Source of the DNA: Thauera aromatica K172
Lineage (GTDB): Bacteria > Pseudomonadota > Gammaproteobacteria > Burkholderiales > Rhodocyclaceae
DNA length: 64,000 nt
NCBI RefSeq assembly: GCF_003030465.1
Contig: NZ_CP028339.1
Location: 3,170,041-3,234,040, forward strand
Direction of reading: 5' to 3'
The notes beneath the pieces are model-generated. The model had not been told where the DNA came from, ran no database searches, and was given only the letters and a program-made list of their open reading frames with translations. The translations under genes and the position numbers were made by a program. Positions 1-64,000 of this stretch are shown here, in pieces (positions within the stretch are counted from its first letter, which is position 1; each line of letters starts with the position of its first letter).

Positions 1-19
1 TGACCGCGCCTTCCCGCCG

Positions 20-1438
20 ATGAAAACCAGCCTCCAGCTCAAGCTCTCCCAACACCTCACGCTGACCCCACAGCTGCAGCAGTCGATCAAGCTGTTGCAG
101 CTGTCGACGATCGAGCTGAACCAGGAAATCGAGCGCTTCCTGCTCGAGAACCCGATGCTCGAACGCGAGGACGACGAAGGCGGAGATGCTCCCCCGCCCC
201 CGCCCGGAGCCGAGCGCGACGCTCCGCCCGCCGAGGGCGAGGCCGACGCACGCACGCACGACGGCGCCGAGGACGAAGGCATCGACTGGTCGAACGTCGG
301 CCAGGGCGCCGGCAGCCGCAGCGAAGACGACGATTCCGACTACCAGGATCTCCAGGCCGCCGATATCTCGCTGCGCGAGCACCTCGACCAGCAGATCGCC
401 CTGTCCCCGCTGTCGGACCGCGACCGGGCACTGGCGCGGCTGATCATCGAGGCTCTGGACGACGACGGCTACCTGCACCCGCCGCTGGAAGAACTCCTCG
501 AACTGCTCGCCCCCGAGTCCGGCGTCACGCTCGACGATCTGGCGATCGCGCTGCATCACGTCCAGCACCTCGATCCGGCCGGCATCGCCGCGCGCACGCC
601 GCAGGAATGCTTGTCGCTGCAGCTGCGCGCCCTGCCCGAGGACGGCACCCGGGCACTGGCGCTGGAGATCGTCGACAAGCACCTCGCACTGCTCGCCGAA
701 CGCAACTTCGCCCGGCTGAAGAAGCTCACCGGCTGCGACGACGACGGCCTGCGTGCCGCCCAGGCCCTGATCTGCAGTCTCGACCCGCATCCGGGCACAC
801 GCTACGGCCTGCACGAGACCCGCTACGTGCTGCCCGACGTCGTCGTGCGCAAGGTCCGCGGCCACTGGACGGTGCGCCTCAACCAGGAGGCCATGCCGCG
901 CCTGCGCATCAACCGCCTGTACGCCAGCCTGCTGCAGCAGAACCGCGGCCAGGGCGGCGGGCTGGGCGCCCAGCTGCAGGAGGCGCGCTGGCTGATCAAG
1001 AACGTACAGCAGCGTTTCGACACCATCCTGCGCGTTTCCCAGGCCATCGTTGACCAGCAGCGGCAGTTCTTCGATCATGGAGACGTGGCGATGCGGCCAC
1101 TCACTCTCCGGGAGATCGCGGACCAGCTCGAGCTGCACGAATCCACCGTATCGCGCGTCACCACGCAGAAATTCATGGCCACGCCGCGCGGCGTATTCGA
1201 ACTCAAGTATTTCTTCGGCAGCCACGTCGCCACCGACACCGGTGGAGCGGCATCATCAACGGCGATTCGTGCGCTGATTCGCCAGCTGGTCGATGCCGAA
1301 GACAGCAAGAAACCGCTATCCGACGCCAGGATTGCAGAAGTTTTAGGCCAGCAGGGTATCGTGGTCGCACGGCGGACGATCGCCAAGTACCGCGAATCGC
1401 TGAACATCCCGCCGGTCAGTCTGCGCAAGTCCATCTGA
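20..1438 (+). CDS. rpoN: RNA polymerase sigma-54 factor RpoN
   Basis: Alternative sigma factor that directs core RNA polymerase to -24/-12 promoters and needs AAA+ activators to open them. The 472-residue protein has the full family layout. A glutamine/leucine-rich activator-interacting region lies at residues 1-50, followed by an acidic linker at about 50-110. Then come the core-binding region and a helix-turn-helix near LREIADQLELHESTVSRV. The RpoN box (ARRTIAKYRE) lies at about 450-459, 13 residues before the end. The ATG at 20 gives the usual MKTSLQLKLSQ start. It heads the conserved rpoN-hpf-ptsN-hprK group and ends 17 nt before hpf. No GG-N10-GC promoter was found at the genes checked here. 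Confidence 0.97.
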   Translation: MKTSLQLKLSQHLTLTPQLQQSIKLLQLSTIELNQEIERFLLENPMLEREDDEGGDAPPPPPGAERDAPPAEGEADARTHDGAEDEGIDWSNVGQGAGSRSEDDDSDYQDLQAADISLREHLDQQIALSPLSDRDRALARLIIEALDDDGYLHPPLEELLELLAPESGVTLDDLAIALHHVQHLDPAGIAARTPQECLSLQLRALPEDGTRALALEIVDKHLALLAERNFARLKKLTGCDDDGLRAAQALICSLDPHPGTRYGLHETRYVLPDVVVRKVRGHWTVRLNQEAMPRLRINRLYASLLQQNRGQGGGLGAQLQEARWLIKNVQQRFDTILRVSQAIVDQQRQFFDHGDVAMRPLTLREIADQLELHESTVSRVTTQKFMATPRGVFELKYFFGSHVATDTGGAASSTAIRALIRQLVDAEDSKKPLSDARIAEVLGQQGIVVARRTIAKYRESLNIPPVSLRKSI

Positions 1439-1455
1439 CATCAACAGGAGCTAGC

Positions 1456-1779
1456 ATGAACCTCAACATCACCGGGCACCATATCGAAGTCACCCCGGCC
1501 ATCCGTGACTACGTGAGCTCGAAGCTGGATCGCGTGATCCGCCACTTCGACAACGTCACCAGCGTTGCGGTGATCCTCTCGGTGGAGAAGCTCAGGCAGA
1601 AAGCCGAAGTCACCCTGCACGTGCGCGGCAAGGACATCTTCGTCGAAAGCGACGACGCCGACCTGTACGCGGCAATCGACGCGATGGCCGACAAGCTCGA
1701 CCGCCAGGTGCAGAAATACAAGCAGAAGCAGGCCGAGCACAACCACGATGCACTGAAGCACCAGGTTCCGGAAGCCTGA
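1456..1779 (+). CDS. hpf: Ribosome hibernation promoting factor, short form
   Basis: Small ribosome-binding protein of the HPF/RaiA family that helps store inactive ribosomes when growth slows. Its 107 residues match the short HPF form: the N-terminal beta-alpha domain (MNLNITGHHIEVTPAIRDYV) plus a short charged tail, without the extra C-terminal dimerisation domain of long HPF. An AACAGGAGCTAGC ribosome-binding site precedes the ATG. It sits 17 nt after rpoN, its standard position in beta- and gammaproteobacteria, and is probably co-transcribed with it. Confidence 0.95.
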   Translation: MNLNITGHHIEVTPAIRDYVSSKLDRVIRHFDNVTSVAVILSVEKLRQKAEVTLHVRGKDIFVESDDADLYAAIDAMADKLDRQVQKYKQKQAEHNHDALKHQVPEA

Positions 1780-1787
1780 CGCGTTCT

Positions 1788-1819
1788 TTGCAGTTCAAGG
1801 TCCGGGCTGCGTTTATAAT
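1788..1819 (+). promoter_or_regulatory. Candidate promoter for ptsN-hprK
   Basis: A perfect -10 hexamer TATAAT lies at 1814-1819 in the 136-nt gap between hpf and ptsN. The best -35-like hexamer is TTGCAG at 1788-1793, but its 20-nt spacer is too long, so the -35 is uncertain. A TATAAT followed by GCGCGC also precedes ttcA (16703), which suggests a local promoter style. Confidence 0.45.
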
Positions 1820-1915
1820 GCGCGCGTTTTCACGTCGCCGTTTACATGCGGACCGGACCGCTCCCCAGCCTCACGAGGCCCCCGCGGCACGGGCACTGCA
1901 CAAACTTCCCTGCGA

Positions 1916-2401
1916 ATGAGCCTCATACCCCAACTCCTGCCACTGTCCAACGTGGTGGTCGACCTCGAAGCCAGCAGCAAGAAACGCGTCTTCGAACAGG
2001 CTGGCCTTCTTTTCGAGAACAACCAGGGCATCGCCCGCAGCACGGTGTTCGACAGTCTGTTCACCCGCGAACGTCTCGGCTCCACCGGCCTGGGCCAGGG
2101 GATCGCCATTCCCCACGGCCGCATCAAGGGGCTCAAGGAGGCCGCCGGCGCCTTCCTGCGCCTGGCCACTCCGGTACAGTTCGACGCCCCCGACGGCCGC
2201 CCGGTGAACATGCTGTTCGTCCTCCTGGTTCCCGAGCAGGCCAACGAGACCCACCTGCAGCTGCTCTCCGAGCTCGCCCAGATGTTCAGCGACCGCGACT
2301 TCCGCGACACCCTGCAGAGCGCGCCGGACGCGGCCACCATCCACCGGATGTTCCTCGACTGGGGCGCCGATGCGGCAGACCAGCGTCGCGCGGCTGTATG
2401 A
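1916..2401 (+). CDS. ptsN: Nitrogen-PTS enzyme IIA (PtsN)
   Basis: EIIA-Ntr, a phosphocarrier of the regulatory PTS that signals through its phosphorylation state rather than moving sugar. The 161 residues form one PTS_EIIA type-2 domain. The phospho-accepting histidine is H67 in GQGIAIPHGRIKG. The start at 1916 gives the typical MSLIPQLLP N-terminus. Its 3' end overlaps hprK by 32 nt, so the two genes are probably translationally linked. No EI or HPr gene is in the window. Confidence 0.95.
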   Translation: MSLIPQLLPLSNVVVDLEASSKKRVFEQAGLLFENNQGIARSTVFDSLFTRERLGSTGLGQGIAIPHGRIKGLKEAAGAFLRLATPVQFDAPDGRPVNMLFVLLVPEQANETHLQLLSELAQMFSDRDFRDTLQSAPDAATIHRMFLDWGADAADQRRAAV

Positions 2402-3317
2402 AGTTCACCGCCACAGCCTGCAGCTCACCCATGTGAGCGGCCGGCTCGACGTCCGCATTTCCGTCGCCGACGAACGCATCTGGCCGGCCGACCTCGTCGG
2501 CCACCTCAACCTGATCCACCCTTCCCGCCTCCAGGTCCTCGGCGCCGCCGAACTGGCCTGGTCCATGCGCCAGTCCTACGACAAGGTTTCCCACCACATC
2601 AAGGAAATCCTCGCGGCGCGACCGCCGGCGATCATCGTCGCCGATGGCTGCGAAGTGTCGACCGTCCTCCTGGGCGCCTGCCAGACCTACGATGTGGCGC
2701 TGTTTACCACCCCGCAGCCGTCGGCCAGCGTGATCGATCTGCTGCGCCTGCACTTGTCGCGCGAGCTCGCCGAGAAGACTTCCCTGCACGGGGTGTTCAT
2801 GGACGTGCTCGGCCTCGGCGTGCTGATCACCGGCGACTCGGGGGCCGGCAAGTCCGAACTTGCCCTCGAGCTGATTTCCCGCGGGCACGGCCTGGTCGCC
2901 GACGACATCGTCGAGCTGTCGCGCATCGCCCCCGCGGTGCTGGAAGGGCGCGCCCCCGAAATGTTGCAGGACTTCATCGAAGTGCGCGGCCTGGGCATCC
3001 TCAACATCCGCACCATCTTCGGCGAAACGGCCTGCCGGCGGAAAATGCGCCTGCGCCTGGTGTGCCACCTCGAGCGCCGCCAGCCCGGTGCTGGCGACCC
3101 CAGCCGCCTGCCGCTGCAGCAGGAACAGCAGGACATCCTCGGCGTGCGCGTGGCGCGCGTGGTGCTGCCGGTCGCCGCCGGCCGCAACCTCGCGGTCCTG
3201 CTCGAAGCCGCGGTGCGCTCGACCATCCTCCAGCTGCGCGGCATCGACTCCACCCAGGAGTTCATCGATCGCCAGGCCCGCGCCATGCGGGGCATTCCCG
3301 GCGCCAGCGACCCCTGA
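2370..3317 (+). CDS. hprK: HPr kinase/phosphorylase
   Basis: Bifunctional enzyme that phosphorylates and dephosphorylates HPr on a serine. In proteobacteria it acts in PTS regulation rather than classical catabolite repression. The 315 residues comprise an N-terminal HPrK_N domain (1-130) and a C-terminal kinase domain. The P-loop GDSGAGKS is at 155-162, and the family signature region EVRGLGILNIRTIFGE follows. The start MRQTSVARLYE overlaps the end of ptsN by 32 nt, as in relatives. The next gene is ilvA, not rapZ. Confidence 0.94.
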   Translation: MRQTSVARLYEVHRHSLQLTHVSGRLDVRISVADERIWPADLVGHLNLIHPSRLQVLGAAELAWSMRQSYDKVSHHIKEILAARPPAIIVADGCEVSTVLLGACQTYDVALFTTPQPSASVIDLLRLHLSRELAEKTSLHGVFMDVLGLGVLITGDSGAGKSELALELISRGHGLVADDIVELSRIAPAVLEGRAPEMLQDFIEVRGLGILNIRTIFGETACRRKMRLRLVCHLERRQPGAGDPSRLPLQQEQQDILGVRVARVVLPVAAGRNLAVLLEAAVRSTILQLRGIDSTQEFIDRQARAMRGIPGASDP

Positions 3318-3468
3318 GCGCGACGGCGCGGAACACCGCGGCCACCGGGGATGGAGGCGCGGCATGCCTCCCGGAACCGGCTTCTCCCTACACGGTCCCC
3401 CGCAGACTTGCGGCGAAGGAGGATCGACTGTTACGCTCGAACGCTTTGCAGCAGAGCACGAGCCGGCC

Positions 3469-4998
3469 ATGAGCACCCCCACGGACTACCTGGAACGCAT
3501 CCTCACCGCGCAGGTGTACGACGTCGCCGTCGAAACCCCGCTTGACCTCGCCGCCAACCTGTCGGCGCGCACGCACAACTGCATCCTTCTCAAGCGCGAG
3601 GACATGCAGCCGGTGTTCAGCTTCAAGATCCGCGGCGCCTACAACAAGATGGCCCGGCTGTCGCCGCAGGCGCTGCGCCGCGGCGTGATCTGCGCCTCGG
3701 CGGGCAACCACGCCCAGGGCGTGGCGCTGTCGGCGGCGAAGCTGGGCGCGCGCGCGGTGATCGTGATGCCGGACACCACGCCGCAGATCAAGATCGACGC
3801 CGTCAAGGCCCGCGGCGGCGAAGTGGTGCTCGCTGGCGAGTCCTACTCCGACGCCTACGCCCATGCCAGGGAGCTGGAGAAGAGCGAGAAGCTGACCTTC
3901 GTCCACCCCTTCGACGACCCCGACGTGATCGCCGGCCAGGGCACCATCGGCATGGAGATCCTGCGCGCCCACCCGAAACCGATCCATGCGGTGTTCTGCG
4001 CGGTCGGCGGCGGCGGCCTGCTCGCCGGCGTGGCCGCCTACATCAAGCGCCTGCGCCCGGAGACGAAGGTCATCGGGGTCGAGACCGTCGATGCCAACGC
4101 GATGACGCTGTCGCTCGCCGAGGGGCGCCCGGTGGAGCTCGAGCAGGTCGGCATCTTCGCCGACGGCACCGCGGTCAAGCGCGTCGGCGACGAGACTTTC
4201 CGTCTCTGCCAGCAATACGTGGACGAGATGATCCTGGTCGACAACGACGCCATCTGCGCCGCGATCAAGGACGTCTTCGAGGACACCCGCTCCATCCTCG
4301 AACCTTCCGGCGCACTCGCCGTGGCCGGCGCCAAGGAATACGCCCGCCGCCACAAGCTGCGCGACAAGAGCCTGGTCGCGGTGGCCTCGGGGGCGAACAT
4401 GAACTTCGACCGCCTGCGCTTCATCGCCGAACGCGCCGAGCTCGGCGAACAGCGCGAGGCGGTGCTGGCGGTGACGATTCCCGAAAAACCGGGCTCGTTC
4501 CGGAAATTCATCAGCGTGATCGGCAACCGCAACATCACCGAATTCAACTATCGCTACGCCGACACCGCGCTCGCCCACATCTTCGTCGGCGTCACCGTGC
4601 ACAACCGCAGTGAAATCGGCCGCCTGGTCGAGATGCTCGCGCGCCACGAACTGCCTGCGCTCGACCTCACCGACGACGAGATGGCGAAGACCCACGTGCG
4701 CTACATGGTCGGCGGACGCTCGCCGCAGGCCGACAACGAAGTCGTGTACCGCTTCACTTTCCCGGAACGCCCCGGCGCACTGATGAAGTTCCTCGCCAAC
4801 CTGCGCTCGGACTGGAACATCTCGCTGTTCCACTACCGCAACCACGGCTCGGACTTCGGCCGCGTCCTCGTCGGCATGCAGGTCCCGCCCGCGGACAAGC
4901 CGGCGTTCGCCGACTTCCTCCAGCGCCTGGGCTACGAATACGTCGCCGAAAGCGACAACCCGGCCTACCGCCTGTTTCTTTCCGGGACCGGCGGCTGA
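3469..4998 (+). CDS. ilvA: Threonine ammonia-lyase, biosynthetic (IlvA)
   Basis: PLP enzyme that deaminates threonine to 2-oxobutanoate, the first step of isoleucine synthesis. It has 509 residues. The catalytic domain carries the PLP lysine K53 in FSFKIRG and the phosphate-binding glycine loop GGGGL near residue 180. Two C-terminal ACT-like regulatory domains (about 335-509) are the sites of isoleucine/valine control in this family. The ATG at 3469 gives the family-typical MSTPTDYLERIL. The open frame extends further upstream without homology-like sequence. A strong AAGGAGGA at about 3416-3423 has no start codon at a suitable distance. Confidence 0.95.
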   Translation: MSTPTDYLERILTAQVYDVAVETPLDLAANLSARTHNCILLKREDMQPVFSFKIRGAYNKMARLSPQALRRGVICASAGNHAQGVALSAAKLGARAVIVMPDTTPQIKIDAVKARGGEVVLAGESYSDAYAHARELEKSEKLTFVHPFDDPDVIAGQGTIGMEILRAHPKPIHAVFCAVGGGGLLAGVAAYIKRLRPETKVIGVETVDANAMTLSLAEGRPVELEQVGIFADGTAVKRVGDETFRLCQQYVDEMILVDNDAICAAIKDVFEDTRSILEPSGALAVAGAKEYARRHKLRDKSLVAVASGANMNFDRLRFIAERAELGEQREAVLAVTIPEKPGSFRKFISVIGNRNITEFNYRYADTALAHIFVGVTVHNRSEIGRLVEMLARHELPALDLTDDEMAKTHVRYMVGGRSPQADNEVVYRFTFPERPGALMKFLANLRSDWNISLFHYRNHGSDFGRVLVGMQVPPADKPAFADFLQRLGYEYVAESDNPAYRLFLSGTGG

Positions 4999-5072
4999 GT
5001 GAGAGCGAGTGAGCAACGCAGCAATCGGCCCGCGCAGTAGATTTATTCACAGGCTCCGAGCGCGCCGGCGGC

Positions 5073-5693
5073 TCAGCGGGAGGGGCGGCACGACTGCGGC
5101 GTGCGCCGTGCCCTTATCACCCCGGCTTCGGTCGCGAGCCAGTCCATCGGCCGGTCGTGCGCCTGCGGCAAGGTGTCCGGAACCCGCCCGAGCTCGAAGC
5201 CGACCCCGACCGCGACGGTCGATATGACCGCCAAGGTGCGGTCGAAATAACCGCCGCCGTAACCGAGGCGGTAGCCGCGGTCGTCGAAGGCATTGAGCGG
5301 CACCAGCAGCACGTCGGGCACCAGGCTCTCGCCCGCGGCCGGATGGGGGATACCATGGCGGTCGAGCGGCATCGGCACGCCCGGCGTCCAAGCGCGGAAC
5401 AGCATCGGCGCGTGGCGTTCCACCACCACCGGCAGAGCCGCCACCCGCCCCGGGGCCGCCGCCAGCCAGCACCGGACCCAGTCGCGCAGGTCGGGCTCGG
5501 CGCGGTAGGGCCAGCAAAACCCCAGCGAGGCCGGCTGCAAATCCGCCATCAGCCGGTCGAGGTGGCGACCAAGGCGCAGGGTGAGCACGGCGCGGGTCTC
5601 CGCGGGCAAGGCATGGCGCAGCTTCAGGGCATGCTCGCGCATCCGCTTGCGACGCGCGTCGTTGTCGATTCCAGGGGGAAGAGCGGAGGTCAT
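5073..5693 (-). CDS. 5-formyltetrahydrofolate cyclo-ligase
   Basis: ATP-dependent enzyme that returns 5-formyl-THF to the folate pool as 5,10-methenyl-THF. The 206-residue length is normal. The N-terminal R-x-x-M basic region (ARRKRMREHALKLR) and the glycine-rich signature GYRLGYGGGYFDR near residue 145 identify the family. It is read toward ilvA, and its start lies 42 nt from the divergent lytic transglycosylase. In many proteobacteria this gene follows 6S RNA, but no space for that RNA exists here. Confidence 0.93.
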   Translation of the reverse strand: MTSALPPGIDNDARRKRMREHALKLRHALPAETRAVLTLRLGRHLDRLMADLQPASLGFCWPYRAEPDLRDWVRCWLAAAPGRVAALPVVVERHAPMLFRAWTPGVPMPLDRHGIPHPAAGESLVPDVLLVPLNAFDDRGYRLGYGGGYFDRTLAVISTVAVGVGFELGRVPDTLPQAHDRPMDWLATEAGVIRARRTPQSCRPSR

Positions 5694-5735
5694 CGCTGTG
5701 CTATGTTGAGTACCCGATCAGGAGCATCACTAGGC

Positions 5736-7679
5736 ATGAAAAAAACGTTCTGGGCAAGCCTGTTTGCCACGGCCGCCCTGTTTCCGGGCCTGCTCCACGC
5801 ACAATCCCCCACCGTCGACGACGGCGGACAACGCATCCTCGCTGCCCGCGAGGCCCTGCGCAGCGGCGACCGCGAGGCCCTGGAGCGGCTCGCCGCCGTA
5901 TCCACCTCCCACCCACTCGATCTGTACCCGCGCTACTGGCTGCTGGTGAACAAGCTCGCCCGCAGCGAGCCGCCGCCGACGGCCGAACTGGAGGCTTTCC
6001 TCACCGCCGCGCCAGACAGCAACCTCGCCGAACGCCTGCGCGCCGACTGGCTGCGCCGCCTCGCCAACGACAGCGACTGGGCCGCATTCCTGCAGCTTTA
6101 TCCGCAGCTCCGGCAGCCCGATGCCGAACTGCGCTGCACCGCGTGGACAGCGCGCCTGCTCACCGGCGACGCCAACGCCGCCAGCGAAGTCGCCGCCCGC
6201 TGGGAAACGCTGAGCGACGCCCCCACCGCCTGCGAACTGCCGCTCCGCAATGCCGCCGCGAGCGGTCAGGTGGACGAAGACCGCGTCTGGTGGCGGATCC
6301 GTCGCCAGATCGACAGCCGCACGCCGAACACCGCACTCGCCAGCCTGTCCCTGCTGCCTCCCGCCTCGGCCCCGGCCGCGGCCAGCCTGGAGCAGGCCAT
6401 CCGCTCCCCGGCTCCCTGGCTCGATCGCCTGCCGGCCAATTTCGCCGTCACCCGCGCCGGGCGCGAACTGGCCCTGGCCGCGCTGGCACGCCTGGCGCGC
6501 GAGGATGCGCGCGCGGCGCACGCCCGCCTGCTGCGCATCCAGGACCGCCTCGGCGCCGACGAGCGCAGCTACGCCCATCTGCTCATCGCCACCCATGCCG
6601 CGATCGGCCAGTTGCCCGAAGCCGGCGCCCTCTTCGCCGCCGCCGGCACCATCGACAGCACGCCGCTGCAGCGCGCCTGGCGAGTGCGGGCGGCGCTGCG
6701 CACGCAGGACTGGCAGGCCGTGCGCGACGCCATCGAGCAGATGCCCGTCGACGAGCGCGACAGCGCCGACTGGACCTACTGGCTCGGCCGGGCCTACGCC
6801 GCTTCCGGCGAAGCCGGGCAGGCCGAGGCCTTGTTCCGCCGCATCGCCGGCGAAGCCCACTTCTACGGCATGCTGGCGGGCGAAGCCCTCGGCCACGCCT
6901 TCGCCCCGCCGCCGGCCACCGCACCGCTGCCGCGCGCACGCCTGGAAGAAGCCGAACGCGACCCCAGCCTGCGCCGTGCGCTGGCGCTCTACCGGCTCGA
7001 TCTGCGCACCGAAGCCCTGCGCGAATGGATCTGGGGCGTGCGCGACCGCGACGAGGGCTTCCGCCTCGCCGCCGCCCACCTGGCGCTGCGCCACGAGCAC
7101 TACGACCGCGCGATCAATACCGCCGAGCTGGCCAACCCGCGCAGCAACTTCGAACTGCGCTTCCTGACTCCCTACCGCGACCTGATCGAGCCCCAGGTCC
7201 GCGCCCAGGGGCTCGATCTGGGCTGGGTGTATGGGCTGATGCGCCAGGAAAGCCGCTTTGCCGCACCGGCCCGCTCCAGCGCCGGTGCCCAGGGGCTGAT
7301 GCAGGTGATGCCCACCACCGCCAAGTGGGTCGCCGGCAAGATCGGCCTGCGCGACTACCACCCGCGCCGCTTGAGCGAGCCGCACACCAACGTCCTGCTC
7401 GGCACCGGCTACATGCGCCTGATCATGGAAGGGCTCGACCGCCACCCGGTGCTGGCCAGCGCCGGCTACAACGCCGGCCCGAGCCGCGCCCGGCGCTGGC
7501 GCGATGCCGTGCCGCTCGAAGGCGCGATTTACGTCGAAACCATCCCCTTCGACGAAACCCGCGACTACGTCAAGAAAGTGCTGTCCAATGCCGTGGTGTA
7601 TTCGGCGATGCTGGAAAAAAGGCCGCAGTCGCTGCAGGCCCGGCTCGGCACGGTCGCCCCCGGCCTCGTCAGCGAGTAA
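5736..7679 (+). CDS. slt: Soluble lytic murein transglycosylase
   Basis: Periplasmic muramidase-like enzyme that cleaves peptidoglycan to 1,6-anhydro-muropeptides. The chosen ATG at 5736 follows GGAG at 5721 and begins a signal peptide (MKKTFWASLFATAALFPGLLHA). The 647 residues comprise an alpha-helical superhelix (about 25-470) and a C-terminal SLT lysozyme-like domain. That domain has the catalytic glutamate E505 in LMRQESRF, then GLMQVMP and AGYNAGP. An open frame continues 193 codons upstream, antisense to the cyclo-ligase gene, but lacks family features. Confidence 0.93.
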   Translation: MKKTFWASLFATAALFPGLLHAQSPTVDDGGQRILAAREALRSGDREALERLAAVSTSHPLDLYPRYWLLVNKLARSEPPPTAELEAFLTAAPDSNLAERLRADWLRRLANDSDWAAFLQLYPQLRQPDAELRCTAWTARLLTGDANAASEVAARWETLSDAPTACELPLRNAAASGQVDEDRVWWRIRRQIDSRTPNTALASLSLLPPASAPAAASLEQAIRSPAPWLDRLPANFAVTRAGRELALAALARLAREDARAAHARLLRIQDRLGADERSYAHLLIATHAAIGQLPEAGALFAAAGTIDSTPLQRAWRVRAALRTQDWQAVRDAIEQMPVDERDSADWTYWLGRAYAASGEAGQAEALFRRIAGEAHFYGMLAGEALGHAFAPPPATAPLPRARLEEAERDPSLRRALALYRLDLRTEALREWIWGVRDRDEGFRLAAAHLALRHEHYDRAINTAELANPRSNFELRFLTPYRDLIEPQVRAQGLDLGWVYGLMRQESRFAAPARSSAGAQGLMQVMPTTAKWVAGKIGLRDYHPRRLSEPHTNVLLGTGYMRLIMEGLDRHPVLASAGYNAGPSRARRWRDAVPLEGAIYVETIPFDETRDYVKKVLSNAVVYSAMLEKRPQSLQARLGTVAPGLVSE

Positions 7680-7774
7680 GCTTCCGGAAAACGCACCTCG
7701 CATCCTTGCCACCGCCGCCGGCGCCGGCTTCGCGCAGCGGCCCCACCGATCCACCTCATCGAGCGAGCCAGGCC

Positions 7775-8731
7775 ATGATTCCCCAACGCGTCGTCCTCAT
7801 CGGCGGTTCCGGTTTTATCGGTAGCGCCATCGCCAACCGCCTGTCGGCCGCGGGCATGAGCCTGCTCGTTCCGACCCGCCGCCGCAGCCGCGCCGGTGCC
7901 CTGCTGCTGCTGCCCACGGTGGAAGTGGTCGAAGCCGACGTCCATGACCCTGCCACCCTCGCCGGTCTGGTCGACGGCGCCGACGCGGTGATCAGCATGG
8001 TCGGCATCCTCCACTCGCGTCCGGGTACGCCTTACGGCCCGGATTTCGCCCGTGCCCACGTCGAGCTGCCGCAGAAGATCGTCACCGCCTGCCGCACCGC
8101 CGCCGTCCCCCGCCTGGTGCACATCAGCGCGCTGGGCGCCAGCAGCGACGGCCCTTCCGAATACCAGCGCTCGAAAGCGGCCGGGGAAACGGCGATCCGC
8201 GCCGCCGGCACCGACCTCGCCTGGACAATCCTGCGGCCCTCGGTGGTGTTCGGCCGCGGCGACCACTTCCTCAACCTGTTCGCCGGGCTCGTCGCCCGCT
8301 TCCCGGTCCTGCCCCTGGCCGGCGCCGGCACGCGCTTTCAGCCGGTGCACGTGGAGGACGTGGCCGAAGTCATGTACCAGTGCCTGCTCCGCCCCGAAGC
8401 CGCCGGCCAGACCTATGAGCTCGCCGGCCCCACCGTCTACACCCTGCGCCAGCTCGTCGACTACGTCGCCGCGCTGACCGCCGGGCCGCGCCTCGTGCTG
8501 CCCCTGCCCGAAGGCCTGGCGATGCTGCAGGCGCGCCTGATGGAACTGGCGCCGCAGCCGCTGATGAGCCGCGACAACGTGCGCTCGATGAAAGTCGACA
8601 ACGTCGCCCACGGCGCACCGCTGCCCTTCGGCCTGCAGCCGACCGCGATCGAGGCGGCGGTGCCGGGCTGGCTCGGCCCGCAGGCGGCGCACGCCCGCTA
8701 CACTCCGTTCCGCGGCCATGCACGGCGCTGA
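7775..8731 (+). CDS. NDUFA9-like NAD(P)-dependent epimerase/dehydratase
   Basis: Extended-SDR protein of the 'complex I NDUFA9 subunit family' type, found as a stand-alone gene in many betaproteobacteria. Its substrate is not established. The 318 residues start with the Rossmann motif GGSGFIGSAI (9-18). The segment around YQRSKAAGE (about 130) fits an atypical YxxxK site. The ATG at 7775 starts at MIPQRVVLIGG; upstream in-frame sequence is antisense-type noise. It follows slt by 95 nt and precedes a glutathione transferase. Confidence 0.85.
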   Translation: MIPQRVVLIGGSGFIGSAIANRLSAAGMSLLVPTRRRSRAGALLLLPTVEVVEADVHDPATLAGLVDGADAVISMVGILHSRPGTPYGPDFARAHVELPQKIVTACRTAAVPRLVHISALGASSDGPSEYQRSKAAGETAIRAAGTDLAWTILRPSVVFGRGDHFLNLFAGLVARFPVLPLAGAGTRFQPVHVEDVAEVMYQCLLRPEAAGQTYELAGPTVYTLRQLVDYVAALTAGPRLVLPLPEGLAMLQARLMELAPQPLMSRDNVRSMKVDNVAHGAPLPFGLQPTAIEAAVPGWLGPQAAHARYTPFRGHARR

Positions 8732-8777
8732 ACCCCCCGAATCCTTCCCGCTTTTCCCCCGTGACCCGGAGTCTGCG

Positions 8778-9422
8778 ATGAAGCTGATCATCGGCAACAA
8801 GAACTACTCGTCCTGGTCCCTGCGCGCCTGGCTGGCGGCGCGCGAGGGCGGCTTCACCTTCGAGGAGATCCGCATCCCGCTGTTCATCCCCGGCAGCCGC
8901 GAACGCATCCTGTCGCATTCGCCTTCGGGCAAGGTGCCCTGCCTGATCGATCACGGCCTGGCGGTCTGGGATTCGCTCGCGATCGGCGAATACCTCGCCG
9001 AAAAGAACCCCGCGCTGCTGCCCGCCGACGGCATCGCGCGCGCCGTCGCCCGCGCCGTCACCGCCGAGATGCACTCCGGCTTCCAGAATCTGCGCGGGCG
9101 CATGCCGATGAACATCCGCAAGGACTACACCGGCTTCGGCCGCAGCACCGAGGTCGACGCCGACATCGCCCGCATCGGCGCGATCTGGAACGACTGCCGC
9201 AGCCGCTTCGGCGCCGGCGGGCCTTACCTGTTCGGCGCCTTCAGCCTCGCCGACGCCGCCTTCGCCCCGGTCGCGTTCCGCTTCCGGACCTTCAGCGTGA
9301 AGCCCGCGGGCGCTGCCGGCGACTATCTCGCCACCCTGCTCGCCAACCCCCACATGCAGGACTGGGCCGCGGCGGCGCACAGCGAAAGCGAGTCGATTGC
9401 GGAAGAGGACTTGTACGGCTGA
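8778..9422 (+). CDS. Glutathione S-transferase family protein
   Basis: Cytosolic GST-like protein of 214 residues. The N-terminal thioredoxin-like domain starts [18 protein letters not shown], where the paired serines are the likely glutathione-activating residues, and includes the cis-proline region GKVPCLID. An all-helical C-terminal domain follows. The ATG at 8778 was preferred to one 20 codons upstream because it begins directly at the first beta-strand. The stop codon overlaps the ATG of cca by one base (TGATG), so the two are probably translated together. The substrate is unknown. Confidence 0.88.
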
Positions 9423-10720
9423 TGCAGACTTACGTCGTCGGCGGCGCCGTGCGCGACGCCCTGCTCGGGCTGCCGGTCCAGGACCGCGACTGGGTGGTGG
9501 TCGGCAGCACCCCGGAGGCCATGCTCGCGCAAGGCTTCCGCCCGGTGGGGCGGGATTTCCCGGTCTTTCTCCATCCTGAAACCAATGAGGAGTACGCGCT
9601 CGCCCGCACCGAGCGCAAGTCCGGCCACGGCTACACCGGCTTCGTCTGCCACGCCTCGCCGGACGTCACCCTCGAACAAGACCTGCTGCGCCGCGACCTC
9701 ACCATCAACGCCATTGCGCGCGACGGGGAAGGCCGCCTGATCGACCCCTACGGCGGCGTGCGCGATCTCGAAGCGCACGTGTTCCGCCACGTCTCCCCGG
9801 CCTTCGCCGAGGATCCGCTGCGCATCCTGCGCGTGGCACGCTTCGCCGCGCGCTTCACCGCGTTCACCGTGGCCCCCGAAACGCTGGCGCTGATGCGCCG
9901 GATGGTCGATCACGGCGAAGTCGACCACCTCGTCGCCGAGCGCGTCTGGCAGGAATTCGCCCGCGGCCTGATGGAAGCCCAGCCTTCGCGCATGATCCGC
10001 AGCCTGCGCGAGTGCGGCGCGCTCGCCCGCCTGCTGCCCGAACTCGACCGCCTGTTCGGCATTCCCCAGCCGGAGCGCTACCACCCCGAGATCGACACCG
10101 GCGAGCATGTGTTGCAGGTCCTCGACCAGGCCGCCGCCTGCGCCCTGCCGCTGGCGGTGCGCTGGGCCTGCCTGCTGCACGACCTCGGCAAGGGCGACAC
10201 CCCCGCCCACATCCTGCCGCACCACTACGGCCACGAAGCGGCCAGCGCGCGGCGCGCACGTGAAGTCTCGATCCGCCTGAAGGCACCGGCCGAGTGCCGC
10301 GAACTCGCCGAGATGGTCGCACGCGAACACGGCATCCTCGGCCAGGTGGCCGTGCTGCGTCCGCAGACGGTGGTGGCACTGCTCGAGCGCTGCGACGTCC
10401 TGCGACGTCCGGAGCGCTTCGAGCGGATGCTCCAGGCCGCCGCCTGCGACCATGCCGGGCGCGGCACCGCCGCCGCGGAGCGGGTCGCTGACTGGCCGCC
10501 GCTGGCGCACTGGCGCGCGGCCGCCCGGGCGGTGCGCGCGCTCGACGCCGGCGCCATCGCCCGCAGCTGTCCCGACAAGAGCCGCATCGCCGACGCTATC
10601 CATGCCGCCCGGGTCGCCGCGGTGCGGGCCCTCGACGCCACCGCCGCCACGGCCCGCGGCGCTGTGCCGCCACCCCCCGCAAGCCCGCCGTTCGGCGGCA
10701 AGAGCGGCCCCGCGGCATGA
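9422..10720 (+). CDS. cca: CCA-adding tRNA nucleotidyltransferase, multifunctional
   Basis: Adds or repairs the 3'-CCA end of tRNAs. The 432 residues have the class II nucleotidyltransferase motif [10 protein letters not shown] at the start with the DRDWVVVG catalytic carboxylates. A C-terminal HD domain (H253-D254 in LLHDLGKGD) is typical of the gammaproteobacterial-type multifunctional enzyme with phosphohydrolase activity. The start is set by the TGATG overlap with the GST gene. The last 35 residues are low-complexity Ala/Pro-rich. Confidence 0.93.
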
Positions 10721-10832
10721 TCGCACCGAGGTGGTATCCTCGAACGCAGCGGCGATTGCCGGACACTTTCGCTCCCGCCCCGGCAAAGAGCGCCGCCGGC
10801 CGGCGGCGGCACACCCAGAGCACCACAAACAC

Positions 10833-11453
10833 ATGATCACTCTGCACACCTGGGCCACCCCCAACGGCCACAAGATCTCGATCGCGCTCGAAGAGCTCGG
10901 CCTCGAGTACGCGGTGCGAAAGGTCGACCTGCGCCGCGAGGAGCAATTCGCGCCCGACTTTGTCGCCGTCAGCCCGAACAACAAGATTCCCGCGATCGTC
11001 GACGAAGACGGCCCGGACGGCACCCCGATCGCCCTGTTCGAGTCGGGCGCGATCCTCATCTACCTCGCCGAAAAGGCCGGACGCCTGCTGCCGGCGGAAC
11101 CGCGACCGCGCTACGAAACCCTGCAGTGGCTGATGTTCCAGATGGCCAGCATCGGTCCGATGCTGGGCCAGGCCCACCACTTCCTGCGCTTCGCCCCCGA
11201 CATCGTGCCCTACGCCATCGACCGCTATTCGAAGGAGGCCGCGCGCCTGTACAAGGTCCTCGACACCCGCCTGGCCGAGCGCGACTGGCTCGCCGGCGCC
11301 GAATACTCGATCGCCGACATCGCCACCTTCCCCTGGATCCGGCGCCACGAGTGGCAGGGCATCGACCTCGCCCGCCATCCCAACGTGAAGCGCTGGTTCG
11401 ACACCGTCGCCGCGCGCCCCGCGGTGCAGCGCGGCCTGGAAGTCCCGCAATGA
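10833..11453 (+). CDS. Nu-class-like glutathione S-transferase (YfcG/YghU type)
   Basis: 206-residue GST-like protein. The N-terminus MITLHTWATPNGHKISIALEE carries the TPNG motif of YfcG/YghU-type (nu-class) proteins, which often act as disulfide-bond reductases with glutathione. VSPNNKIPAIVD supplies the cis-proline. The ATG at 10833 was selected because the in-frame extension upstream overlaps cca in another frame. The stop overlaps the ATG of the next hydrolase gene by four bases (ATGA), suggesting coupled translation. Confidence 0.88.
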   Translation: MITLHTWATPNGHKISIALEELGLEYAVRKVDLRREEQFAPDFVAVSPNNKIPAIVDEDGPDGTPIALFESGAILIYLAEKAGRLLPAEPRPRYETLQWLMFQMASIGPMLGQAHHFLRFAPDIVPYAIDRYSKEAARLYKVLDTRLAERDWLAGAEYSIADIATFPWIRRHEWQGIDLARHPNVKRWFDTVAARPAVQRGLEVPQ

Positions 11454-12253
11454 ACTCGACCCGCTTCGGCGAGCTGGAAGTGCTGTGCCGGGCGCCGCAG
11501 CAGCCGGCCCACGCCAGCCCGCTCCTGTTCGTGCACGGCGCCTACGTTTCCGCCTGGTGCTGGGACGAACACTTCCTGCCTTGGTTCGCCGCACGCGGCT
11601 GGACCAGCTACGCGCTGTCGCTGTCGGGCCACGGCGGCAGCCGCCGCCGCGACCACCTCGACACCTACTCGATCGACGACTACGTGCGCGACGTCGCCGA
11701 AGTCGCCGCCCGCCTGCCAGCACCGCCGGTCCTCGTGGGGCACTCGATGGGCGGCATGGTGGTGCAGAAGTACCTCGAACAGTACGACGCCCCCGCTGCG
11801 GTGTTGATGTCTTCGGTGCCGCCCCAGGGCCTGATGGGCTCGGCCTTCGGCCTGATGCTCAAGCGCCCCGCCCTGCTCGCCGACCTCAACCGCATCATGA
11901 CGGGCAGTGAGGTCGACCTCGACAGCCTGCGCGAAGCCCTCTTCCACCAGCCGGTGGCGCCGGCCGACCTGCGGCGCTACTACCGCCTCAGCCAGCCGGA
12001 ATCGCACCGTGCGATCTGGGACATGTCGCTGTTCAACCTGCCCCACCCGATGCGCATGCACCAGGTGCCGATGCTGATCCTCGGCGCCGCCCACGACGCC
12101 CTGATCCCACCCGACCAGGTGCGCATGACCGCCGTCACCTATGGCCGCCAGGCCGAAATCTTCCCCGATCTCGGCCACGGCCTGATGCTCGAGCGCGGCT
12201 GGGAAGAGGTCGCCGCGCATATCGACGCCTGGCTCCGCGAACGCAAGCTGTGA
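11450..12253 (+). CDS. Alpha/beta hydrolase
   Basis: Serine hydrolase of the alpha/beta fold, 267 residues. The oxyanion region is LLFVHGAYVSAWCW, the nucleophile elbow is GHSMGG, the acid is probably in GAAHDALIPP, and the catalytic histidine is in DLGHGLMLE. No signal peptide is visible, so it is probably cytoplasmic. Its ATG overlaps the GST stop, which suggests a shared detoxification or ester-cleavage role. The substrate cannot be read from the sequence. Confidence 0.88.
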   Translation: MNSTRFGELEVLCRAPQQPAHASPLLFVHGAYVSAWCWDEHFLPWFAARGWTSYALSLSGHGGSRRRDHLDTYSIDDYVRDVAEVAARLPAPPVLVGHSMGGMVVQKYLEQYDAPAAVLMSSVPPQGLMGSAFGLMLKRPALLADLNRIMTGSEVDLDSLREALFHQPVAPADLRRYYRLSQPESHRAIWDMSLFNLPHPMRMHQVPMLILGAAHDALIPPDQVRMTAVTYGRQAEIFPDLGHGLMLERGWEEVAAHIDAWLRERKL

Positions 12254-12291
12254 CACGGCCGCGCCCACGCTTTTCCCCGATCCGGAACCGT

Positions 12292-12323
12292 CATATGGCT
12301 CAGGCCGGCAACAAATCCATATG
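12292..12323. repeat. Inverted repeat upstream of the chemoreceptor
   Basis: Seven-base arms CATATGG (12292-12298) and CCATATG (12317-12323) are separated by 18 nt. They lie about 135 nt before the chemoreceptor start. Just downstream, CTATAAA occurs twice 21 nt apart (about 12338 and 12359). The repeat could be an operator or part of the hydrolase 3' end; nothing decides between these. Confidence 0.35.
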
Positions 12324-12457
12324 ATTATTTGATCCAACTATAAAATTCATGTGCATGTGCTATAAAGCACACTCAGCCCATCCACACCGAAGGCCCCGCG
12401 CCGAAACAGATCCCGCGGCGGCGGCCGAGAAGGCGTATCAGAATTGGCGAGGAGACC

Positions 12458-14479
12458 ATGAATTTCATCGAAAGACTGAAAGTCGGCCATCGGTTCGGCC
12501 TGATCGGGGCGATGGCCCTCGTGCTGACCCTGGCACCGACCCTGTTGTTCGTCGACGCCGCAGCCGACGGCATGCACTCGGCGCGCCTCGAAGCGAGCGG
12601 TGCAGCCCCCTCGAAAGCCGCCCTGACGCTGATCCAGCTCACCCAGCAGCACCGCGGCCTCACGTCGATGGCGCTCAACGGCAATGCCGAGGCCCAAGCC
12701 CGGCGCGGCGCCAAACAGATTGAGGTCGCTCGGGCCATCGATGCCCTGTCTCCCTTGATCGGCGCGGATCTCGGCAACCCGGCGATCGAGGCCACCTGGG
12801 CCCGGGCCCGGCAAAGCTGGAAAAGCCTCACCTCCCGGATTGCCGGCGGCAACATCGACCCGGCACAAAGCTTCACCGCGCACACCGCCCTGATCGACGA
12901 CTTGTTCCAGACCACGGACCTGCTGTCCGATGCCTACGGCCTGTCGCGTGACCCCAAAATCGACAGCTCCCAACTGATCCAGGCGATGGTGTACGCCCTG
13001 CCCGCCCTCACCGAAGAGCTGGGCAAGGCCCGCGCCACCGGTGCCGCGCTGCTGACGACGGGGACGGCCAGCGCCGCGGACCTCCAGCAGCTGGCGGTGT
13101 ATGTGGCGCGCGCCCGCGGCGAGCTCGAGCGCATGACGCTCGCTCTCGACAAGGCCTCGCATGCGAACTCCCTCATCAAGAGCCGCCTCGGCACCCGGGC
13201 CCGCGAAGCATCCGAGCTTACCCGCCAGGCATTGAAGCTGGCGGCCACGGACATCATCGAGGCGGCGCAGCTCAGCGCGCCTCCCGCGCCCTATTTCGCG
13301 CGCCTCACCCAGGCGATCGACACCCTCGTCGCGCTCAACAACGAAGCCATGGACGTGCTCGAAACCGTGCTCGACAGCCGAGCCTCGAGCCTGAGCACCC
13401 AGCTCTACCTGCTGATCGCGTTCCTCCTCGCGCTGGCGGCCGCAGCCGGAGTCGTCGGCGTGCTCGCCGCACGCTCCATCACCCGCCAGCTCGGGGGCGA
13501 GCCCGGCGTCGTCGTCGACATCGCCAGCGCCGTCGCCGAGGGCGATCTCGGCAGCGACATTCCGGCCTCCCAGCACAATCCGCACAGCATCATGGCGGCG
13601 ATGGCGAGAATGCAGTCCGCATTGCACGGGATCGTCCATACCGTACGCCACAGCGCCGAAGCCATCGCCATCGCCTCGGAACAGATCGCTCAGGGCAACG
13701 GCGACCTTGCCGCGCGTACCGAAAAACAGGCCGGCGCCCTGGAAAAGACCGCGGCGGCCATGGAGCAGCTCAGCACCACCGTCCGGCAGAATGCGGACAA
13801 CGCGGGCCAGGCCAATGCCCTCGCGCAGAACGCTTCCACCGTCGCCACCCGCGGCGGGGAACTCGTCTTCGAAGTGGTCGCCACCATGAAGGACATCAGC
13901 GACAGCGCGCGCCGCATCGCCGACATCATCAGCGTCATCGACGGCATCGCATTCCAGACCAACATCCTCGCCCTCAATGCTGCGGTCGAAGCCGCACGCG
14001 CCGGCGACCAGGGCCGGGGCTTCGCCGTGGTCGCCAGCGAAGTGCGCAGCCTCGCCCAGCGCAGCGCCGAAGCCGCCAAGGAAATCAAGCAGCTGATCAC
14101 GTCCAGCGTCGCCCGCACCGAACAGGGCAGCGCCCTGGTCGACCGCGCCGGCGACACGATGAAGGAGGTCGTCGCCAGCATCCACCGCGTCACCGACATC
14201 ATGGGCGAGATCAGCTCCGCCAGCGCCGAGCAAAGCATCGGCGTGACCCATGTCGGGCAAGCCGTCACCCAGATGGATCAATCCACCCAGCAGAATGCCG
14301 CGCTGGTGGAAGAAATGGCCGCGGCGGCGTCGAGCCTCAACAAGCAGGCGCAGGAACTGGTGCGCTCGATGAGCGTATTCCGCTTCGACCAGGCCCGGCT
14401 CGAAGAGCAGGCGCTGCCGGAGGGCCATTCGGGCAGCGCCCCTGTTCGCCGGCCCGCGATGGCGCTGCTCAGCGCCTGA
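12458..14479 (+). CDS. Methyl-accepting chemotaxis protein
   Basis: Transmembrane chemoreceptor of 673 residues that would signal through CheA/CheW. TM1 is about 12-34. A roughly 280-residue helical periplasmic domain follows, then TM2 (about 316-338), a HAMP linker (about 339-395), and a signalling domain whose tip reads [20 protein letters not shown]. No CheR-binding pentapeptide is at the C-terminus. The periplasmic segment [16 protein letters not shown] (60-75) resembles the ERGLT core of NIT (nitrate/nitrite-sensing) domains, but this is suggestive only. GAGGAGACC precedes the ATG. Confidence 0.93.
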
Positions 14480-14517
14480 ATCTTCCCGGTCGGAGAACAT
14501 GCGTCCCCGGCAAGGCC

Positions 14518-15693
14518 TTACAGCGCATGCACCCGGTCCCCGCTCGCGAACCCCAGCAGGGGGCCGTCCAGACCACGGCCCAGCGCCAGTACCTTGAACA
14601 GCTCGCCCATTTCCTGCGGCGCGGTCAGGCGCTGCACCGCGCGCGCGGCGCGGATGTAATCCGCCCCTTCGCGCGGCCCGCGGCGCTCCAGGCACTGCAG
14701 CACGCCGCAGTTGAACAGGAACCGGGCCTGGGTGGTGTAGCCCTGCACGTCGAGGCCGGCCTCGAACCCGGCCTCGGCCACCGCGGTGAAATCGACGAAG
14801 GCGGTGATGTCGTTGAGCCCCGGCCACAGGAAAGGATCGCCGTGCGCATGGTGACGGTAGTAGCACAGCAGGGTGCCGCTGGCGCGCGACGGCAGGTAAT
14901 ACTCGGCGCGCGGATAGCCATAGTCGATCAGCAACATCGTGCCCGCCTGCAGGCGCTCGGCCCACGCCGCGACCCAGGCGCGGCCGGCGAGGTTGAGCTC
15001 GGTGACGTATTCGCCGCCCGCCGGTGCCGGCAGCGAGAGCGCGAGAGCGGCCGCGCGCACCGCACCGGCAGCGGGCACGTCGGCCCAGCACAGCCGGGAA
15101 GCGCCCGCCCCCTCCGCGGCAAGAGCGACTCCGCGCTCGAACAGCCCGTCGGCGCGCGACACCAGCAGGTGCACCGGCATCACGTCGAGCACCTCGTTCG
15201 CCACCACCGCACCGGAAAAGCGCTCCGGCAGCGCATCCAGCCAATGCACCCGGGCCGCCAGCCGCGGCGCCTTCTGCGCCAGGGTGTCGGCCTGGCGGGC
15301 GCGCAACTCGCCCGACAGCTCGAGAATGCCGTACTGTTCCGGCAGACAGCCGCGGCGCTCGAGTTCGAGCAGCAGGTCGGCGGCGAGCAGGCCGGTGCCG
15401 GCGCCGACTTCGATCACCTGCGCCGCGCTCGCCCGCATCACCTGCTCGAGTTGCGCCGCCAGCGCCTGACCGAACAGCGGCGTCAGCTCGGGCGCGGTAA
15501 TGAAATCCCCGCCGGGGCCGAACTTTCGCGCGCCGCCGCTGTAATAACCCAGGCCCGGCGCATACAGGGCCAGCTCCATGTAGCGCGAGAACGGAATCCA
15601 GCCGCCCGCGGCCTCGATTTCGGCAGCGACGGATTCGAGCAGGCGGGCGCTCTGGGCGAGCGCATCGGCAGACGGTTCGGGCAGGGAAGACAT
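14518..15693 (-). CDS. MidA-type SAM-dependent methyltransferase
   Basis: Class I methyltransferase of the MidA/NDUFAF7 family (391 residues). The mitochondrial homologue methylates an arginine of complex I; bacterial substrates are unknown. The N-terminal family signature YMELALYAPGLGYYSGG leads into the SAM-binding motif VIEVGAGTGLLAADLL. The ATG at 15693 (MSSLPEPSADALAQ) was chosen over an upstream in-frame start because the extra 39 residues are not family-like. The gene is convergent with the chemoreceptor (38-nt gap) and divergent from the SDR gene. Confidence 0.88.
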   Translation of the reverse strand: MSSLPEPSADALAQSARLLESVAAEIEAAGGWIPFSRYMELALYAPGLGYYSGGARKFGPGGDFITAPELTPLFGQALAAQLEQVMRASAAQVIEVGAGTGLLAADLLLELERRGCLPEQYGILELSGELRARQADTLAQKAPRLAARVHWLDALPERFSGAVVANEVLDVMPVHLLVSRADGLFERGVALAAEGAGASRLCWADVPAAGAVRAAALALSLPAPAGGEYVTELNLAGRAWVAAWAERLQAGTMLLIDYGYPRAEYYLPSRASGTLLCYYRHHAHGDPFLWPGLNDITAFVDFTAVAEAGFEAGLDVQGYTTQARFLFNCGVLQCLERRGPREGADYIRAARAVQRLTAPQEMGELFKVLALGRGLDGPLLGFASGDRVHAL

Positions 15694-15887
15694 GAGGAGA
15701 AGGGTCCGGTGCGACACGAAGCCGCGATTGTAAGGGCAGGCCCGATCGTCCATGCTGGCGATTTCGCTGCGGCCACTTCCCGCCCCGCCCTGGCGCCGGG
15801 CCCCACCCACGCAGCCGTCCGCGGCAGCGCCCGCCCCCCTCTCTTGTCCGCCGCGCTACGCTTCGCCTCCCCAGGACACCGCACACG

Positions 15888-16643
15888 ATGACGCCGCTTC
15901 CTCCTTCCCCCGCTCCGCTCATCCTCGTCACCGGCGCAGCGCGCCGCGTCGGCGCCGGCATTGCCCGCGAGCTCCATGCCGCAGGTGCCCGTGTCGCTCT
16001 CCACTACCGCCACAGCGCCGATGCCGCCGCCGCCCTCGCCGCCGACTTCAACGCCCGGCGCCCGGACTCCGCGTTCACCGTCGGCGCCGACCTCGCCCGC
16101 TTCGGCGCCGCCGAGGAACTGGCCTCCCGCGTGCTGGCCCTCGGCGGCCGCCTCGACGGCCTGGTCAACAACGCTTCGAGTTTCTTCCCCACCCCCATCG
16201 GCCGCATCGACCGCGCCGCCTGGGACGAGCTCATCGGCTCCAACCTGATGGGCCCGCTGTTCCTGTCGCAGGCCCTGGCCCCGGCACTGCAGGCCAGCGC
16301 CGGCGCCATCGTCAACCTCGTTGACATCCACGCCGAGCGCCCCCTGCCGCAGTACCCCCTGTACAGCGCGGCCAAGGCCGGGCTGGCCGGACTCACCCGC
16401 GCCCTGGCCGTCGAGCTGGCGCCCGCGGTGCGGGTCAACGGCGTTTCTCCGGGGCCGATCGAGTGGCCCGAAGACGGCCAGTTCTCGGCCGCCGAACGCC
16501 AGTACATCGTCGACCACACCTTGCTCAAGCGTGCCGGCAGCGCCACCGACATCGCACGCACGGTGCGCTTCCTGCTGTTCGACGCGCCCTACATCACCGG
16601 ACAGATCATCGCCGTCGATGGCGGGCGCAGCGCCCATCTTTGA
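15888..16643 (+). CDS. Pteridine-reductase-like SDR oxidoreductase
   Basis: Short-chain dehydrogenase of 251 residues. The cofactor motif TGAARRVGAGIA fits the TGX3RXG pattern of pteridine reductases (PTR1/FolM-like), which use NADPH to reduce dihydropterins. Other SDR elements are NNASSF, YSAAKAGLAGL (YxxxK catalytic pair) and the ending ITGQIIAVDGGRS. It may serve folate or molybdopterin-related pterin reduction, but substrate assignment rests on the motif only. It lies 98 nt before ttcA. Confidence 0.85.
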   Translation: MTPLPPSPAPLILVTGAARRVGAGIARELHAAGARVALHYRHSADAAAALAADFNARRPDSAFTVGADLARFGAAEELASRVLALGGRLDGLVNNASSFFPTPIGRIDRAAWDELIGSNLMGPLFLSQALAPALQASAGAIVNLVDIHAERPLPQYPLYSAAKAGLAGLTRALAVELAPAVRVNGVSPGPIEWPEDGQFSAAERQYIVDHTLLKRAGSATDIARTVRFLLFDAPYITGQIIAVDGGRSAHL

Positions 16644-16702
16644 AGGTACCTCCGCCCGAGTCGCAGCTTGCGCAGCAGGGGGCCTGAATTTCGCCCCGAG
16701 GG

Positions 16703-16708
16703 TATAAT
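16703..16708 (+). promoter_or_regulatory. -10 element upstream of ttcA
   Basis: A perfect TATAAT followed by TGCGCGC lies 34 nt before the ttcA start codon. The base composition 17 nt upstream (GGGCCT region) gives no credible -35, so only the -10 is claimed. Confidence 0.4.
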
Positions 16709-16741
16709 TGCGCGCCTTTTTCCGCCGATCGGAACCCCATC

Positions 16742-17674
16742 GTGACCGCTGCCACCGCTCCCGCCGACCCGCATCCCGCTGCAAGCGGAGTCGAAGCCCG
16801 CCATTCGAACACTTTCCTGCGCCTCAAGAAGAAGCTCGAGCGCAGCGTCGGCGAAGCGATCGGCGACTACAACATGATCGGCGACGGCGACACCGTGATG
16901 GTGTGCGTCTCGGGTGGCAAGGACTCCTACACCCTGCTGTCGTGCCTGCTCGCACTGCGCGAGCGCGCGCCGGTCGACTTCCGCATCGTGGCGATGAACC
17001 TCGACCAGAAGCAGCCCGGCTTTCCCGACCATGTGCTGCCGCAGTATTTCGAATCCATCGGCGTCGACTACCGCATCGTCACCGAGGACACCTACTCGAT
17101 CGTCAAGGACAAGATCCCCGAAGGCAAGACCACCTGCTCGCTGTGCTCGCGCCTGCGCCGCGGCATCATCTACCGCACCGCGAAGGAGATCGGTGCCACC
17201 CGCATCGCCCTCGGCCATCACCGCGACGACATGCTCGAAACCCTGTTCCTGAACCTGTTCTTCGGCGGCAAGATCAAGGCCATGCCGCCGAAGCTGGTCA
17301 GCGACGACGGCAACCACGTCGTGATCCGCCCGCTCGCCTACTGCGCCGAGGCCGACATCGCCCGTTTCGCCCGGGCGATGGAGTACCCGATCATCCCGTG
17401 CAACCTGTGCGGTTCACTGGAACACGCCCAGCGCAAGCAGATCAAGGCCATGCTGCAGGGCTGGGCGCGCGAGTTTCCGGGCCGCATCGAGTCGCTCGCC
17501 ACCGCACTGAAGAACGTCGTGCCCTCGCACCTGGCCGACTCGCGCCTGTTCGATTTCGTCAGCCTGACCCAGCAGACGGTGGTGGCCGAAGGCGACACCG
17601 TCTTCGATCCGCCCGAGTTGCCGCAGGCGCGCGCCAGCGTGGTCCGCCTGCAGGGCCCCGGCGACGCGCGCTGA
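16742..17674 (+). CDS. ttcA: tRNA 2-thiocytidine synthetase TtcA
   Basis: Fe-S enzyme that thiolates cytidine 32 of certain tRNAs. The 310-residue protein has the PP-loop SGGKDS (57-62), which adenylates the base. Two CxxC pairs (TTCSLCSRL and IPCNLCGSL) hold the [4Fe-4S] cluster. Translation starts at GTG 16742; the N-terminal 20 residues are a poorly conserved Ala/Pro-rich leader. It is a single gene downstream of the SDR and convergent with the PsiF-family gene. Confidence 0.95.
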
Positions 17675-17728
17675 ACACCGTGCCGGCGCCGCGGCCCCGC
17701 TGCGGCCACCGGTGCCCGGCGCGGGGCG

Positions 17729-18154
17729 TCAGCCTTTCAGGCACTCGCTGACGAAAGCCTTGCGCTTGGCGCCCTTGAGCGATTGCTCGGTTGCCGACTG
17801 GTTGCACGCCGTCGCCCTGGCCGGATCATCGACCGCCTTTGCCTTCGCCGCAGCGGCGGCGGCTGCCACTGGCGGCGCCGAGGCCGCAGCGCCAGCGGTT
17901 TTCGCCGCAGCCGGCGCCTGCCCGGCGGGTGCCGGCTGGCCCGCGCCGGCTGCGGCCGGCAGCGCACCTTCCTCATGCTTTCCTTTCAGGCAGGTGCTCA
18001 TGAATGCCTTGCGCTCCTCGCCCTTCAGGGCCTGTGTTTTCGCCTCCGCATTGCAACGCTTCATGCGTTCTTGCTGGGGGTTGGCCCAGGCCTGCGCGGG
18101 CAGCAGCGCGGACAACGCAAGGCTTGCAGCGACAGCGGACAGAATGGTCTTCAT
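17729..18154 (-). CDS. PsiF-repeat secreted protein
   Basis: 141-residue exported protein. A signal peptide (MKTILSAVAASLALSALLPAQAWA) precedes two PsiF repeats. The first is about 27-58 (ERMKRCNAEAKTQALKGEER...FMSTCLKG) and the second about 110-141 (ACNQSATEQSLKGAKRKAFVSECLKG). An Ala/Pro/Gly linker joins them. Each repeat keeps two cysteines. PsiF is phosphate-starvation inducible in E. coli but has no known function. The gene has a good promoter (TTGACA-17-CAGAAT) and a strong GAGGAGG ribosome-binding site. No Pho-box with 11-nt spacing was found. Confidence 0.88.
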   Translation of the reverse strand: MKTILSAVAASLALSALLPAQAWANPQQERMKRCNAEAKTQALKGEERKAFMSTCLKGKHEEGALPAAAGAGQPAPAGQAPAAAKTAGAAASAPPVAAAAAAAKAKAVDDPARATACNQSATEQSLKGAKRKAFVSECLKG

Positions 18155-18178
18155 GAGACAGCCTCCTCAATATCCAAT

Positions 18179-18195
18179 TTACGCGAAATGCGTAA
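18179..18195. repeat. Inverted repeat at the psiF-type gene start site
   Basis: TTACGC-GAAAT-GCGTAA, with six-base arms, lies just downstream of the predicted transcription start of the PsiF-family gene. It is either an operator or a small leader hairpin. Confidence 0.4.
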
Positions 18196-18199
18196 AAAC

Positions 18200-18228
18200 A
18201 TTCTGCTATTGTCATATTCATATGTCAA
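18200..18228 (-). promoter_or_regulatory. Sigma-70 promoter of the PsiF-family gene
   Basis: On the minus strand, a perfect -35 TTGACA (18228-18223) and a -10 CAGAAT (18205-18200, 4 of 6 consensus) are spaced by exactly 17 nt. Transcription would start near 18193 and give a leader of about 38 nt. The segment is markedly AT-rich for this genome. Confidence 0.65.
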
Positions 18229-18312
18229 TTTCAGCATCACCTCCCGGGACTTCACAGGCTCGCCCGCCCAGCTCCATGCCCAGCGTTGCACCGGCCTCCC
18301 GCGGCCCTCGCC

Positions 18313-18714
18313 ATGCACGACGCTGAGCTCGCTGCACTCGGCGGGCTGGCGCTGGCGGCCTTTCTCGCCGCCACCCTGCTGCCCGGCGGCTCGGAGGTGG
18401 TGCTCGCCGGGCTCGTCACCCTCCGCCCCGAACTCACGCTCCAGGCGCTGCTTGTCGCCACCGCGGCGAATACCGCCGGCGGGATGAGCACCTACCTCCT
18501 CGGCCGCATCGTTCCGCGCAAGGAAGTGCCGCCGCAGCTCGCCGCCGTCCGGCGCTGGGGCAGCCTCAGCCTGCTGCTGTCGTGGGTGCCGCTGATCGGC
18601 GACGCACTATGCGCCGCCGCCGGCGTGCTGCGCCTGAACGGGCTGGCCTGCCTGCTGTGGATGGCGGCCGGCAAGGGTCTGCGCTACGCTGTCGTGGTGT
18701 GGGCGGCAACGTGA
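18313..18714 (+). CDS. YqaA-family small inner-membrane protein
   Basis: 133-residue integral membrane protein resembling YqaA, a short relative of the DedA (SNARE-associated) group. It has hydrophobic spans near 8-30, 38-58, 75-100 and 110-130, with the family-like segment LLPGGSEVVLAGLV and SWVPLIGDALCAAAGVLRL. The ATG at 18313 (MHDAELAALG) was preferred to one nine codons upstream because it is closer to the first membrane span. The role is unknown; DedA relatives act in lipid-carrier flipping or membrane homeostasis. Confidence 0.75.
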   Translation: MHDAELAALGGLALAAFLAATLLPGGSEVVLAGLVTLRPELTLQALLVATAANTAGGMSTYLLGRIVPRKEVPPQLAAVRRWGSLSLLLSWVPLIGDALCAAAGVLRLNGLACLLWMAAGKGLRYAVVVWAAT

Positions 18715-18844
18715 ACGCCCACAGCCGGCGGCCATCCCGGTCCACAGCGGAACCGGACCGCAGCACCCGCCCGCTCCCGCCCCCCGGCAAAACCGCAACA
18801 TGCGCAAGGTCCTGGTTTTTGCTGCATGGTGCACTGCGGTTCGC

Positions 18845-18850
18845 TAGAAT
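18845..18850 (+). promoter_or_regulatory. Candidate -10 of the DUF3683 oxidoreductase
   Basis: TAGAAT (5 of 6 consensus) lies 37 nt before the start codon, giving a predicted leader of about 30 nt. No recognisable Shine-Dalgarno sequence occurs in that leader. The -35 is unclear. Confidence 0.35.
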
Positions 18851-18886
18851 GGTCCGTTCCCCAGCAGCAATTTCCCCGGCACGCCA

Positions 18887-21800
18887 ATGACCCAACGCCT
18901 GCGCGAAATCCCGTACAACTACACTTCGTTCTCGGACCGCGAGATCATCATCCGCCTGCTCGGCGCCGAAACCTGGTCGGCGCTGGACGAGCTGCGCGCC
19001 GAGCGCGTCACCGGGCGCTCCGCGCGCATGCTCTACGAAGTGCTCGGCGACATCTGGGTGGTCCGCCGCAACCCCTATCTCGAAGACGATCTGCTCACCA
19101 GCCACGAGCGCCGCAACGCGCTGATCAGCGCACTCAACCATCGTCTCAACGAAATCGACAAGCGCCGTCAGGGCAACGACCGCGTCGCCTTGCTGGTGGC
19201 GCACGCGCGCGAGGCGGTGTCCGACTTCGAGCGCTGGTTCGACGACACCGCGCGTCGGCGCAAGGCGGTCCTCAAGGCTCTGGCGAAGCACACCCGCCGC
19301 GACAACATCTGCTTCGACGGCCACGCCCGCGTCTCCCACGTCACCGACGCCACCGACTGGCGGGTGGAATACCCCTTCGCCGTGCTCTACCCCGACACCG
19401 AAGAGGAGATGGCGCCGCTGGTGCGGGAGTGCATCACGCTCGGCCTGACCATCATCCCGCGCGGCGGCGGCACCGGCTACACCGGCGGCGCCGTGCCGCT
19501 CGATGCGAACTCGGTGGTGATCAACACCGAGAAGCTGCTCGCCATGAGCGCGGTCGAAGACACCGTCCTGCCCGGGGTCGACGGCCCGCTGCCCGCGCCC
19601 TACGCCACCATCCGCACCGGCGCCGGGGTCGTCACCGAGCGCGTCGCCGAAGCCGCGGCCGCGGCCGGGCGCGTGTTCGCGGTCGACCCGACTTCGGCCA
19701 GCGCGTCGTGCATCGGCGGCAACATCGCGATGAACGCGGGCGGCAAGAAGGCCGTGCTGTGGGGTACCGCGCTCGACAACCTGGCGTGGTGGAAGATGGT
19801 CACGCCCGACGGCGACTGGCTCGAAGTCGAGCGCCTCGACCACAACTTCGGCAAGATCCACGAGCAGGAGACGGTGCGCTTTCGCCTGCGCCGCTTCGAC
19901 GGCCTCAGCTACCGCCCGCTCGGCGAGGAGATCCTCGCCCTGCCGGGGGCGAGCTGCCGCAAGGTCGGCCTCGGCAAGGACGTCACCGACAAGTTCCTCG
20001 GCGGCGTCCCCGGCGTGCAGAAGGAAGGCACCGACGGCCTCATCGTCGCCGCGCGCTGGGTGCTGCACAAGATGCCGCCGGTCACGCGCACCGTCTGCCT
20101 CGAGTTCTTCGGCCAGGTGCGCGAGGCGGTGCCGGCGATCGTCGAGATCACCGACTGGTTCAAGCCCGGCGGCGCCGGCCACGCCGCGGGCGTGCAGCTC
20201 GCCGGCCTCGAGCACCTCGACGAACGCTACGTCAAGGCCGTCGGCTACGCCACCAAGGCCAAGCGCCACGGCCGGCCGAAGATGGTGCTGATCGGCGACA
20301 TCGTCGGCCACGACGAGGACGCGGTGATGGCCGCCGCCTCCGCAGTCGTGCGCATGACCAATACCCGCGGCGCGGAAGGCTTCGTCGCCGTCAGCCCCGA
20401 GCAGCGCAAGCGCTTCTGGCTCGAGCGCAGCCGCACCGCGGCGATCTCGCGCCACACCAATGCGTTCAAGATCAACGAGGACGTCGTCATCCCGCTGCCG
20501 CGGATGGGCGAATACTGCGACGGCATCGAGCGGATCAACATCGAGCTGTCGATCCACAACAAGCTCGAACTGTGCGACACCCTGGCCGCCTTCCTGCAGG
20601 GCGAATTGCCGCTCGAGCTCAAGGACGAGATCGTCGATCGCGACACCCTGATCGCCGACCACCGCGCCCAGGCGCTCGAGCAGATCGCCCAGGTGCGCCG
20701 GCGCTGGCAATGGCTGCTGGACAACCTCGACACCCCCCTCGCCGAAGCCGAAAGCCGCTTCGCCGAATACGGCATCGAGGCCGGCGAGCTCTCCAACCGC
20801 ACCGCGCATCCCCTGCTGTTCCACCGCCTGCAGGACTACTCGATCCGCGTGTCATGGAAGGACGAGCTCCGCCCGCTGCTCGAACAGACGTTCGACGGCG
20901 CGCTGTTCGCACGCATCCTCGCCCGCATCAGCGAAATCCACCAGGAAGTCCTGCGCGGCCGCGTCTTCGTCGCCCTCCACATGCACGCCGGCGACGGCAA
21001 CGTGCACACCAACCTCCCGGTCAACTCCGACCACTACGAGATGCTGCAGCGCGCCAACCGCGCCGTCGATCGCATCATGGCGCTGGCGAAGAGCCTCGAC
21101 GGGGTGATTTCCGGCGAGCACGGCATCGGCATCACCAAGCTCGACTACCTGAGCGACGAGCAGATGGCCGAGTTCTGGGCCTACAAGGAAAAGGTCGACC
21201 CGGAAGGCCGCTTCAACCGCGGCAAGCTGATGAAGGGCGGCAACCTCGCCAACGCCTACACCCCCAGCTTCAACCTGATGGGCCACGAGTCGCTGATCAT
21301 GGAGCAGACCGCGGTCGGCGAGATCGCGCACGACATCAAGGACTGCCTGCGCTGCGGCAAGTGCAAGCCGGTGTGCTCGACCCACGTCCCGCGCGCCAAC
21401 CTGCTGTATTCCCCGCGCAACAAGATCCTGTCGACCTCGCTCCTGATCGAGGCCTTCCTCTACGAGGAACAGACCCGCCGCGGCGTGTCGCTGGCGCACT
21501 GGGCCGAGTTCGAGGACGTCGCCGACCACTGCACGGTCTGCCACAAGTGCGAGAAGCCCTGTCCGGTGGACATCGACTTCGGCGACGTCTCGATCAAGAT
21601 GCGCAACCTGCTGCGCAAGGAAGGCAAGAAGTCGTTCAACCCGGGCAAGGCCGCGGCGATGGCCTTCCTCACGGTGAAGGACCCGGCCACGATCAAGGCC
21701 ATCCGCACCGGCATGATCGAGTGGGGCTACAAGGCCCAGCGCTGGGCGCACGGCCTGGGCAAGAAGTTCGGCCTCATCCAGCCCCAGCTCGCGGCCCCGC

Positions 21801-22768
21801 CGGCCACCCTCGGCAAACCACCACTGGTCGCACCGACGATCCGTGCCCAGGTCATCCACTTCATCAACAAGCCGATGCCGGGCAACCTGCCGAAGAAGAC
21901 CAGCCGCGCCCTGCTCGACATCGAGGACGACAAGGTCATCCCGGTGATCCGCGACCCGCAAAAGGCCAACGGCGATTCGGAAGCGGTGTTCTACTTCCCC
22001 GGCTGCGGCTCCGAGCGCCTGTTCAGCCAGGTCGGGCTGGCCACCCAGGCGATGCTCTACCACGTCGGCGCGCAGACCGTGCTGCCGCCCGGCTACCTGT
22101 GCTGCGGCTACCCGCAGACTTCCGCCGGCGAGGACGACAAGGGGCAGAAGATCACCACCGACAACCGGGTCCTGTTCCACCGCGTCGCCAACACCCTGAA
22201 CTACCTCGACATCAAGACCGTGATCGTGTCCTGCGGCACCTGCATGGACCAGCTGCAGAAGTACGAATTCGACAAGATCTTCCCCGGCTGCCGCCTGCTC
22301 GACATCCACGAATACCTGATGGAGAAGGGGGTCAGGCTCGACGGCGTGCAGGGCGTGAAGTACATGTACCACGAGCCCTGCCACACGCCGATGAAGGTGC
22401 ATGCGGGGATCAAGGTCGCCAACGAGCTGATGGGCACCCGCGTCGACCTGTCGGACCGCTGCTGCGGCGAATCCGGCACCCTGGCAGTGGCCCGCCCCGA
22501 CATCTCGACCCAGGTGCGCTTCCGCAAGCAGGAGGAAATCGAGAAGGGCGCGGCGAAGCTGCGCGAGGACGCCCCGGGGGCGAAAGTGAAGATCCTCACC
22601 TCCTGCCCGAGCTGCCTGCAGGGCATGCACCGTTTCGCCGACGACGCCGGGGGCATCGAACCCGACTACATCGTCATCGAACTGGCACGCCACCTGCTGG
22701 GCGAGAACTGGCTGCCCGACTACGTCGCCAAGGCCAACCGCGGCGGCATCGAGCGCGTGCTGCTGTAA
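18887..22768 (+). CDS. DUF3683-FAD oxidase-Fe-S-CCG fusion oxidoreductase
   Basis: 1293-residue fusion of a GlcD/D-lactate-dehydrogenase-like flavoprotein with a GlcF-like iron-sulfur subunit. In order it has an N-terminal DUF3683 region (about 1-130) and an FAD-binding type 4 domain with [14 protein letters not shown] (about 197-210). Then come the FAD-oxidase C-terminal domain ending near [11 protein letters not shown], and two [4Fe-4S] motifs ([11 protein letters not shown] and [12 protein letters not shown]). Two CCG (heterodisulfide-reductase-like) cysteine domains follow, with CCGYP/CGTC and CCGES/CPSC. It probably oxidises a 2-hydroxy acid and passes electrons to the quinone pool, but the substrate is not known. 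It is monocistronic and convergent with the sirtuin. Confidence 0.9.
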
Positions 22769-22818
22769 AGCGGACCAGAGCGGCGGGCGCGCTTCCCGCG
22801 CGCGGCGCCCGTTCCCGC

Positions 22819-23601
22819 TCAATCCTCCGCCGGCTCGGACGGGTGCATGCGGCGCCAGAGTTCGGGCAAGGCCTCGGCCGCGCGCAGGCGCAGGCGGTGG
22901 CGGACGACGGCGCTGAGCGCGGTCTCGCCGGGGTTGATCTCGACCGTGGGCAGACCGCGCTGCAGCGCCCAGTGCACCGGGGCGGCAATGTACGAAAAGG
23001 CGCTCGAAGTGCCTACTGCCAGCACCATCTCCACGCCTTCGTCGAGCACGGCATCGAGGCGCGCGAGCGCGCGCAGCGGCAGGGACTCGCCGAACAGCAC
23101 CACGTCCGGGCGCATCGTCGCGCCGCACAGCGGACACTCCGGCGGAATCCGCAGGCCGGCGTAATCGGCGACCTCACGCCGGTGGTGGCAGGCCGTGCAG
23201 CACAGGCGGTGGAGCGTGCCATGCAGCTCGATGACGTTGCGCGAACCGGCGGCGCGGTGCAGCCCATCGACATTCTGCGTCAGCACGCAGACCATGGATT
23301 TTTCCTGTTCGAGGGCGGCGATCAGGCGGTGCGCGGCATTGGGCTGCGCACCGCGGCAGCGGGCTTCGATCTCCGCGATGTATTTCCACGCGAGTTCCGG
23401 CCGTGCCGCCATCGTCGCCCCCGACAAGGCCTCTTCGATGCAAAGGCCATCGGCGGTGAGGCGGTCGTGGTACAGCCCGCCGATGCCACGGTAGGTCGGC
23501 AAGCCGGAATCGGCCGAGATCCCGGCGCCGGTGATGAACAGCAAGCGCTGGGCGCGGGCCATGCAGGCCGCAACGGCGTCGAGCGCGAGCGGCACGCTCA
23601 T
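22819..23601 (-). CDS. Sir2-family NAD-dependent protein deacylase
   Basis: Sirtuin of 260 residues that removes acyl groups from lysines using NAD. It has the NAD motif GAGISADSGLPTYRG, TQNVDGLH, the catalytic histidine in ELHGTLHRL, and two cysteine pairs (CTAC and CPLC) for the structural zinc. GTSSAF lies in the C-terminal Rossmann part. No good ribosome-binding site precedes the 23601 ATG; a second ATG 13 codons in (MARAQRLLF) is possible. It lies 92 nt downstream of the Cys/coiled-coil gene on the same strand. Confidence 0.92.
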   Translation of the reverse strand: MSVPLALDAVAACMARAQRLLFITGAGISADSGLPTYRGIGGLYHDRLTADGLCIEEALSGATMAARPELAWKYIAEIEARCRGAQPNAAHRLIAALEQEKSMVCVLTQNVDGLHRAAGSRNVIELHGTLHRLCCTACHHRREVADYAGLRIPPECPLCGATMRPDVVLFGESLPLRALARLDAVLDEGVEMVLAVGTSSAFSYIAAPVHWALQRGLPTVEINPGETALSAVVRHRLRLRAAEALPELWRRMHPSEPAED

Positions 23602-23693
23602 CGCCGCAGCGCGCCGGCCGGGCCGGCACCGCAGAGGGGGCCGCAGAGCGGGCGGGTTCGAGTTGCGGTCTTCATCCGCCCGGCGTACCCGGG

Positions 23694-24362
23694 TCAGCGC
23701 GACGACGGCATCCCGCCGTCTTCCGCAGTGAGTTCGAGGTAGCGCCGGCGATCCTCGGCGAAGCGCTCGAGCACGGCAGCGCGCTCCCGGGTCTTCGCCT
23801 CGAGAACGCCACGCTGGGCGACGATCTCGCTGTCGAGGGTGCGGATGTCGCGCTCCAGACTGGCGGCGACATCGCTCTTGTCGGTCCGGGTCGCGTCCTG
23901 GATCAGGGCGCGCTGGCGCTCGACCAAGGCCGCCTCGCGCTCGCGCAGCGCCTCCAGCGTGCGCTCGACATCGCGCAGTTCGCGGTCGCGCCGGCGCTCG
24001 AGATCGTCCAGGCTGCGGTAGGTTTCCAACAGCGCCTGGTCCAGGCGTTGCTGGCGCTGGCGCTCGGCCTCTTCGGCGCGACGCTGGCGTTCGAGTTCGG
24101 CACGGCGGGAAAGCTCGTCGGCGGTGAGCGGCGCGGGCACGGTGCGGCGCACGACGCCCGAAGGGCTCAACTCCCGGTAGGCGCGGCCGTAGCAGGCCGC
24201 AGGCAGGATGTCGCCGCAGATCGGCTGGCCGCCGACGTCGCAGCAGTAGATGCTGCGGGTGGCGGGCGGCTGCGCCGCGGCTTCGCCCCCCAGCAACACG
24301 GCGACCAGGAGCAGGCCGGCGCCGGGCCGGAGGGGAAAAGACTCAACGCGAAGAGATCCCAT
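23694..24362 (-). CDS. Exported coiled-coil protein, unknown function
   Basis: 222 residues, not assigned to a characterised family. A hydrophobic leader ([19 protein letters not shown]) suggests export. A cysteine-bearing motif follows ([24 protein letters not shown], residues about 40-63). Then comes a long charged coiled coil rich in Glu/Arg (about 85-215). Its start lies 20 nt inside the 3' end of pyrE, so the two are probably co-transcribed. A folded, disulfide-bonded head on a periplasmic coiled coil is the most that can be inferred. Confidence 0.75.
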
Positions 24363-24987
24363 ACTGTTGCCGATACGCCTTGACGGCCTCGAGGTTGGCG
24401 GCAAGCTCGGGCGCGTCCCCGAGGTAGGCCACAAGATCCTCGAGAGTGGCGACCGCGATCACCGGAATGGCGAAATTCTGTTTCACCTCTTCGACCGCGG
24501 ACAAGGAACTTTGCCCTCTTTCCATGCGATCGAGCGCGATCACCACGCCCGCCGGCACCGCCCCGGCGGCGCGGATCAGCTCGACCGATTCGCGCACCGA
24601 AGTGCCGGCCGAAATCACGTCGTCCAGAATCAGCACGCGGCCCGCCAGCGGCGCGCCGATCAGGGTGCCGCCCTCGCCGTGGTCCTTGGCTTCCTTGCGG
24701 TTGAAGGCGAAGGGCAGGTCGATGCCGTCCTCGGCGAGCCGGATCGCGGTGCCCGCGACCAGCGGAATGCCCTTGTAGGCCGGCCCGAACAACATGTCGC
24801 AGGCGACCCCCGAGGCGCGGATCGCGCGCGCGTAGTAGCCGCACAGTTCGCGGAACGAAGCGCCGTCGTCGAACAATCCGGCGTTGAAGAAATAAGGCGA
24901 GTCGCGCCCGGCCTTGGTGACGAAGGCGCCGAAGCGCAGCACCCCTTTGCGACAGGCGAGGGCGATGAAATCCCGGCTAAAATCCAT
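24343..24987 (-). CDS. pyrE: Orotate phosphoribosyltransferase
   Basis: Converts orotate plus PRPP to OMP in pyrimidine synthesis. The 214 residues include the PRPP-binding signature [17 protein letters not shown] (about 119-135) and the family opening [20 protein letters not shown]. The ATG at 24987 was chosen over longer in-frame starts because it matches that opening. The gene is divergent from exonuclease III with only 40 nt between start codons, and its end overlaps the next gene by 20 nt. Confidence 0.95.
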
Positions 24988-25027
24988 GGTTTGTCTGCCG
25001 CAGTGCAGCATCATTTCGGAAGCGCCC

Positions 25028-25810
25028 ATGTTACGCATCATCTCCCTCAACCTCAACGGCATCCGCTCGGCGGTCGGCAAGGGTTTTCTCGACTGGCTGC
25101 CGCAGCAGCAGGCCGACGTGGTCTGCGTGCAGGAGCTCAAAGCGCAGGCCGACGACCTCAGCGCCGCGATGCGGGCGCCGGCCGGGATGCAAGGCTGGTT
25201 CCACCATGCCGAAAAGAAAGGCTACAGCGGGGTCGGGATCTACAGCCGGCACGAACCGGAATGCGTGACCGAAGGACTGGGCATCGCCGACATCGATGCC
25301 GAAGGCCGCTTCCTGCAGCTCGACTTCGGCAGGCTGTCGGTGGTGTCGCTCTACCTGCCTTCGGGTTCCAGTTCGGAGGAGCGCCTGCAGATCAAGTTCC
25401 GCTTCATGGAACGCTTCCTGCCCCACATGGCCAAGCTCTACGCCAGCGGGCGCGAAGTCGTGGTGTGCGGCGACTGGAACATCGCCCACCGCGAAATCGA
25501 CCTGAAGAACTGGAAATCGAACCAGAAGAACTCCGGCTTCCTGCCCGAGGAGCGCGCCTGGCTCGGCCGCCTGTTCGACGAGCAGGGCTGGGTGGACGTC
25601 TATCGCCGCCTCCACCCCGACGCCACCGACGCCTGCTACACTTGGTGGTCGAATCGCGGCCAGGCTTGGGCGAAAAACGTCGGCTGGCGCCTGGACTACC
25701 AGATCGCCACTCCGGCGCTGGCCGCCACGGCCCGCAGCGGCAGCGTCTACAAAAACCAGCGCTTCTCGGACCATGCGCCGCTGACGATCGATTACGATTT
25801 CCAGCGCTGA
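25028..25810 (+). CDS. xth: Exodeoxyribonuclease III (AP endonuclease)
   Basis: Endonuclease/exonuclease/phosphatase-fold DNA repair enzyme, 260 residues, close to E. coli XthA (268). Visible motifs are LNLNGIRSA, the metal-binding glutamate in QELKAQ, GDWNIAH with the catalytic Asp/Asn pair, and the terminal SDHAPL. The start [11 protein letters not shown] is canonical, and the longer upstream frame is antisense to pyrE. The ExoIII-pyrE divergent pair is common in betaproteobacteria. Confidence 0.95.
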
Positions 25811-25847
25811 GTCCCTTCCCCTGCCGTGCCCTCCCGCCCCGCTTCCC

Positions 25848-28466
25848 GTGCCCTTCCTCCCCGCCTCCATTCCCGGCCGTAGCCACGAAACACCACGAAA
25901 CGCGGTCCTCATCGTCGCCCTCGGCTGGCTGGCACTGGCGCTCGCGCTGGCGATCCACTGGAGCCAGTTGCAGGCCTCCCATCGCAGCCAGTTGCAGGCC
26001 GCCGAAAAGCAGATCCAGCTGCGCGCCGCCGAAACCGCCCACGCGCTGGCGGTACAGTTCGACGCCCTCATCGGCAATGCCGACTACATCGCCCGCCACC
26101 TCGCCGAGCACTGGGCGGGGCCGGACGGGCGCACCTTCCTCGACGACCTGGCCCTGGCCCGTAGCGCACTCCCCGAAGGCACCCTGGCTCACGTGCTGAT
26201 CGCCGACCCCGACGGCAAAGTCCTGTTTTCCAGCGCCGGCGCCGACGAAGCGGCAGCGACGCCTTCGGTCGTCGGACGCGCCTATTTCCAGGCCCACGGT
26301 CCCGCACACCGCACGCAGCCCTTCATCAGCGAACCGCTGTTCGACCGGTTCACCCGGCAATGGACGATCCAGCTTTCCCGCCCCCTGCTGCGCGACGGTC
26401 ACTTTGCCGGAGTGATCGCCGTCTCGATCACAGCCGAATCCCTGTCCCTCGCCCTGCGCCGCATCTTTCCCGGCCCCGCCGACGTCGCCGCGCTGGTCGG
26501 CAACGACGGCCACTACCTCGCCCACTCCCAGCAGATGGATGAAGCGCTGGGCAAGTCCCTGCCCGAATCGAGTCCGATCCGGACCGAGCGCAACCGCCGC
26601 TCGGGCAGCTTCGAATGGCGCCCCCCGCTGGACGGCGTGCTGCGTCATTTCGCCTGGCAGCGTGCCCCGACCTACCCGGTCACGGTCATCCACGGCCTCG
26701 ACAAGCACGAAGCCCTCCGCCCGGTGCTCGCCGTGCTGCGCGAAAACACCGTGCAAAACGCCTTCGGCACCGCACTGCTGGTCCTTGTCGCGGTGGCGGT
26801 CAGCGCCATGTTCCTGTACGGCCACCGCCAGGCAGCCCGTCTCGCCACCATGGCCGATCAACTCGAGCTGTCTCTCGAGGCCGGCGGCCTCGGAACCTGG
26901 AGCTGGGAGCCCGACAGCGGGGAAATCCAGTTCGACGAGCGCTGGGCGGCGATGCTGGGCTATGCCGAGGATGAGCTTCCCCACCAGCTGTCGACCTGGG
27001 AATCGCGCATCCACCCGGCCGACCTCCAGCGCACCCGCCAGGCACTTGACGCGCTGCTGCAGGAGGCATCCGGCAGCGCCGAGGGGGAATACCGCCTGCG
27101 CCACCGCGACGGCCACTGGATCTGGGTCCATGGCCGCTGCCGGATCGCCGCGCGCGCCCGCGACGGCCGCCCCGTGCAGGTCGCGGGCACGCTGCAAAAC
27201 GTCAGCGCCCGCGTCGCCGAAGCCCGTCTGCGCACCGCCCTGCTCGACCAGAGCGCGGCAGCGATCGCCTTGTTCACGAGCACGCGGGAGATCCGCCAGG
27301 TCAATGCCCGAGCCCGCGAAATCTTCGGTTCCGGCGGCATCGACCCGGTGGGCCGCAACGTCAGGGAGCTCGGACTGCATGTGGAATGGGCCGATCTGCA
27401 GACGATGAACCGGCACTACGCGACCCTGCGCGCGGGGGGCCAGGTGCGCTGCGAATATCCGCTGCGCGACGCCAGCGGCCGGGCGCGCTGGTTCGACATG
27501 CACGGCACGCCGAGCGACCCGGAAGATCCCGACAGCGACATCGTCTGGACCCTGATCGACATCACCGAACGCCGCGAAGCCGAAACCGCGCTCGCCACCG
27601 AGCGCCTGCGCATGGTCACCCTGCTGGAGCGTTACCCCGGCGGCGTCCTGATGGAAGACAGCGCCGGCACGGTGGTGATGGTGAACCAGAAGCTGTGCGA
27701 GCTGCTCGCGCTCGATGTCCAGGCCGTGCGCCTCGAAGGCATCCCCCACGCACAGCTGTGCAGCCGCCTCGGCGAAGTCCATATGCGCTGGCTCCACCTT
27801 CCGGACGCCCCACAGGGCACCGAAAAGCGCCACACCATCGAAGTCAGCGACGGCCCCGAGCGCACGCTGGCGATCGAATGGGTTCCGATCGCGCGCGACA
27901 CCCACACACTCGGGCGGGTCTGGCTGGTGCGCGACATCAGCGAGCGCAAAAAGCGCGAAGCCGAGCTCGCCCGCCTCGCGACCACCGACACCCTCACCGG
28001 CCTGCCCAACCGGCGCAGCTTCATGGCCAGTCTGGATGCGGCGATCGACGACGCCCGCAACCACCCGGAACGCAGCGGCGTGCTGCTGATGATGGACATC
28101 GACCACTTCAAGCGCATCAACGACCGCTACGGCCACCCCGTCGGCGACACCGTACTGCAACACGCCGCCCAGGTGATCCGCAGCAGCCTGCGCCAGAGCG
28201 ACACCGCCGGTCGCCTCGGCGGCGAGGAATTCGCCGCCGTGCTGCCGGCGATCGGACTGAAGGACGGCGAGGCGCTCGCCGAGCGCCTGCGCCGGGCGCT
28301 GGCCGACACGCCGGTGCGGACGGCTGCCGGCGACATTACCGTGCAGATCAGCATCGGCGTCACCGCGCTCATCGGTGACGACGCCACACAGCTGCTGAGC
28401 CGCGCCGACCAGGCCCTGTACGCCGCCAAAAGCGCCGGCCGCGACCGGGTTTCGGTATCGACCTGA
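25848..28466 (+). CDS. Cache-PAS3-GGDEF diguanylate cyclase
   Basis: Membrane-bound c-di-GMP synthase of 872 residues. TM1 is about 18-38, then comes a periplasmic double-Cache-like sensor (about 39-293), TM2 (about 303-323), three PAS domains (about 340-455, 460-575, 585-700) and a GGDEF domain (about 705-872). The active site is GGEEF at 791-795. The product-inhibition I-site RxxD (R782-D785) sits at the canonical five-residue distance, so it should be active and feedback-inhibited. Translation appears to start at GTG 25848, since no ATG lies before TM1. It is followed in tandem by a c-di-GMP phosphodiesterase candidate. Confidence 0.93.
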   Translation: MPFLPASIPGRSHETPRNAVLIVALGWLALALALAIHWSQLQASHRSQLQAAEKQIQLRAAETAHALAVQFDALIGNADYIARHLAEHWAGPDGRTFLDDLALARSALPEGTLAHVLIADPDGKVLFSSAGADEAAATPSVVGRAYFQAHGPAHRTQPFISEPLFDRFTRQWTIQLSRPLLRDGHFAGVIAVSITAESLSLALRRIFPGPADVAALVGNDGHYLAHSQQMDEALGKSLPESSPIRTERNRRSGSFEWRPPLDGVLRHFAWQRAPTYPVTVIHGLDKHEALRPVLAVLRENTVQNAFGTALLVLVAVAVSAMFLYGHRQAARLATMADQLELSLEAGGLGTWSWEPDSGEIQFDERWAAMLGYAEDELPHQLSTWESRIHPADLQRTRQALDALLQEASGSAEGEYRLRHRDGHWIWVHGRCRIAARARDGRPVQVAGTLQNVSARVAEARLRTALLDQSAAAIALFTSTREIRQVNARAREIFGSGGIDPVGRNVRELGLHVEWADLQTMNRHYATLRAGGQVRCEYPLRDASGRARWFDMHGTPSDPEDPDSDIVWTLIDITERREAETALATERLRMVTLLERYPGGVLMEDSAGTVVMVNQKLCELLALDVQAVRLEGIPHAQLCSRLGEVHMRWLHLPDAPQGTEKRHTIEVSDGPERTLAIEWVPIARDTHTLGRVWLVRDISERKKREAELARLATTDTLTGLPNRRSFMASLDAAIDDARNHPERSGVLLMMDIDHFKRINDRYGHPVGDTVLQHAAQVIRSSLRQSDTAGRLGGEEFAAVLPAIGLKDGEALAERLRRALADTPVRTAAGDITVQISIGVTALIGDDATQLLSRADQALYAAKSAGRDRVSVST

Positions 28467-28703
28467 AAGGAGCCGCCAGACCCGACCTCCCGCCGCGGCG
28501 AGCACAGGGGATGCGGCGCCGCACCGGGCACACTTTTTAGCGAAGTGTGGACACGGTCCAAATCCCTTTCTGTTAGCATAGCGGAGCATTTTTTTCGGCA
28601 TCCACGACACCTCCGTCATAAATACTTTGGCATAACCGGAGGCTGCATCCGCGGGGCCGTTCGAATGAGTGCGGTATCCCATCCATCGTGACAAATCGGT
28701 GAT

Positions 28704-31700
28704 ATGACTCTCAGACGCAGGTTCTTGATGCTGCTCGGCGCCTTCGCGCTGGTGTCCGCCGCCGCCGGCCTGTGGCAGCTGTACGACAACCGCAGCAAGA
28801 CCGCGGCCGCCGAGTGGATCCACTTGACCTCGCAGATGGCCGTGACGGCCCAGCAGATCAGCACTCACGCCGCAATGGAGCGCGGGCTCACCGCAGCGAT
28901 CCTCGCCCGCCCCGAAAAGGCCACGCAATCGATGCTCGCCGAACTCGAACGCGTGCGCAGTCTCGTCGACATCCGCCATCAACGGCTCACCACCATCACC
29001 ACCGAGCTCGCCCTGCTCGCGCCCGAGCATCCGTTGTTCTCGGCGCTCGCCCGGGTCGACAAGACCCGGGAGGAAATGGCCCATTTCCGTGCCCTGACCG
29101 ACGCCCAGCTGCGCAGCATCTCCAACAGCCTCGGTACCGACCAGTGGATCGCACTGATGACGCGCCAGATCGAAGAGCTGCAGGAGCTGATCGTGGTCGG
29201 CACACTGCCCCTGTCCGGCAACATCTACACCTATGCCCCCGCCCCGGTGATCACCGATGTGCTGTTCACTCTCGCCGAACAGCTGGGGCGCGAGCGCGCC
29301 CTGATCAGCACCGCGATCGCCCGGGGCGTGGCGCTCGACAGCGCCACCCAGTATATGCTTATGGAATACAGAATCGTGACCAATCACGCCCGCCGGCGGA
29401 TCGAAGCGATGCTCCAATACCTCCCCGACAGTCCCCGGCTGGCTGCGGCACAAACCGCCTACTGGGACAACCTGAAGCGTTACAGCGAAATCCGCGCCGA
29501 GGTCTATGAGCAGGGCGTGGCCGGGCGTCCTTACCCGGTCAGCGCCGAGACCTGGTACGCAGAGGCGACCCGGGCCATCGACGCCGTCGCCGAGCTGTCC
29601 TCGGCGATGGGCGCTCATTTCGGCCGCGACGTCAATGATCTGCACCAGCAGGCCGAGCGCACCCTGAGCCTGCTCGCCTTCATCGTCTGTGCCCTGACCT
29701 TGCTGTTCTGGCAGGCGGTGTTCACCCTCAGGAAGCGCGTGCTGCAGCCGCTGAAGTCGCTCGAACAGGCCACCACCCGGATCTCCGCCGGCGACCTCAC
29801 TCAGCCCATGGAAACGGGCGGCGCAGACGAACTCGGCCACCTCTCGCAGGCGTTCGAGCACATGCGCCAGACCCTGCTTGCCGACATCGAGCGGCGCGAG
29901 GCCGACGCGCTCGAGCTGCGCAAGCTCAACACCGTCATCAAGCACAGCGCCAGCGCCGTCTGCATCACCGACCCCCAGGGGATCATCCAGTACACCAACA
30001 CCTGTTTCGTCGACATCACCGGGCACGAAAACGGCGATGCACTCGGCCGCAAGGCGGGTTTCTGGACCTCGGGGCTGAACGCCCAGGCCCAGTACCACGA
30101 AATGTGGGAGACAATCCAGAAAGGCCAGGTCTGGCAGGGCGAGCTGATTAACCGCCACAAGAACGGCTCGCTCTACTGGGCCTCGGTGCAGATCACGCCG
30201 GTGATCGACGAGAAAGGCGAAATCACCCATTTCATCGGCGTCCAGCACGACATCAGCGCCCGCCGCCGGATCGAGGACCGCCTCGCCTTCCTCGCCAGCT
30301 ACGACGAGCTCACCGGCCTTCCCAACCGCAACCTGCTGAAGGAAAAATTCGAGCAGGCCAGCGCCGAAGCGCAGCGCAGCGGCACCTGTATCGCGCTGGT
30401 ATCGCTCGGCCTGGGCCGCTTCAAGCAGATCAACGACAGTCTGGGGCGCAGCGCCGGCGACGAACTGCTGGAAAAGCTTTCCCGCCGCCTGAGCCAGTGC
30501 GCCACCGAACGCGATGTCGTCGCCCGCCACGGCGGCGCCGAGTTCATGCTGATGTTCGGCGGGCTCGACCGGGCCGAAGACATCCAACCGATCCTGGAGC
30601 ATATCGTCGACATCCTCCACGTGCCGGTGATCGTCAAGGGCGAAAAGCTGCAGCCTTCGGTAGCCGCCGGCGTCAGCCTGCTGCCGGCCGACGGCAACGA
30701 CTTCGAAACGCTGCTGCACAAGGCCGCGATCGCGCTGCATCACGCCGAAGCCGAGGGCATCCCCCACTGCATCTACACCGACGCGCTCAACCGCGACAGC
30801 CAGGAACGGCTGTCGATGGAAAACGCCTTGCGCCTGTCACTGTCACGCGACGAGCTCGAGCTGCACTACCAGCCCAAGGTCGACCTGGGCAGCGGGCGCA
30901 TGATCGCCGTCGAGGCGCTGGCCCGCTGGCGCCATCCGGTGACCCGCGAATACGTCTCACCGGCACGCTTCATCCCGATCGCCGAGGAAAGCGGGCTGAT
31001 CCAGCAACTCGGCGCCTGGGCGCTCAGCGAAGCCTGTCGCCAGAACAAGGCCTGGCAGGAGGCCGGCCTGCGCCCTATCGTCGTCGCCGTCAACCTGTCG
31101 GCCGCCCAGCTGCGCCAGCCCGACCTCGTCGAAACCGTCGCCGCGGCACTCGAAGGCAGCGGCCTGTCCCCGGATCTGCTCGAACTGGAGCTGACCGAAA
31201 GCGCGCTGATGGAGGATCCCGACCAGGCCAACGACACCCTGGCCCGGCTCAAGCAGCTCGGCCTGCACCTGGCGATCGACGATTTCGGCACCGGGTACTC
31301 GAGCCTCGCCTACCTCAGCAAATTCCCTGTCGATCAATTGAAGATCGACCGCAGTTTTGTCCAGGACGCGCTGAGCAACCCGGCCGCAGCGGCGATCGCC
31401 AGCTCGGTCGTCGGCCTTGCCCACCAGATGGGGCTGAAAGTGGTCGCCGAAGGGGTGGAAACGGAGGCTCAGCTCGCCTTCCTCCTCCGCCAGGGGTGCG
31501 ACGAAATGCAGGGCTATTACTACAGCAAGCCCCTGCCGGCCGACGTGCTGGCGTCCCTGCTCAGTTCCGACCCGCGCCTCGTCCGCCCGGACCAGGGCGC
31601 CCCCCGCAGCTTGCTGATCGTCGATGACGAGCCGGCGATCCACGCCGCCCTGGCCCGCGCGCTGGAAGACAGCGGCTACCAGATCCTCGCCGCCCACAGC

Positions 31701-32012
31701 GCGCGCGCCGCGCTCGAGCTGCTCGCCTGCCACCCGGTCCAGGTCATCCTCTCCGACGAGCACATGCCCGACATGAACGGCATCGAGTTCTTCGCCCGGG
31801 TCAAGAACCTCTACCCGGACACCGCCCGCATCATGCTCTCCGACTACGTAAACGCCACCACCCTGATCCGTGCCATCAACGAGGGCACCATCTACAAGTT
31901 CATCGCCAAGCCCTGGGACGACCGCGAACTGTGCGCGCACATCCGCGACGCGTTTGCCAGCCGCCTGCGCAGCGCCGCCTCGCTCCGCCTGCTCAAGGCG
32001 AGCGGGGAGTAA
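28704..32012 (+). CDS. HAMP-PAS-GGAEF-EAL protein with C-terminal receiver domain
   Basis: 1102-residue membrane protein, predicted c-di-GMP phosphodiesterase. TM1 is about 7-25, then a helical periplasmic domain (about 28-320, with MERGLTAAI near 58-66), TM2 (about 321-343), HAMP (344-398), PAS (about 405-520), a degenerate GGDEF (GGAEF at 610-614, RxxD lost), and an EAL domain with the signature at 737-739 and DDFGTGYSSL. Unusually, a response-regulator receiver closes the protein (about 968-1085), with D1018 in LSDEHMP as the likely phosphoacceptor and K1069 in AKPW. No histidine kinase is adjacent. Confidence 0.92.
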   Translation: MTLRRRFLMLLGAFALVSAAAGLWQLYDNRSKTAAAEWIHLTSQMAVTAQQISTHAAMERGLTAAILARPEKATQSMLAELERVRSLVDIRHQRLTTITTELALLAPEHPLFSALARVDKTREEMAHFRALTDAQLRSISNSLGTDQWIALMTRQIEELQELIVVGTLPLSGNIYTYAPAPVITDVLFTLAEQLGRERALISTAIARGVALDSATQYMLMEYRIVTNHARRRIEAMLQYLPDSPRLAAAQTAYWDNLKRYSEIRAEVYEQGVAGRPYPVSAETWYAEATRAIDAVAELSSAMGAHFGRDVNDLHQQAERTLSLLAFIVCALTLLFWQAVFTLRKRVLQPLKSLEQATTRISAGDLTQPMETGGADELGHLSQAFEHMRQTLLADIERREADALELRKLNTVIKHSASAVCITDPQGIIQYTNTCFVDITGHENGDALGRKAGFWTSGLNAQAQYHEMWETIQKGQVWQGELINRHKNGSLYWASVQITPVIDEKGEITHFIGVQHDISARRRIEDRLAFLASYDELTGLPNRNLLKEKFEQASAEAQRSGTCIALVSLGLGRFKQINDSLGRSAGDELLEKLSRRLSQCATERDVVARHGGAEFMLMFGGLDRAEDIQPILEHIVDILHVPVIVKGEKLQPSVAAGVSLLPADGNDFETLLHKAAIALHHAEAEGIPHCIYTDALNRDSQERLSMENALRLSLSRDELELHYQPKVDLGSGRMIAVEALARWRHPVTREYVSPARFIPIAEESGLIQQLGAWALSEACRQNKAWQEAGLRPIVVAVNLSAAQLRQPDLVETVAAALEGSGLSPDLLELELTESALMEDPDQANDTLARLKQLGLHLAIDDFGTGYSSLAYLSKFPVDQLKIDRSFVQDALSNPAAAAIASSVVGLAHQMGLKVVAEGVETEAQLAFLLRQGCDEMQGYYYSKPLPADVLASLLSSDPRLVRPDQGAPRSLLIVDDEPAIHAALARALEDSGYQILAAHSARAALELLACHPVQVILSDEHMPDMNGIEFFARVKNLYPDTARIMLSDYVNATTLIRAINEGTIYKFIAKPWDDRELCAHIRDAFASRLRSAASLRLLKASGE

Positions 32013-32087
32013 GGCCGCCCGGGCGCAAGCGCGGAGGAGAAAGCGCCCCTATCCGGCCGCACCCCGATCCGCAGCCCCGGTTCACAG

Positions 32088-32093
32088 TAAAAT
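32088..32093 (+). promoter_or_regulatory. Candidate -10 of the hypoxanthine phosphoribosyltransferase gene
   Basis: TAAAAT (5 of 6 consensus) followed by GCGC. Transcription would begin near 32100, downstream of an in-frame ATG at 32092. This supports the ATG at 32122 as the real start. Confidence 0.35.
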
Positions 32094-32121
32094 GCGCTTC
32101 ACCTCCAGCGCAGATCCTGCC

Positions 32122-32679
32122 ATGTCTCCCGACCTCGAAGAAATCAAGCGTGCCCGCGAACAGGCCGACTGCCTCGCCGACGCCACCACAGTGGAGGCCG
32201 CGCTCGAGCGCATGGCGAGCGAGATCAGCGCCCGCCTCGCCGCGCGCAACCCACTGGTGTACGTGGTCATGAACGGCGGCCTGATCCTTGCCGGCCGCAT
32301 CCTGCCGCGCCTGCCCTTCCCGCTCGAAGTGGCCTACCTGCATGCCACCCGCTACGGCCATGCACTGCAAGGCGCCCAGCTCGACTGGCACGTGCGCCCC
32401 ACCCGGAATTTGCGCGGCCGCACCGTGCTGGTCCTCGACGACATCCTCGACGAAGGCCACACCCTGAACGCGATCATCGGCCACCTGAAGGAAGAAGGCG
32501 CGGACGAAGTCCTCTCCGCGGTACTGGTGCACAAGCTCCACGAGCGCAAGGCCTACCCCGGGATGCGCGCCGACTTCAGCGGCCTCGACATCGCCGACCG
32601 CTTCCTGTTCGGCTGCGGCATGGACTACAAGGGCTACTGGCGCAATGCGCCCGGCATCTACGCCGTCAGGGGTTCATAG
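32122..32679 (+). CDS. hpt: Hypoxanthine-guanine phosphoribosyltransferase
   Basis: Purine salvage enzyme converting hypoxanthine (and probably guanine) plus PRPP to the nucleotide. It has 185 residues, with the type I PRPP loop VLVLDDILDEGHTL (about 106-119), the YVVMNGGLI segment, and the C-terminal DRFLFGCGMDYKGYWRN base-pocket region. The ATG at 32122 (MSPDLEEIKRA) is preferred to the in-frame ATG 10 codons upstream. A DUF1840 gene follows after 15 nt. Confidence 0.9.
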   Translation: MSPDLEEIKRAREQADCLADATTVEAALERMASEISARLAARNPLVYVVMNGGLILAGRILPRLPFPLEVAYLHATRYGHALQGAQLDWHVRPTRNLRGRTVLVLDDILDEGHTLNAIIGHLKEEGADEVLSAVLVHKLHERKAYPGMRADFSGLDIADRFLFGCGMDYKGYWRNAPGIYAVRGS

Positions 32680-32694
32680 ACAAGGAGCACACCG

Positions 32695-33036
32695 ATGCTG
32701 GTCACCTTCAAATCCGCCGCCAGCGCCGACGTCATCATGTTCGGCGCCATTGCGCGGACCCTCATCGACATTCTCGGCAAGACTGCGACCGGCGACAGCG
32801 GCATCGTCACCGTGCCCCAGTTGCCCGAAGCCATCACCCGCCTGCGGGCGGCCATCGACGAAGACCGCGCCCGCCAGGCCGAACGCCCGCACGATCCGGA
32901 TGCCGAGGCCCAGGCCCGCGAAGCCGGCCGCAGCGGCATGGCCGCTCCGGTCAGCCTGGCGCAACGCGCCTGGCCGCTGCTCGACATGCTCGAAGCGTCG
33001 CTGCGCGAGAACGTACCGGTGGTCTGGGGCACCTGA
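32695..33036 (+). CDS. DUF1840 protein
   Basis: 113-residue cytoplasmic protein of the DUF1840 family, known mainly from betaproteobacteria and without a function. It opens MLVTFKSAASADVIMFG and ends in a helical ALSLAQRAWPLLDML-like segment with a conserved VPVVWG tail. AAGGAG precedes the ATG, and the 15-nt spacing from hpt suggests one transcript. Confidence 0.85.
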   Translation: MLVTFKSAASADVIMFGAIARTLIDILGKTATGDSGIVTVPQLPEAITRLRAAIDEDRARQAERPHDPDAEAQAREAGRSGMAAPVSLAQRAWPLLDMLEASLRENVPVVWGT

Positions 33037-33134
33037 AGGCGCTCCCCCCACGGCAACCGCGGGGTCCGGCCTCCGCGATGCGCTCCCAGGAAAACGCCGG
33101 ACCGCCCTCCGTTTCCCTGCCCTCCTCGGCGGGC

Positions 33135-33155
33135 GGAAACGGCAAAGCCGTTTCC
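33135..33155. terminator. Perfect hairpin between convergent genes
   Basis: GGAAACGGC-AAA-GCCGTTTCC, a 9-bp perfect stem with a 3-nt loop, lies between the DUF1840 gene (+) and the MFS gene (-). No U-tract follows on either strand, so it may block read-through only weakly or protect 3' ends. Confidence 0.45.
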
Positions 33156-33163
33156 AGGGGCGC

Positions 33164-34409
33164 TCAGAGACGCACGCGCCGGACCAGGCCCCACGCCACC
33201 AGCGCCGTCGCCACCCCCGACAGCCACACCCCGTTGGTCATCGGGAACAGGGTGCCGTCCACCACCCGGCCAAGCCCACTGCCCATGCCGAACGCAGCCA
33301 GCATCATCAGGAAGCCGCTGAGCGCCGAGGCCGCGCCGGCCGCCTGCGGGAAAGGCCCGACCGCGCCGGCCTGACCGCAGGCCTGATGGATGCCGTGGCC
33401 GACGGCGAACAGCCAGATCGCCGGCATCAGCCCCATCGGCGTGTGCGCGCCGGCGAGCGCGAGCACGCCGAGCAGCGTTCCGCCGGCCGCAGTCAACCCG
33501 CCCCCGACCATCACCGTGCGGATCACGCCGAGGCGCAGCAGCAGATAGCGGCACAGCACGGTGCCCGCCAGGTAGGACCCCGTCATCGACACCATGAGCA
33601 GGCCGTAGCCGAGCTTGGACAATCCCATCAGGGTGATGAAGACGAACGACGACATCGCCAGGATGGTGAACAGGCCGGCGTAGGAAGCCGAGGCCAGCAG
33701 GGTGAACGCCCAGAAGGTCGGGTGACGCAGGATCCGCGCCCAGGTCCGCAGCAGGGTCGCGGGCGCCAGCGCGTGCGGATTCGGCGCACTCAGCGTCTCC
33801 CTGAAACGCAGCGCGACCAGCGCGAGCGTGCCGGCGGCGAATACCGCCGGCGCGAGCAAGGTGACGCGCCAGCCGAACACTTCAGCGAGAATGCCCCCGA
33901 TCGGCAGGTTCAGGCAGGCGATCACGCCCAGGCCGGTGAGCCCCTTGCTGATCACCCGCGCGCCGACCTCGGGAGTGTAGAGGTCGCGGACCAGCGCCCG
34001 CGCGCACATCACCGATGCTCCCATCGCCGCGCCCTGGATGATGCGCCAGACGAGGAGCGTCTCCATCGACGCCGCGAACGCGCTCGCCGCCGCGGCCACC
34101 GTATAGCCGGCAAGCCCGATCAGCAGCACCGGGCGGCGGCCGAAGCGGTCGGAAACCGGCCCCCACACCAGTTGCGACAGGCCGAATGCGAGCAGCATCG
34201 CCGACAGGGTGAGCTGGGCCTGCGCCAGCGACGCCCCGAACTCGGCGGTAATCGCCGGCAGCGCGGGCAGGTAGAGGTCGGTGGTGACCGGCTGGATGCC
34301 GAGCAGCAGCGACAGTGCGAGCACGACCAGGTTGGCGCTCATCACGGAATCGGCGGCTGCGGCGCGGCGCCCGTCAGCGGCGGCCGCAACCGACAGGGAA
34401 GAGGTATTT

Positions 34410-34417
<8 letters not shown>
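33164..34417 (-). CDS. Bcr/CflA-type MFS drug exporter
   Basis: Twelve-helix major facilitator of 417 residues, likely a proton-driven exporter of drugs or small metabolites. The DHA1/Bcr hallmark [14 protein letters not shown] is in TM1-2, and loop 2-3 reads [14 protein letters not shown]. The first ATG at 34417 overlaps the end of acetoacetyl-CoA synthetase by 8 nt, so it is the last gene of that short operon; an internal ATG at 34342 is also possible. Export of an organic acid connected to acetoacetate metabolism is a guess from context only. Confidence 0.88.
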
Positions 34418-36392
<1,975 letters not shown>

Positions 36393-36453
36393 CGGCGACG
36401 GTCTCCAGAAGTTTTATCGTGCGCGCAGAGGGTGAGGCCGACTCTAGCGCCAA

Positions 36454-36489
36454 ATTCGTTACTGGTCAATTTATTCATCAATAACGAAT
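36454..36489. promoter_or_regulatory. Inverted repeat before acetoacetyl-CoA synthetase
   Basis: Perfect 8-bp arms ATTCGTTA (36454-36461) and TAACGAAT (36482-36489), 20 nt apart, lie in an AT-rich patch 62-97 nt upstream of the synthetase start. The layout fits an operator for a dimeric regulator. No regulator gene is adjacent. Confidence 0.5.
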
Positions 36490-36585
36490 AACGCACGCCA
36501 ATACGCTTCCGCCGGCACCATAGCAGAGCCACGCCCCCGCCGCCCGGCGGATCGGCCCGCAGGAGCACGCCCTAGCCGGGCGCGC

Positions 36586-36612
36586 AAAAAAAAACGGCCC
36601 CGCAAGGGACCG
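36586..36612 (-). terminator. Rho-independent terminator of the envelope operon
   Basis: On the minus strand, a 7-bp stem CGGUCCC/GGGGCCG (one G-U pair) with a UUGC loop is followed directly by nine U residues (A-run at 36586-36594 on the plus strand). It lies 32 nt beyond the stop of the YCF48 gene and closes the DUF1329-DUF1302-RND-YCF48 operon. Confidence 0.87.
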
Positions 36613-36643
36613 CAGACAGCGCGCGCGGCGGCCAGGCCGCCGC

Positions 36644-37654
36644 TCACTCTTCCGGCAACACACCATTCCGCGAGAATACCAGCGCCTTGCCATCGACCGC
36701 GAGGACCGCCGTCAAACCAAGGCGGTCTTCGCGCTGAAGGGCGGTGAACGTCCGCCCCCGGTCGCGGCTTTCCAGACTCACTCCGTCCAGCCCGACCGCC
36801 AGCACGCGATCGTCAAGCTGGGCGAGATCGGTGATCGAACTGCGCGTGGCCCCCCCGGTGGACTGCCAGCTGTCGCCGTGGTCGGTGCTGCGGTAGATGC
36901 TGCCACGCAGACCGGCGACGATCAGGGTGCCGTCGTCGAGCGCAGTCCCGCTCCAGAACGTGCCGCGGTAGCCGGTCGGATGCCAGGACCAGGTCTCGCC
37001 ACCATCGGTCGAGCGCAGCACGCTGCCGCGCTCGCCGGCGATGAACAGATCGCCACGCGGGCTCTGGAAAATGCGCATCAGGTTGGCGTCGGCGCGCGCT
37101 TCGCCCGGCGGCGCGGGCAGCTCGACCTCCTCCCAGCTGCGGCCGCCGTCCCGCGTGCGCAGCATCAGCGCCCACAGTCCGACCGCGATGCCGTTTTGCG
37201 GATCGGAAAAATGCACCGAGAACAGCGGCCGGTCTTCGGCGGTATCGACGCGCTGCACACGCCAGGTCTCTCCGCCGTCGGCCGTGTGCAGGATCGTCCC
37301 CCAGTGCCCCACGGCCCAGCCGTGGCGCGCATCGGCGAAGCTGACCGCGGTCAGCATCGCGTTCGCCGGCACTCCCGCAGACTGGCGCCAGGTCCGCCCG
37401 CGGTCGTCGGACAGCAGCACCACGCCGCGGTCGCCGACGGTGACGATGCGCTCGCCCGCATGTGCCGCGGCGAGGATCATGGTGCGCTCGGCGAACGGCG
37501 AAGGCTCGGCGGCGCGGGGGGCGAAGGCCGCACTCCCCGCCGCGGCGTCCTGGGCGAAGGCCGCGGGCGCTGCCAGCAGCGACAGCGCGCCGGCGAAAGT
37601 AGCGACGAGCGCAGCGACGGTGCGCGTGCGGCCCGGTTTCAGTTCGATGTCCAT
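36644..37654 (-). CDS. YCF48-like periplasmic beta-propeller protein
   Basis: 336-residue exported protein related to YCF48/Hcf136 (photosystem II assembly factor) propellers, whose bacterial relatives have no known activity. An N-terminal leader ends near AAPAAFAQ. Repeated blades follow, with BNR-like cores such as SDDRGRTW, TADGGETW, TRDGGRSW, STDGGETW, STDHGDSW and SRDRGRTF, about 40-50 residues apart. It begins 13 nt after the RND gene with a GGGAGAAAG ribosome-binding site. It is the last gene before the terminator, so it is probably an accessory of the RND/DUF1302/DUF1329 apparatus. Confidence 0.87.
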   Translation of the reverse strand: MDIELKPGRTRTVAALVATFAGALSLLAAPAAFAQDAAAGSAAFAPRAAEPSPFAERTMILAAAHAGERIVTVGDRGVVLLSDDRGRTWRQSAGVPANAMLTAVSFADARHGWAVGHWGTILHTADGGETWRVQRVDTAEDRPLFSVHFSDPQNGIAVGLWALMLRTRDGGRSWEEVELPAPPGEARADANLMRIFQSPRGDLFIAGERGSVLRSTDGGETWSWHPTGYRGTFWSGTALDDGTLIVAGLRGSIYRSTDHGDSWQSTGGATRSSITDLAQLDDRVLAVGLDGVSLESRDRGRTFTALQREDRLGLTAVLAVDGKALVFSRNGVLPEE

Positions 37655-37667
37655 GCTTTCTCCCGAA

Positions 37668-40061
37668 TCAGTGGGCCAGGATGCCGGGCGCCCGGACCGG
37701 GCCCTTGCGCGGGAACAGCCGCTCCAGCCAGACCGCGAAGGCGGGCAGCGCAGTCATCGCCATCACCATGTTGACCATGAACATGAAGGCCAGCAGCTTG
37801 CCCATGTCGGCCTGGAACTTGAGCTCCGAGAACATCCACGTCGCCACCCCGACGGCGAGCGTGATCGCAGTGAAGATGGTCGCGGTGCCGACCTCGAGGA
37901 TCGAGTGCTCGAGCGCCTTGACGATGTGCTCGCCGCCGGCGAGGTGCAGCTGCAGCCGGTTGTAGATGTAGTAGGCGTAATCGACGCCGATCCCGACCGC
38001 CAGCACCATCACCGGCAGGGTTGCCACGGTGAGCCCGATTTCGAGCTCCTTCATGAACCAGTAGCCGATGAAGGTGCCCACGGTGAGCGGCAGGCAGCAC
38101 GCAATCACGGCGCGGAAATCGCGGTACATCAGCGCCACCAGGACCATGATCGCGGCGTACACGTAGAGCATCATCGGCAGCTCGGACTTGTGCACTTCCT
38201 CGTTGACCGCGGCCTGCACGCCGGCATTGCCCGAAGCGAGGCGGATGCGCACCTCGGCTTCCTGGTCGCGGGCGCGGAAGGCCTTCACTTCCTCGATCAC
38301 GCGGTTGATCGTGGTCGCCTTGTGGTCGGTCAGGAACAGGTGCACCGCGGTCATGCTGCAGTCCTTGTTCATGAAGCCGCGCACGCGGCCGATCTCGGTC
38401 GCCAGCGCCGCGTAGTTGCCGGGGTCGATCGGCACCACCGACATCTTCGGGTTGCCCTCGTTGTAGCCCTCGTTGTAGGTGCGCAGTTGGCCGGAGAAGG
38501 ACAGCGCCGACAGCACGCCGGGGACGTACTGCATCGCGGCGACGAAGCGGTCCTGGTAGTGGCCGACAACGACGTTGTCGCAGGCCTCGGGCGGCGCCTC
38601 GAAGATCACCGTCAGCCAGTCGAGGCCGGTGTCGTAGTTGGTCGCGATCGACACCGCGTCCTGGTTGAAGCGCGCCTCGGCGCGCAGCTCGGGCGCGCCC
38701 GGCTGCACCGTGCCGATCACGCGGTCGTGGCTCTGCCACACCGCGACCACGAACACGGTCAGGGTCAGGCCGATCACGATCGCGGCGTTGCGCGGCTCGG
38801 CCACGCGCGCCAGCACGCGCAGCCAGCCCGAACGCTTCTCGCGCTTGAGCACCGCCTTGTCGGCGTACTCCTTGGTGAAGGTGAATAACGAGGCCGCCAG
38901 CGGCAGCATCACCAGGTTGGTGACGATCTTGTAGCCGACGCCGAGCGAGGCGGTGATCGCCAGCTCGCGCACCATCGGGATCGGAATCAGGATCAGGGTG
39001 ATGAAGGAGACGAAGGCCGTCACCAGCGCCAGGGTGCCGGGAATCAGCAGGCCGGTGAAGCTGGCGCGGGCGGCCTCCTCGGTGGATTTGCCGTGGGAGA
39101 GCTCGCGCACGATGAAGTTGATCTGCTGCACGCCGTGCGAGACGCCGATCGCGAACACCAGGAAGGGCACCAGCACGGCGAGCGGATCGAGACCGTAGCC
39201 GAGCAGCTTCAGGGTACCGAACTGCCACACCAGCGAAGTCAGCGAGCACACGATCGGCAACAGGGTGAAGCGCACCGAGTGACAGTACCAATACACCGCG
39301 AGCGCGGTCAGCACCAGGGCGATGAGGCAGAATTCGAGCACCGCCGAGGCGCCGTCGGCGATGTCGCCGATCTGCTTGGCGAAGCCGATGATCTGGATCT
39401 CGAACTGGGCGTCCTCGAACTTCGCCCGCAACTCCTCGAGCAGGTGGTTGTAGGCGACGTAATCGAGCGCCTTACCGTCGCGGTCGGCCTCGTGCAGTTC
39501 GGCGACGATCATCGCGCTGCTCTGGTCGCGCGACACCAGGGTGCCAACGAAGCCGCCCTGGCTCGCCGCGCGCTGGATCCCAGCGATGATCTCGGCATTG
39601 AGATCGGGCGGCGTGATGGTGCCGGAGATCAGCGGGTCGGCGCGAAAGCCCTCCTCGGTGATCTCGTTGACGAAGGAATTCGGCGTCCACAGCGACTGCA
39701 CGCCGAGACGGTCGATGTTGGGCAGGAAGCTGACCGCCTGGGTCACTTCGTACAGGCGCTCGAGCCCGGCCGGCGTCCAGATGCTGCCCTCGCGCGCCTT
39801 GACGACGATGTTCAGGCGGTTGGCGCCGAGGACGTCGTCGCGGTACTGGTTGAAGGTCTGGATGTACTCGTGGCCGATCGGCATCTGCTTCTCGAAGCCG
39901 GCGTCCATGCGCAGCTGGAGGGCGTAATAGCCCATCAGCGCAGTGAACAGCGCGAGCAGGACGAGAATGCTGCGACGAAAACGGAAGCACAGATCTTCCA
40001 GCCAGCGCAGGTACTTGGTCAGGAAGCTGTCAACGTCGCTGACGCTGAAAGGATTGAGCAT
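37668..40061 (-). CDS. RND-superfamily (MMPL-type) transporter
   Basis: 797-residue inner-membrane protein with the two-fold RND layout. TM1 is near 31-49, a large periplasmic loop spans about 50-220, a bundle of five helices about 225-395, a second helix about 420-440, a second loop about 440-625 and a final bundle about 630-785. Sequences such as FAIGVSHGVQQINF and LAVGIGVDYAYYIYNR are the conserved TM4/TM10 segments of MMPL/HpnN-like exporters. These move hydrophobic compounds rather than working through a TolC-AcrA pair. No membrane-fusion protein or TolC gene is present. It is flanked by DUF1302 and YCF48 genes. Confidence 0.9.
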   Translation of the reverse strand: MLNPFSVSDVDSFLTKYLRWLEDLCFRFRRSILVLLALFTALMGYYALQLRMDAGFEKQMPIGHEYIQTFNQYRDDVLGANRLNIVVKAREGSIWTPAGLERLYEVTQAVSFLPNIDRLGVQSLWTPNSFVNEITEEGFRADPLISGTITPPDLNAEIIAGIQRAASQGGFVGTLVSRDQSSAMIVAELHEADRDGKALDYVAYNHLLEELRAKFEDAQFEIQIIGFAKQIGDIADGASAVLEFCLIALVLTALAVYWYCHSVRFTLLPIVCSLTSLVWQFGTLKLLGYGLDPLAVLVPFLVFAIGVSHGVQQINFIVRELSHGKSTEEAARASFTGLLIPGTLALVTAFVSFITLILIPIPMVRELAITASLGVGYKIVTNLVMLPLAASLFTFTKEYADKAVLKREKRSGWLRVLARVAEPRNAAIVIGLTLTVFVVAVWQSHDRVIGTVQPGAPELRAEARFNQDAVSIATNYDTGLDWLTVIFEAPPEACDNVVVGHYQDRFVAAMQYVPGVLSALSFSGQLRTYNEGYNEGNPKMSVVPIDPGNYAALATEIGRVRGFMNKDCSMTAVHLFLTDHKATTINRVIEEVKAFRARDQEAEVRIRLASGNAGVQAAVNEEVHKSELPMMLYVYAAIMVLVALMYRDFRAVIACCLPLTVGTFIGYWFMKELEIGLTVATLPVMVLAVGIGVDYAYYIYNRLQLHLAGGEHIVKALEHSILEVGTATIFTAITLAVGVATWMFSELKFQADMGKLLAFMFMVNMVMAMTALPAFAVWLERLFPRKGPVRAPGILAH

Positions 40062-40107
40062 GGTCGGGCGTACCGGTCGGGGGTGGGGTCAAGGGGGATG
40101 ACACCTG

Positions 40108-40133
40108 CCGGGGGCGGCTCGAGCCGCCCCCGG
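40108..40133. repeat. 26-bp perfect palindrome between barrel and transporter genes
   Basis: CCGGGGGCGGCTC and its exact complement GAGCCGCCCCCGG abut at 40120/40121. It lies in the 80-nt gap between the DUF1302 stop and the RND start. In RNA it would fold into a very stable GC hairpin without a U-tract. It may stabilise the 3' end of the upstream mRNA or lower downstream expression. Confidence 0.6.
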
Positions 40134-40141
40134 GGCGTCGC

Positions 40142-41884
40142 TCAGAAGTTTCTCGAGATGAAGCCGCCGACGAAGTCTTGATCCTTGTAAGGCGCACTGA
40201 AGGAGTGGTCGCCGCCCCAGAAGGTCGTGTAGTTGATGCCGGCCTGCCAGGTCATCGGGTTGCGGTTGAACAGCACGTAGAAGTTGGCCGACTTCGCCCC
40301 CTCCATCCAGTTCGCCATGAAGTTCGGCGTATTGCCATCCACCGCGTGGGAGAAGAACACGCCCGGGATCACCTGCCAGCCGGGGATGATCGTGCTGTCA
40401 TAGACCAGGCTGAAGTCGAACATGTAGCCCCACGACAGCTTGTCACCCACGCCTTTGGGCGCGGTCCATGCGCCGGAGGCCGGCAGCTGCTGGTAGGTGA
40501 TGCCGTTCTGGGTGCGGGTGAACACCTTGTCCTTGTTCACGCCCGGATACGCGATCGCGACCGCTTCGCCGAGGAAGGTGGCGGTCTGCGCGCCGACCAG
40601 ATCGAGGAACCAGCCATGGTCGCCCGGCGTCAGGCTGAGAATGCCGGTGAGATGGAGCTGGTAGCGTTCCTTGTCGATCGAGCTGTTGCACTCGACGCCG
40701 TACTCGAGGCCGTCGCCGCTGCCGTCCATGTTCATGCACGCGCCCAGGGACACCGCATCGTCGGGCCGGTACGACAGTTCCGCACCGACCGCCCAGTTGC
40801 CGATCGACGTGTTGGCGCTGATGCCGTACAGCTCGCGGTCCTCCTCGAAATACATCCGCGTGCCGCTCACATCGCGGTTCCAGTACTGGACGTTGGGCGT
40901 CTTGTCGTGGAAGCGCTGGTAGTAGAAGCCGAGATCGACGTCGACGCCTTCCGGGCGGTACTTCAGCGACACGCCGAACTGGCCCGAATCGCCCGGCTCA
41001 TCGTCGCTGAGCACCGGGAAGGCGGTGCCGTCGGCGATCATTTCGGCGCGTTTGGCCGCCAGCGTCGAGCGCGTCACCCGCCCGCCTTCGGCGAGGATCT
41101 GGCTGGCCGGGTCGGGAGCGAAGTAGAGAAAATCCTCGCGCCCCTTGTCGAAGGTATCGCTCTGCGAGAAGTACGTGCCCGAGGGCGGGAAGCTGTAGGG
41201 CTTCCACTGGAACTGGTAGTAGGCCTCGAGGTTCAGCCCATTGCCCAGGCCGGCAGCGAAGCTGATCGCCGGCGACGGCAGGAAGGCCTCCTTGAGCTGG
41301 ACCCCGGGCGAAGACAGACGCTGCAGGTCCATCGCGACGTTGGAGTTGATGCCGCCGATCATGAACAGGCTCTCGCCCCAGCTCACCACCTGGTTGCCGA
41401 AGCGCACCCGGCCGCGGCGCTCGCCGATGTCGAGTTCCTTGCTCACCCACAGGTCGTAGAGGCGCACGTACTGGCCCACCGCACGCTTGGCATCGCCGTC
41501 GAGCGGGGTGCGTGCGGTCTCGTCGGCGGCGAAATCGTACAGCCAGCCGACCCGGCCCATGAACTTCCACTCGTCGGGGAAGCTCAGCAGCAGCTCGTGC
41601 GAGCCCTTCAGGTGGGCGGTAAACAGGTCGCCCTTGTCGTAGTTCAGCCTGCCGTCGTCGCCGTTGCCCCACACCGCGGTATTGGCGCGATCGCCGCAGG
41701 AGGTGGACACGTCGCCGTGATGGCTGCAGCTCTGGTCTTCGACGCGCTGACCGAAACCCAGGGTGAGGGTGGAGTCGAGCGAGCCGCGGACCGAACCGCT
41801 CTCGAACTGGAAGGCGTGGACCGCGGGAGCGCAGGCACCGGCGACAGCCAGCCCCAGCACCAGTTTTTTCAACTGTGTCGTCAT
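40142..41884 (-). CDS. DUF1302 outer-membrane beta-barrel protein
   Basis: 580-residue protein of the DUF1302 family. A signal peptide (MTTQLKKLVLGLAVAGACAPAVHA) precedes alternating amphipathic strands. The chain ends in phenylalanine (GGFISRNF), the classic outer-membrane barrel insertion signal. The family is thought to form pores or channels for hydrophobic or aromatic compounds, but no substrate is proven. GGAGAACG precedes the ATG. It lies 89 nt downstream of the DUF1329 gene, the usual pairing of these families. Confidence 0.88.
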   Translation of the reverse strand: MTTQLKKLVLGLAVAGACAPAVHAFQFESGSVRGSLDSTLTLGFGQRVEDQSCSHHGDVSTSCGDRANTAVWGNGDDGRLNYDKGDLFTAHLKGSHELLLSFPDEWKFMGRVGWLYDFAADETARTPLDGDAKRAVGQYVRLYDLWVSKELDIGERRGRVRFGNQVVSWGESLFMIGGINSNVAMDLQRLSSPGVQLKEAFLPSPAISFAAGLGNGLNLEAYYQFQWKPYSFPPSGTYFSQSDTFDKGREDFLYFAPDPASQILAEGGRVTRSTLAAKRAEMIADGTAFPVLSDDEPGDSGQFGVSLKYRPEGVDVDLGFYYQRFHDKTPNVQYWNRDVSGTRMYFEEDRELYGISANTSIGNWAVGAELSYRPDDAVSLGACMNMDGSGDGLEYGVECNSSIDKERYQLHLTGILSLTPGDHGWFLDLVGAQTATFLGEAVAIAYPGVNKDKVFTRTQNGITYQQLPASGAWTAPKGVGDKLSWGYMFDFSLVYDSTIIPGWQVIPGVFFSHAVDGNTPNFMANWMEGAKSANFYVLFNRNPMTWQAGINYTTFWGGDHSFSAPYKDQDFVGGFISRNF

Positions 41885-41973
41885 GATCGTTCTCCGCAGA
41901 GCTGCCCGCCGGGCCGGATGCCGGCCGCGGCGCGAAAGCTCGGGTGAGGTTCAGGAAGGGAAGGGGCGGCGCC

Positions 41974-43341
41974 TCAGCGGTCGCTGATCGCGCGCAGGTT
42001 GTCGGGGGTGTAGAACGCGTCCTTGAACTTCGGATCGTCGGCTTCGACCGACCACGACATGTCCTTGCCGGCGCCCATGCCGGCCTGGTCGAACAGCACC
42101 CGCCCGGAGTTGAGGTCGTACTGGACGAAGGCCGGGTTGTCGCAGGAACCGGTCTCGGCGACCGGGATCACGAAGCTTTCGCGCATTTTCCACAGCTTGC
42201 CCTGGGCATCGTAGTCCTCGGCGGCCATCAGCGACCACGAGTCCTCGTCGAAGTAGAAGCGGCGCTTCGGCGCGACGTGGCGCACGCCGTCCTTCACCGT
42301 CGCTTCCACCACCCAGACGCGGTGCAGCTCGTAGCGCGTCGCCTTCGGATCGACGCCGTCGGCGGTGATGACCTTGCGCCGATCGACGTTGGGGTCGTAC
42401 ATGCCGAAGCCGCTGTAGCCGATGTACATCTCCTTCTTGCCCACCAGCTTCCAGTCGAAGCGGTCGGGGGTGCCGTTGAACACGCGCGGCTCATCCAGCG
42501 TGTACTGGTTCTCGAAGCCGACCTGCGGCGCATCGTAGGAGTAGCTCGGCATGCGGCGCACGCGACGCTGACCGGGGAAGTAGTAGAAGACGTCGCTGGT
42601 CTTGTTGAGGTAGGAGCTGACGATCAGCGCCTGGCCGGCGAGCGCAGTCGGCGAGGTGTAGTTGAAGTAGGTGTGATACTCCACCGGCGGCAGCTCGCTC
42701 AGCTTGTGCGAACCCTTCTTGCCCCAGGGATAGTAATAGGCCTGGGTGGAGCCGGCCTCGACCCAGTCGCCCCCGCTGCTGCGCGGCGAGAGCATGATCC
42801 ACAGCGCCTTCATGTCGAGGCCCACGCCGACGTACTTCATCTTGGCGTTCCACAGCACTTCGATGCCGCTCTTGGGCAGCGGGAAGGGGACGCCGGGCAC
42901 GGTGGCTTCAGCCAGACTCCAGCCGTCGGCGCCGATCTTCGCGGCACCGACGTTGGCCTTGGTGTTGGCCTGGACGAAATCGGGCGACGAGCAGTAGCGG
43001 CGGCTCGGATAGACCTCCAGCTTGTAGTTCTTGAACGCCTTCATCACCGCGATCTGGCCTTCGCTGAGCTTGTCGGCGTACTTGTCGGCGTTCGAGGCGT
43101 CGATCGTGAACAGCGGCTTGTCGTCCTTGTACTTGAAGAAGTCGACCCGCGGCTGGCCGTAGGTCCAGCCCGGCTTCAGCGCACCGCCCTCATCCCACGC
43201 CGGAATGCTGCCGTCGCTGTTGGCCGCACGTTCACCACCGAGCGGGGTGAGCTCCTTGCCCAGGCTGGCGGCATCGGCAGCCTGGGCGGCAGGCCCGGCC
43301 AGCAATGCGCAGGCGAGCGCAGTCAGCTTGAAGAACTTCAT
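41974..43341 (-). CDS. DUF1329 periplasmic protein
   Basis: 455-residue exported protein of the DUF1329 family. A signal peptide (MKFFKLTALACALLAGPAAQAA) precedes a domain rich in beta-strands and aromatic residues. From family knowledge its fold is related to lipoprotein/lipid carriers of the LolA/LolB type, which would suit a periplasmic shuttle between the RND transporter and the outer-membrane barrel. That role is inferred. GAGGAGA precedes the ATG. It is the first gene of its operon, with 283 nt of upstream sequence. Confidence 0.88.
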   Translation of the reverse strand: MKFFKLTALACALLAGPAAQAADAASLGKELTPLGGERAANSDGSIPAWDEGGALKPGWTYGQPRVDFFKYKDDKPLFTIDASNADKYADKLSEGQIAVMKAFKNYKLEVYPSRRYCSSPDFVQANTKANVGAAKIGADGWSLAEATVPGVPFPLPKSGIEVLWNAKMKYVGVGLDMKALWIMLSPRSSGGDWVEAGSTQAYYYPWGKKGSHKLSELPPVEYHTYFNYTSPTALAGQALIVSSYLNKTSDVFYYFPGQRRVRRMPSYSYDAPQVGFENQYTLDEPRVFNGTPDRFDWKLVGKKEMYIGYSGFGMYDPNVDRRKVITADGVDPKATRYELHRVWVVEATVKDGVRHVAPKRRFYFDEDSWSLMAAEDYDAQGKLWKMRESFVIPVAETGSCDNPAFVQYDLNSGRVLFDQAGMGAGKDMSWSVEADDPKFKDAFYTPDNLRAISDR

Positions 43342-43379
43342 GGATGTCTCCTCTTCTCTTGGATTTTGTTCGGACGAGA

Positions 43380-43395
43380 GCCGGCATGCGCCGGC
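43380..43395. repeat. Inverted repeat in the DUF1329 upstream region
   Basis: GCCGGC-ATGC-GCCGGC, with six-base arms, lies 39-54 nt upstream of the DUF1329 start codon. Confidence 0.35.
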
Positions 43396-43413
43396 ACCCT
43401 CCCCGCCCGTCGG

Positions 43414-43440
43414 CGATGAACGTCGCCCCGATGAACGTCG
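43414..43440. repeat. Direct repeat upstream of the DUF1329 operon
   Basis: The 12-mer CGATGAACGTCG occurs twice (43414-43425 and 43429-43440) with a 15-nt period. It lies 73-99 nt upstream of the DUF1329 start. A palindromic GCGGT-GTAA-ACCGC follows at 43508-43521. The repeated phasing suggests a regulator site rather than coding sequence. Confidence 0.4.
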
Positions 43441-43624
43441 TCCTCTTCGTCCCCTTTCGTCCTCTTCGCCAGCCTTGCGGACCGGTGAATGCCGCTAGAC
43501 TAGACCCGCGGTGTAAACCGCCTTTTGGTGAAATGTGCCGATTTGTGCGCAGTTGTAGCGGACGCGATACAGCCCGCCAACAGCGGTCGCGCACGGCACT
43601 GCCACTGCCGGCGCGACCGCCGCC

Positions 43625-44077
43625 TTACATCCGCCCCATCAGGTAGGTTTCCGCCACCACCCGCCAGCCCGGCGCCTTGCGCGCCCACACGAACAACGCC
43701 CGCACCTGGTAACGGGGCGCGGAGGCGTCGTCCGGCGCGCAGTCGTAGGTCACGAACGAATAGCCCAGCGCGCCGGACTGGCCGCGCGCCGGGTCGGGAG
43801 TCAAGGTGCAGCTGCGCGTGGTCCTGACGATCTCGGCGATCACCGGCATCAGCGCCTCGCGCCCGCGCACCGCCGCGGGGCTGCCTTCGCCGGCCAGCAC
43901 GATGTCGTCGTCGTAGAGTTCGCGGAACCAGCGCGCGCCGTCGCGCGCCTCGATCGCCGCTTCGACCGCGCGATAGCGCTCCGCGAGCGCAGCATCGAAA
44001 TCAGCGGCATCGTCGGCAATCGCCGCACTCGACAGCATGCAGGCGGCAAGCAAGGCGGATAGGGTGGGGAATTTCAT
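43625..44077 (-). CDS. Exported NTF2-like (SnoaL/DUF4440-type) protein
   Basis: 150-residue protein with a signal peptide (MKFPTLSALLAACMLSSAAIA) and a cone-shaped NTF2-like fold: an N-terminal helix (RYRAVEAAIEARDGARWFRELY), DDDIVLAGEGSPAAVRGREAL, and C-terminal strands ending WRVVAETYLMGRM. Members bind or isomerise small hydrophobic molecules, or act as scaffolds. Two cysteines (in RSCTL and YDCAPDD) could form a disulfide. It follows the cytochrome gene by 60 nt with a strong AGGAGG site, so it is probably part of the amine-oxidation operon. Confidence 0.8.
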   Translation of the reverse strand: MKFPTLSALLAACMLSSAAIADDAADFDAALAERYRAVEAAIEARDGARWFRELYDDDIVLAGEGSPAAVRGREALMPVIAEIVRTTRSCTLTPDPARGQSGALGYSFVTYDCAPDDASAPRYQVRALFVWARKAPGWRVVAETYLMGRM

Positions 44078-44137
44078 GGGTGTCCTCCTGGCCGGGAACG
44101 GCCATCGATCGGGAAAAATCGGCTTTGCCCGGGCGCC

Positions 44138-44524
44138 TCAGCGCCGGGTCTTGAGGTAATCGATCACCGCCTGGCGCGCCGCGGGATCCTTCAACCCGGC
44201 ATAGGCCATCTTGGTGCCCGGCGCGTAGGTCTGCGGAGCCTCCAGCCACTGGTGCAGCTCGGCTTCGGTCCACCGGCCCGGGCGTTTTTTCAGCGCGCAC
44301 GAAAAAACGAAGCCGGGGGCAGCAGCGATATCGCCGCCGAACACGCCGTAGAGGTTGGGCCCGACTCCGTGCGCCCCGCCCGCACTCGCCGCATGGCAGG
44401 GCGCACACTGCACAAACGCGGCCCCCTCGCCTGTCGTTTCCCCGCCTGCCGCCTGCGCGGCGGCCGCCAGCGCGCAAAGGAGCGCCACCGCCGCGCGGCG
44501 GCGGATCTTCGTCGTCATCGCCAT
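44138..44524 (-). CDS. Periplasmic class I c-type cytochrome
   Basis: 128-residue mono-haem cytochrome c. A signal peptide (about 1-26) is followed by CAPCH (C40, C43, H44) for haem attachment and axial His. GTKMAYAG supplies the axial methionine M106. Two extra cysteines (C17 in the leader, and FSCALK) are present. Its ATG shares one base with the stop of the flavoprotein gene (TGATG on the minus strand), indicating coupled translation. The obvious role is electron acceptor for that exported amine oxidase. Confidence 0.92.
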   Translation of the reverse strand: MAMTTKIRRRAAVALLCALAAAAQAAGGETTGEGAAFVQCAPCHAASAGGAHGVGPNLYGVFGGDIAAAPGFVFSCALKKRPGRWTEAELHQWLEAPQTYAPGTKMAYAGLKDPAARQAVIDYLKTRR

Positions 44525-46050
44525 CACGCGCTCCTGCCCCCGCCCTCGCGGCGCAGCTCGACGGCCACCGCCTGCCCGACCTGCAGGCCGGACTCGATCG
44601 CGCCGTCGATGAAGCCGCGCCAGCCGGTGGCGATGTCGGCACCGGCGAAGAACAGCCGGCCCTCGCGTGCACGCAGATCGTCCAGGTAGGCACCGAACTG
44701 TTTCGGCCGGTAGGTGCACCAGGTCCCCTGGGAATAGGGGTCGAGCGCCCAGTCGTAGCCCAGCACCTGCTCCACCGTGAGGTGGGGCAGGAACTTGCGG
44801 ATGAACGGCTCCACCACTTTCGGGTCGTTCAGATCCACCTTGCCGCCGGCGGGCGGGCCGAAAGCCACCAGCACGCCGCCGTCCGCGCCGGGCTGCTCGG
44901 TGAACACCATCGTGAACAGCTCGGTCTCGGGCGCGAAGAAGAGCAGCGTCTCCAACCGCCCCTTGACCTTCAGGTACAGCTTGTGGCCCTTGCCGGCATG
45001 GTGCTCTTTCGCCATCGCCTGCTTGGCGGAATGCAGCGGCGGGGAGAACTCGATCATCCCCGCGGTGTTGACCGGCACGCTGACGACGGCGTAGCGCGCG
45101 TCGATACGTTGCTCCTCTTCGGTAACCAGCGTCACGCCGGTGGCCGACTGCCTGACTTCGGCGACTGCCGTCGCCAGCCGGGTCTCGAAGCCGCCATCCT
45201 CGGCCATGCGTTCGATCAGCGCCGCAGTGCCGTCCTTGAGCTTGTAGCGCGCGCAGCTGTACAGCAGCCGGGCCGCGTCGCCATCGACCAGCGACCACCA
45301 GCGCAGCATCTCGGTATAGGCGGCGGTGTCGATGCGGCCGTGGCAGTTGGTCGCCATCATCGCGTTCATCAGGTCGCGCTGGGCCGGGCTCATCTCGATC
45401 TGCGCCATGCGGTCGGCGATCGACAGGTGGTCGAGGGCGCGCCCCGCGGCCGGCAAGCCGGGGACGAAGGGGCGCGCGAAGACCTTGCCGGTATCGGCGT
45501 GGAAGCGCTTGAGCGCATCCTCGAGCAAGGCCCAGTTCTCCATCACCGGGATCTCCAGCACCTTGCCTGCCGACATCCACAGCACCCGCTCGGGGTGGGC
45601 GACGCCCGGCGACTCGGCGATCTTCATGCCGTAGCGCATCACCTCGGCCCACACATGAGGCTGGGAGTAGTGGATCCAGGTCCCCCCGAGCTCGACCTTC
45701 TTGTCGCCGAAATTCGAATAGAAGGTCCGCCCGCCGAGGCGGTTGCGCGCCTCGAGCAATACCACCTTCGCTCCCCGCTGCGCCAGCTCACGCGCCGCGG
45801 TGACGCCGGCAAAGCCGCCGCCGATGACGGCGACGTCGTAGTGGGCATCTCCTGGCGCACTCCGTGGTGCACTCGCCGCCGCATGTGCGGCAAGCGGCAG
45901 CGCGGTGGCGGCGGCAGTGGCCGCCGCCGTCTTGAAGAAGCGGCGGCGGGAAGGATCGGGCGTCCCGGCGCCGAGCTCCGGCGTGGTCGCGGTGGCGGCA
46001 GGTGCGACGGGGTCGGCCGCCCCCCGCCTGCGCGGTGGTGAACTGTTCAT
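44524..46050 (-). CDS. Tat-exported flavin-containing amine oxidase
   Basis: 508-residue FAD enzyme of the monoamine-oxidase superfamily. A twin-arginine motif SRRRFFK (34-40) and Ala-rich core direct folded export. The dinucleotide motif AVIGGGFAGVTAARELA (74-90), the RNRLGGRT hallmark, and a C-terminal FAGADIATGWRGFIDGAIESG FAD-contact segment are present. GAGGAGA precedes the ATG at 46050; upstream in-frame sequence is not protein-like. The paired cytochrome c suggests it is a dehydrogenase that feeds a cytochrome rather than oxygen, as known for nicotine oxidoreductase NicA2 with CycN. The substrate is unknown. Confidence 0.9.
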   Translation of the reverse strand: MNSSPPRRRGAADPVAPAATATTPELGAGTPDPSRRRFFKTAAATAAATALPLAAHAAASAPRSAPGDAHYDVAVIGGGFAGVTAARELAQRGAKVVLLEARNRLGGRTFYSNFGDKKVELGGTWIHYSQPHVWAEVMRYGMKIAESPGVAHPERVLWMSAGKVLEIPVMENWALLEDALKRFHADTGKVFARPFVPGLPAAGRALDHLSIADRMAQIEMSPAQRDLMNAMMATNCHGRIDTAAYTEMLRWWSLVDGDAARLLYSCARYKLKDGTAALIERMAEDGGFETRLATAVAEVRQSATGVTLVTEEEQRIDARYAVVSVPVNTAGMIEFSPPLHSAKQAMAKEHHAGKGHKLYLKVKGRLETLLFFAPETELFTMVFTEQPGADGGVLVAFGPPAGGKVDLNDPKVVEPFIRKFLPHLTVEQVLGYDWALDPYSQGTWCTYRPKQFGAYLDDLRAREGRLFFAGADIATGWRGFIDGAIESGLQVGQAVAVELRREGGGRSA

Positions 46051-46346
46051 GCTGGCTGTCTCCTCATTGACCGCCACGATCGGGCGCGGCGGTTCGTTTC
46101 CAAGCGATGCGGGGGCCCGAGGGGCGCCCGCGAGACAGTCTAGGACGCACCCGCGCCCGCCCGTTATCCACTTTCGGCAGGAATTCATGCTGCGCCGCAC
46201 ACCCACCGCCACCGGCCGGGAGGGGGCGCGGACCTGCGCGGGCGGGGCCAAAATGCACGCCAGCGACACCGGATCGAGGGACGCGAATCGAGGCGCAGAT
46301 CGAGAGACAGACGGGCGGCCTCGGAGGCGCCCGCGCGACCTTCGGC
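46051..46346. other. Intergenic region without a gene
   Basis: 296 nt lie between the amine oxidase start and the upstream AraC gene on the same strand. No open frame with coding character, tRNA or terminator was seen. It should hold the promoter and activator sites of the amine oxidase operon, but no hexamers stand out in this GC-rich stretch. Confidence 0.5.
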
Positions 46347-47318
46347 TCAGCGCCCGGCGCCCGTCGCAGCCCGGCGGCGGGTCGCGGAAGGCAGCTCGCC
46401 GAACAGGCCGCGGTAGTACCCGGAAAATCTCGGCAGGTGCCAGAACCCCCAGTGCGCGGCGATGTCGCCGATCGCAGCCGCTGGCTCGGCGGGGCCGGCG
46501 ATCAAGTCGCGGCGGGCGCCGTTGAGGCGGACGCAGCGCAGGAACTGTGCGACTCCGAGGCCGGCGAGGTCCTCGAACGCATACTGCAGGGCGCGCCGCG
46601 ACACGCCGAAACGGTGACAGAGCTCGGCCACCGAAGGAGGCGCGCCCGGATGGTCGAGGACGTATTCGCGCACCCCGCGCACCAGCCGGCCCCGGGCGCT
46701 GGGCTGGAGCGCCCATCGATCGCGCACCGAGCCCGGCGCGAGCAGGTCGAGAGCGAGCGACAGCACGTCGTCGCGCATCGCCTGGCGGCTGGCGTGGAAA
46801 TCGAGCAGCTCCGGCTTGCGTTCGAGTGCGCGGAGGATTTCGAGCAGGCCGTGGCGCAGCCGTCCGGCCGCGGACGGGCGCACCAGCACGCGCGAGCAGG
46901 CAGCGGCAACGCCCGCGCGCAAAGCCTCGCCGCCCTGCCCCGCGGCCTCCAGGAGCAAGGACTCGGCGATGCTCGCGGAGACGATGTCCATGCCGCCGCG
47001 GCAGAACATCTCGAATTCCCGCCCTCCCGGCAGGCAGGTCACGGCGTCACCGGCCAGCGGCATGCCGCAGTAGAGACCGGCCCGGCCCGGCGGCACGGGA
47101 ACACCGATCGACACCATGCCCGGCGCATTGGCACCGCTGGTGAACACCGACTGCGAGCCTTTTTCCCACAGGACTTCGAGGCCGGGGCCGATCCAGACTT
47201 CGCGGACCCGGCCCTCGAACAGCCCCGGCGTCATCTGCTCATAGACTGCCGACCAGGCCGTCAACTCCCGACCCAGCTCGGCCACGTCCCGGATCGGCGT
47301 ACCGCGCCCGGCATTCAT
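46347..47318 (-). CDS. AraC-family transcriptional regulator
   Basis: 323-residue regulator. The N-terminal 215 residues form a sensor region without close resemblance to a named domain. The C-terminal AraC DNA-binding domain (about 222-315) has two helix-turn-helices, the first around PSVAELCHRFGVSRRALQYAFEDL and the second around AIGDIAAHWGFWHLPRFSGYYRGLFGELPS. It lies immediately upstream of the flavin amine oxidase-cytochrome operon and is the best candidate activator of it. It also follows the TRAP binding-protein gene by 40 nt. Confidence 0.88.
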   Translation of the reverse strand: MNAGRGTPIRDVAELGRELTAWSAVYEQMTPGLFEGRVREVWIGPGLEVLWEKGSQSVFTSGANAPGMVSIGVPVPPGRAGLYCGMPLAGDAVTCLPGGREFEMFCRGGMDIVSASIAESLLLEAAGQGGEALRAGVAAACSRVLVRPSAAGRLRHGLLEILRALERKPELLDFHASRQAMRDDVLSLALDLLAPGSVRDRWALQPSARGRLVRGVREYVLDHPGAPPSVAELCHRFGVSRRALQYAFEDLAGLGVAQFLRCVRLNGARRDLIAGPAEPAAAIGDIAAHWGFWHLPRFSGYYRGLFGELPSATRRRAATGAGR

Positions 47319-47358
47319 CGGATCACCCCCATCCGCCCCGGACAGGAAGGCGCCATGC

Positions 47359-48396
47359 CTACTTGCTGTACTTCTTCACCAGGCTGCGCGCGGTACCGAG
47401 CATTTCCTCGCCGGGCAGGCCCTTGGCGCTCATTTCCTTCGCCCAGTCGTCGGCGAGGCGCTCGCCGAGGGCCAGCCATTCGGCCGCGGTGTCGGCGGGG
47501 ATGGTGTTGAAGCGGTTGCCGTGCTCGACCGCCTGCTGGCGTGCGGCGGACGCCGAGTCGTCCCAGGCCTTGCCGATCGAGGCGGAGAAGTCCGCCCCGG
47601 AGTTGGCGTCGATCACCTTTTTCAGGTCGTCGGGCAGGCTTGCGTACCTGGCCTTGTTCATCGCGACGATGAACGACGTGGTGTACAGCGCCGGCAGGGC
47701 GGGATCCATTTCGGAGTGGTACTTGGTCAGCTCGTGCAGCTTCAGGGTCGGGATCACCTCCCACGGCAGCACGTAGCCGTCGACCACGCCCTTGGACACC
47801 GCTTCCGGCGTCTGCGGCGCGGGCATCGCCACCGGCGTCGCCCCCAGTTCGGCAAGCATGCGGTTGGTGAGGCGGGTCGGCGCGCGCATCTTCAGCCCGC
47901 GGAAGTCCGCCGGCTTCTCGATCGGGCGCGTGTTGTTGTGGATCTGGCCGGCGTCGTGCACATGGAAGGCCAGCGGCTTGACCGCAGCGAACTCCTTCGC
48001 GCCGAAGCGCTGCGCATACTCCCACGCCGCCCGGCTCGCGCCCTCGGCATCGCGGATCAGGAAGGGCAGGTCGAACACTTCCATCGACGGGAAGCGCCCC
48101 CCGGTATAGCCGGGCAACGTCCATACGATGTCGGCCACTCCGTCGGCGACCTGCTGGTAGAGCTGGCCCGGCGTGCCGCCGAGCTGGGTGCCGGGAAAGA
48201 TCTGGCACTTCAGGCGGTTGCCCGACTCGGCGGCGATCTTGTCGCACCACGGCTCGAGCACCTTCTTCTGGCTCATCGCCGTCGCCGGCCAGAAATGGCC
48301 GACCTTCAGGGTGATGGTTTCCTCGGCCTGGGCCGCAGCGGAGCCGAACAGCATCGCCGTGGCGGCCAGGAAAGAGCTCAGGGTGTGCTTGTTCAT
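47359..48396 (-). CDS. TRAP transporter solute-binding protein (DctP type)
   Basis: 345-residue periplasmic binding protein. The signal peptide is MNKHTLSSFLAATAMLFGSAAAQA. The DctP-family core includes KVGHFWPATAMSQKKVLEPW, a conserved arginine in GLKMRAPTRLTNRML (carboxylate ligand in this family) and GVVDGYVLPWEV. The ligand is expected to be an organic or aromatic carboxylate. No DctQ or DctM membrane gene is in the window. It lies 117 nt downstream of the FAH-family gene, across a strong hairpin, and is probably part of the same catabolic operon. Confidence 0.92.
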   Translation of the reverse strand: MNKHTLSSFLAATAMLFGSAAAQAEETITLKVGHFWPATAMSQKKVLEPWCDKIAAESGNRLKCQIFPGTQLGGTPGQLYQQVADGVADIVWTLPGYTGGRFPSMEVFDLPFLIRDAEGASRAAWEYAQRFGAKEFAAVKPLAFHVHDAGQIHNNTRPIEKPADFRGLKMRAPTRLTNRMLAELGATPVAMPAPQTPEAVSKGVVDGYVLPWEVIPTLKLHELTKYHSEMDPALPALYTTSFIVAMNKARYASLPDDLKKVIDANSGADFSASIGKAWDDSASAARQQAVEHGNRFNTIPADTAAEWLALGERLADDWAKEMSAKGLPGEEMLGTARSLVKKYSK

Positions 48397-48451
48397 CTGG
48401 GACTTCCTCGAAGTGACAAGACCGGCGGACGGACGCCGGGAACGAACGCGA

Positions 48452-48489
48452 ACGCCTGCCGGCAGCCTTTTCGGGCTGCCGGCAGGCGT
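48452..48489. terminator. 16-bp perfect intercistronic hairpin
   Basis: ACGCCTGCCGGCAGCC (48452-48467) and its exact complement (48474-48489) flank a 6-nt loop. It lies between the FAH-family and TRAP genes. There is no U-tract after it on the minus strand, so it is more likely an mRNA-stabilising or partial-termination element than a full terminator. Confidence 0.6.
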
Positions 48490-48513
48490 ATGGAGCCGGG
48501 CCGCGCGCTGCGC

Positions 48514-49524
48514 TCAGGCCTTCAGCGCGGCGACACGGTTTTCGATCGTACCAAAAATGCACTCCCCCGCCGCATCGAACATTTCGATGCGCACGGTATC
48601 GCCGTCGCGCATGAACGGGGTCGCCGGCTCGCCCTGCTCGATCGTCTCGTAGGTGCGCAGCTCCGCCAGGCAGCAGTAGCCGACACCGCCGTGCTCGATC
48701 GACGAGCCCCACAGGTCGCCCTGCTTGTTCGACACCGTCCCCGAGCCGATGATCGAGCCGGCCTCGAGCGCGCGCGTCTTCGCCACGTGGGCGACCAGCC
48801 GACCGAAGTCGAAGCTCATGTCCACACCGGCGTTCGGCTTGCCGAACAGCTTGTCGTTCAGATGCACCACCAGCGGCAGGTGCACCTTGGCGTCCTTCCA
48901 CGCCGCGCCGAGCTCGTCGGGCGTCACCGCCACCGGACTGAAGGCCGAAGCGGGCTTGCTCTGGAAGAAGCCGAAGCCCTTCGCGAGCTCATTCGGGATC
49001 AGGTTGCGCAGCGATACGTCGTTCACCAGCATCACCAGCCGGATCGCCTGCGCCGCCTCTTCCGGGCTCGCCCCCAGCGCCACGTCGCCGGTGACCACGG
49101 TGACTTCGGCCTCGAAGTCGATCCCCCAGGCCTCGTCGGCCACCACCGCGTCGCGCGGGCCGATGAAGCTGTCCGAGCCGCCCTGGTACATCAGCGGGTC
49201 GGTGTAGAAGCTCGCCGGCACTTCGGCGTTGCGCGCGCGGCGCACCAGTTCGACGTGGTTGAGGTAGGCCGAGCCGTCGGCCCACTGATAGGCGCGCGGC
49301 AGGGGCGAGGCGCAGGCGGCCTGGTCGAAGGGCTGCGCGTCGACCGCGCCGCTGTTGACCGCCTCGTACACCTGGCGCAGCTGCGGCTCGCACACCGTCC
49401 AGTCGTCGAGCGTGGCCTGCAGCGTGCGCGCGATCGCCGGCACCGCACGGCAGCGGGTGAGGTCGCGGCTGACGACGACCAGGGTGCCGTCGCGGCCGCC
49501 GTGCTTGAGGGTGGCGAGTTTCAC
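48514..49524 (-). CDS. Fumarylacetoacetate hydrolase family protein
   Basis: 336-residue FAH-fold C-C bond hydrolase. Metal-binding carboxylates are visible in WGIDFEAEVTVV. Other conserved parts are VNDVSLRNLIPNELAKGFGFFQSKPASAFSPVAV and GTVSN. In this family fumarylacetoacetate gives fumarate and acetoacetate, or fumarylpyruvate is cleaved; the sequence alone does not choose. The GTG start at 49524 follows GGAGAT at a good distance. It is the fourth gene of the operon with a metallohydrolase, a flavin monooxygenase and DUF2783. Confidence 0.9.
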   Translation of the reverse strand: MKLATLKHGGRDGTLVVVSRDLTRCRAVPAIARTLQATLDDWTVCEPQLRQVYEAVNSGAVDAQPFDQAACASPLPRAYQWADGSAYLNHVELVRRARNAEVPASFYTDPLMYQGGSDSFIGPRDAVVADEAWGIDFEAEVTVVTGDVALGASPEEAAQAIRLVMLVNDVSLRNLIPNELAKGFGFFQSKPASAFSPVAVTPDELGAAWKDAKVHLPLVVHLNDKLFGKPNAGVDMSFDFGRLVAHVAKTRALEAGSIIGSGTVSNKQGDLWGSSIEHGGVGYCCLAELRTYETIEQGEPATPFMRDGDTVRIEMFDAAGECIFGTIENRVAALKA

Positions 49525-49573
49525 TGGAACATCTCCTTGCTGCGGCAGGCCGCGTGGTGGAGTCAGGGGCGCT

Positions 49574-49798
49574 TCAGACGCCTTCGCGGGCGATCTGCAT
49601 CGCCTCGCGCAGCACCGAAATATCACCGATGTGATTGGCCAGCAACAGGATCAGGCGCGCATTGACGATCGCGCTCTGCTCGTCGCCGAGGTCGCGGTGG
49701 GTCTCGATCAGCGCCTCGTAGAAATCGTCGCCGGGGGAGAACGCACGGAAATAGCGCTTGCCGGGTTCGAACAGATTGGGCTGGGTATTCAGGGCCAT
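49574..49798 (-). CDS. DUF2783 small protein
   Basis: 74-residue cytoplasmic protein of the DUF2783 family (start MALNTQPNLFEPGKRYF; helical body DDFYEALIETHRDLGDEQSAIVNARLILLLANHIGD). AAAGGAG precedes the ATG. It lies 11 nt after the monooxygenase stop and 49 nt before the hydrolase start. Its regular association with such monooxygenases suggests an accessory or stabilising subunit, but no function is known. Confidence 0.87.
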   Translation of the reverse strand: MALNTQPNLFEPGKRYFRAFSPGDDFYEALIETHRDLGDEQSAIVNARLILLLANHIGDISVLREAMQIAREGV

Positions 49799-49809
49799 CG
49801 CAGTCTCCT

Positions 49810-51492
49810 TTACGCGTTGCAGGTGGCACGGGCGAGGGCGGCGCGCACCTTCGCGGGGTCGAACGTGCGCCAGCGCGCGGCGACGTGCTGGTCGGGGCGG
49901 ACCAGGTAGGCGGTGCCCGGCTCCAGGTCGTAGCGCTCGCGGACGCGGTCCTTGGCGTCGATCAGGGTGCGCAGCCCGCCCGGCGCCGCGCCGCGCGCCG
50001 CGACCACGATCGGCTCGATCGGGATCGCGCCTTGGTTGAGGCCGTGCAGCGCATCGATCGTCGCCGGGTCGAGCGCCGCGGCGTCGGTCACGTAGTACAG
50101 CAGCTGGAAGCGGTTGCCGAGCGCCAGGAGAAGCCACGGCTGGCCGGCCTCGCCGCCGTCGACGGGAGCGTCGTCCAGCGGTGCACCGGGCACCATGTTG
50201 CCGGCGAAGGGCTCGCCGTCAGGGGTGTTCAGGCACGACTCGGTGAGGAAGCTGGGCACCGACAGGCGGCCCGAATTGACCAGCGCGCGGGCGAACGGAT
50301 AGTGCTCGGCAAGACCCAGCACGGCGTTGCGGAAGGTCTTGCTGACCGTGCTCTTGGGGGTGATGAAGTCGGTCGAGCGGGTCGAGTTCATGATGTTCTC
50401 GTCGGCGGCGAAGACGCGCTCCTCGCTGTAGCTGTCGAGCAGGGAGGCCGGCGCCTTGCCGTCGATCACCAGCTTGAGCTTCCACATCAGGTTGTCGGTG
50501 TCCTGGATGCCGGAGTTGGCGCCACGCGCGCCGAAGGGCGAGACCTGGTGCGCGGCGTCGCCGACGAAGAGCACGCGGCCGTGGTTGAAGCGGTTCATGC
50601 GCCGGCACTGGAAAGTGTACACGCTGACCCATTCGAGCTCGAACTCGCGGTCCTCATTTCCGTTGCCTCCGAGCATCGCCTTGATCCGCGGAATCACGTT
50701 CTCGGGCTTCTTCTCCTCTTCCGGGTCGGCCTGCCAGCCGAGCTGGAAGTCGATCCGCCAGACGTTGTCGGCCTGGCGGTGGAGGAGCACCGACTGGTTG
50801 GGGTGGAAGGGCGGGTCGAACCAGAACCAGCGCTCCGTCGGGTATTCCGCCTTCATGACGACGTCGGCGATCAGGAAGCGGTCGTAGAAGACCTTGCCTT
50901 CGATGTCCAGCCCCAGCATATGGCGGATCGGGCTGCGCGCACCGTCGGCTACCACCAGCCAGTCGGTGGACAGCGTGTAGGCGCCGTCGGGGGTCTCGAC
51001 GCGCAGCGTGGCCTGCTCCGCGGCCGGGGTCACGCCGATGACATTGTTCTTGAAGCGGATCTCCAGGTTGGGCAGCTGGCGCGCACGTTTCACCAGGTAG
51101 TCTTCAAGGTAATACTGCTGCAGGTTGATCATCCCCGGGCGGTGGTGGTCGGGCTGCGGGCAGAGGTCGAAACTGAATACTTCCTCTTCACGGAAGAAGG
51201 TGCGGCCGACGTTCCACGACACCCCCTTGGCCACCATCTCCTCGCCGCAGCCGAGGCGGTCGAGCACTTCGAGCGCGCGCTTGGCGTAGCACACTCCGCG
51301 CGAGCCGATCGACACCGTGTCGTCGTTGTCGAGCAGCAGCACGCGCTGGCCCTGCTGGGCGAGGTCGATCGCCGCGGCCAGGCCCACCGGGCCGGCGCCG
51401 ACGATCACGATCGGGTAATGGCCGTCGCGCTCCTCGGCGATCTCGGGGGGACGGACGTATTCGAATTTCGGGTATTTGAACGTGCTCAGCAC
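49810..51492 (-). CDS. FAD-dependent aromatic-ring monooxygenase
   Basis: 560-residue group A flavoprotein hydroxylase (PHBH/MhpA-like). It has the FAD motif VIVGAGPVGLAAAIDLAQQG, the DG-type motif VVADGARSPIRHMLG, the GD motif LFVGDAAHQVSPFGARGAN, and a C-terminal thioredoxin-like domain. It is likely an NAD(P)H-dependent hydroxylase of a phenolic acid. GTG at 51492 follows AGGAGGAGA and is taken as the start. Its neighbours (FAH hydrolase, DUF2783, MBL protein, IclR regulator) point to a degradation pathway. A ring-cleaving dioxygenase is missing from the window. Confidence 0.9.
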   Translation of the reverse strand: MLSTFKYPKFEYVRPPEIAEERDGHYPIVIVGAGPVGLAAAIDLAQQGQRVLLLDNDDTVSIGSRGVCYAKRALEVLDRLGCGEEMVAKGVSWNVGRTFFREEEVFSFDLCPQPDHHRPGMINLQQYYLEDYLVKRARQLPNLEIRFKNNVIGVTPAAEQATLRVETPDGAYTLSTDWLVVADGARSPIRHMLGLDIEGKVFYDRFLIADVVMKAEYPTERWFWFDPPFHPNQSVLLHRQADNVWRIDFQLGWQADPEEEKKPENVIPRIKAMLGGNGNEDREFELEWVSVYTFQCRRMNRFNHGRVLFVGDAAHQVSPFGARGANSGIQDTDNLMWKLKLVIDGKAPASLLDSYSEERVFAADENIMNSTRSTDFITPKSTVSKTFRNAVLGLAEHYPFARALVNSGRLSVPSFLTESCLNTPDGEPFAGNMVPGAPLDDAPVDGGEAGQPWLLLALGNRFQLLYYVTDAAALDPATIDALHGLNQGAIPIEPIVVAARGAAPGGLRTLIDAKDRVRERYDLEPGTAYLVRPDQHVAARWRTFDPAKVRAALARATCNA

Positions 51493-51535
51493 GAGGGTCT
51501 CCTCCTGTTTTTCGATCGGTGCCGGTCGTGCGGCC

Positions 51536-52498
51536 TTACTGCTGCAGTGCGTGCCACATCTGCTGATCGCGCTCGGCAGTCCAGATGCGCGGGTCGCGGA
51601 TGCCGCCGGCCTCGTCATGGGCGCGGGTGACGTCGAACGGCAGGCAGTGCTCGTAGATGAAGACCTGGCCGAACTTCGGGTCCATGTTCTTGCGCGTGTG
51701 GGCCATCGTCGCCTTCAGGTCCATGCCCTGCGCCACCGCTTCCTGTGCGCTGCGGTACAGCGTGGTCACGAAATCGCGGGTGTAGGCCAGCCCGGCCCGG
51801 ACCTTGTCCGGCGTCATCAGCGCCGGGCCGCGGCCGGGGACGAGCTTGGCGAAGTTCATCGCCGCCAGGCGGTCCAGCGTCTGCGGCCAGTCGGCAAGGT
51901 AGGCGTCGCCGGTGTAGCAGGCGGCGTCGGCCTCGACCAGGTCGCCCGAGAAGCAGATGTCCTGGGCGGGCAGATAGACGATGGTGTCGCCCTTGGTGTG
52001 GCCGCGCCCGAGCTGCTTGATCTTCACTTCCAGCTTGCCCAGCCACAGCGTCATCTCGCCGGTAAAGGTCATCGTCGGCCAGGTCAGCCCGGGCACGCTC
52101 TCGACCGCCTGGAACAGGCGCGGAAAGCGGCCGATCTCGGAGTCCATGTCCTGCTGGCCGCGCTCGACGATCAGGTCCCGGGTGTCCTGGCTGGCGATGA
52201 TCTGCTCGAGGCCTTCGTCCTTGTAGCCCGAGGCGCCGAGCACGCGTACCGCATGGTAGTGGGTGAGGACGACGTACTTGATCGGCAGGTCGGTGAGCTC
52301 GCGCACCTTGGCGATCACGCCCTGCGCCGCCACCGGGGTGGCGGTGGCGTCGATGATCATCACGCCGTCGTCGCCGATGATGACGCCGGTGTTGGGATCG
52401 CCCTCGGCGGTATAGGCGTAGGCGTTGTCCGAGAGTTTTTCCCAGCTGATCTGCTTTTCCTCGAGGTCGGCCTGGGAGGCGAATTGCTTGGTGTTCAT
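51536..52498 (-). CDS. MBL-fold metallohydrolase with altered metal motif
   Basis: 320-residue metallo-beta-lactamase-fold protein. The usual HxHxDH signature reads HYHAVR (H80, H82, then V84-R85), so the Asp/His ligands of the second metal site are missing. Downstream metal ligands are kept: GHTKGD and the bridging Asp in CFSGDLVEAD. A single-metal or iron-binding site, or a changed chemistry (lactonase/thioesterase-like), is possible. GGAGAGA precedes the ATG. It is the first gene of the catabolic operon and is divergent from the IclR regulator. Confidence 0.87.
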   Translation of the reverse strand: MNTKQFASQADLEEKQISWEKLSDNAYAYTAEGDPNTGVIIGDDGVMIIDATATPVAAQGVIAKVRELTDLPIKYVVLTHYHAVRVLGASGYKDEGLEQIIASQDTRDLIVERGQQDMDSEIGRFPRLFQAVESVPGLTWPTMTFTGEMTLWLGKLEVKIKQLGRGHTKGDTIVYLPAQDICFSGDLVEADAACYTGDAYLADWPQTLDRLAAMNFAKLVPGRGPALMTPDKVRAGLAYTRDFVTTLYRSAQEAVAQGMDLKATMAHTRKNMDPKFGQVFIYEHCLPFDVTRAHDEAGGIRDPRIWTAERDQQMWHALQQ

Positions 52499-52536
52499 GT
52501 TGGTCTCTCCGTTGTGGGTCGGGCGATGGGCAGATC

Positions 52537-52558
52537 ATAAGCACGAGTTCGCTTATGG
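52537..52558. promoter_or_regulatory. Inverted repeat I in the IclR/MBL divergent promoter region
   Basis: CATAAGC and GCTTATG, with 8 nt between, lie 39-60 nt upstream of the MBL gene start. The size and placement suit an operator for the divergent IclR-type regulator. Confidence 0.5.
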
Positions 52559-52565
52559 TCAATAC

Positions 52566-52592
52566 GTTCGATATTGTTAAATTCTCTCGAAC
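52566..52592. promoter_or_regulatory. Inverted repeat II in the IclR/MBL divergent promoter region
   Basis: GTTCGA and TCGAAC arms are separated by a 15-nt AT-rich spacer, next to repeat I. The two repeats occupy the middle of the 168-nt divergent region. Confidence 0.4.
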
Positions 52593-52666
52593 GCGCCATC
52601 ATTGCCCTGGAGCACCGCACAGTGCGGACGGCTTCACGTTAATATCCGCGCGATTGGGAGAAGACG

Positions 52667-53542
52667 ATGGCGGAAAGCAAGCGGACCGGATCACCGACAG
52701 ACGACATGGCGGAGGCGCCGGGGACGGACGCGCCCGCGATCGAACGCGCCGACCGTCGCGGCATCCAGTCGATCGAAGTGGGCGGCGCACTGCTCCAGGC
52801 GCTGGTACGCAACCCCCGGCCGATGATGCTGAAGGATCTCGCCCGCGAAGCCGGGATGCCGCCGGCGAAGGCCCACCCTTACCTGGTGAGCTTCGGCAAG
52901 CTCGGCCTGATCGAGCAGGACGCCCATAGCGGGCGCTACGCGCTGGGTCCGTTCGCGCTCCAGATCGGCCTCACCGCGCTGCACGCGCTCGACCCGCTGA
53001 AGGCGGCGATGCCCGAAGTGGCGAAGCTCGCCGACGACATCGAGCTCAACGTGGCGATCGCGGTGTGGGGCAACCTCGGCCCGACCATCGTGCACATCGA
53101 GGAGTGCCGCAAGCAGATCCACGTCAACATGCGCCCCGGCACGGTGATGACGCCGCTGCTGCTGTCGGCCACCGGGCGCGTGTTCGCCGCCTTCCTGCCC
53201 GAGCGCATCATCCGTCCGCTGGTGCAGGACGAACTCGCCCGCTTTGCCGCCGCCGACCAGCCCGCCCTGCGCCTGTCCCAGCGCCACGCCGACGAAGTGC
53301 TCGGCGAAGTCCGCCGCCAGCGCCTGGCACGCGCGCTGGGCAATCCGATTCCCGGCATCAACGCCTTCTGCGCTCCGGTGTTCAATGCAACCGGCGGCCT
53401 CGCCCTGGCGATCACCGCGATGGGGCCGGCAGGCAGCTTCGACCCCGAGTGGGACGGCGACACGGCGACCCGGGTCAAGGCCTGCGCCGAGGAAATCGGC
53501 CGCCGGCTGGGAAACTGCGGCACCCCGAGCGCCATCCCCTGA
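52667..53542 (+). CDS. IclR-family transcriptional regulator
   Basis: 291-residue regulator. The N-terminal winged helix (about 30-100; MMLKDLAREAGMPPAKAHPYLVSF) is followed by the IclR effector domain (about 105-280) that binds small aromatic or organic acids in this family. The ending CAEEIGRRLG is typical. GGGAGAAGACG precedes the ATG. It is divergent from the MBL-monooxygenase-DUF2783-FAH-TRAP operon, which it most likely controls. Confidence 0.9.
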   Translation: MAESKRTGSPTDDMAEAPGTDAPAIERADRRGIQSIEVGGALLQALVRNPRPMMLKDLAREAGMPPAKAHPYLVSFGKLGLIEQDAHSGRYALGPFALQIGLTALHALDPLKAAMPEVAKLADDIELNVAIAVWGNLGPTIVHIEECRKQIHVNMRPGTVMTPLLLSATGRVFAAFLPERIIRPLVQDELARFAAADQPALRLSQRHADEVLGEVRRQRLARALGNPIPGINAFCAPVFNATGGLALAITAMGPAGSFDPEWDGDTATRVKACAEEIGRRLGNCGTPSAIP

Positions 53543-53564
53543 CGCCCCCTCGCCCCGGGCGCGC

Positions 53565-55343
53565 TCAGCCCTGCTTCACATAGGCGCCGCGGACCAGCTC
53601 GCACGCCGCCGCGGCCGGCACCGGGCGGCTGAGGTAGTAGCCCTGCACGACGTCGCACCGTGCGGTCTTCAGATGGACGATCTGCTCGAGCGTCTCGACC
53701 CCTTCGGCGACCACGCACAGGCCCAGCTTGTGCGCCAGAGCGACGATCGACTCGACGATCACCGCGTCGCTGGGGCGGTTGCGGATGTCGCACACGAAGG
53801 CGCGGTCGATCTTGATCGTCCCGATCGGCATCGAGCGGATGTAGTTGAGGTTGGAGAAGCCGCTGCCGAAGTCGTCGAGGGCGATCGACAGGCCGAGGCC
53901 TTCGAGTGCGGCCAGCACCCGGCCGGCCTGTTCGACCGATTCCACCAGCCCGGTTTCGGTGACTTCCGCTTCGAGCAGCCGGCCTTCGAGCGCGTGCGCC
54001 TCGAGTTCGTCCCGGATGAAGGCGCACAGATGATCGTCCTCCAGCTGGCGGGCGGACACATTGAACGCGATCGGCACCAGCGCCAGCCCCTCGGCGCGCC
54101 AGGCGGCCTGTTGCCGGATGCAGGCGCGCACGACCCACTTGCCCAGTTCGACGATCTGGCCGGTCTCCTCGGCAAGGGCGACGAAGTCCTTCGGGAAAAT
54201 CAGCCCGTGCTCGGGGTGTTGCCAGCGCACCAGCGCCTCCAGGCCGACGATGCGGAAATCCGACAGCCGCACCTTGGGCTGGAAGTGCAGCACCAGCTCT
54301 CCTTCGGCGATCGCCCGCGGCAGGCGCTGCTCGAGGCTGAACAGCCAGTCGCCGGCGCGGTTGAGGGAGCTGTCGTAAAAAGTGATGCGGGCACCGCCCG
54401 CGCGCTTCGATTCGTACATCGCCGCATCGGCGTTGCGGCACAGGGTGCCGACATCGACACCGTCGCGCGGAAAGACGGCGATGCCGATGCTGGTGCCGAC
54501 TTGCAGGTCGTGGCCGTCGAGGTCGGTGCAGGGCTGGCCGATCGCATCGACGAGCTTGGCGGCAAGCCGTTCGGCATCGGCGACATCCGAAAGCTCGGTC
54601 AGCAAGATGGCGAATTCATCGCCGCCCATGCGCGCGATCACGTCCGAGGCGCGCAGCGCCTTCCTCAGCCGTGCCGCGACCGCCTGCAGCAGCAGGTCCC
54701 CGACGTGGTGCCCGAGCGAGTCGTTGACGCCCTTGAAACGGTCGAGGTCGAGATACAGCAGCGCATAGTGGCGCGCATTCCAGCGCGCCTGCCGCAGGTG
54801 CTTCTGCCCCAGCTCGTTGAACATCCTGCGGTTGACCAGCCCGGTGAGGGGGTCGCAGGCCGCCGCCTCGACAGCACGTTTTTTCTCGTCCTCGAGCAGC
54901 ACCAACCGTTCGCGCCCGCGTCGCGCCCCTTCGTCGAGCACGTGCAAGCGCGCTTCCTCGCGGCGCAGGACGAGCGCCAGCCACAGCACCGCCCCCAGCA
55001 ACGCCATGCTCAGCGTCGCCAGCAGCGGCGGCCCCGACAGCGCCCGCGGCCGCGACAGCGCCGCCGGCACGGCCGGAACCGTTGCCCCGCCTTCGCCGAG
55101 AAGTCCGGCGACGCGCCCCGTCATGGCCAGCGCGATTTCCCGCGCGGGGAGGGCCGCCGCAGCCTGCGCGGAGTCGACGCGCGCCTGCCGCTGCTCGCCG
55201 ACCGACCACCCCGCCACCGCGACGATCGCCAGCGCGATGCCCAGCGTCAACGCCAGCGGCAGCCGCCATCCGCCCTTGCCTGCCCAGCCCAGGGCGCAAG
55301 CGACGAAACCGCGATCAACGCGAACCGATGCCATCGAGACCAT
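53565..55343 (-). CDS. Membrane GGDEF-EAL protein
   Basis: 592-residue dual-domain c-di-GMP enzyme. TM1 is about 27-47, a short low-complexity periplasmic loop follows, TM2 is about 106-127, then a GGDEF domain with intact GGDEF at 240-244 and RxxD I-site five residues before it, then an EAL domain (signature 369-371, with DDFGSGFSNL). Both activities look possible. The first ATG (55343) is buried in a 9-bp hairpin; an in-frame ATG three codons on (55334) is an alternative. It lies 65 nt downstream of another GGDEF-EAL gene on the same strand. Confidence 0.92.
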   Translation of the reverse strand: MVSMASVRVDRGFVACALGWAGKGGWRLPLALTLGIALAIVAVAGWSVGEQRQARVDSAQAAAALPAREIALAMTGRVAGLLGEGGATVPAVPAALSRPRALSGPPLLATLSMALLGAVLWLALVLRREEARLHVLDEGARRGRERLVLLEDEKKRAVEAAACDPLTGLVNRRMFNELGQKHLRQARWNARHYALLYLDLDRFKGVNDSLGHHVGDLLLQAVAARLRKALRASDVIARMGGDEFAILLTELSDVADAERLAAKLVDAIGQPCTDLDGHDLQVGTSIGIAVFPRDGVDVGTLCRNADAAMYESKRAGGARITFYDSSLNRAGDWLFSLEQRLPRAIAEGELVLHFQPKVRLSDFRIVGLEALVRWQHPEHGLIFPKDFVALAEETGQIVELGKWVVRACIRQQAAWRAEGLALVPIAFNVSARQLEDDHLCAFIRDELEAHALEGRLLEAEVTETGLVESVEQAGRVLAALEGLGLSIALDDFGSGFSNLNYIRSMPIGTIKIDRAFVCDIRNRPSDAVIVESIVALAHKLGLCVVAEGVETLEQIVHLKTARCDVVQGYYLSRPVPAAAACELVRGAYVKQG

Positions 55344-55371
55344 CCCCGCACAAAAAGAAGCCCGGGGATGG
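55340..55371 (-). promoter_or_regulatory. Leader hairpin over the GGDEF-EAL start codon
   Basis: Nine-base arms CCATCCCCG and CGGGGATGG (14-nt loop) form a stem whose 3' arm contains the ATG at 55343 on the minus strand. The stem would hide the initiation region, and the loop includes a run of five U. It could be a translational control element or a remnant terminator. Confidence 0.5.
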
Positions 55372-55375
55372 TGAG

Positions 55376-55392
55376 CCCTGCATGTTGCAGGG
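55376..55392 (-). terminator. Small hairpin after the EAL-CZB gene
   Basis: CCCTGCA-ACA-TGCAGGG (minus strand) is a perfect 7-bp stem 17 nt after the upstream gene's stop. There is no adjacent U-tract, though U5 occurs about 25 nt further on. It is a possible weak terminator. Confidence 0.4.
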
Positions 55393-55408
55393 ACGTGTCA
55401 CGCGCGGG

Positions 55409-58400
55409 TCAGGCCGTCCGGGCAGGCAGCGCCTCGACCGCCGCGAGCAGGCGGTCGCGCAGGTGGTGCAGTTGCTCCAGCCCGGCACGCGCCTCGCCGG
55501 CGCGGCCGTCCGCATGCAATCCCACGAGGGTATCGCCGAGGGCGTGGATCGCGCCGTGCAGCGCACCGATCTCATCGAGCGCCGACGGCCGCTCGCCGCT
55601 ACCGGACTGCGCATCCAGCCATTTGCCGAAACGGCACTGGTGCGCAGCCAGGACCGGCGGCGTGTCGCGGGCGCCGGCCAGATAAGCCTCGATGCGCGCC
55701 ACCCAGGCGCGATGTTCGACGCACGCATACAGCCCGGGCAGCGCCTCCGGCGGCAGGCGCGGCGTCCGCACCCAGGTCGGCGCCGGGCGCCAGCGCGACA
55801 CCCAGGGCAGGACCTCGCCGGCCGGCATCGGGCGGGCGATGGCATAGCCCTGCGCCAGCTCGCACCCCAGCTGCAGCAGCATCCGCCCGTGCGCTTCGGT
55901 TTCCACGCCCTCGGCCACGGCCTCGCGGTGGAATGCGCCGGCCAGCCCCATCACCCCCTCCAGGATGGCGAGATCGTCCGGGTCGTCGAGCATGTCGCGG
56001 ACGAAGCTCTGGTCGATTTTCAGCGTCCCGGCGGAGAGCTGCTTGAGGTAGGTCAGCGAGGAATAGCCGGTGCCGAAATCGTCGATCGCGAAGCGCACGC
56101 CGAGCCGGGCGCATTCGTCGATGACCCGGGAGACGTGCTCGATGTCCTCGAGCGCCGAGCTCTCGAGCACTTCGAGCTCCAGCGCCTGGGCCGGCACCCG
56201 GGGATGGGCCTCCAGCAACGCCGTCAGTTCGTCGATGAAATCCGCCTGCTGCAGGTGATGGCCGGCGACATTGACGCTGACCGCGAGCAGCCGGCCCTCG
56301 GCCTGCCAGCGCTCGATCTGGGTCAGCGCGGCATCGATCACCCAGCGCCCGAGCTCGACTTCGAGCGGATGCTGGACGAGGTGCGGCAGGAACGCGGCCG
56401 GCGGCAGCAGGCCGTGTTCGGGGTGCTGCCAGCGGATCAGGGCTTCGGCGCCGAGCACCACGCCGCTGCGCATGTTGACCTTGGGCTGGTAATGGAGCAC
56501 GAACTCACCGCGCTGCAGTCCCTCGCGGATGCGGTCGAGATGCCCGTGGCGGATACGCTGGCGGTCGTCCGCATCCACATCGAAAGCATGGTAGCGGTTC
56601 TTGCCGGCGAGCTTGGCCTGGTACATGGCCTGATCGGCCTGGCGCAGGAGCTGGTCGGGATCGACTTCCTCGCGCTGGGGGTAGGACGTGGTGCCGATGC
56701 TGCCCGACACCCTCAGCATCCGGTGGTCGATCTCGACCGGCTCGGCAATGGCGCCGAGCAGGCGCTGGAGCACGGCGTGGCCGCTCTCGCCCGGAAGCTG
56801 TTCGGTCAGCACCGCGGCGAACTCGTCGCCGCCGAGGCGGGCGACCGTGTCCTGTTCGCGCACGCAGGCCTTCAGCCGGGTGGCGATCTCGCTCAGCACG
56901 CGGTCGCCGGTCTCGTGCCCGTAAGCGTCGTTGATCGCCTTGAAGCCGTCCAGATCGATATAGGCGAGCACCACCCGCGCGCTCGCCCGCCGCGCATGCG
57001 CCATCGCCTGATCGAGGCGGTCCGCGAGCAGACTGCGGTTGGGAAGGCCGGTCAGTTCGTCGAAATACGCCAGGTGCTCCAGCCGGGCCTCGCTCTCCTT
57101 CTGCCGCGAGATGTCGGAAAACACCGCAACGTAGTGCCGGACCGCGCCATCGGCCCCGCTGACAGCGGAAATGGTCAGCAATTCGGGAAACACCTCCCCC
57201 GATTTGCGCCGGTTCCAGACCTCGCCTTCCCAGAACCTTTTCTCGTTCAGGTCGTGCCACATCGCGGCATAGAACGCCTGGTCGTGCAGCCCGGACTGGA
57301 GAAGGCGCGGGTTTTTGCCGAGGACTTCGTCACGCTCGTAGCCGGTGATCCGGGTGAAGGCGTCATTGACGTCGAGGATGCCGCCTTCCGCATCGGTGAT
57401 GGTGATGCCCTCGCGCGCATGGCTGAACACGCTCGCCGCCAGTTCGAGGCGGGCTTCGGCCTGCTTGCGTTCGGTGACGTCCTGCAGCCTCGCCTGCACC
57501 AGGAGGCGGCCGTCGAGTTCGGTGCGGCTGAGGCGGATGTCGGCGATGAACAGGCGGCCGTCATCGACCCTCCGGTGGATCCACTCGAACGACGGCTTGC
57601 CGCCTTCGAAAGCTTGCGCAATGTACCGGTCCGCCGTGGTCAGAGAACTCTCGCCGCTGGCCTGCAGCTCGGGCGACAGGCGCGCCGGATGCACGCCCAC
57701 GAGCGCGTCCCGGTCAGGCGCGCCGAACATGCGGACCGCCGCCGGGTTGCAATCGACGATGATGCCGCTGTCGATGACGAGGATGGCTTCGCCGGTCGAC
57801 TCGAACAGGGTCCGGTAGCGGGCTTCCGAGTCGCGCAGCGCCACCGCCCGCTGGCGGACGCGCTGCTCGAGCAGCAGGTTGGCTTCGCTGAGCGCCTGTT
57901 CGGCCTGCTGCCAGCCCCGGCCGAAACGCAGCGCCATGGCCAGCCCGAGCAGGCCGGTCAGCACCACCACCGCGGCGAACAGCCCGGCCGTGCTCCATAC
58001 GTGCGCCGCGATCTGGTCATAGACCTGCTGATCGTGCTGGAACAGGAACAGCCGCCAGCCGCTCGCCAGTTCGGCGTCGAACGCCCCCCAGGCCGTCTGT
58101 TCGCCATCGACCAGGCGCATGAAGCGGACCGGCGTATGCCGTTCCAGATCCGCCGCATGCGCCACTCCGCCACCGAACGGCAGGAAGAGATCGGTCGCAT
58201 CCCGCCCCGCCGCGACATTGAAGCGGGGATGGGCGGCGAGCGCCGGCAGCCGCCCCTGCGCCAGGCGCGCCGGATCGCTATGGGCGATCGGCGTTCCCCG
58301 CCGATCGACCAGCACCGCCATTCCGAACGGAGCGATCCGGTCCCGGGCGAGGAGCCGGGACAAGCGCTCCAGATGCATCACTCCGCCCAGGTGCAGGATG

Positions 58401-58948
58401 ATCGTCCCCCGTGCATCGCGTACGGGAAGATCGAACGCCACCGCCGGGACGCCGTCGGCGCCGACGAAACTCTCCGAGATCACCAGTTCGCCGGTGTTGC
58501 GGGCCTGCTGGAAATACGGCCGGTCGGCCAGGCTGTGCTGCTTCAGCCCGCGCTGCACGGAAAAAGGGTGGGCGAGGTAATGCTCCCCTTCGGGAGTGAG
58601 GACGAACAGCACCGAAAACACGCCCTGGGCCCGCAACTGTTCGAGAATGCGCCGCTTGCCCTCGTCGAGCGCCTCGGGCAGGCCGTTGATCGCCGGATCG
58701 ATGCGGGCGCGTTCGGCCAGATGGCCGAACTCCGGCGCGCTGGCGGCGAGGCGCAGCTGGTCGACCGCGAAACCGATGTCCCGGTCCACGCCCGCAGCCA
58801 GCGCCGCGACCAGGCTGCCGTGGTCCTCGCTCCAGCGCGCATAGGCCCAGTCATCGAGCAGGCCGCGCAAAACGACCAGCACCAGCACCAGCGAAAGCAG
58901 GACCGGAACACTGACAATCGCAATGATGTGCCATCGTCTCAGCGGCAT
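55409..58948 (-). CDS. Cache-PAS2-GGDEF-EAL protein with C-terminal CZB zinc domain
   Basis: 1179-residue membrane c-di-GMP enzyme. TM1 is about 7-29, a periplasmic Cache-like sensor about 30-310, TM2 about 318-340, PAS domains about 373-495 and 500-615, GGDEF (706-710, with RxxD I-site REQD) and EAL (835-837; DDFGTGYSSL). The C-terminal 110 residues match the CZB pattern: H1079 (EHRAW), C1105 (CRFGKW) and H1131xxxH1135, the four zinc ligands known from DgcZ. Zinc or hypochlorous-acid sensing is therefore likely, here attached to an EAL rather than a GGDEF or chemoreceptor. Confidence 0.92.
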   Translation of the reverse strand: MPLRRWHIIAIVSVPVLLSLVLVLVVLRGLLDDWAYARWSEDHGSLVAALAAGVDRDIGFAVDQLRLAASAPEFGHLAERARIDPAINGLPEALDEGKRRILEQLRAQGVFSVLFVLTPEGEHYLAHPFSVQRGLKQHSLADRPYFQQARNTGELVISESFVGADGVPAVAFDLPVRDARGTIILHLGGVMHLERLSRLLARDRIAPFGMAVLVDRRGTPIAHSDPARLAQGRLPALAAHPRFNVAAGRDATDLFLPFGGGVAHAADLERHTPVRFMRLVDGEQTAWGAFDAELASGWRLFLFQHDQQVYDQIAAHVWSTAGLFAAVVVLTGLLGLAMALRFGRGWQQAEQALSEANLLLEQRVRQRAVALRDSEARYRTLFESTGEAILVIDSGIIVDCNPAAVRMFGAPDRDALVGVHPARLSPELQASGESSLTTADRYIAQAFEGGKPSFEWIHRRVDDGRLFIADIRLSRTELDGRLLVQARLQDVTERKQAEARLELAASVFSHAREGITITDAEGGILDVNDAFTRITGYERDEVLGKNPRLLQSGLHDQAFYAAMWHDLNEKRFWEGEVWNRRKSGEVFPELLTISAVSGADGAVRHYVAVFSDISRQKESEARLEHLAYFDELTGLPNRSLLADRLDQAMAHARRASARVVLAYIDLDGFKAINDAYGHETGDRVLSEIATRLKACVREQDTVARLGGDEFAAVLTEQLPGESGHAVLQRLLGAIAEPVEIDHRMLRVSGSIGTTSYPQREEVDPDQLLRQADQAMYQAKLAGKNRYHAFDVDADDRQRIRHGHLDRIREGLQRGEFVLHYQPKVNMRSGVVLGAEALIRWQHPEHGLLPPAAFLPHLVQHPLEVELGRWVIDAALTQIERWQAEGRLLAVSVNVAGHHLQQADFIDELTALLEAHPRVPAQALELEVLESSALEDIEHVSRVIDECARLGVRFAIDDFGTGYSSLTYLKQLSAGTLKIDQSFVRDMLDDPDDLAILEGVMGLAGAFHREAVAEGVETEAHGRMLLQLGCELAQGYAIARPMPAGEVLPWVSRWRPAPTWVRTPRLPPEALPGLYACVEHRAWVARIEAYLAGARDTPPVLAAHQCRFGKWLDAQSGSGERPSALDEIGALHGAIHALGDTLVGLHADGRAGEARAGLEQLHHLRDRLLAAVEALPARTA

Positions 58949-59019
58949 TCAGGCCTCTTTCCGGTCGTGGACTGGAACCAGTCTACAGGATATGCCGGAG
59001 CCGCACGCACGCAGCTTCT

Positions 59020-60243
59020 TCATGTCGTGACAAATTTCCCGTGCTCCCGGGCGAGCCAGGGCTCCCGCTCCGCCGCACCGACGAAGCGGGCATCGACCGC
59101 CGCCATCTGCGGGCAGCCGATCAGCCCCAGGGTGCGCGCCATTTCGGCACGCAGGATCTCCAGCGCACGCCCCGCCCCGGGCCCGCCGGCGGCCGCCAGG
59201 CCGTACAGCGTGGCCCGCCCCGACATCGCCGCGTCCGCCCCCAGCGCCCGCGCCTTGACGAAGTCGCTGCCGCGGCGCAGGCCGCTGTCGACGATCACCG
59301 TCATTTCCGCCCCCACCGCCGCACGCACCGCCGCCAGCTGCGCGATCGGCACCGGCGCAGTGTCGAGCTGGCGGCCGCCGTGGTTGCTGACGATCACGCC
59401 GTCAGCGCCCGCCGCCTGGGCGCGCAGCGCATCCTCGGCCAGCAGCACTCCCTTCACCAGCAGCTTGCGCGGCCACTGCCGGCGCAGCCGGCGCACCTCG
59501 TCCCAGGTGAGCGAAGGGTCCATCTGCGCAGCGAGGAAGGTGGCGGCGTTGCGTGCGCTGTCCTGGCCCGGCGGCAGCGCATCGCCCAGGTTGCGAAAGC
59601 GCGGCACGCCGTGCGGCACCAGCACGTCGGCCACCCAGCGCGGATGGAGGGCGACGTCGATCAGGTTGCGCGCGGACAGCTTCATCGGCGCGCGGTAGTT
59701 GCGGCGGTCCCACTCGCGGTTGCCGAACACCGCAGCGTCGGTGGTCAGCACGATCGCCTCCACCCCGGCACGCTCGGCGCGCCGGAGCACCGCGTCAAGA
59801 TTGGCGCGGTCCTTGAATGGGTAGATCTGCATCCAGTGGCGCACCCCGGTGGCGGCAATTTCCTCCAGCGCCAGCGTCGACACCATGCTCTGGCAGAACG
59901 GGATCCCCGCCGCGCGCGCCGCCTCGGCGAGGAGGCGGTCGCCTTCGTGGGTGAGCAGGCCATTGAAGCCGGTGGGCGCGATCACCGCCGGCATCGCGAT
60001 GGGCTCGCCGAACAGCGACACCGCCAGCTCGCAGCGCGACACATTGACCAGGGTGCGCGGCAGCAGCAGCAGTTCGTCGAAGGCGCGGCGGTTGTGTGCG
60101 AGGGTGAGCTCGTCGTCGGCGCCGCCTTCGAGGTATTCAAAGCAGAAGTTCGGCAAGCGGCGCGCCGCCATCGCCCGCAGCTCGGCGATGCTGTGCGCGC
60201 GGGCAGGGTCGCGGCCCCGGTAGAGGCGACGTTTCGGAGTCAC
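59020..60243 (-). CDS. FMN-dependent alpha-hydroxy-acid oxidase/dehydrogenase
   Basis: 407-residue TIM-barrel flavoenzyme of the LldD/glycolate-oxidase family, which oxidises L-2-hydroxy acids to 2-oxo acids. Visible motifs are the FMN-contact region APTGFNGLLTHEGD, the lysine in LLVKGVL and the active-site SNHGGRQLD, followed by DSGLRRGSD. GTG at 60243, after GGAAGAAG, is the preferred start, since the frame upstream is not conserved-looking. It is divergent from trxC. The substrate (lactate, mandelate or another) cannot be fixed. Confidence 0.9.
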   Translation of the reverse strand: MTPKRRLYRGRDPARAHSIAELRAMAARRLPNFCFEYLEGGADDELTLAHNRRAFDELLLLPRTLVNVSRCELAVSLFGEPIAMPAVIAPTGFNGLLTHEGDRLLAEAARAAGIPFCQSMVSTLALEEIAATGVRHWMQIYPFKDRANLDAVLRRAERAGVEAIVLTTDAAVFGNREWDRRNYRAPMKLSARNLIDVALHPRWVADVLVPHGVPRFRNLGDALPPGQDSARNAATFLAAQMDPSLTWDEVRRLRRQWPRKLLVKGVLLAEDALRAQAAGADGVIVSNHGGRQLDTAPVPIAQLAAVRAAVGAEMTVIVDSGLRRGSDFVKARALGADAAMSGRATLYGLAAAGGPGAGRALEILRAEMARTLGLIGCPQMAAVDARFVGAAEREPWLAREHGKFVTT

Positions 60244-60276
60244 GGGAGGACTTCTTCCACGGAGGAGAAGCGCCCG

Positions 60277-60304
60277 ATTGTACCCGCGCCAGCACCCCGG
60301 TCGA
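60277..60304 (-). promoter_or_regulatory. Candidate promoter of the hydroxy-acid oxidase
   Basis: Minus-strand -10 TACAAT (60282-60277, 5 of 6) with a -35-like TCGACC (60304-60299) at 16-nt spacing. The start point would be near 60270, giving a leader of about 27 nt. Confidence 0.4.
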
Positions 60305-60352
60305 CGGCCCGCCGGCATGCGGCGGCGCCTTCCGTTCCGGCAGCGGACGTGC

Positions 60353-60380
60353 TTGAAGCGGTGGGATCCGCCCCTATATG
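60353..60380 (+). promoter_or_regulatory. Candidate promoter of trxC
   Basis: TTGAAG (60353-60358) and TATATG (60375-60380) are spaced by 16 nt, each 4 of 6 to consensus, and end 31 nt before the trxC ATG. Confidence 0.45.
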
Positions 60381-60410
60381 AGCAACACCTGATTTTCCCG
60401 GAAGCGCACC

Positions 60411-60848
60411 ATGTCCGATTCCCTGCATCTGGTCTGCCCGCACTGCGATGCCGTCAACCGCATCCCCGCCGCCCGCCTCGCCGACGCCCCCACCTGCGGC
60501 CAGTGCAAGCGCCCGCTGTTCACCGCCCACCCGGTCGAGCTCGACAGCACCCGCTTCGAGCGCCACCTCACGCGCAGCGACATTCCCCTCCTGGTCGACT
60601 TCTGGGCGCCCTGGTGCGGCCCCTGCCGCACGATGGCCCCCGCCTTCGCCCAGGCCGCCGGCCAGCTCGAACCCCGGCTCCGCCTGGTCAAGGTCGACAC
60701 CGACGCGGAGCAGACCCTCGCCGCCCGCTTCGCCATCCGCAGCATTCCGACCCTGGCCCTGTTCCGGGGCGGGCGCGAAGTCGCGCGCCAGGCCGGGGCG
60801 ATGGGCGCGGGAGAGATCGTGCGCTGGGTGCGCAGCCAGGGCGGGTGA
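60411..60848 (+). CDS. trxC: Thioredoxin 2 (TrxC)
   Basis: 145-residue zinc-binding thioredoxin. The N-terminal zinc finger has two CxxC pairs (CPHC at 9-12 and CGQC at 29-32). The thioredoxin domain carries the redox motif WAPWCGPC (about 64-71) and the cis-proline in RSIPTLALF. The family is linked to oxidative stress defence. It is convergent with the flavin split-barrel gene, with no terminator seen in the 71-nt gap. Confidence 0.95.
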   Translation: MSDSLHLVCPHCDAVNRIPAARLADAPTCGQCKRPLFTAHPVELDSTRFERHLTRSDIPLLVDFWAPWCGPCRTMAPAFAQAAGQLEPRLRLVKVDTDAEQTLAARFAIRSIPTLALFRGGREVARQAGAMGAGEIVRWVRSQGG

Positions 60849-60919
60849 GGGTCGGACGAAAAAGGCGATGAAAGCGGCTCCCTCGAATTTTGCTTTTCAA
60901 GACCAGCCGCCCGCGACGG

Positions 60920-61303
60920 TCACAGCTGGGTGGCTGCCGCTTCCACCTCGATCACCAGCGCCCCTCGCGCCCACGGGAAAGCCGCCTTGGCACGTTCGGC
61001 CAGCGCGCCCTCGGTGACGATCGCGCCGGTGCCGCGCAGGACCGCGCCTTGCCCGGGGCCATGGCTGCCCCGCACGGCGCGCGCGGCGACGAAGACCTGA
61101 ACACGGTTGTCGCGCTGCAGGTTCTGCTCGGTCTGGTGGTAATAACCGGCTGGAAGAACCAGGCGGCGCCCCTCCACGCCGAGGCGGCGCAGGTAGTCGC
61201 CCCAGTTGCCGACCAGGTGCGGACCGTCCGGCCCCTGGGTGACGATGGTGAGGAATTCGGTATTGTCCAGGAGTTCCTGGATCACGGGTTCGATAGCGCT
61301 CAT
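60920..61303 (-). CDS. Pyridoxamine-phosphate-oxidase-like flavin split-barrel protein
   Basis: 127-residue FMN-binding split-barrel protein of the PNPOx-like superfamily; too short and too divergent to be PdxH. The body includes FLTIVTQGPDGPHLVGNW and VQVFVAARAVRGSHGPGQGAVLRGTG. The ATG at 61303 is chosen; a GTG lies one codon upstream. A perfect FNR/Anr-type box and matching -10 lie upstream, so oxygen-limited expression is predicted. It could act as a flavin reductase or haem/nitrite-related oxidoreductase, but this is not resolved. Confidence 0.83.
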   Translation of the reverse strand: MSAIEPVIQELLDNTEFLTIVTQGPDGPHLVGNWGDYLRRLGVEGRRLVLPAGYYHQTEQNLQRDNRVQVFVAARAVRGSHGPGQGAVLRGTGAIVTEGALAERAKAAFPWARGALVIEVEAAATQL

Positions 61304-61414
61304 CACGGGCTCTCATGTGCAGCCGGGCGGAGGCACGGCAGCGCGCGCGGCCACCCCGGCATCGGGTTGAAGAAATCGACGCGGGCTCCCGCATCGGGAA
61401 ACGTCTGGCGGTGG

Positions 61415-61456
61415 ACTATCGGCGCAGTTCGCTGATCTGCGCTTGATTTCCATCAA
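61415..61456 (-). promoter_or_regulatory. FNR/Anr-type promoter of the split-barrel gene
   Basis: A perfect TTGAT-N4-ATCAA box lies at 61443-61456. On the minus strand a -10-like GATAGT (61420-61415, 4 of 6) places the transcription start near 61408. The box centre is then at -41.5, the canonical position for class II FNR activation. The leader to the ATG is about 105 nt. Confidence 0.6.
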
Positions 61457-61493
61457 ATGAATCCAGCCCCCGGGGTTTCATAGAGAGAGCGCA

Positions 61494-61501
61494 AAACCCC
61501 T
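61494..61501. repeat. Left target-site duplication of the IS
   Basis: AAACCCCT, identical to the 8-mer at 62555-62562. An eight-base duplication is the norm for IS1595-family elements. Confidence 0.8.
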
Positions 61502-61506
61502 CCTGA

Positions 61507-62460
61507 TTAGCAATGAACCTCAGCGGTCCGAATCGCGCGCTGCGGGAGCGGCCCGCAGTTGGCTGCGGCGACGAGCAGGCGCGTATGCAGTGCCCGGAGA
61601 TCGAATCGGCGGTTGAAGCGGTAGGCGAAAGCGGCGAGGTAACGCGCCGCATACTTTCGGAAGTCGAATGCATGGTAGCTCCCGTTCAGACTGGTCTTGA
61701 GGTTGCCCAGCACGGTGTTGATCCACTGGAATTCGGGCAAGTCCTTCGGTTTGCGTCCAGCGACGACGGTCGGCTGATGCGTGCATCCAGCCGCCGTGAC
61801 CGCACCGAAACACGCCAGCCCATCGGAGAACACAGTGCTGCCGGGGGCCAGATGCGTCGTCGCCCACTGCCCGATCGCCTGGAGGCTGAAGCCCGGTACG
61901 GGCGTGAGTTTGGCGCGCAAGGGGTGGCCGTCATCACTGAGGGAGACGGCGGCGACGAAAGGGACCTTGTTTTCCGAGCCGCGACCGACCTTGCCTCCGC
62001 TGCGCTCACCGCCGAGGTAGGCATCATCGATCTGGACCTGGCCTTCGAGGACATAGCGCTGCTCGCGTTCGGCCATCGCCTGCATCAGCTTGTGGTGGAT
62101 CAGCCAGGCGGTCGGGTAGCTCACCCCCAGGTGCCGCTTGAGGGCGAGCGCCGACAGACCGGTCTTGGCTTGGCTGATGAGGTAGATCGCGAGGAACCAC
62201 ACGGTCAGGGCCAATTTCGTGCCCTGCATCACGGTGCCCGCGATCAGCGAGGTCTGATGCCGACAGGCCTGGCACTGGAACAGCGCGTGGGTTCGCCCGC
62301 GCACCCGGCTGTAGGCGGCCCCATCGCAACTCGGGCACCGAAACCCCTGCGGCCAGCGCGCCTGCTCCAACGCCGCCGCGCACTGCGCTTCGGTCCCGTA
62401 GCGCTTGAGAAACTCGGGCATCGACAGGCCGGGTTGAAACTGGATTCGGTTCATTGCCAT
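61507..62460 (-). CDS. IS1595-family transposase
   Basis: 317-residue DDE-type transposase. The N-terminal zinc ribbon has CPSC and CQAC (about 40-65), then a helix-turn-helix-like segment (GLSALALKRHLGVSYPTAW). The catalytic core includes VQIDDAYLGGE and VFSDGLACF for the two Asp residues. It ends with the family-typical YLAAFAYRFNRRFDL. The ATG at 62460 follows GGTGGAG; an in-frame ATG two codons later is possible. The reading frame is intact, so the element may be active. Confidence 0.92.
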   Translation of the reverse strand: MAMNRIQFQPGLSMPEFLKRYGTEAQCAAALEQARWPQGFRCPSCDGAAYSRVRGRTHALFQCQACRHQTSLIAGTVMQGTKLALTVWFLAIYLISQAKTGLSALALKRHLGVSYPTAWLIHHKLMQAMAEREQRYVLEGQVQIDDAYLGGERSGGKVGRGSENKVPFVAAVSLSDDGHPLRAKLTPVPGFSLQAIGQWATTHLAPGSTVFSDGLACFGAVTAAGCTHQPTVVAGRKPKDLPEFQWINTVLGNLKTSLNGSYHAFDFRKYAARYLAAFAYRFNRRFDLRALHTRLLVAAANCGPLPQRAIRTAEVHC

Positions 62461-62481
62461 GGCTCCACCTCTCACCAGATA

Positions 62482-62501
62482 TACTGTACGTACATACAGT
62501 A
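62482..62501. promoter_or_regulatory. LexA (SOS) box upstream of the transposase
   Basis: TACTGT-ACGTACAT-ACAGTA is a 20-mer with perfect TACTGT/ACAGTA arms. It differs from the E. coli consensus only at three central bases. It lies 22 nt before the transposase ATG and overlaps a -10-like TATACT on the minus strand, so LexA binding would block transcription. It sits inside the IS and moves with it. Confidence 0.7.
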
Positions 62502-62554
62502 TAGGCCCGGCGACCGTGGCCGGCCAGCTTGGCTGATCATCATTGCTAATCAAG

Positions 62555-62562
62555 AAACCCCT
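62555..62562. repeat. Right target-site duplication of the IS
   Basis: AAACCCCT, copy of 61494-61501. Confidence 0.8.
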
Positions 62563-62693
62563 TGACGGCGTTCCCTCATCGAACACAGAAGGCCCTCACA
62601 ATTCCCATCATCACTTTTCCACATACGCCAAAGTCATGGCATTATGCTTTGGAAATGTGAAGACACAGATGGACGCCGGTGACCAGAGCCGGA

Positions 62694-64000
62694 ATGGATG
62701 AAATCTCGAGAGACCTGCCGCTGATGTTCGCGCACTCAACCACCAATTCGGGCAGGTCAGACTGGCAGCCGCTGCGCAGTCATCTTGAAAATGTTGGACG
62801 TATGGCGAAGGAGCGTGCCGCCATTTTCGGGGCCCACACTTTAGCGGAAACCTCCGGGCTGCTCCATGACCTTGGCAAGTACACCGCAGACTTCCAGCGC
62901 CGCCTTGCCGGCGACGCGATCCGTGTGGACCACGCGACGCGCGGAGCGATGGTCGCGATCGAGCGCTACGGCCCGCTCGGCTATCTGATCGCTTATGCGA
63001 TCGCCGGCCACCATGCGGGGCTCGCCAATGGGCTCGAGAGCGGCGAGCGCACCGCGCTGCGCGAGCGCCTGCGCGGCACGGGTCTGCCGCCCTTGCTACC
63101 ACAGTGGCAAGATGAGATCCGCTTGCCGGAAGCCTTAGGCGAGCTACCCTTCACGGGCGGCGCGGCGGGCGGGGCGATGTTCCAAGCCGCATTCCTCATT
63201 CGGATGCTGTTTTCCTGCCTGGTCGATGCCGACTACCTGGATACCGAAGCCTTCTACGACCGCATCGCACCGCCGGATCAGCGGGGCGATCGCAGCCGGC
63301 TACGCGCCGTGGAACAACCGTCGCTGGAGGCGCTGCGCGAAAGCCTCGACGCCTCCCTCGCCCGCTTCAGCGCTGATTCCGACGTCAACCGCATCCGCGC
63401 GGACATCCTGGCGCATGTCCGGAATGGAGCGCAGCACACCCCCGGCCTGTTCTCGCTGACCGTGCCCACCGGCGGCGGCAAGACGCTGGCCTCGCTCGCA
63501 TTCGCGCTCGACCACGCAATCCGCCACAACCTACGGCGGGTGATCTTCGTTATTCCCTTCACCAGCATCGTCGAGCAGAACGCCGCGGTATTCCGGCGTG
63601 CGCTGGGTGAACTCGGCGAAACCTCGGTGCTGGAGCACCACAGCGCTTTCATCGCTCCTCAGCTTTCCCGTGACGATGCCGAGCGCTACCAGGCACAGGA
63701 GAAGCTGAGCCTGTCGATGGAAAACTGGGATGCGCCCATCGTCGTCACCACCGCGGTGCAGTTCTTTGAGAGCCTGTTCGCCGCTCGGCCGTCGCAGTGT
63801 CGCAAGCTGCACAATATTGCCGGTAGCGTGGTGATTCTGGACGAGGCCCAAACCCTCCCACTGAAGCTGCTGCGTCCGGCGGTCGCCGCCATCGACGAGT
63901 TGGCGCGCAACTACCGCAGCAGTGTGGTGCTATGCACCGCCACCCAGCCTGCGCTGCAGGCGCCCGAGTTCGTCGGCGGGCTGGAGCGGGTCCGTGAATT
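62694..64000 (+). CDS. cas3: CRISPR-associated helicase/nuclease Cas3, 5' part (type I-C-like)
   Basis: Open to the window edge; 435 codons are visible of an expected 750-850. Cas3 is the nuclease-helicase that degrades DNA unwound by Cascade. An HD nuclease domain (HDLGK at 58-62, GHHAG at 105-109) is followed by a superfamily 2 helicase: Walker A PTGGGKT at 258-264, DEAQ at 383-386, TATQ at 415-418. GLLHDLGKYTADFQRRL and VDHATRGA resemble type I-C Cas3. The ATG at 62694 is in frame; GTG 62679 and ATG 62724 are alternatives. No clear promoter or Shine-Dalgarno is seen. The IS ends 140 nt upstream. Confidence 0.92.
   Translation, partial: MDEISRDLPLMFAHSTTNSGRSDWQPLRSHLENVGRMAKERAAIFGAHTLAETSGLLHDLGKYTADFQRRLAGDAIRVDHATRGAMVAIERYGPLGYLIAYAIAGHHAGLANGLESGERTALRERLRGTGLPPLLPQWQDEIRLPEALGELPFTGGAAGGAMFQAAFLIRMLFSCLVDADYLDTEAFYDRIAPPDQRGDRSRLRAVEQPSLEALRESLDASLARFSADSDVNRIRADILAHVRNGAQHTPGLFSLTVPTGGGKTLASLAFALDHAIRHNLRRVIFVIPFTSIVEQNAAVFRRALGELGETSVLEHHSAFIAPQLSRDDAERYQAQEKLSLSMENWDAPIVVTTAVQFFESLFAARPSQCRKLHNIAGSVVILDEAQTLPLKLLRPAVAAIDELARNYRSSVVLCTATQPALQAPEFVGGLERVRE

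Follow-up and report, generated by a model that had tools for sequence, protein, structure and literature searches.

The window analysed here, a stretch of 64,000 nucleotides, contains a complete insertion sequence (IS), the features of which are listed in Table 1. Its transposase combines an ISXO2-like/IS1595 domain with an N-terminal zinc ribbon (PF12762 and PF12760), which places the element in the IS1595 family, and scored 198.6 bits against the NF033547 profile (cut-off 75); a search of solved structures gave no useful match for the protein. The first ATG of the gene lies at 62460 and the second at 62454, the latter being better spaced from a GGTGGAG sequence as judged by eye. Target duplications of 8 bp are usual in the IS1595 family. 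A previous inspection of the letters and open reading frames (the sequence-only reading) had described an intact IS1595-family element with a perfect target duplication, and this description holds: AAACCCCT flanks both sides, and the profiles and ends agree.

The host genome (3.71 Mb in two contigs) harbors four complete copies of the IS, which are identical over 1053/1053 bp and show a different 8-bp duplication at each site (4/4). A fifth copy (L254, G000:C1:3476860-3479330) is interrupted by a later insertion of ~2.4 kb with an 8-base overlap; as judged by eye from its motif, one frame of this insertion resembles an IS66-type TnpB. Two other genomic matches are fragments without the end that carries the LexA-type site described below; one corresponds to the distal part (84%) and the other spans 46 bases. 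Since the complete copies are identical and yet each has a separate target duplication, they point to recent movement of the element.

A cas3 gene occupies positions 62679-64000 of the window. The IS had been said to abut it; the two do adjoin, but 124 bp separate the IS end from the first possible cas3 start (62679). Past the window (L261), cas3 is followed by what resembles, by eye, a type I-C cas set and a repeat array. We found nothing tying the IS copy beside cas3 to CRISPR function.

Table 1. Features of the insertion sequence in the window (positions of the 64,000-nucleotide stretch) and the corresponding element of cyanobacterial relatives.
Feature	Position	Strand	Basis or remarks
IS1595-family insertion sequence, 1053 bp	61502..62554	-	Genome: four complete copies, all identical, and one interrupted
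IS1595-family transposase gene	61507..62460	-	PF12762 3.1e-34, PF12760 1.6e-14, NF033547 transpos_IS1595 1.1e-58
Terminal inverted repeat, transposase-proximal end	62540..62554	.	CTTGATTAGCAATGA on the - strand
Terminal inverted repeat, distal end	61502..61516	.	CCTGATTAGCAATGA
Target-site duplication AAACCCCT	61494..61501	.	8 bp
Target-site duplication AAACCCCT	62555..62562	.	8 bp
Predicted LexA (SOS) box TACTGTATGTACGTACAGTA	62482..62501	-	12-base pattern, matrix score, arm conservation
Candidate -10 element TATACT	62498..62503	-	Sequence and alignment of relatives; overlaps the box, convincing -35 not found
CTGGTAC-N4-GTACCAG-type palindrome	within ~35 nt upstream of transposase		L109, L191-L201, L204, L218, L250, L253

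Upstream of the transposase gene lies a near-perfect palindrome, which reads TACTGTACGTACATACAGTA on the forward strand and agrees with the LexA-type pattern TACTGT-N8-ACAGTA at each of its 12 specified positions. The distance from its end to the first ATG (62460) is 21 nt, and to the second (62454) 27 nt. Genome-wide, the 12-base pattern occurs at five sites versus none in a reversed control, and all five (5/5) lie within copies of this IS. The presence of the box in sibling copies had been set beforehand as a test, and every copy holding that end (5/5) carries it. The bare core CTGT-N8-ACAG occurs twice in the 64-kb window, where 0.35 sites are expected and 4 of 100 shuffles reach two, and 17 times in the genome compared to 15 in the reversed control. 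As these counts are near chance, the 8-base core was left out of the evidence: alone it is not significant, whereas the 12-base pattern is. The low excess of the core would suit a reading in which the box arose by chance within a short, AT-rich promoter and was copied along with the IS, while the agreement at 12/12 bases argues against it; the relatives discussed below bear on the same question.

The sequence-only reading depended on a host LexA recognising CTGT-N8-ACAG, and such a protein appears to be present. The host genome encodes one LexA, of which residues 6-200 of 202 align with E. coli-type LexA structures; the protein has the helix FRSPNAAE and the cleavage site VAAG, and CTGT-N8-ACAG sites are found in the promoters of both lexA (CTGTTTAAAATTACAG) and recA (CTGTATTTACATACAG; RecA was recognised from its sequence). 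With these features, host LexA is predicted to be able to bind the motif and to cleave itself, and the IS box fits this motif at a place upstream of the transposase gene, as for a member of the SOS regulon.

Within the same family, a LexA match was obtained in 33/41 genomes. Among 30 lexA loci read, 24 showed a box with 7-8 of the 8 core bases (8/8 in 21 of these); the remaining six include four that are cut by a contig end, where the position read may be shifted. From these 24 lexA-promoter boxes, which had themselves been selected for 7-8/8 core bases, we built a matrix. Their leave-one-out scores range from 18.3 to 33.8 bits, and the IS box falls inside this range with 24.9 bits, compared to 4.5 bits for the second-best site in the window. 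Together with the 12/12 bases, this score substantiates the earlier description of a near-consensus LexA site just before the transposase. The second core site in the window (15334-15349) was rejected, as it scores 2.2 bits as a 20-mer.

Further sites of this type were seen elsewhere. Two more AT-rich CTGT-N8-ACAG sites score 29.7 and 36.0 bits (L020:1501-1516 and L021:1501-1516, respectively), and on the small contig CTGTTTTTTTGTACAG occurs twice at a distance of 443 bp (G000:C2:22131-22146 and 22574-22589), perhaps marking a second SOS-controlled locus.

Of 175 relatives in a collection with a single genome for each species, the best 80 were retrieved, and 66/80 were read upstream of the gene; left out were nine further SynAce01 copies, read in a wider cyanobacterial set, and five loci with a match starting at residue 16 or later. 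Two of the 66 loci have an 8/8 core (L060, L062) and 11 a 7/8 core (L066, L076, L079 and eight Nitrosomonas mobilis copies). A tree of 63 transposases groups the window element with L060, L066 and L076 (100/99), and 4/4 members of this clade carry 7-8 of the 8 core bases. L062, an element from Dechloromonas with an 8/8 core, has no firm placement, and constraining it to the clade was not rejected (p-AU 0.49). On a 62-row tree, the box label needs at least two changes; as L062 is loosely placed, one gain and two gains of the box are indistinguishable.

The matrix separates these candidates. L062, L076 and L060 score 28.4, 24.6 and 21.3 bits, and L066 scores 12.4 bits, which is below every lexA box of the matrix. 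The N. mobilis copies (7/8; eight copies, one box) and L079 (7/8) were rejected at 5.0 and -22.5 bits, respectively. L151, a degraded element from a different genome of this genus, combines a 7/8 core with a score of 22.6 bits. Across the five LexA-type elements, the mean pairwise identity is 90% for the eight arm bases and 64% for the spacer, but 31% for the 18 nt just upstream. This difference between the arms and the adjoining sequence is the pattern of a selected site and suggests that the box is under selection.

Among 64 elements, an 8/8 core was found in three versus 0.15 expected from dinucleotide shuffles, and at least 7/8 in nine versus 2.7 expected, although four of these nine (three N. 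mobilis copies and L079) fail the matrix. The excess of complete cores and the retention of the box in elements with 80-86% transposase identity speak against a chance match carried along with the IS. The relatives already contradict that reading, and we consider it highly improbable.

Farther from the window element, the box is mostly missing. A search of the class gave a match in 65/369 genomes, and 30 loci were fetched, one being the window's own copy. Reading 26/29 of the others (L043, L051 and L052 were left out) yielded no 8/8 core and one 7/8 core (L054), within 250 nt per locus and with some matches starting late in the protein, where the promoter may fall outside. Since most farther relatives read lack a LexA-type site, the IS1595 family does not need the box. 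A GCTCA...TGAGC-type element nearer the IS end was found in 18/48 other relatives (one short row left out). In L065, L067, L068, L069, L072, L100, L106 and others without a LexA box, it is a perfect GCTCAC-N3-GTGAGC palindrome located immediately within the left IS end, ~50-70 nt upstream of the transposase.

A combined pattern of the IS end and an 8/8 box, which misses 7/8 boxes such as that of G403 (L141), matched 2/395 genomes of the family, namely the host genome and a cut contig (L262). The latter (G944:C97:33092-33159) shows an IS-like end and a CTGT-N8-ACAG site preceded by TATACTGT with the overall spacing seen in the window, and ends ~120 bases further on, before any transposase is readable. 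Plasmids gave 22 records with 60-80% identity; the best match (LC623919.1), the sole plasmid record read, showed no 8/8 box by eye. The transposase protein search gave no match in viral contigs, nor was there a match in phages. End-plus-box matches in viral contigs (at least 120 stretches) were discarded, because no transposase was found among the matches listed (best 28% identity, E 0.24) and they look like chance. As far as these collections were read, the LexA-type box is confined to one small branch.

Taken together, we consider it probable that the box is an operator carried by the IS itself, through which LexA would repress the transposase and DNA damage would derepress it, as the sequence-only reading had proposed. 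That LexA binds and represses, and that damage induces the transposase and raises transposition, we infer from the sequence. Host LexA bound to the 20-bp palindrome would cover the candidate -10 and block transcription, so that the transposase would stay low; RecA on single-stranded DNA would trigger self-cleavage of LexA; and with LexA gone, the transposase would be made and the element could move.

The promoter is the weak point of this LexA reading. The box had been said to overlap the likely -10, and TATACT (62503-62498 on the - strand) is indeed overlapped, but a sigma-70 scan of the transposase upstream region found no promoter-like -35/-10 pair and the -10 is putative. Transposases often have weak promoters. 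Conceivably, then, the box binds LexA and nevertheless hardly affects movement, owing to a promoter of insufficient strength or to another, dominant control. The lack of a recognisable promoter pair in the scan would fit this, and so would ISCR2, the box of which binds LexA, yet the promoter is very weak even when derepressed (PMC13393415). Against it stands the arm conservation, which suggests selection on the box, and we regard this possibility as rather unlikely.

Several mobile elements invite comparison with an operator of this kind. Tn5/IS50 and IS10, which use DDE chemistry, are transposons linked to SOS as well; unlike the window element, neither of them belongs to the IS1595 family. 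The SOS link is under dispute for Tn5 and concerns UV-induced transposition for IS10, both as cited in PMC13393415. The closest parallel is provided by ISCR1, ISCR2 and ISCR8 (IS91-like, HUH transposase), which likewise have a CTGT-N8-ACAG box overlapping the transposase -10; the same paper reports gel shifts for all three as well as promoter fusions in E. coli, and tight LexA control in E. coli for ISCR1 and ISCR8 (PMC13393415). They differ from the IS1595 element in transposase chemistry and family, and their boxes were demonstrated experimentally, whereas the IS1595 box is predicted from sequence. The weak ISCR2 promoter and the dispute over Tn5 imply that LexA binding need not result in SOS-induced movement. 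Integron integrase genes are a further case of a mobile-element recombinase gene under host SOS/LexA control, although the integron integrase, unlike an IS transposase, acts on gene cassettes (PMC3108266).

Control by host LexA may extend to a second phylum. Most elements of Synechococcus/Cyanobium, with transposases 61-65% identical to that of the window, have CTGGTAC-N4-GTACCAG or a close variant of it next to a candidate -10. By eye, this palindrome corresponds to the window box relative to the -10, while its spacing from the gene and from the IS end differs by ~8-9 nt. Cyanobacterial LexA sites are given as RGTACNNNDGTWCB (Nostoc) and AGTACWNWTGTACT in PMC3091678. The cyanobacterial rows (10/10), which are mutually related and thus few independent cases, match the LexA motif at 10-11 of 11 informative positions (seven of them at 11), whereas 0/54 other rows reach 10 and shuffles give 0.95/64 at 10 or more.

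In a wider search, 41/201 genomes of that cyanobacterial family gave a match. The resulting set comprises 34 loci, including four stretches from G648, and 28 of them hold the gene start: 18 score 10-11, several of these coming from genomes already within the ten-row set, and 10 score 7-9, three being distant members (~30% identity). The palindromy signal is modest, with 73/90 base pairs in 18 distinct boxes versus a shuffle mean of 68.4 (36/2000 shuffles reach it). A GGTAC-N4-GTACC pattern search found no match in SynAce01, where the boxes read GGTAC-N4-ATACC. The box of L208 (GGTAG-N4-CTACC) keeps its symmetry via paired changes and has lost the LexA letters.

All cyanobacterial hosts tested (9/9) encode a LexA, the helix of which differs (LRSPAPIQSR) while the VAAG site, serine and lysine are kept. 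A match at 10 of 11 motif positions is present in 9/9 of their lexA loci (230 nt read) and in 1/9 recA loci (L184), where the stretch starts inside the gene and may stop before the promoter. In marine Synechococcus, mitomycin C induces recA, lexA and umuC, according to PMC3744912. We put the chance that the cyanobacterial palindromes are true LexA operators at about even.

The changing letters also raise the question whether the palindrome is the operator of another regulator, or serves autoregulation by the transposase, its likeness to a LexA box being due to chance. A place that is conserved while its letters change would suit a regulator encoded by the element: the cyanobacterial branch has a palindrome beside the candidate -10 in other letters, 10/28 of the wider loci depart from the LexA motif with L208 retaining symmetry through paired changes, and other relatives have the GCTCAC-N3-GTGAGC palindrome nearer the IS end. 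However, the conserved bases of the window group are exactly CTGT...ACAG, most members having a spacer that alternates between pyrimidines and purines like the E. coli consensus, the window box scores as the lexA boxes of its family do, and the cyanobacterial letters fit the published LexA motif of that phylum. We therefore judge another regulator to be improbable. It could equally well be true or false that one IS1595 subgroup is under host LexA in two phyla, with an operator matched to each host's LexA (CTGT-N8-ACAG in proteobacteria, RGTACNNNDGTWCB-type in Synechococcus/Cyanobium), both at the candidate -10, and that the damage switch was re-tuned on the change of host phylum.

SOS control of transposases is already known from ISCR1, ISCR2 and ISCR8, and the case of the IS1595 family appears to be new. 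The sequence-only reading knew of no description of SOS control of IS1595-family transposition, and titles and abstract openings in the open-licence literature, which are weak evidence of absence, contained no LexA/SOS control of IS1595. The same material contained no LexA operators matched to the host phylum, including those of Synechococcus transposases.

Stress-induced transposition has been widely proposed, but insertion sequences tied to the SOS switch by a direct molecular link are, to our knowledge, few. The element described here offers a clean test, with one short candidate operator, four identical copies and close relatives of which some have the box and others lack it, and the cyanobacterial branch adds what may be another phylum's operator. 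If confirmed, these findings would mean that an insertion sequence can restrain itself via the damage repressor of its host and re-tunes this link to LexA on moving between phyla.
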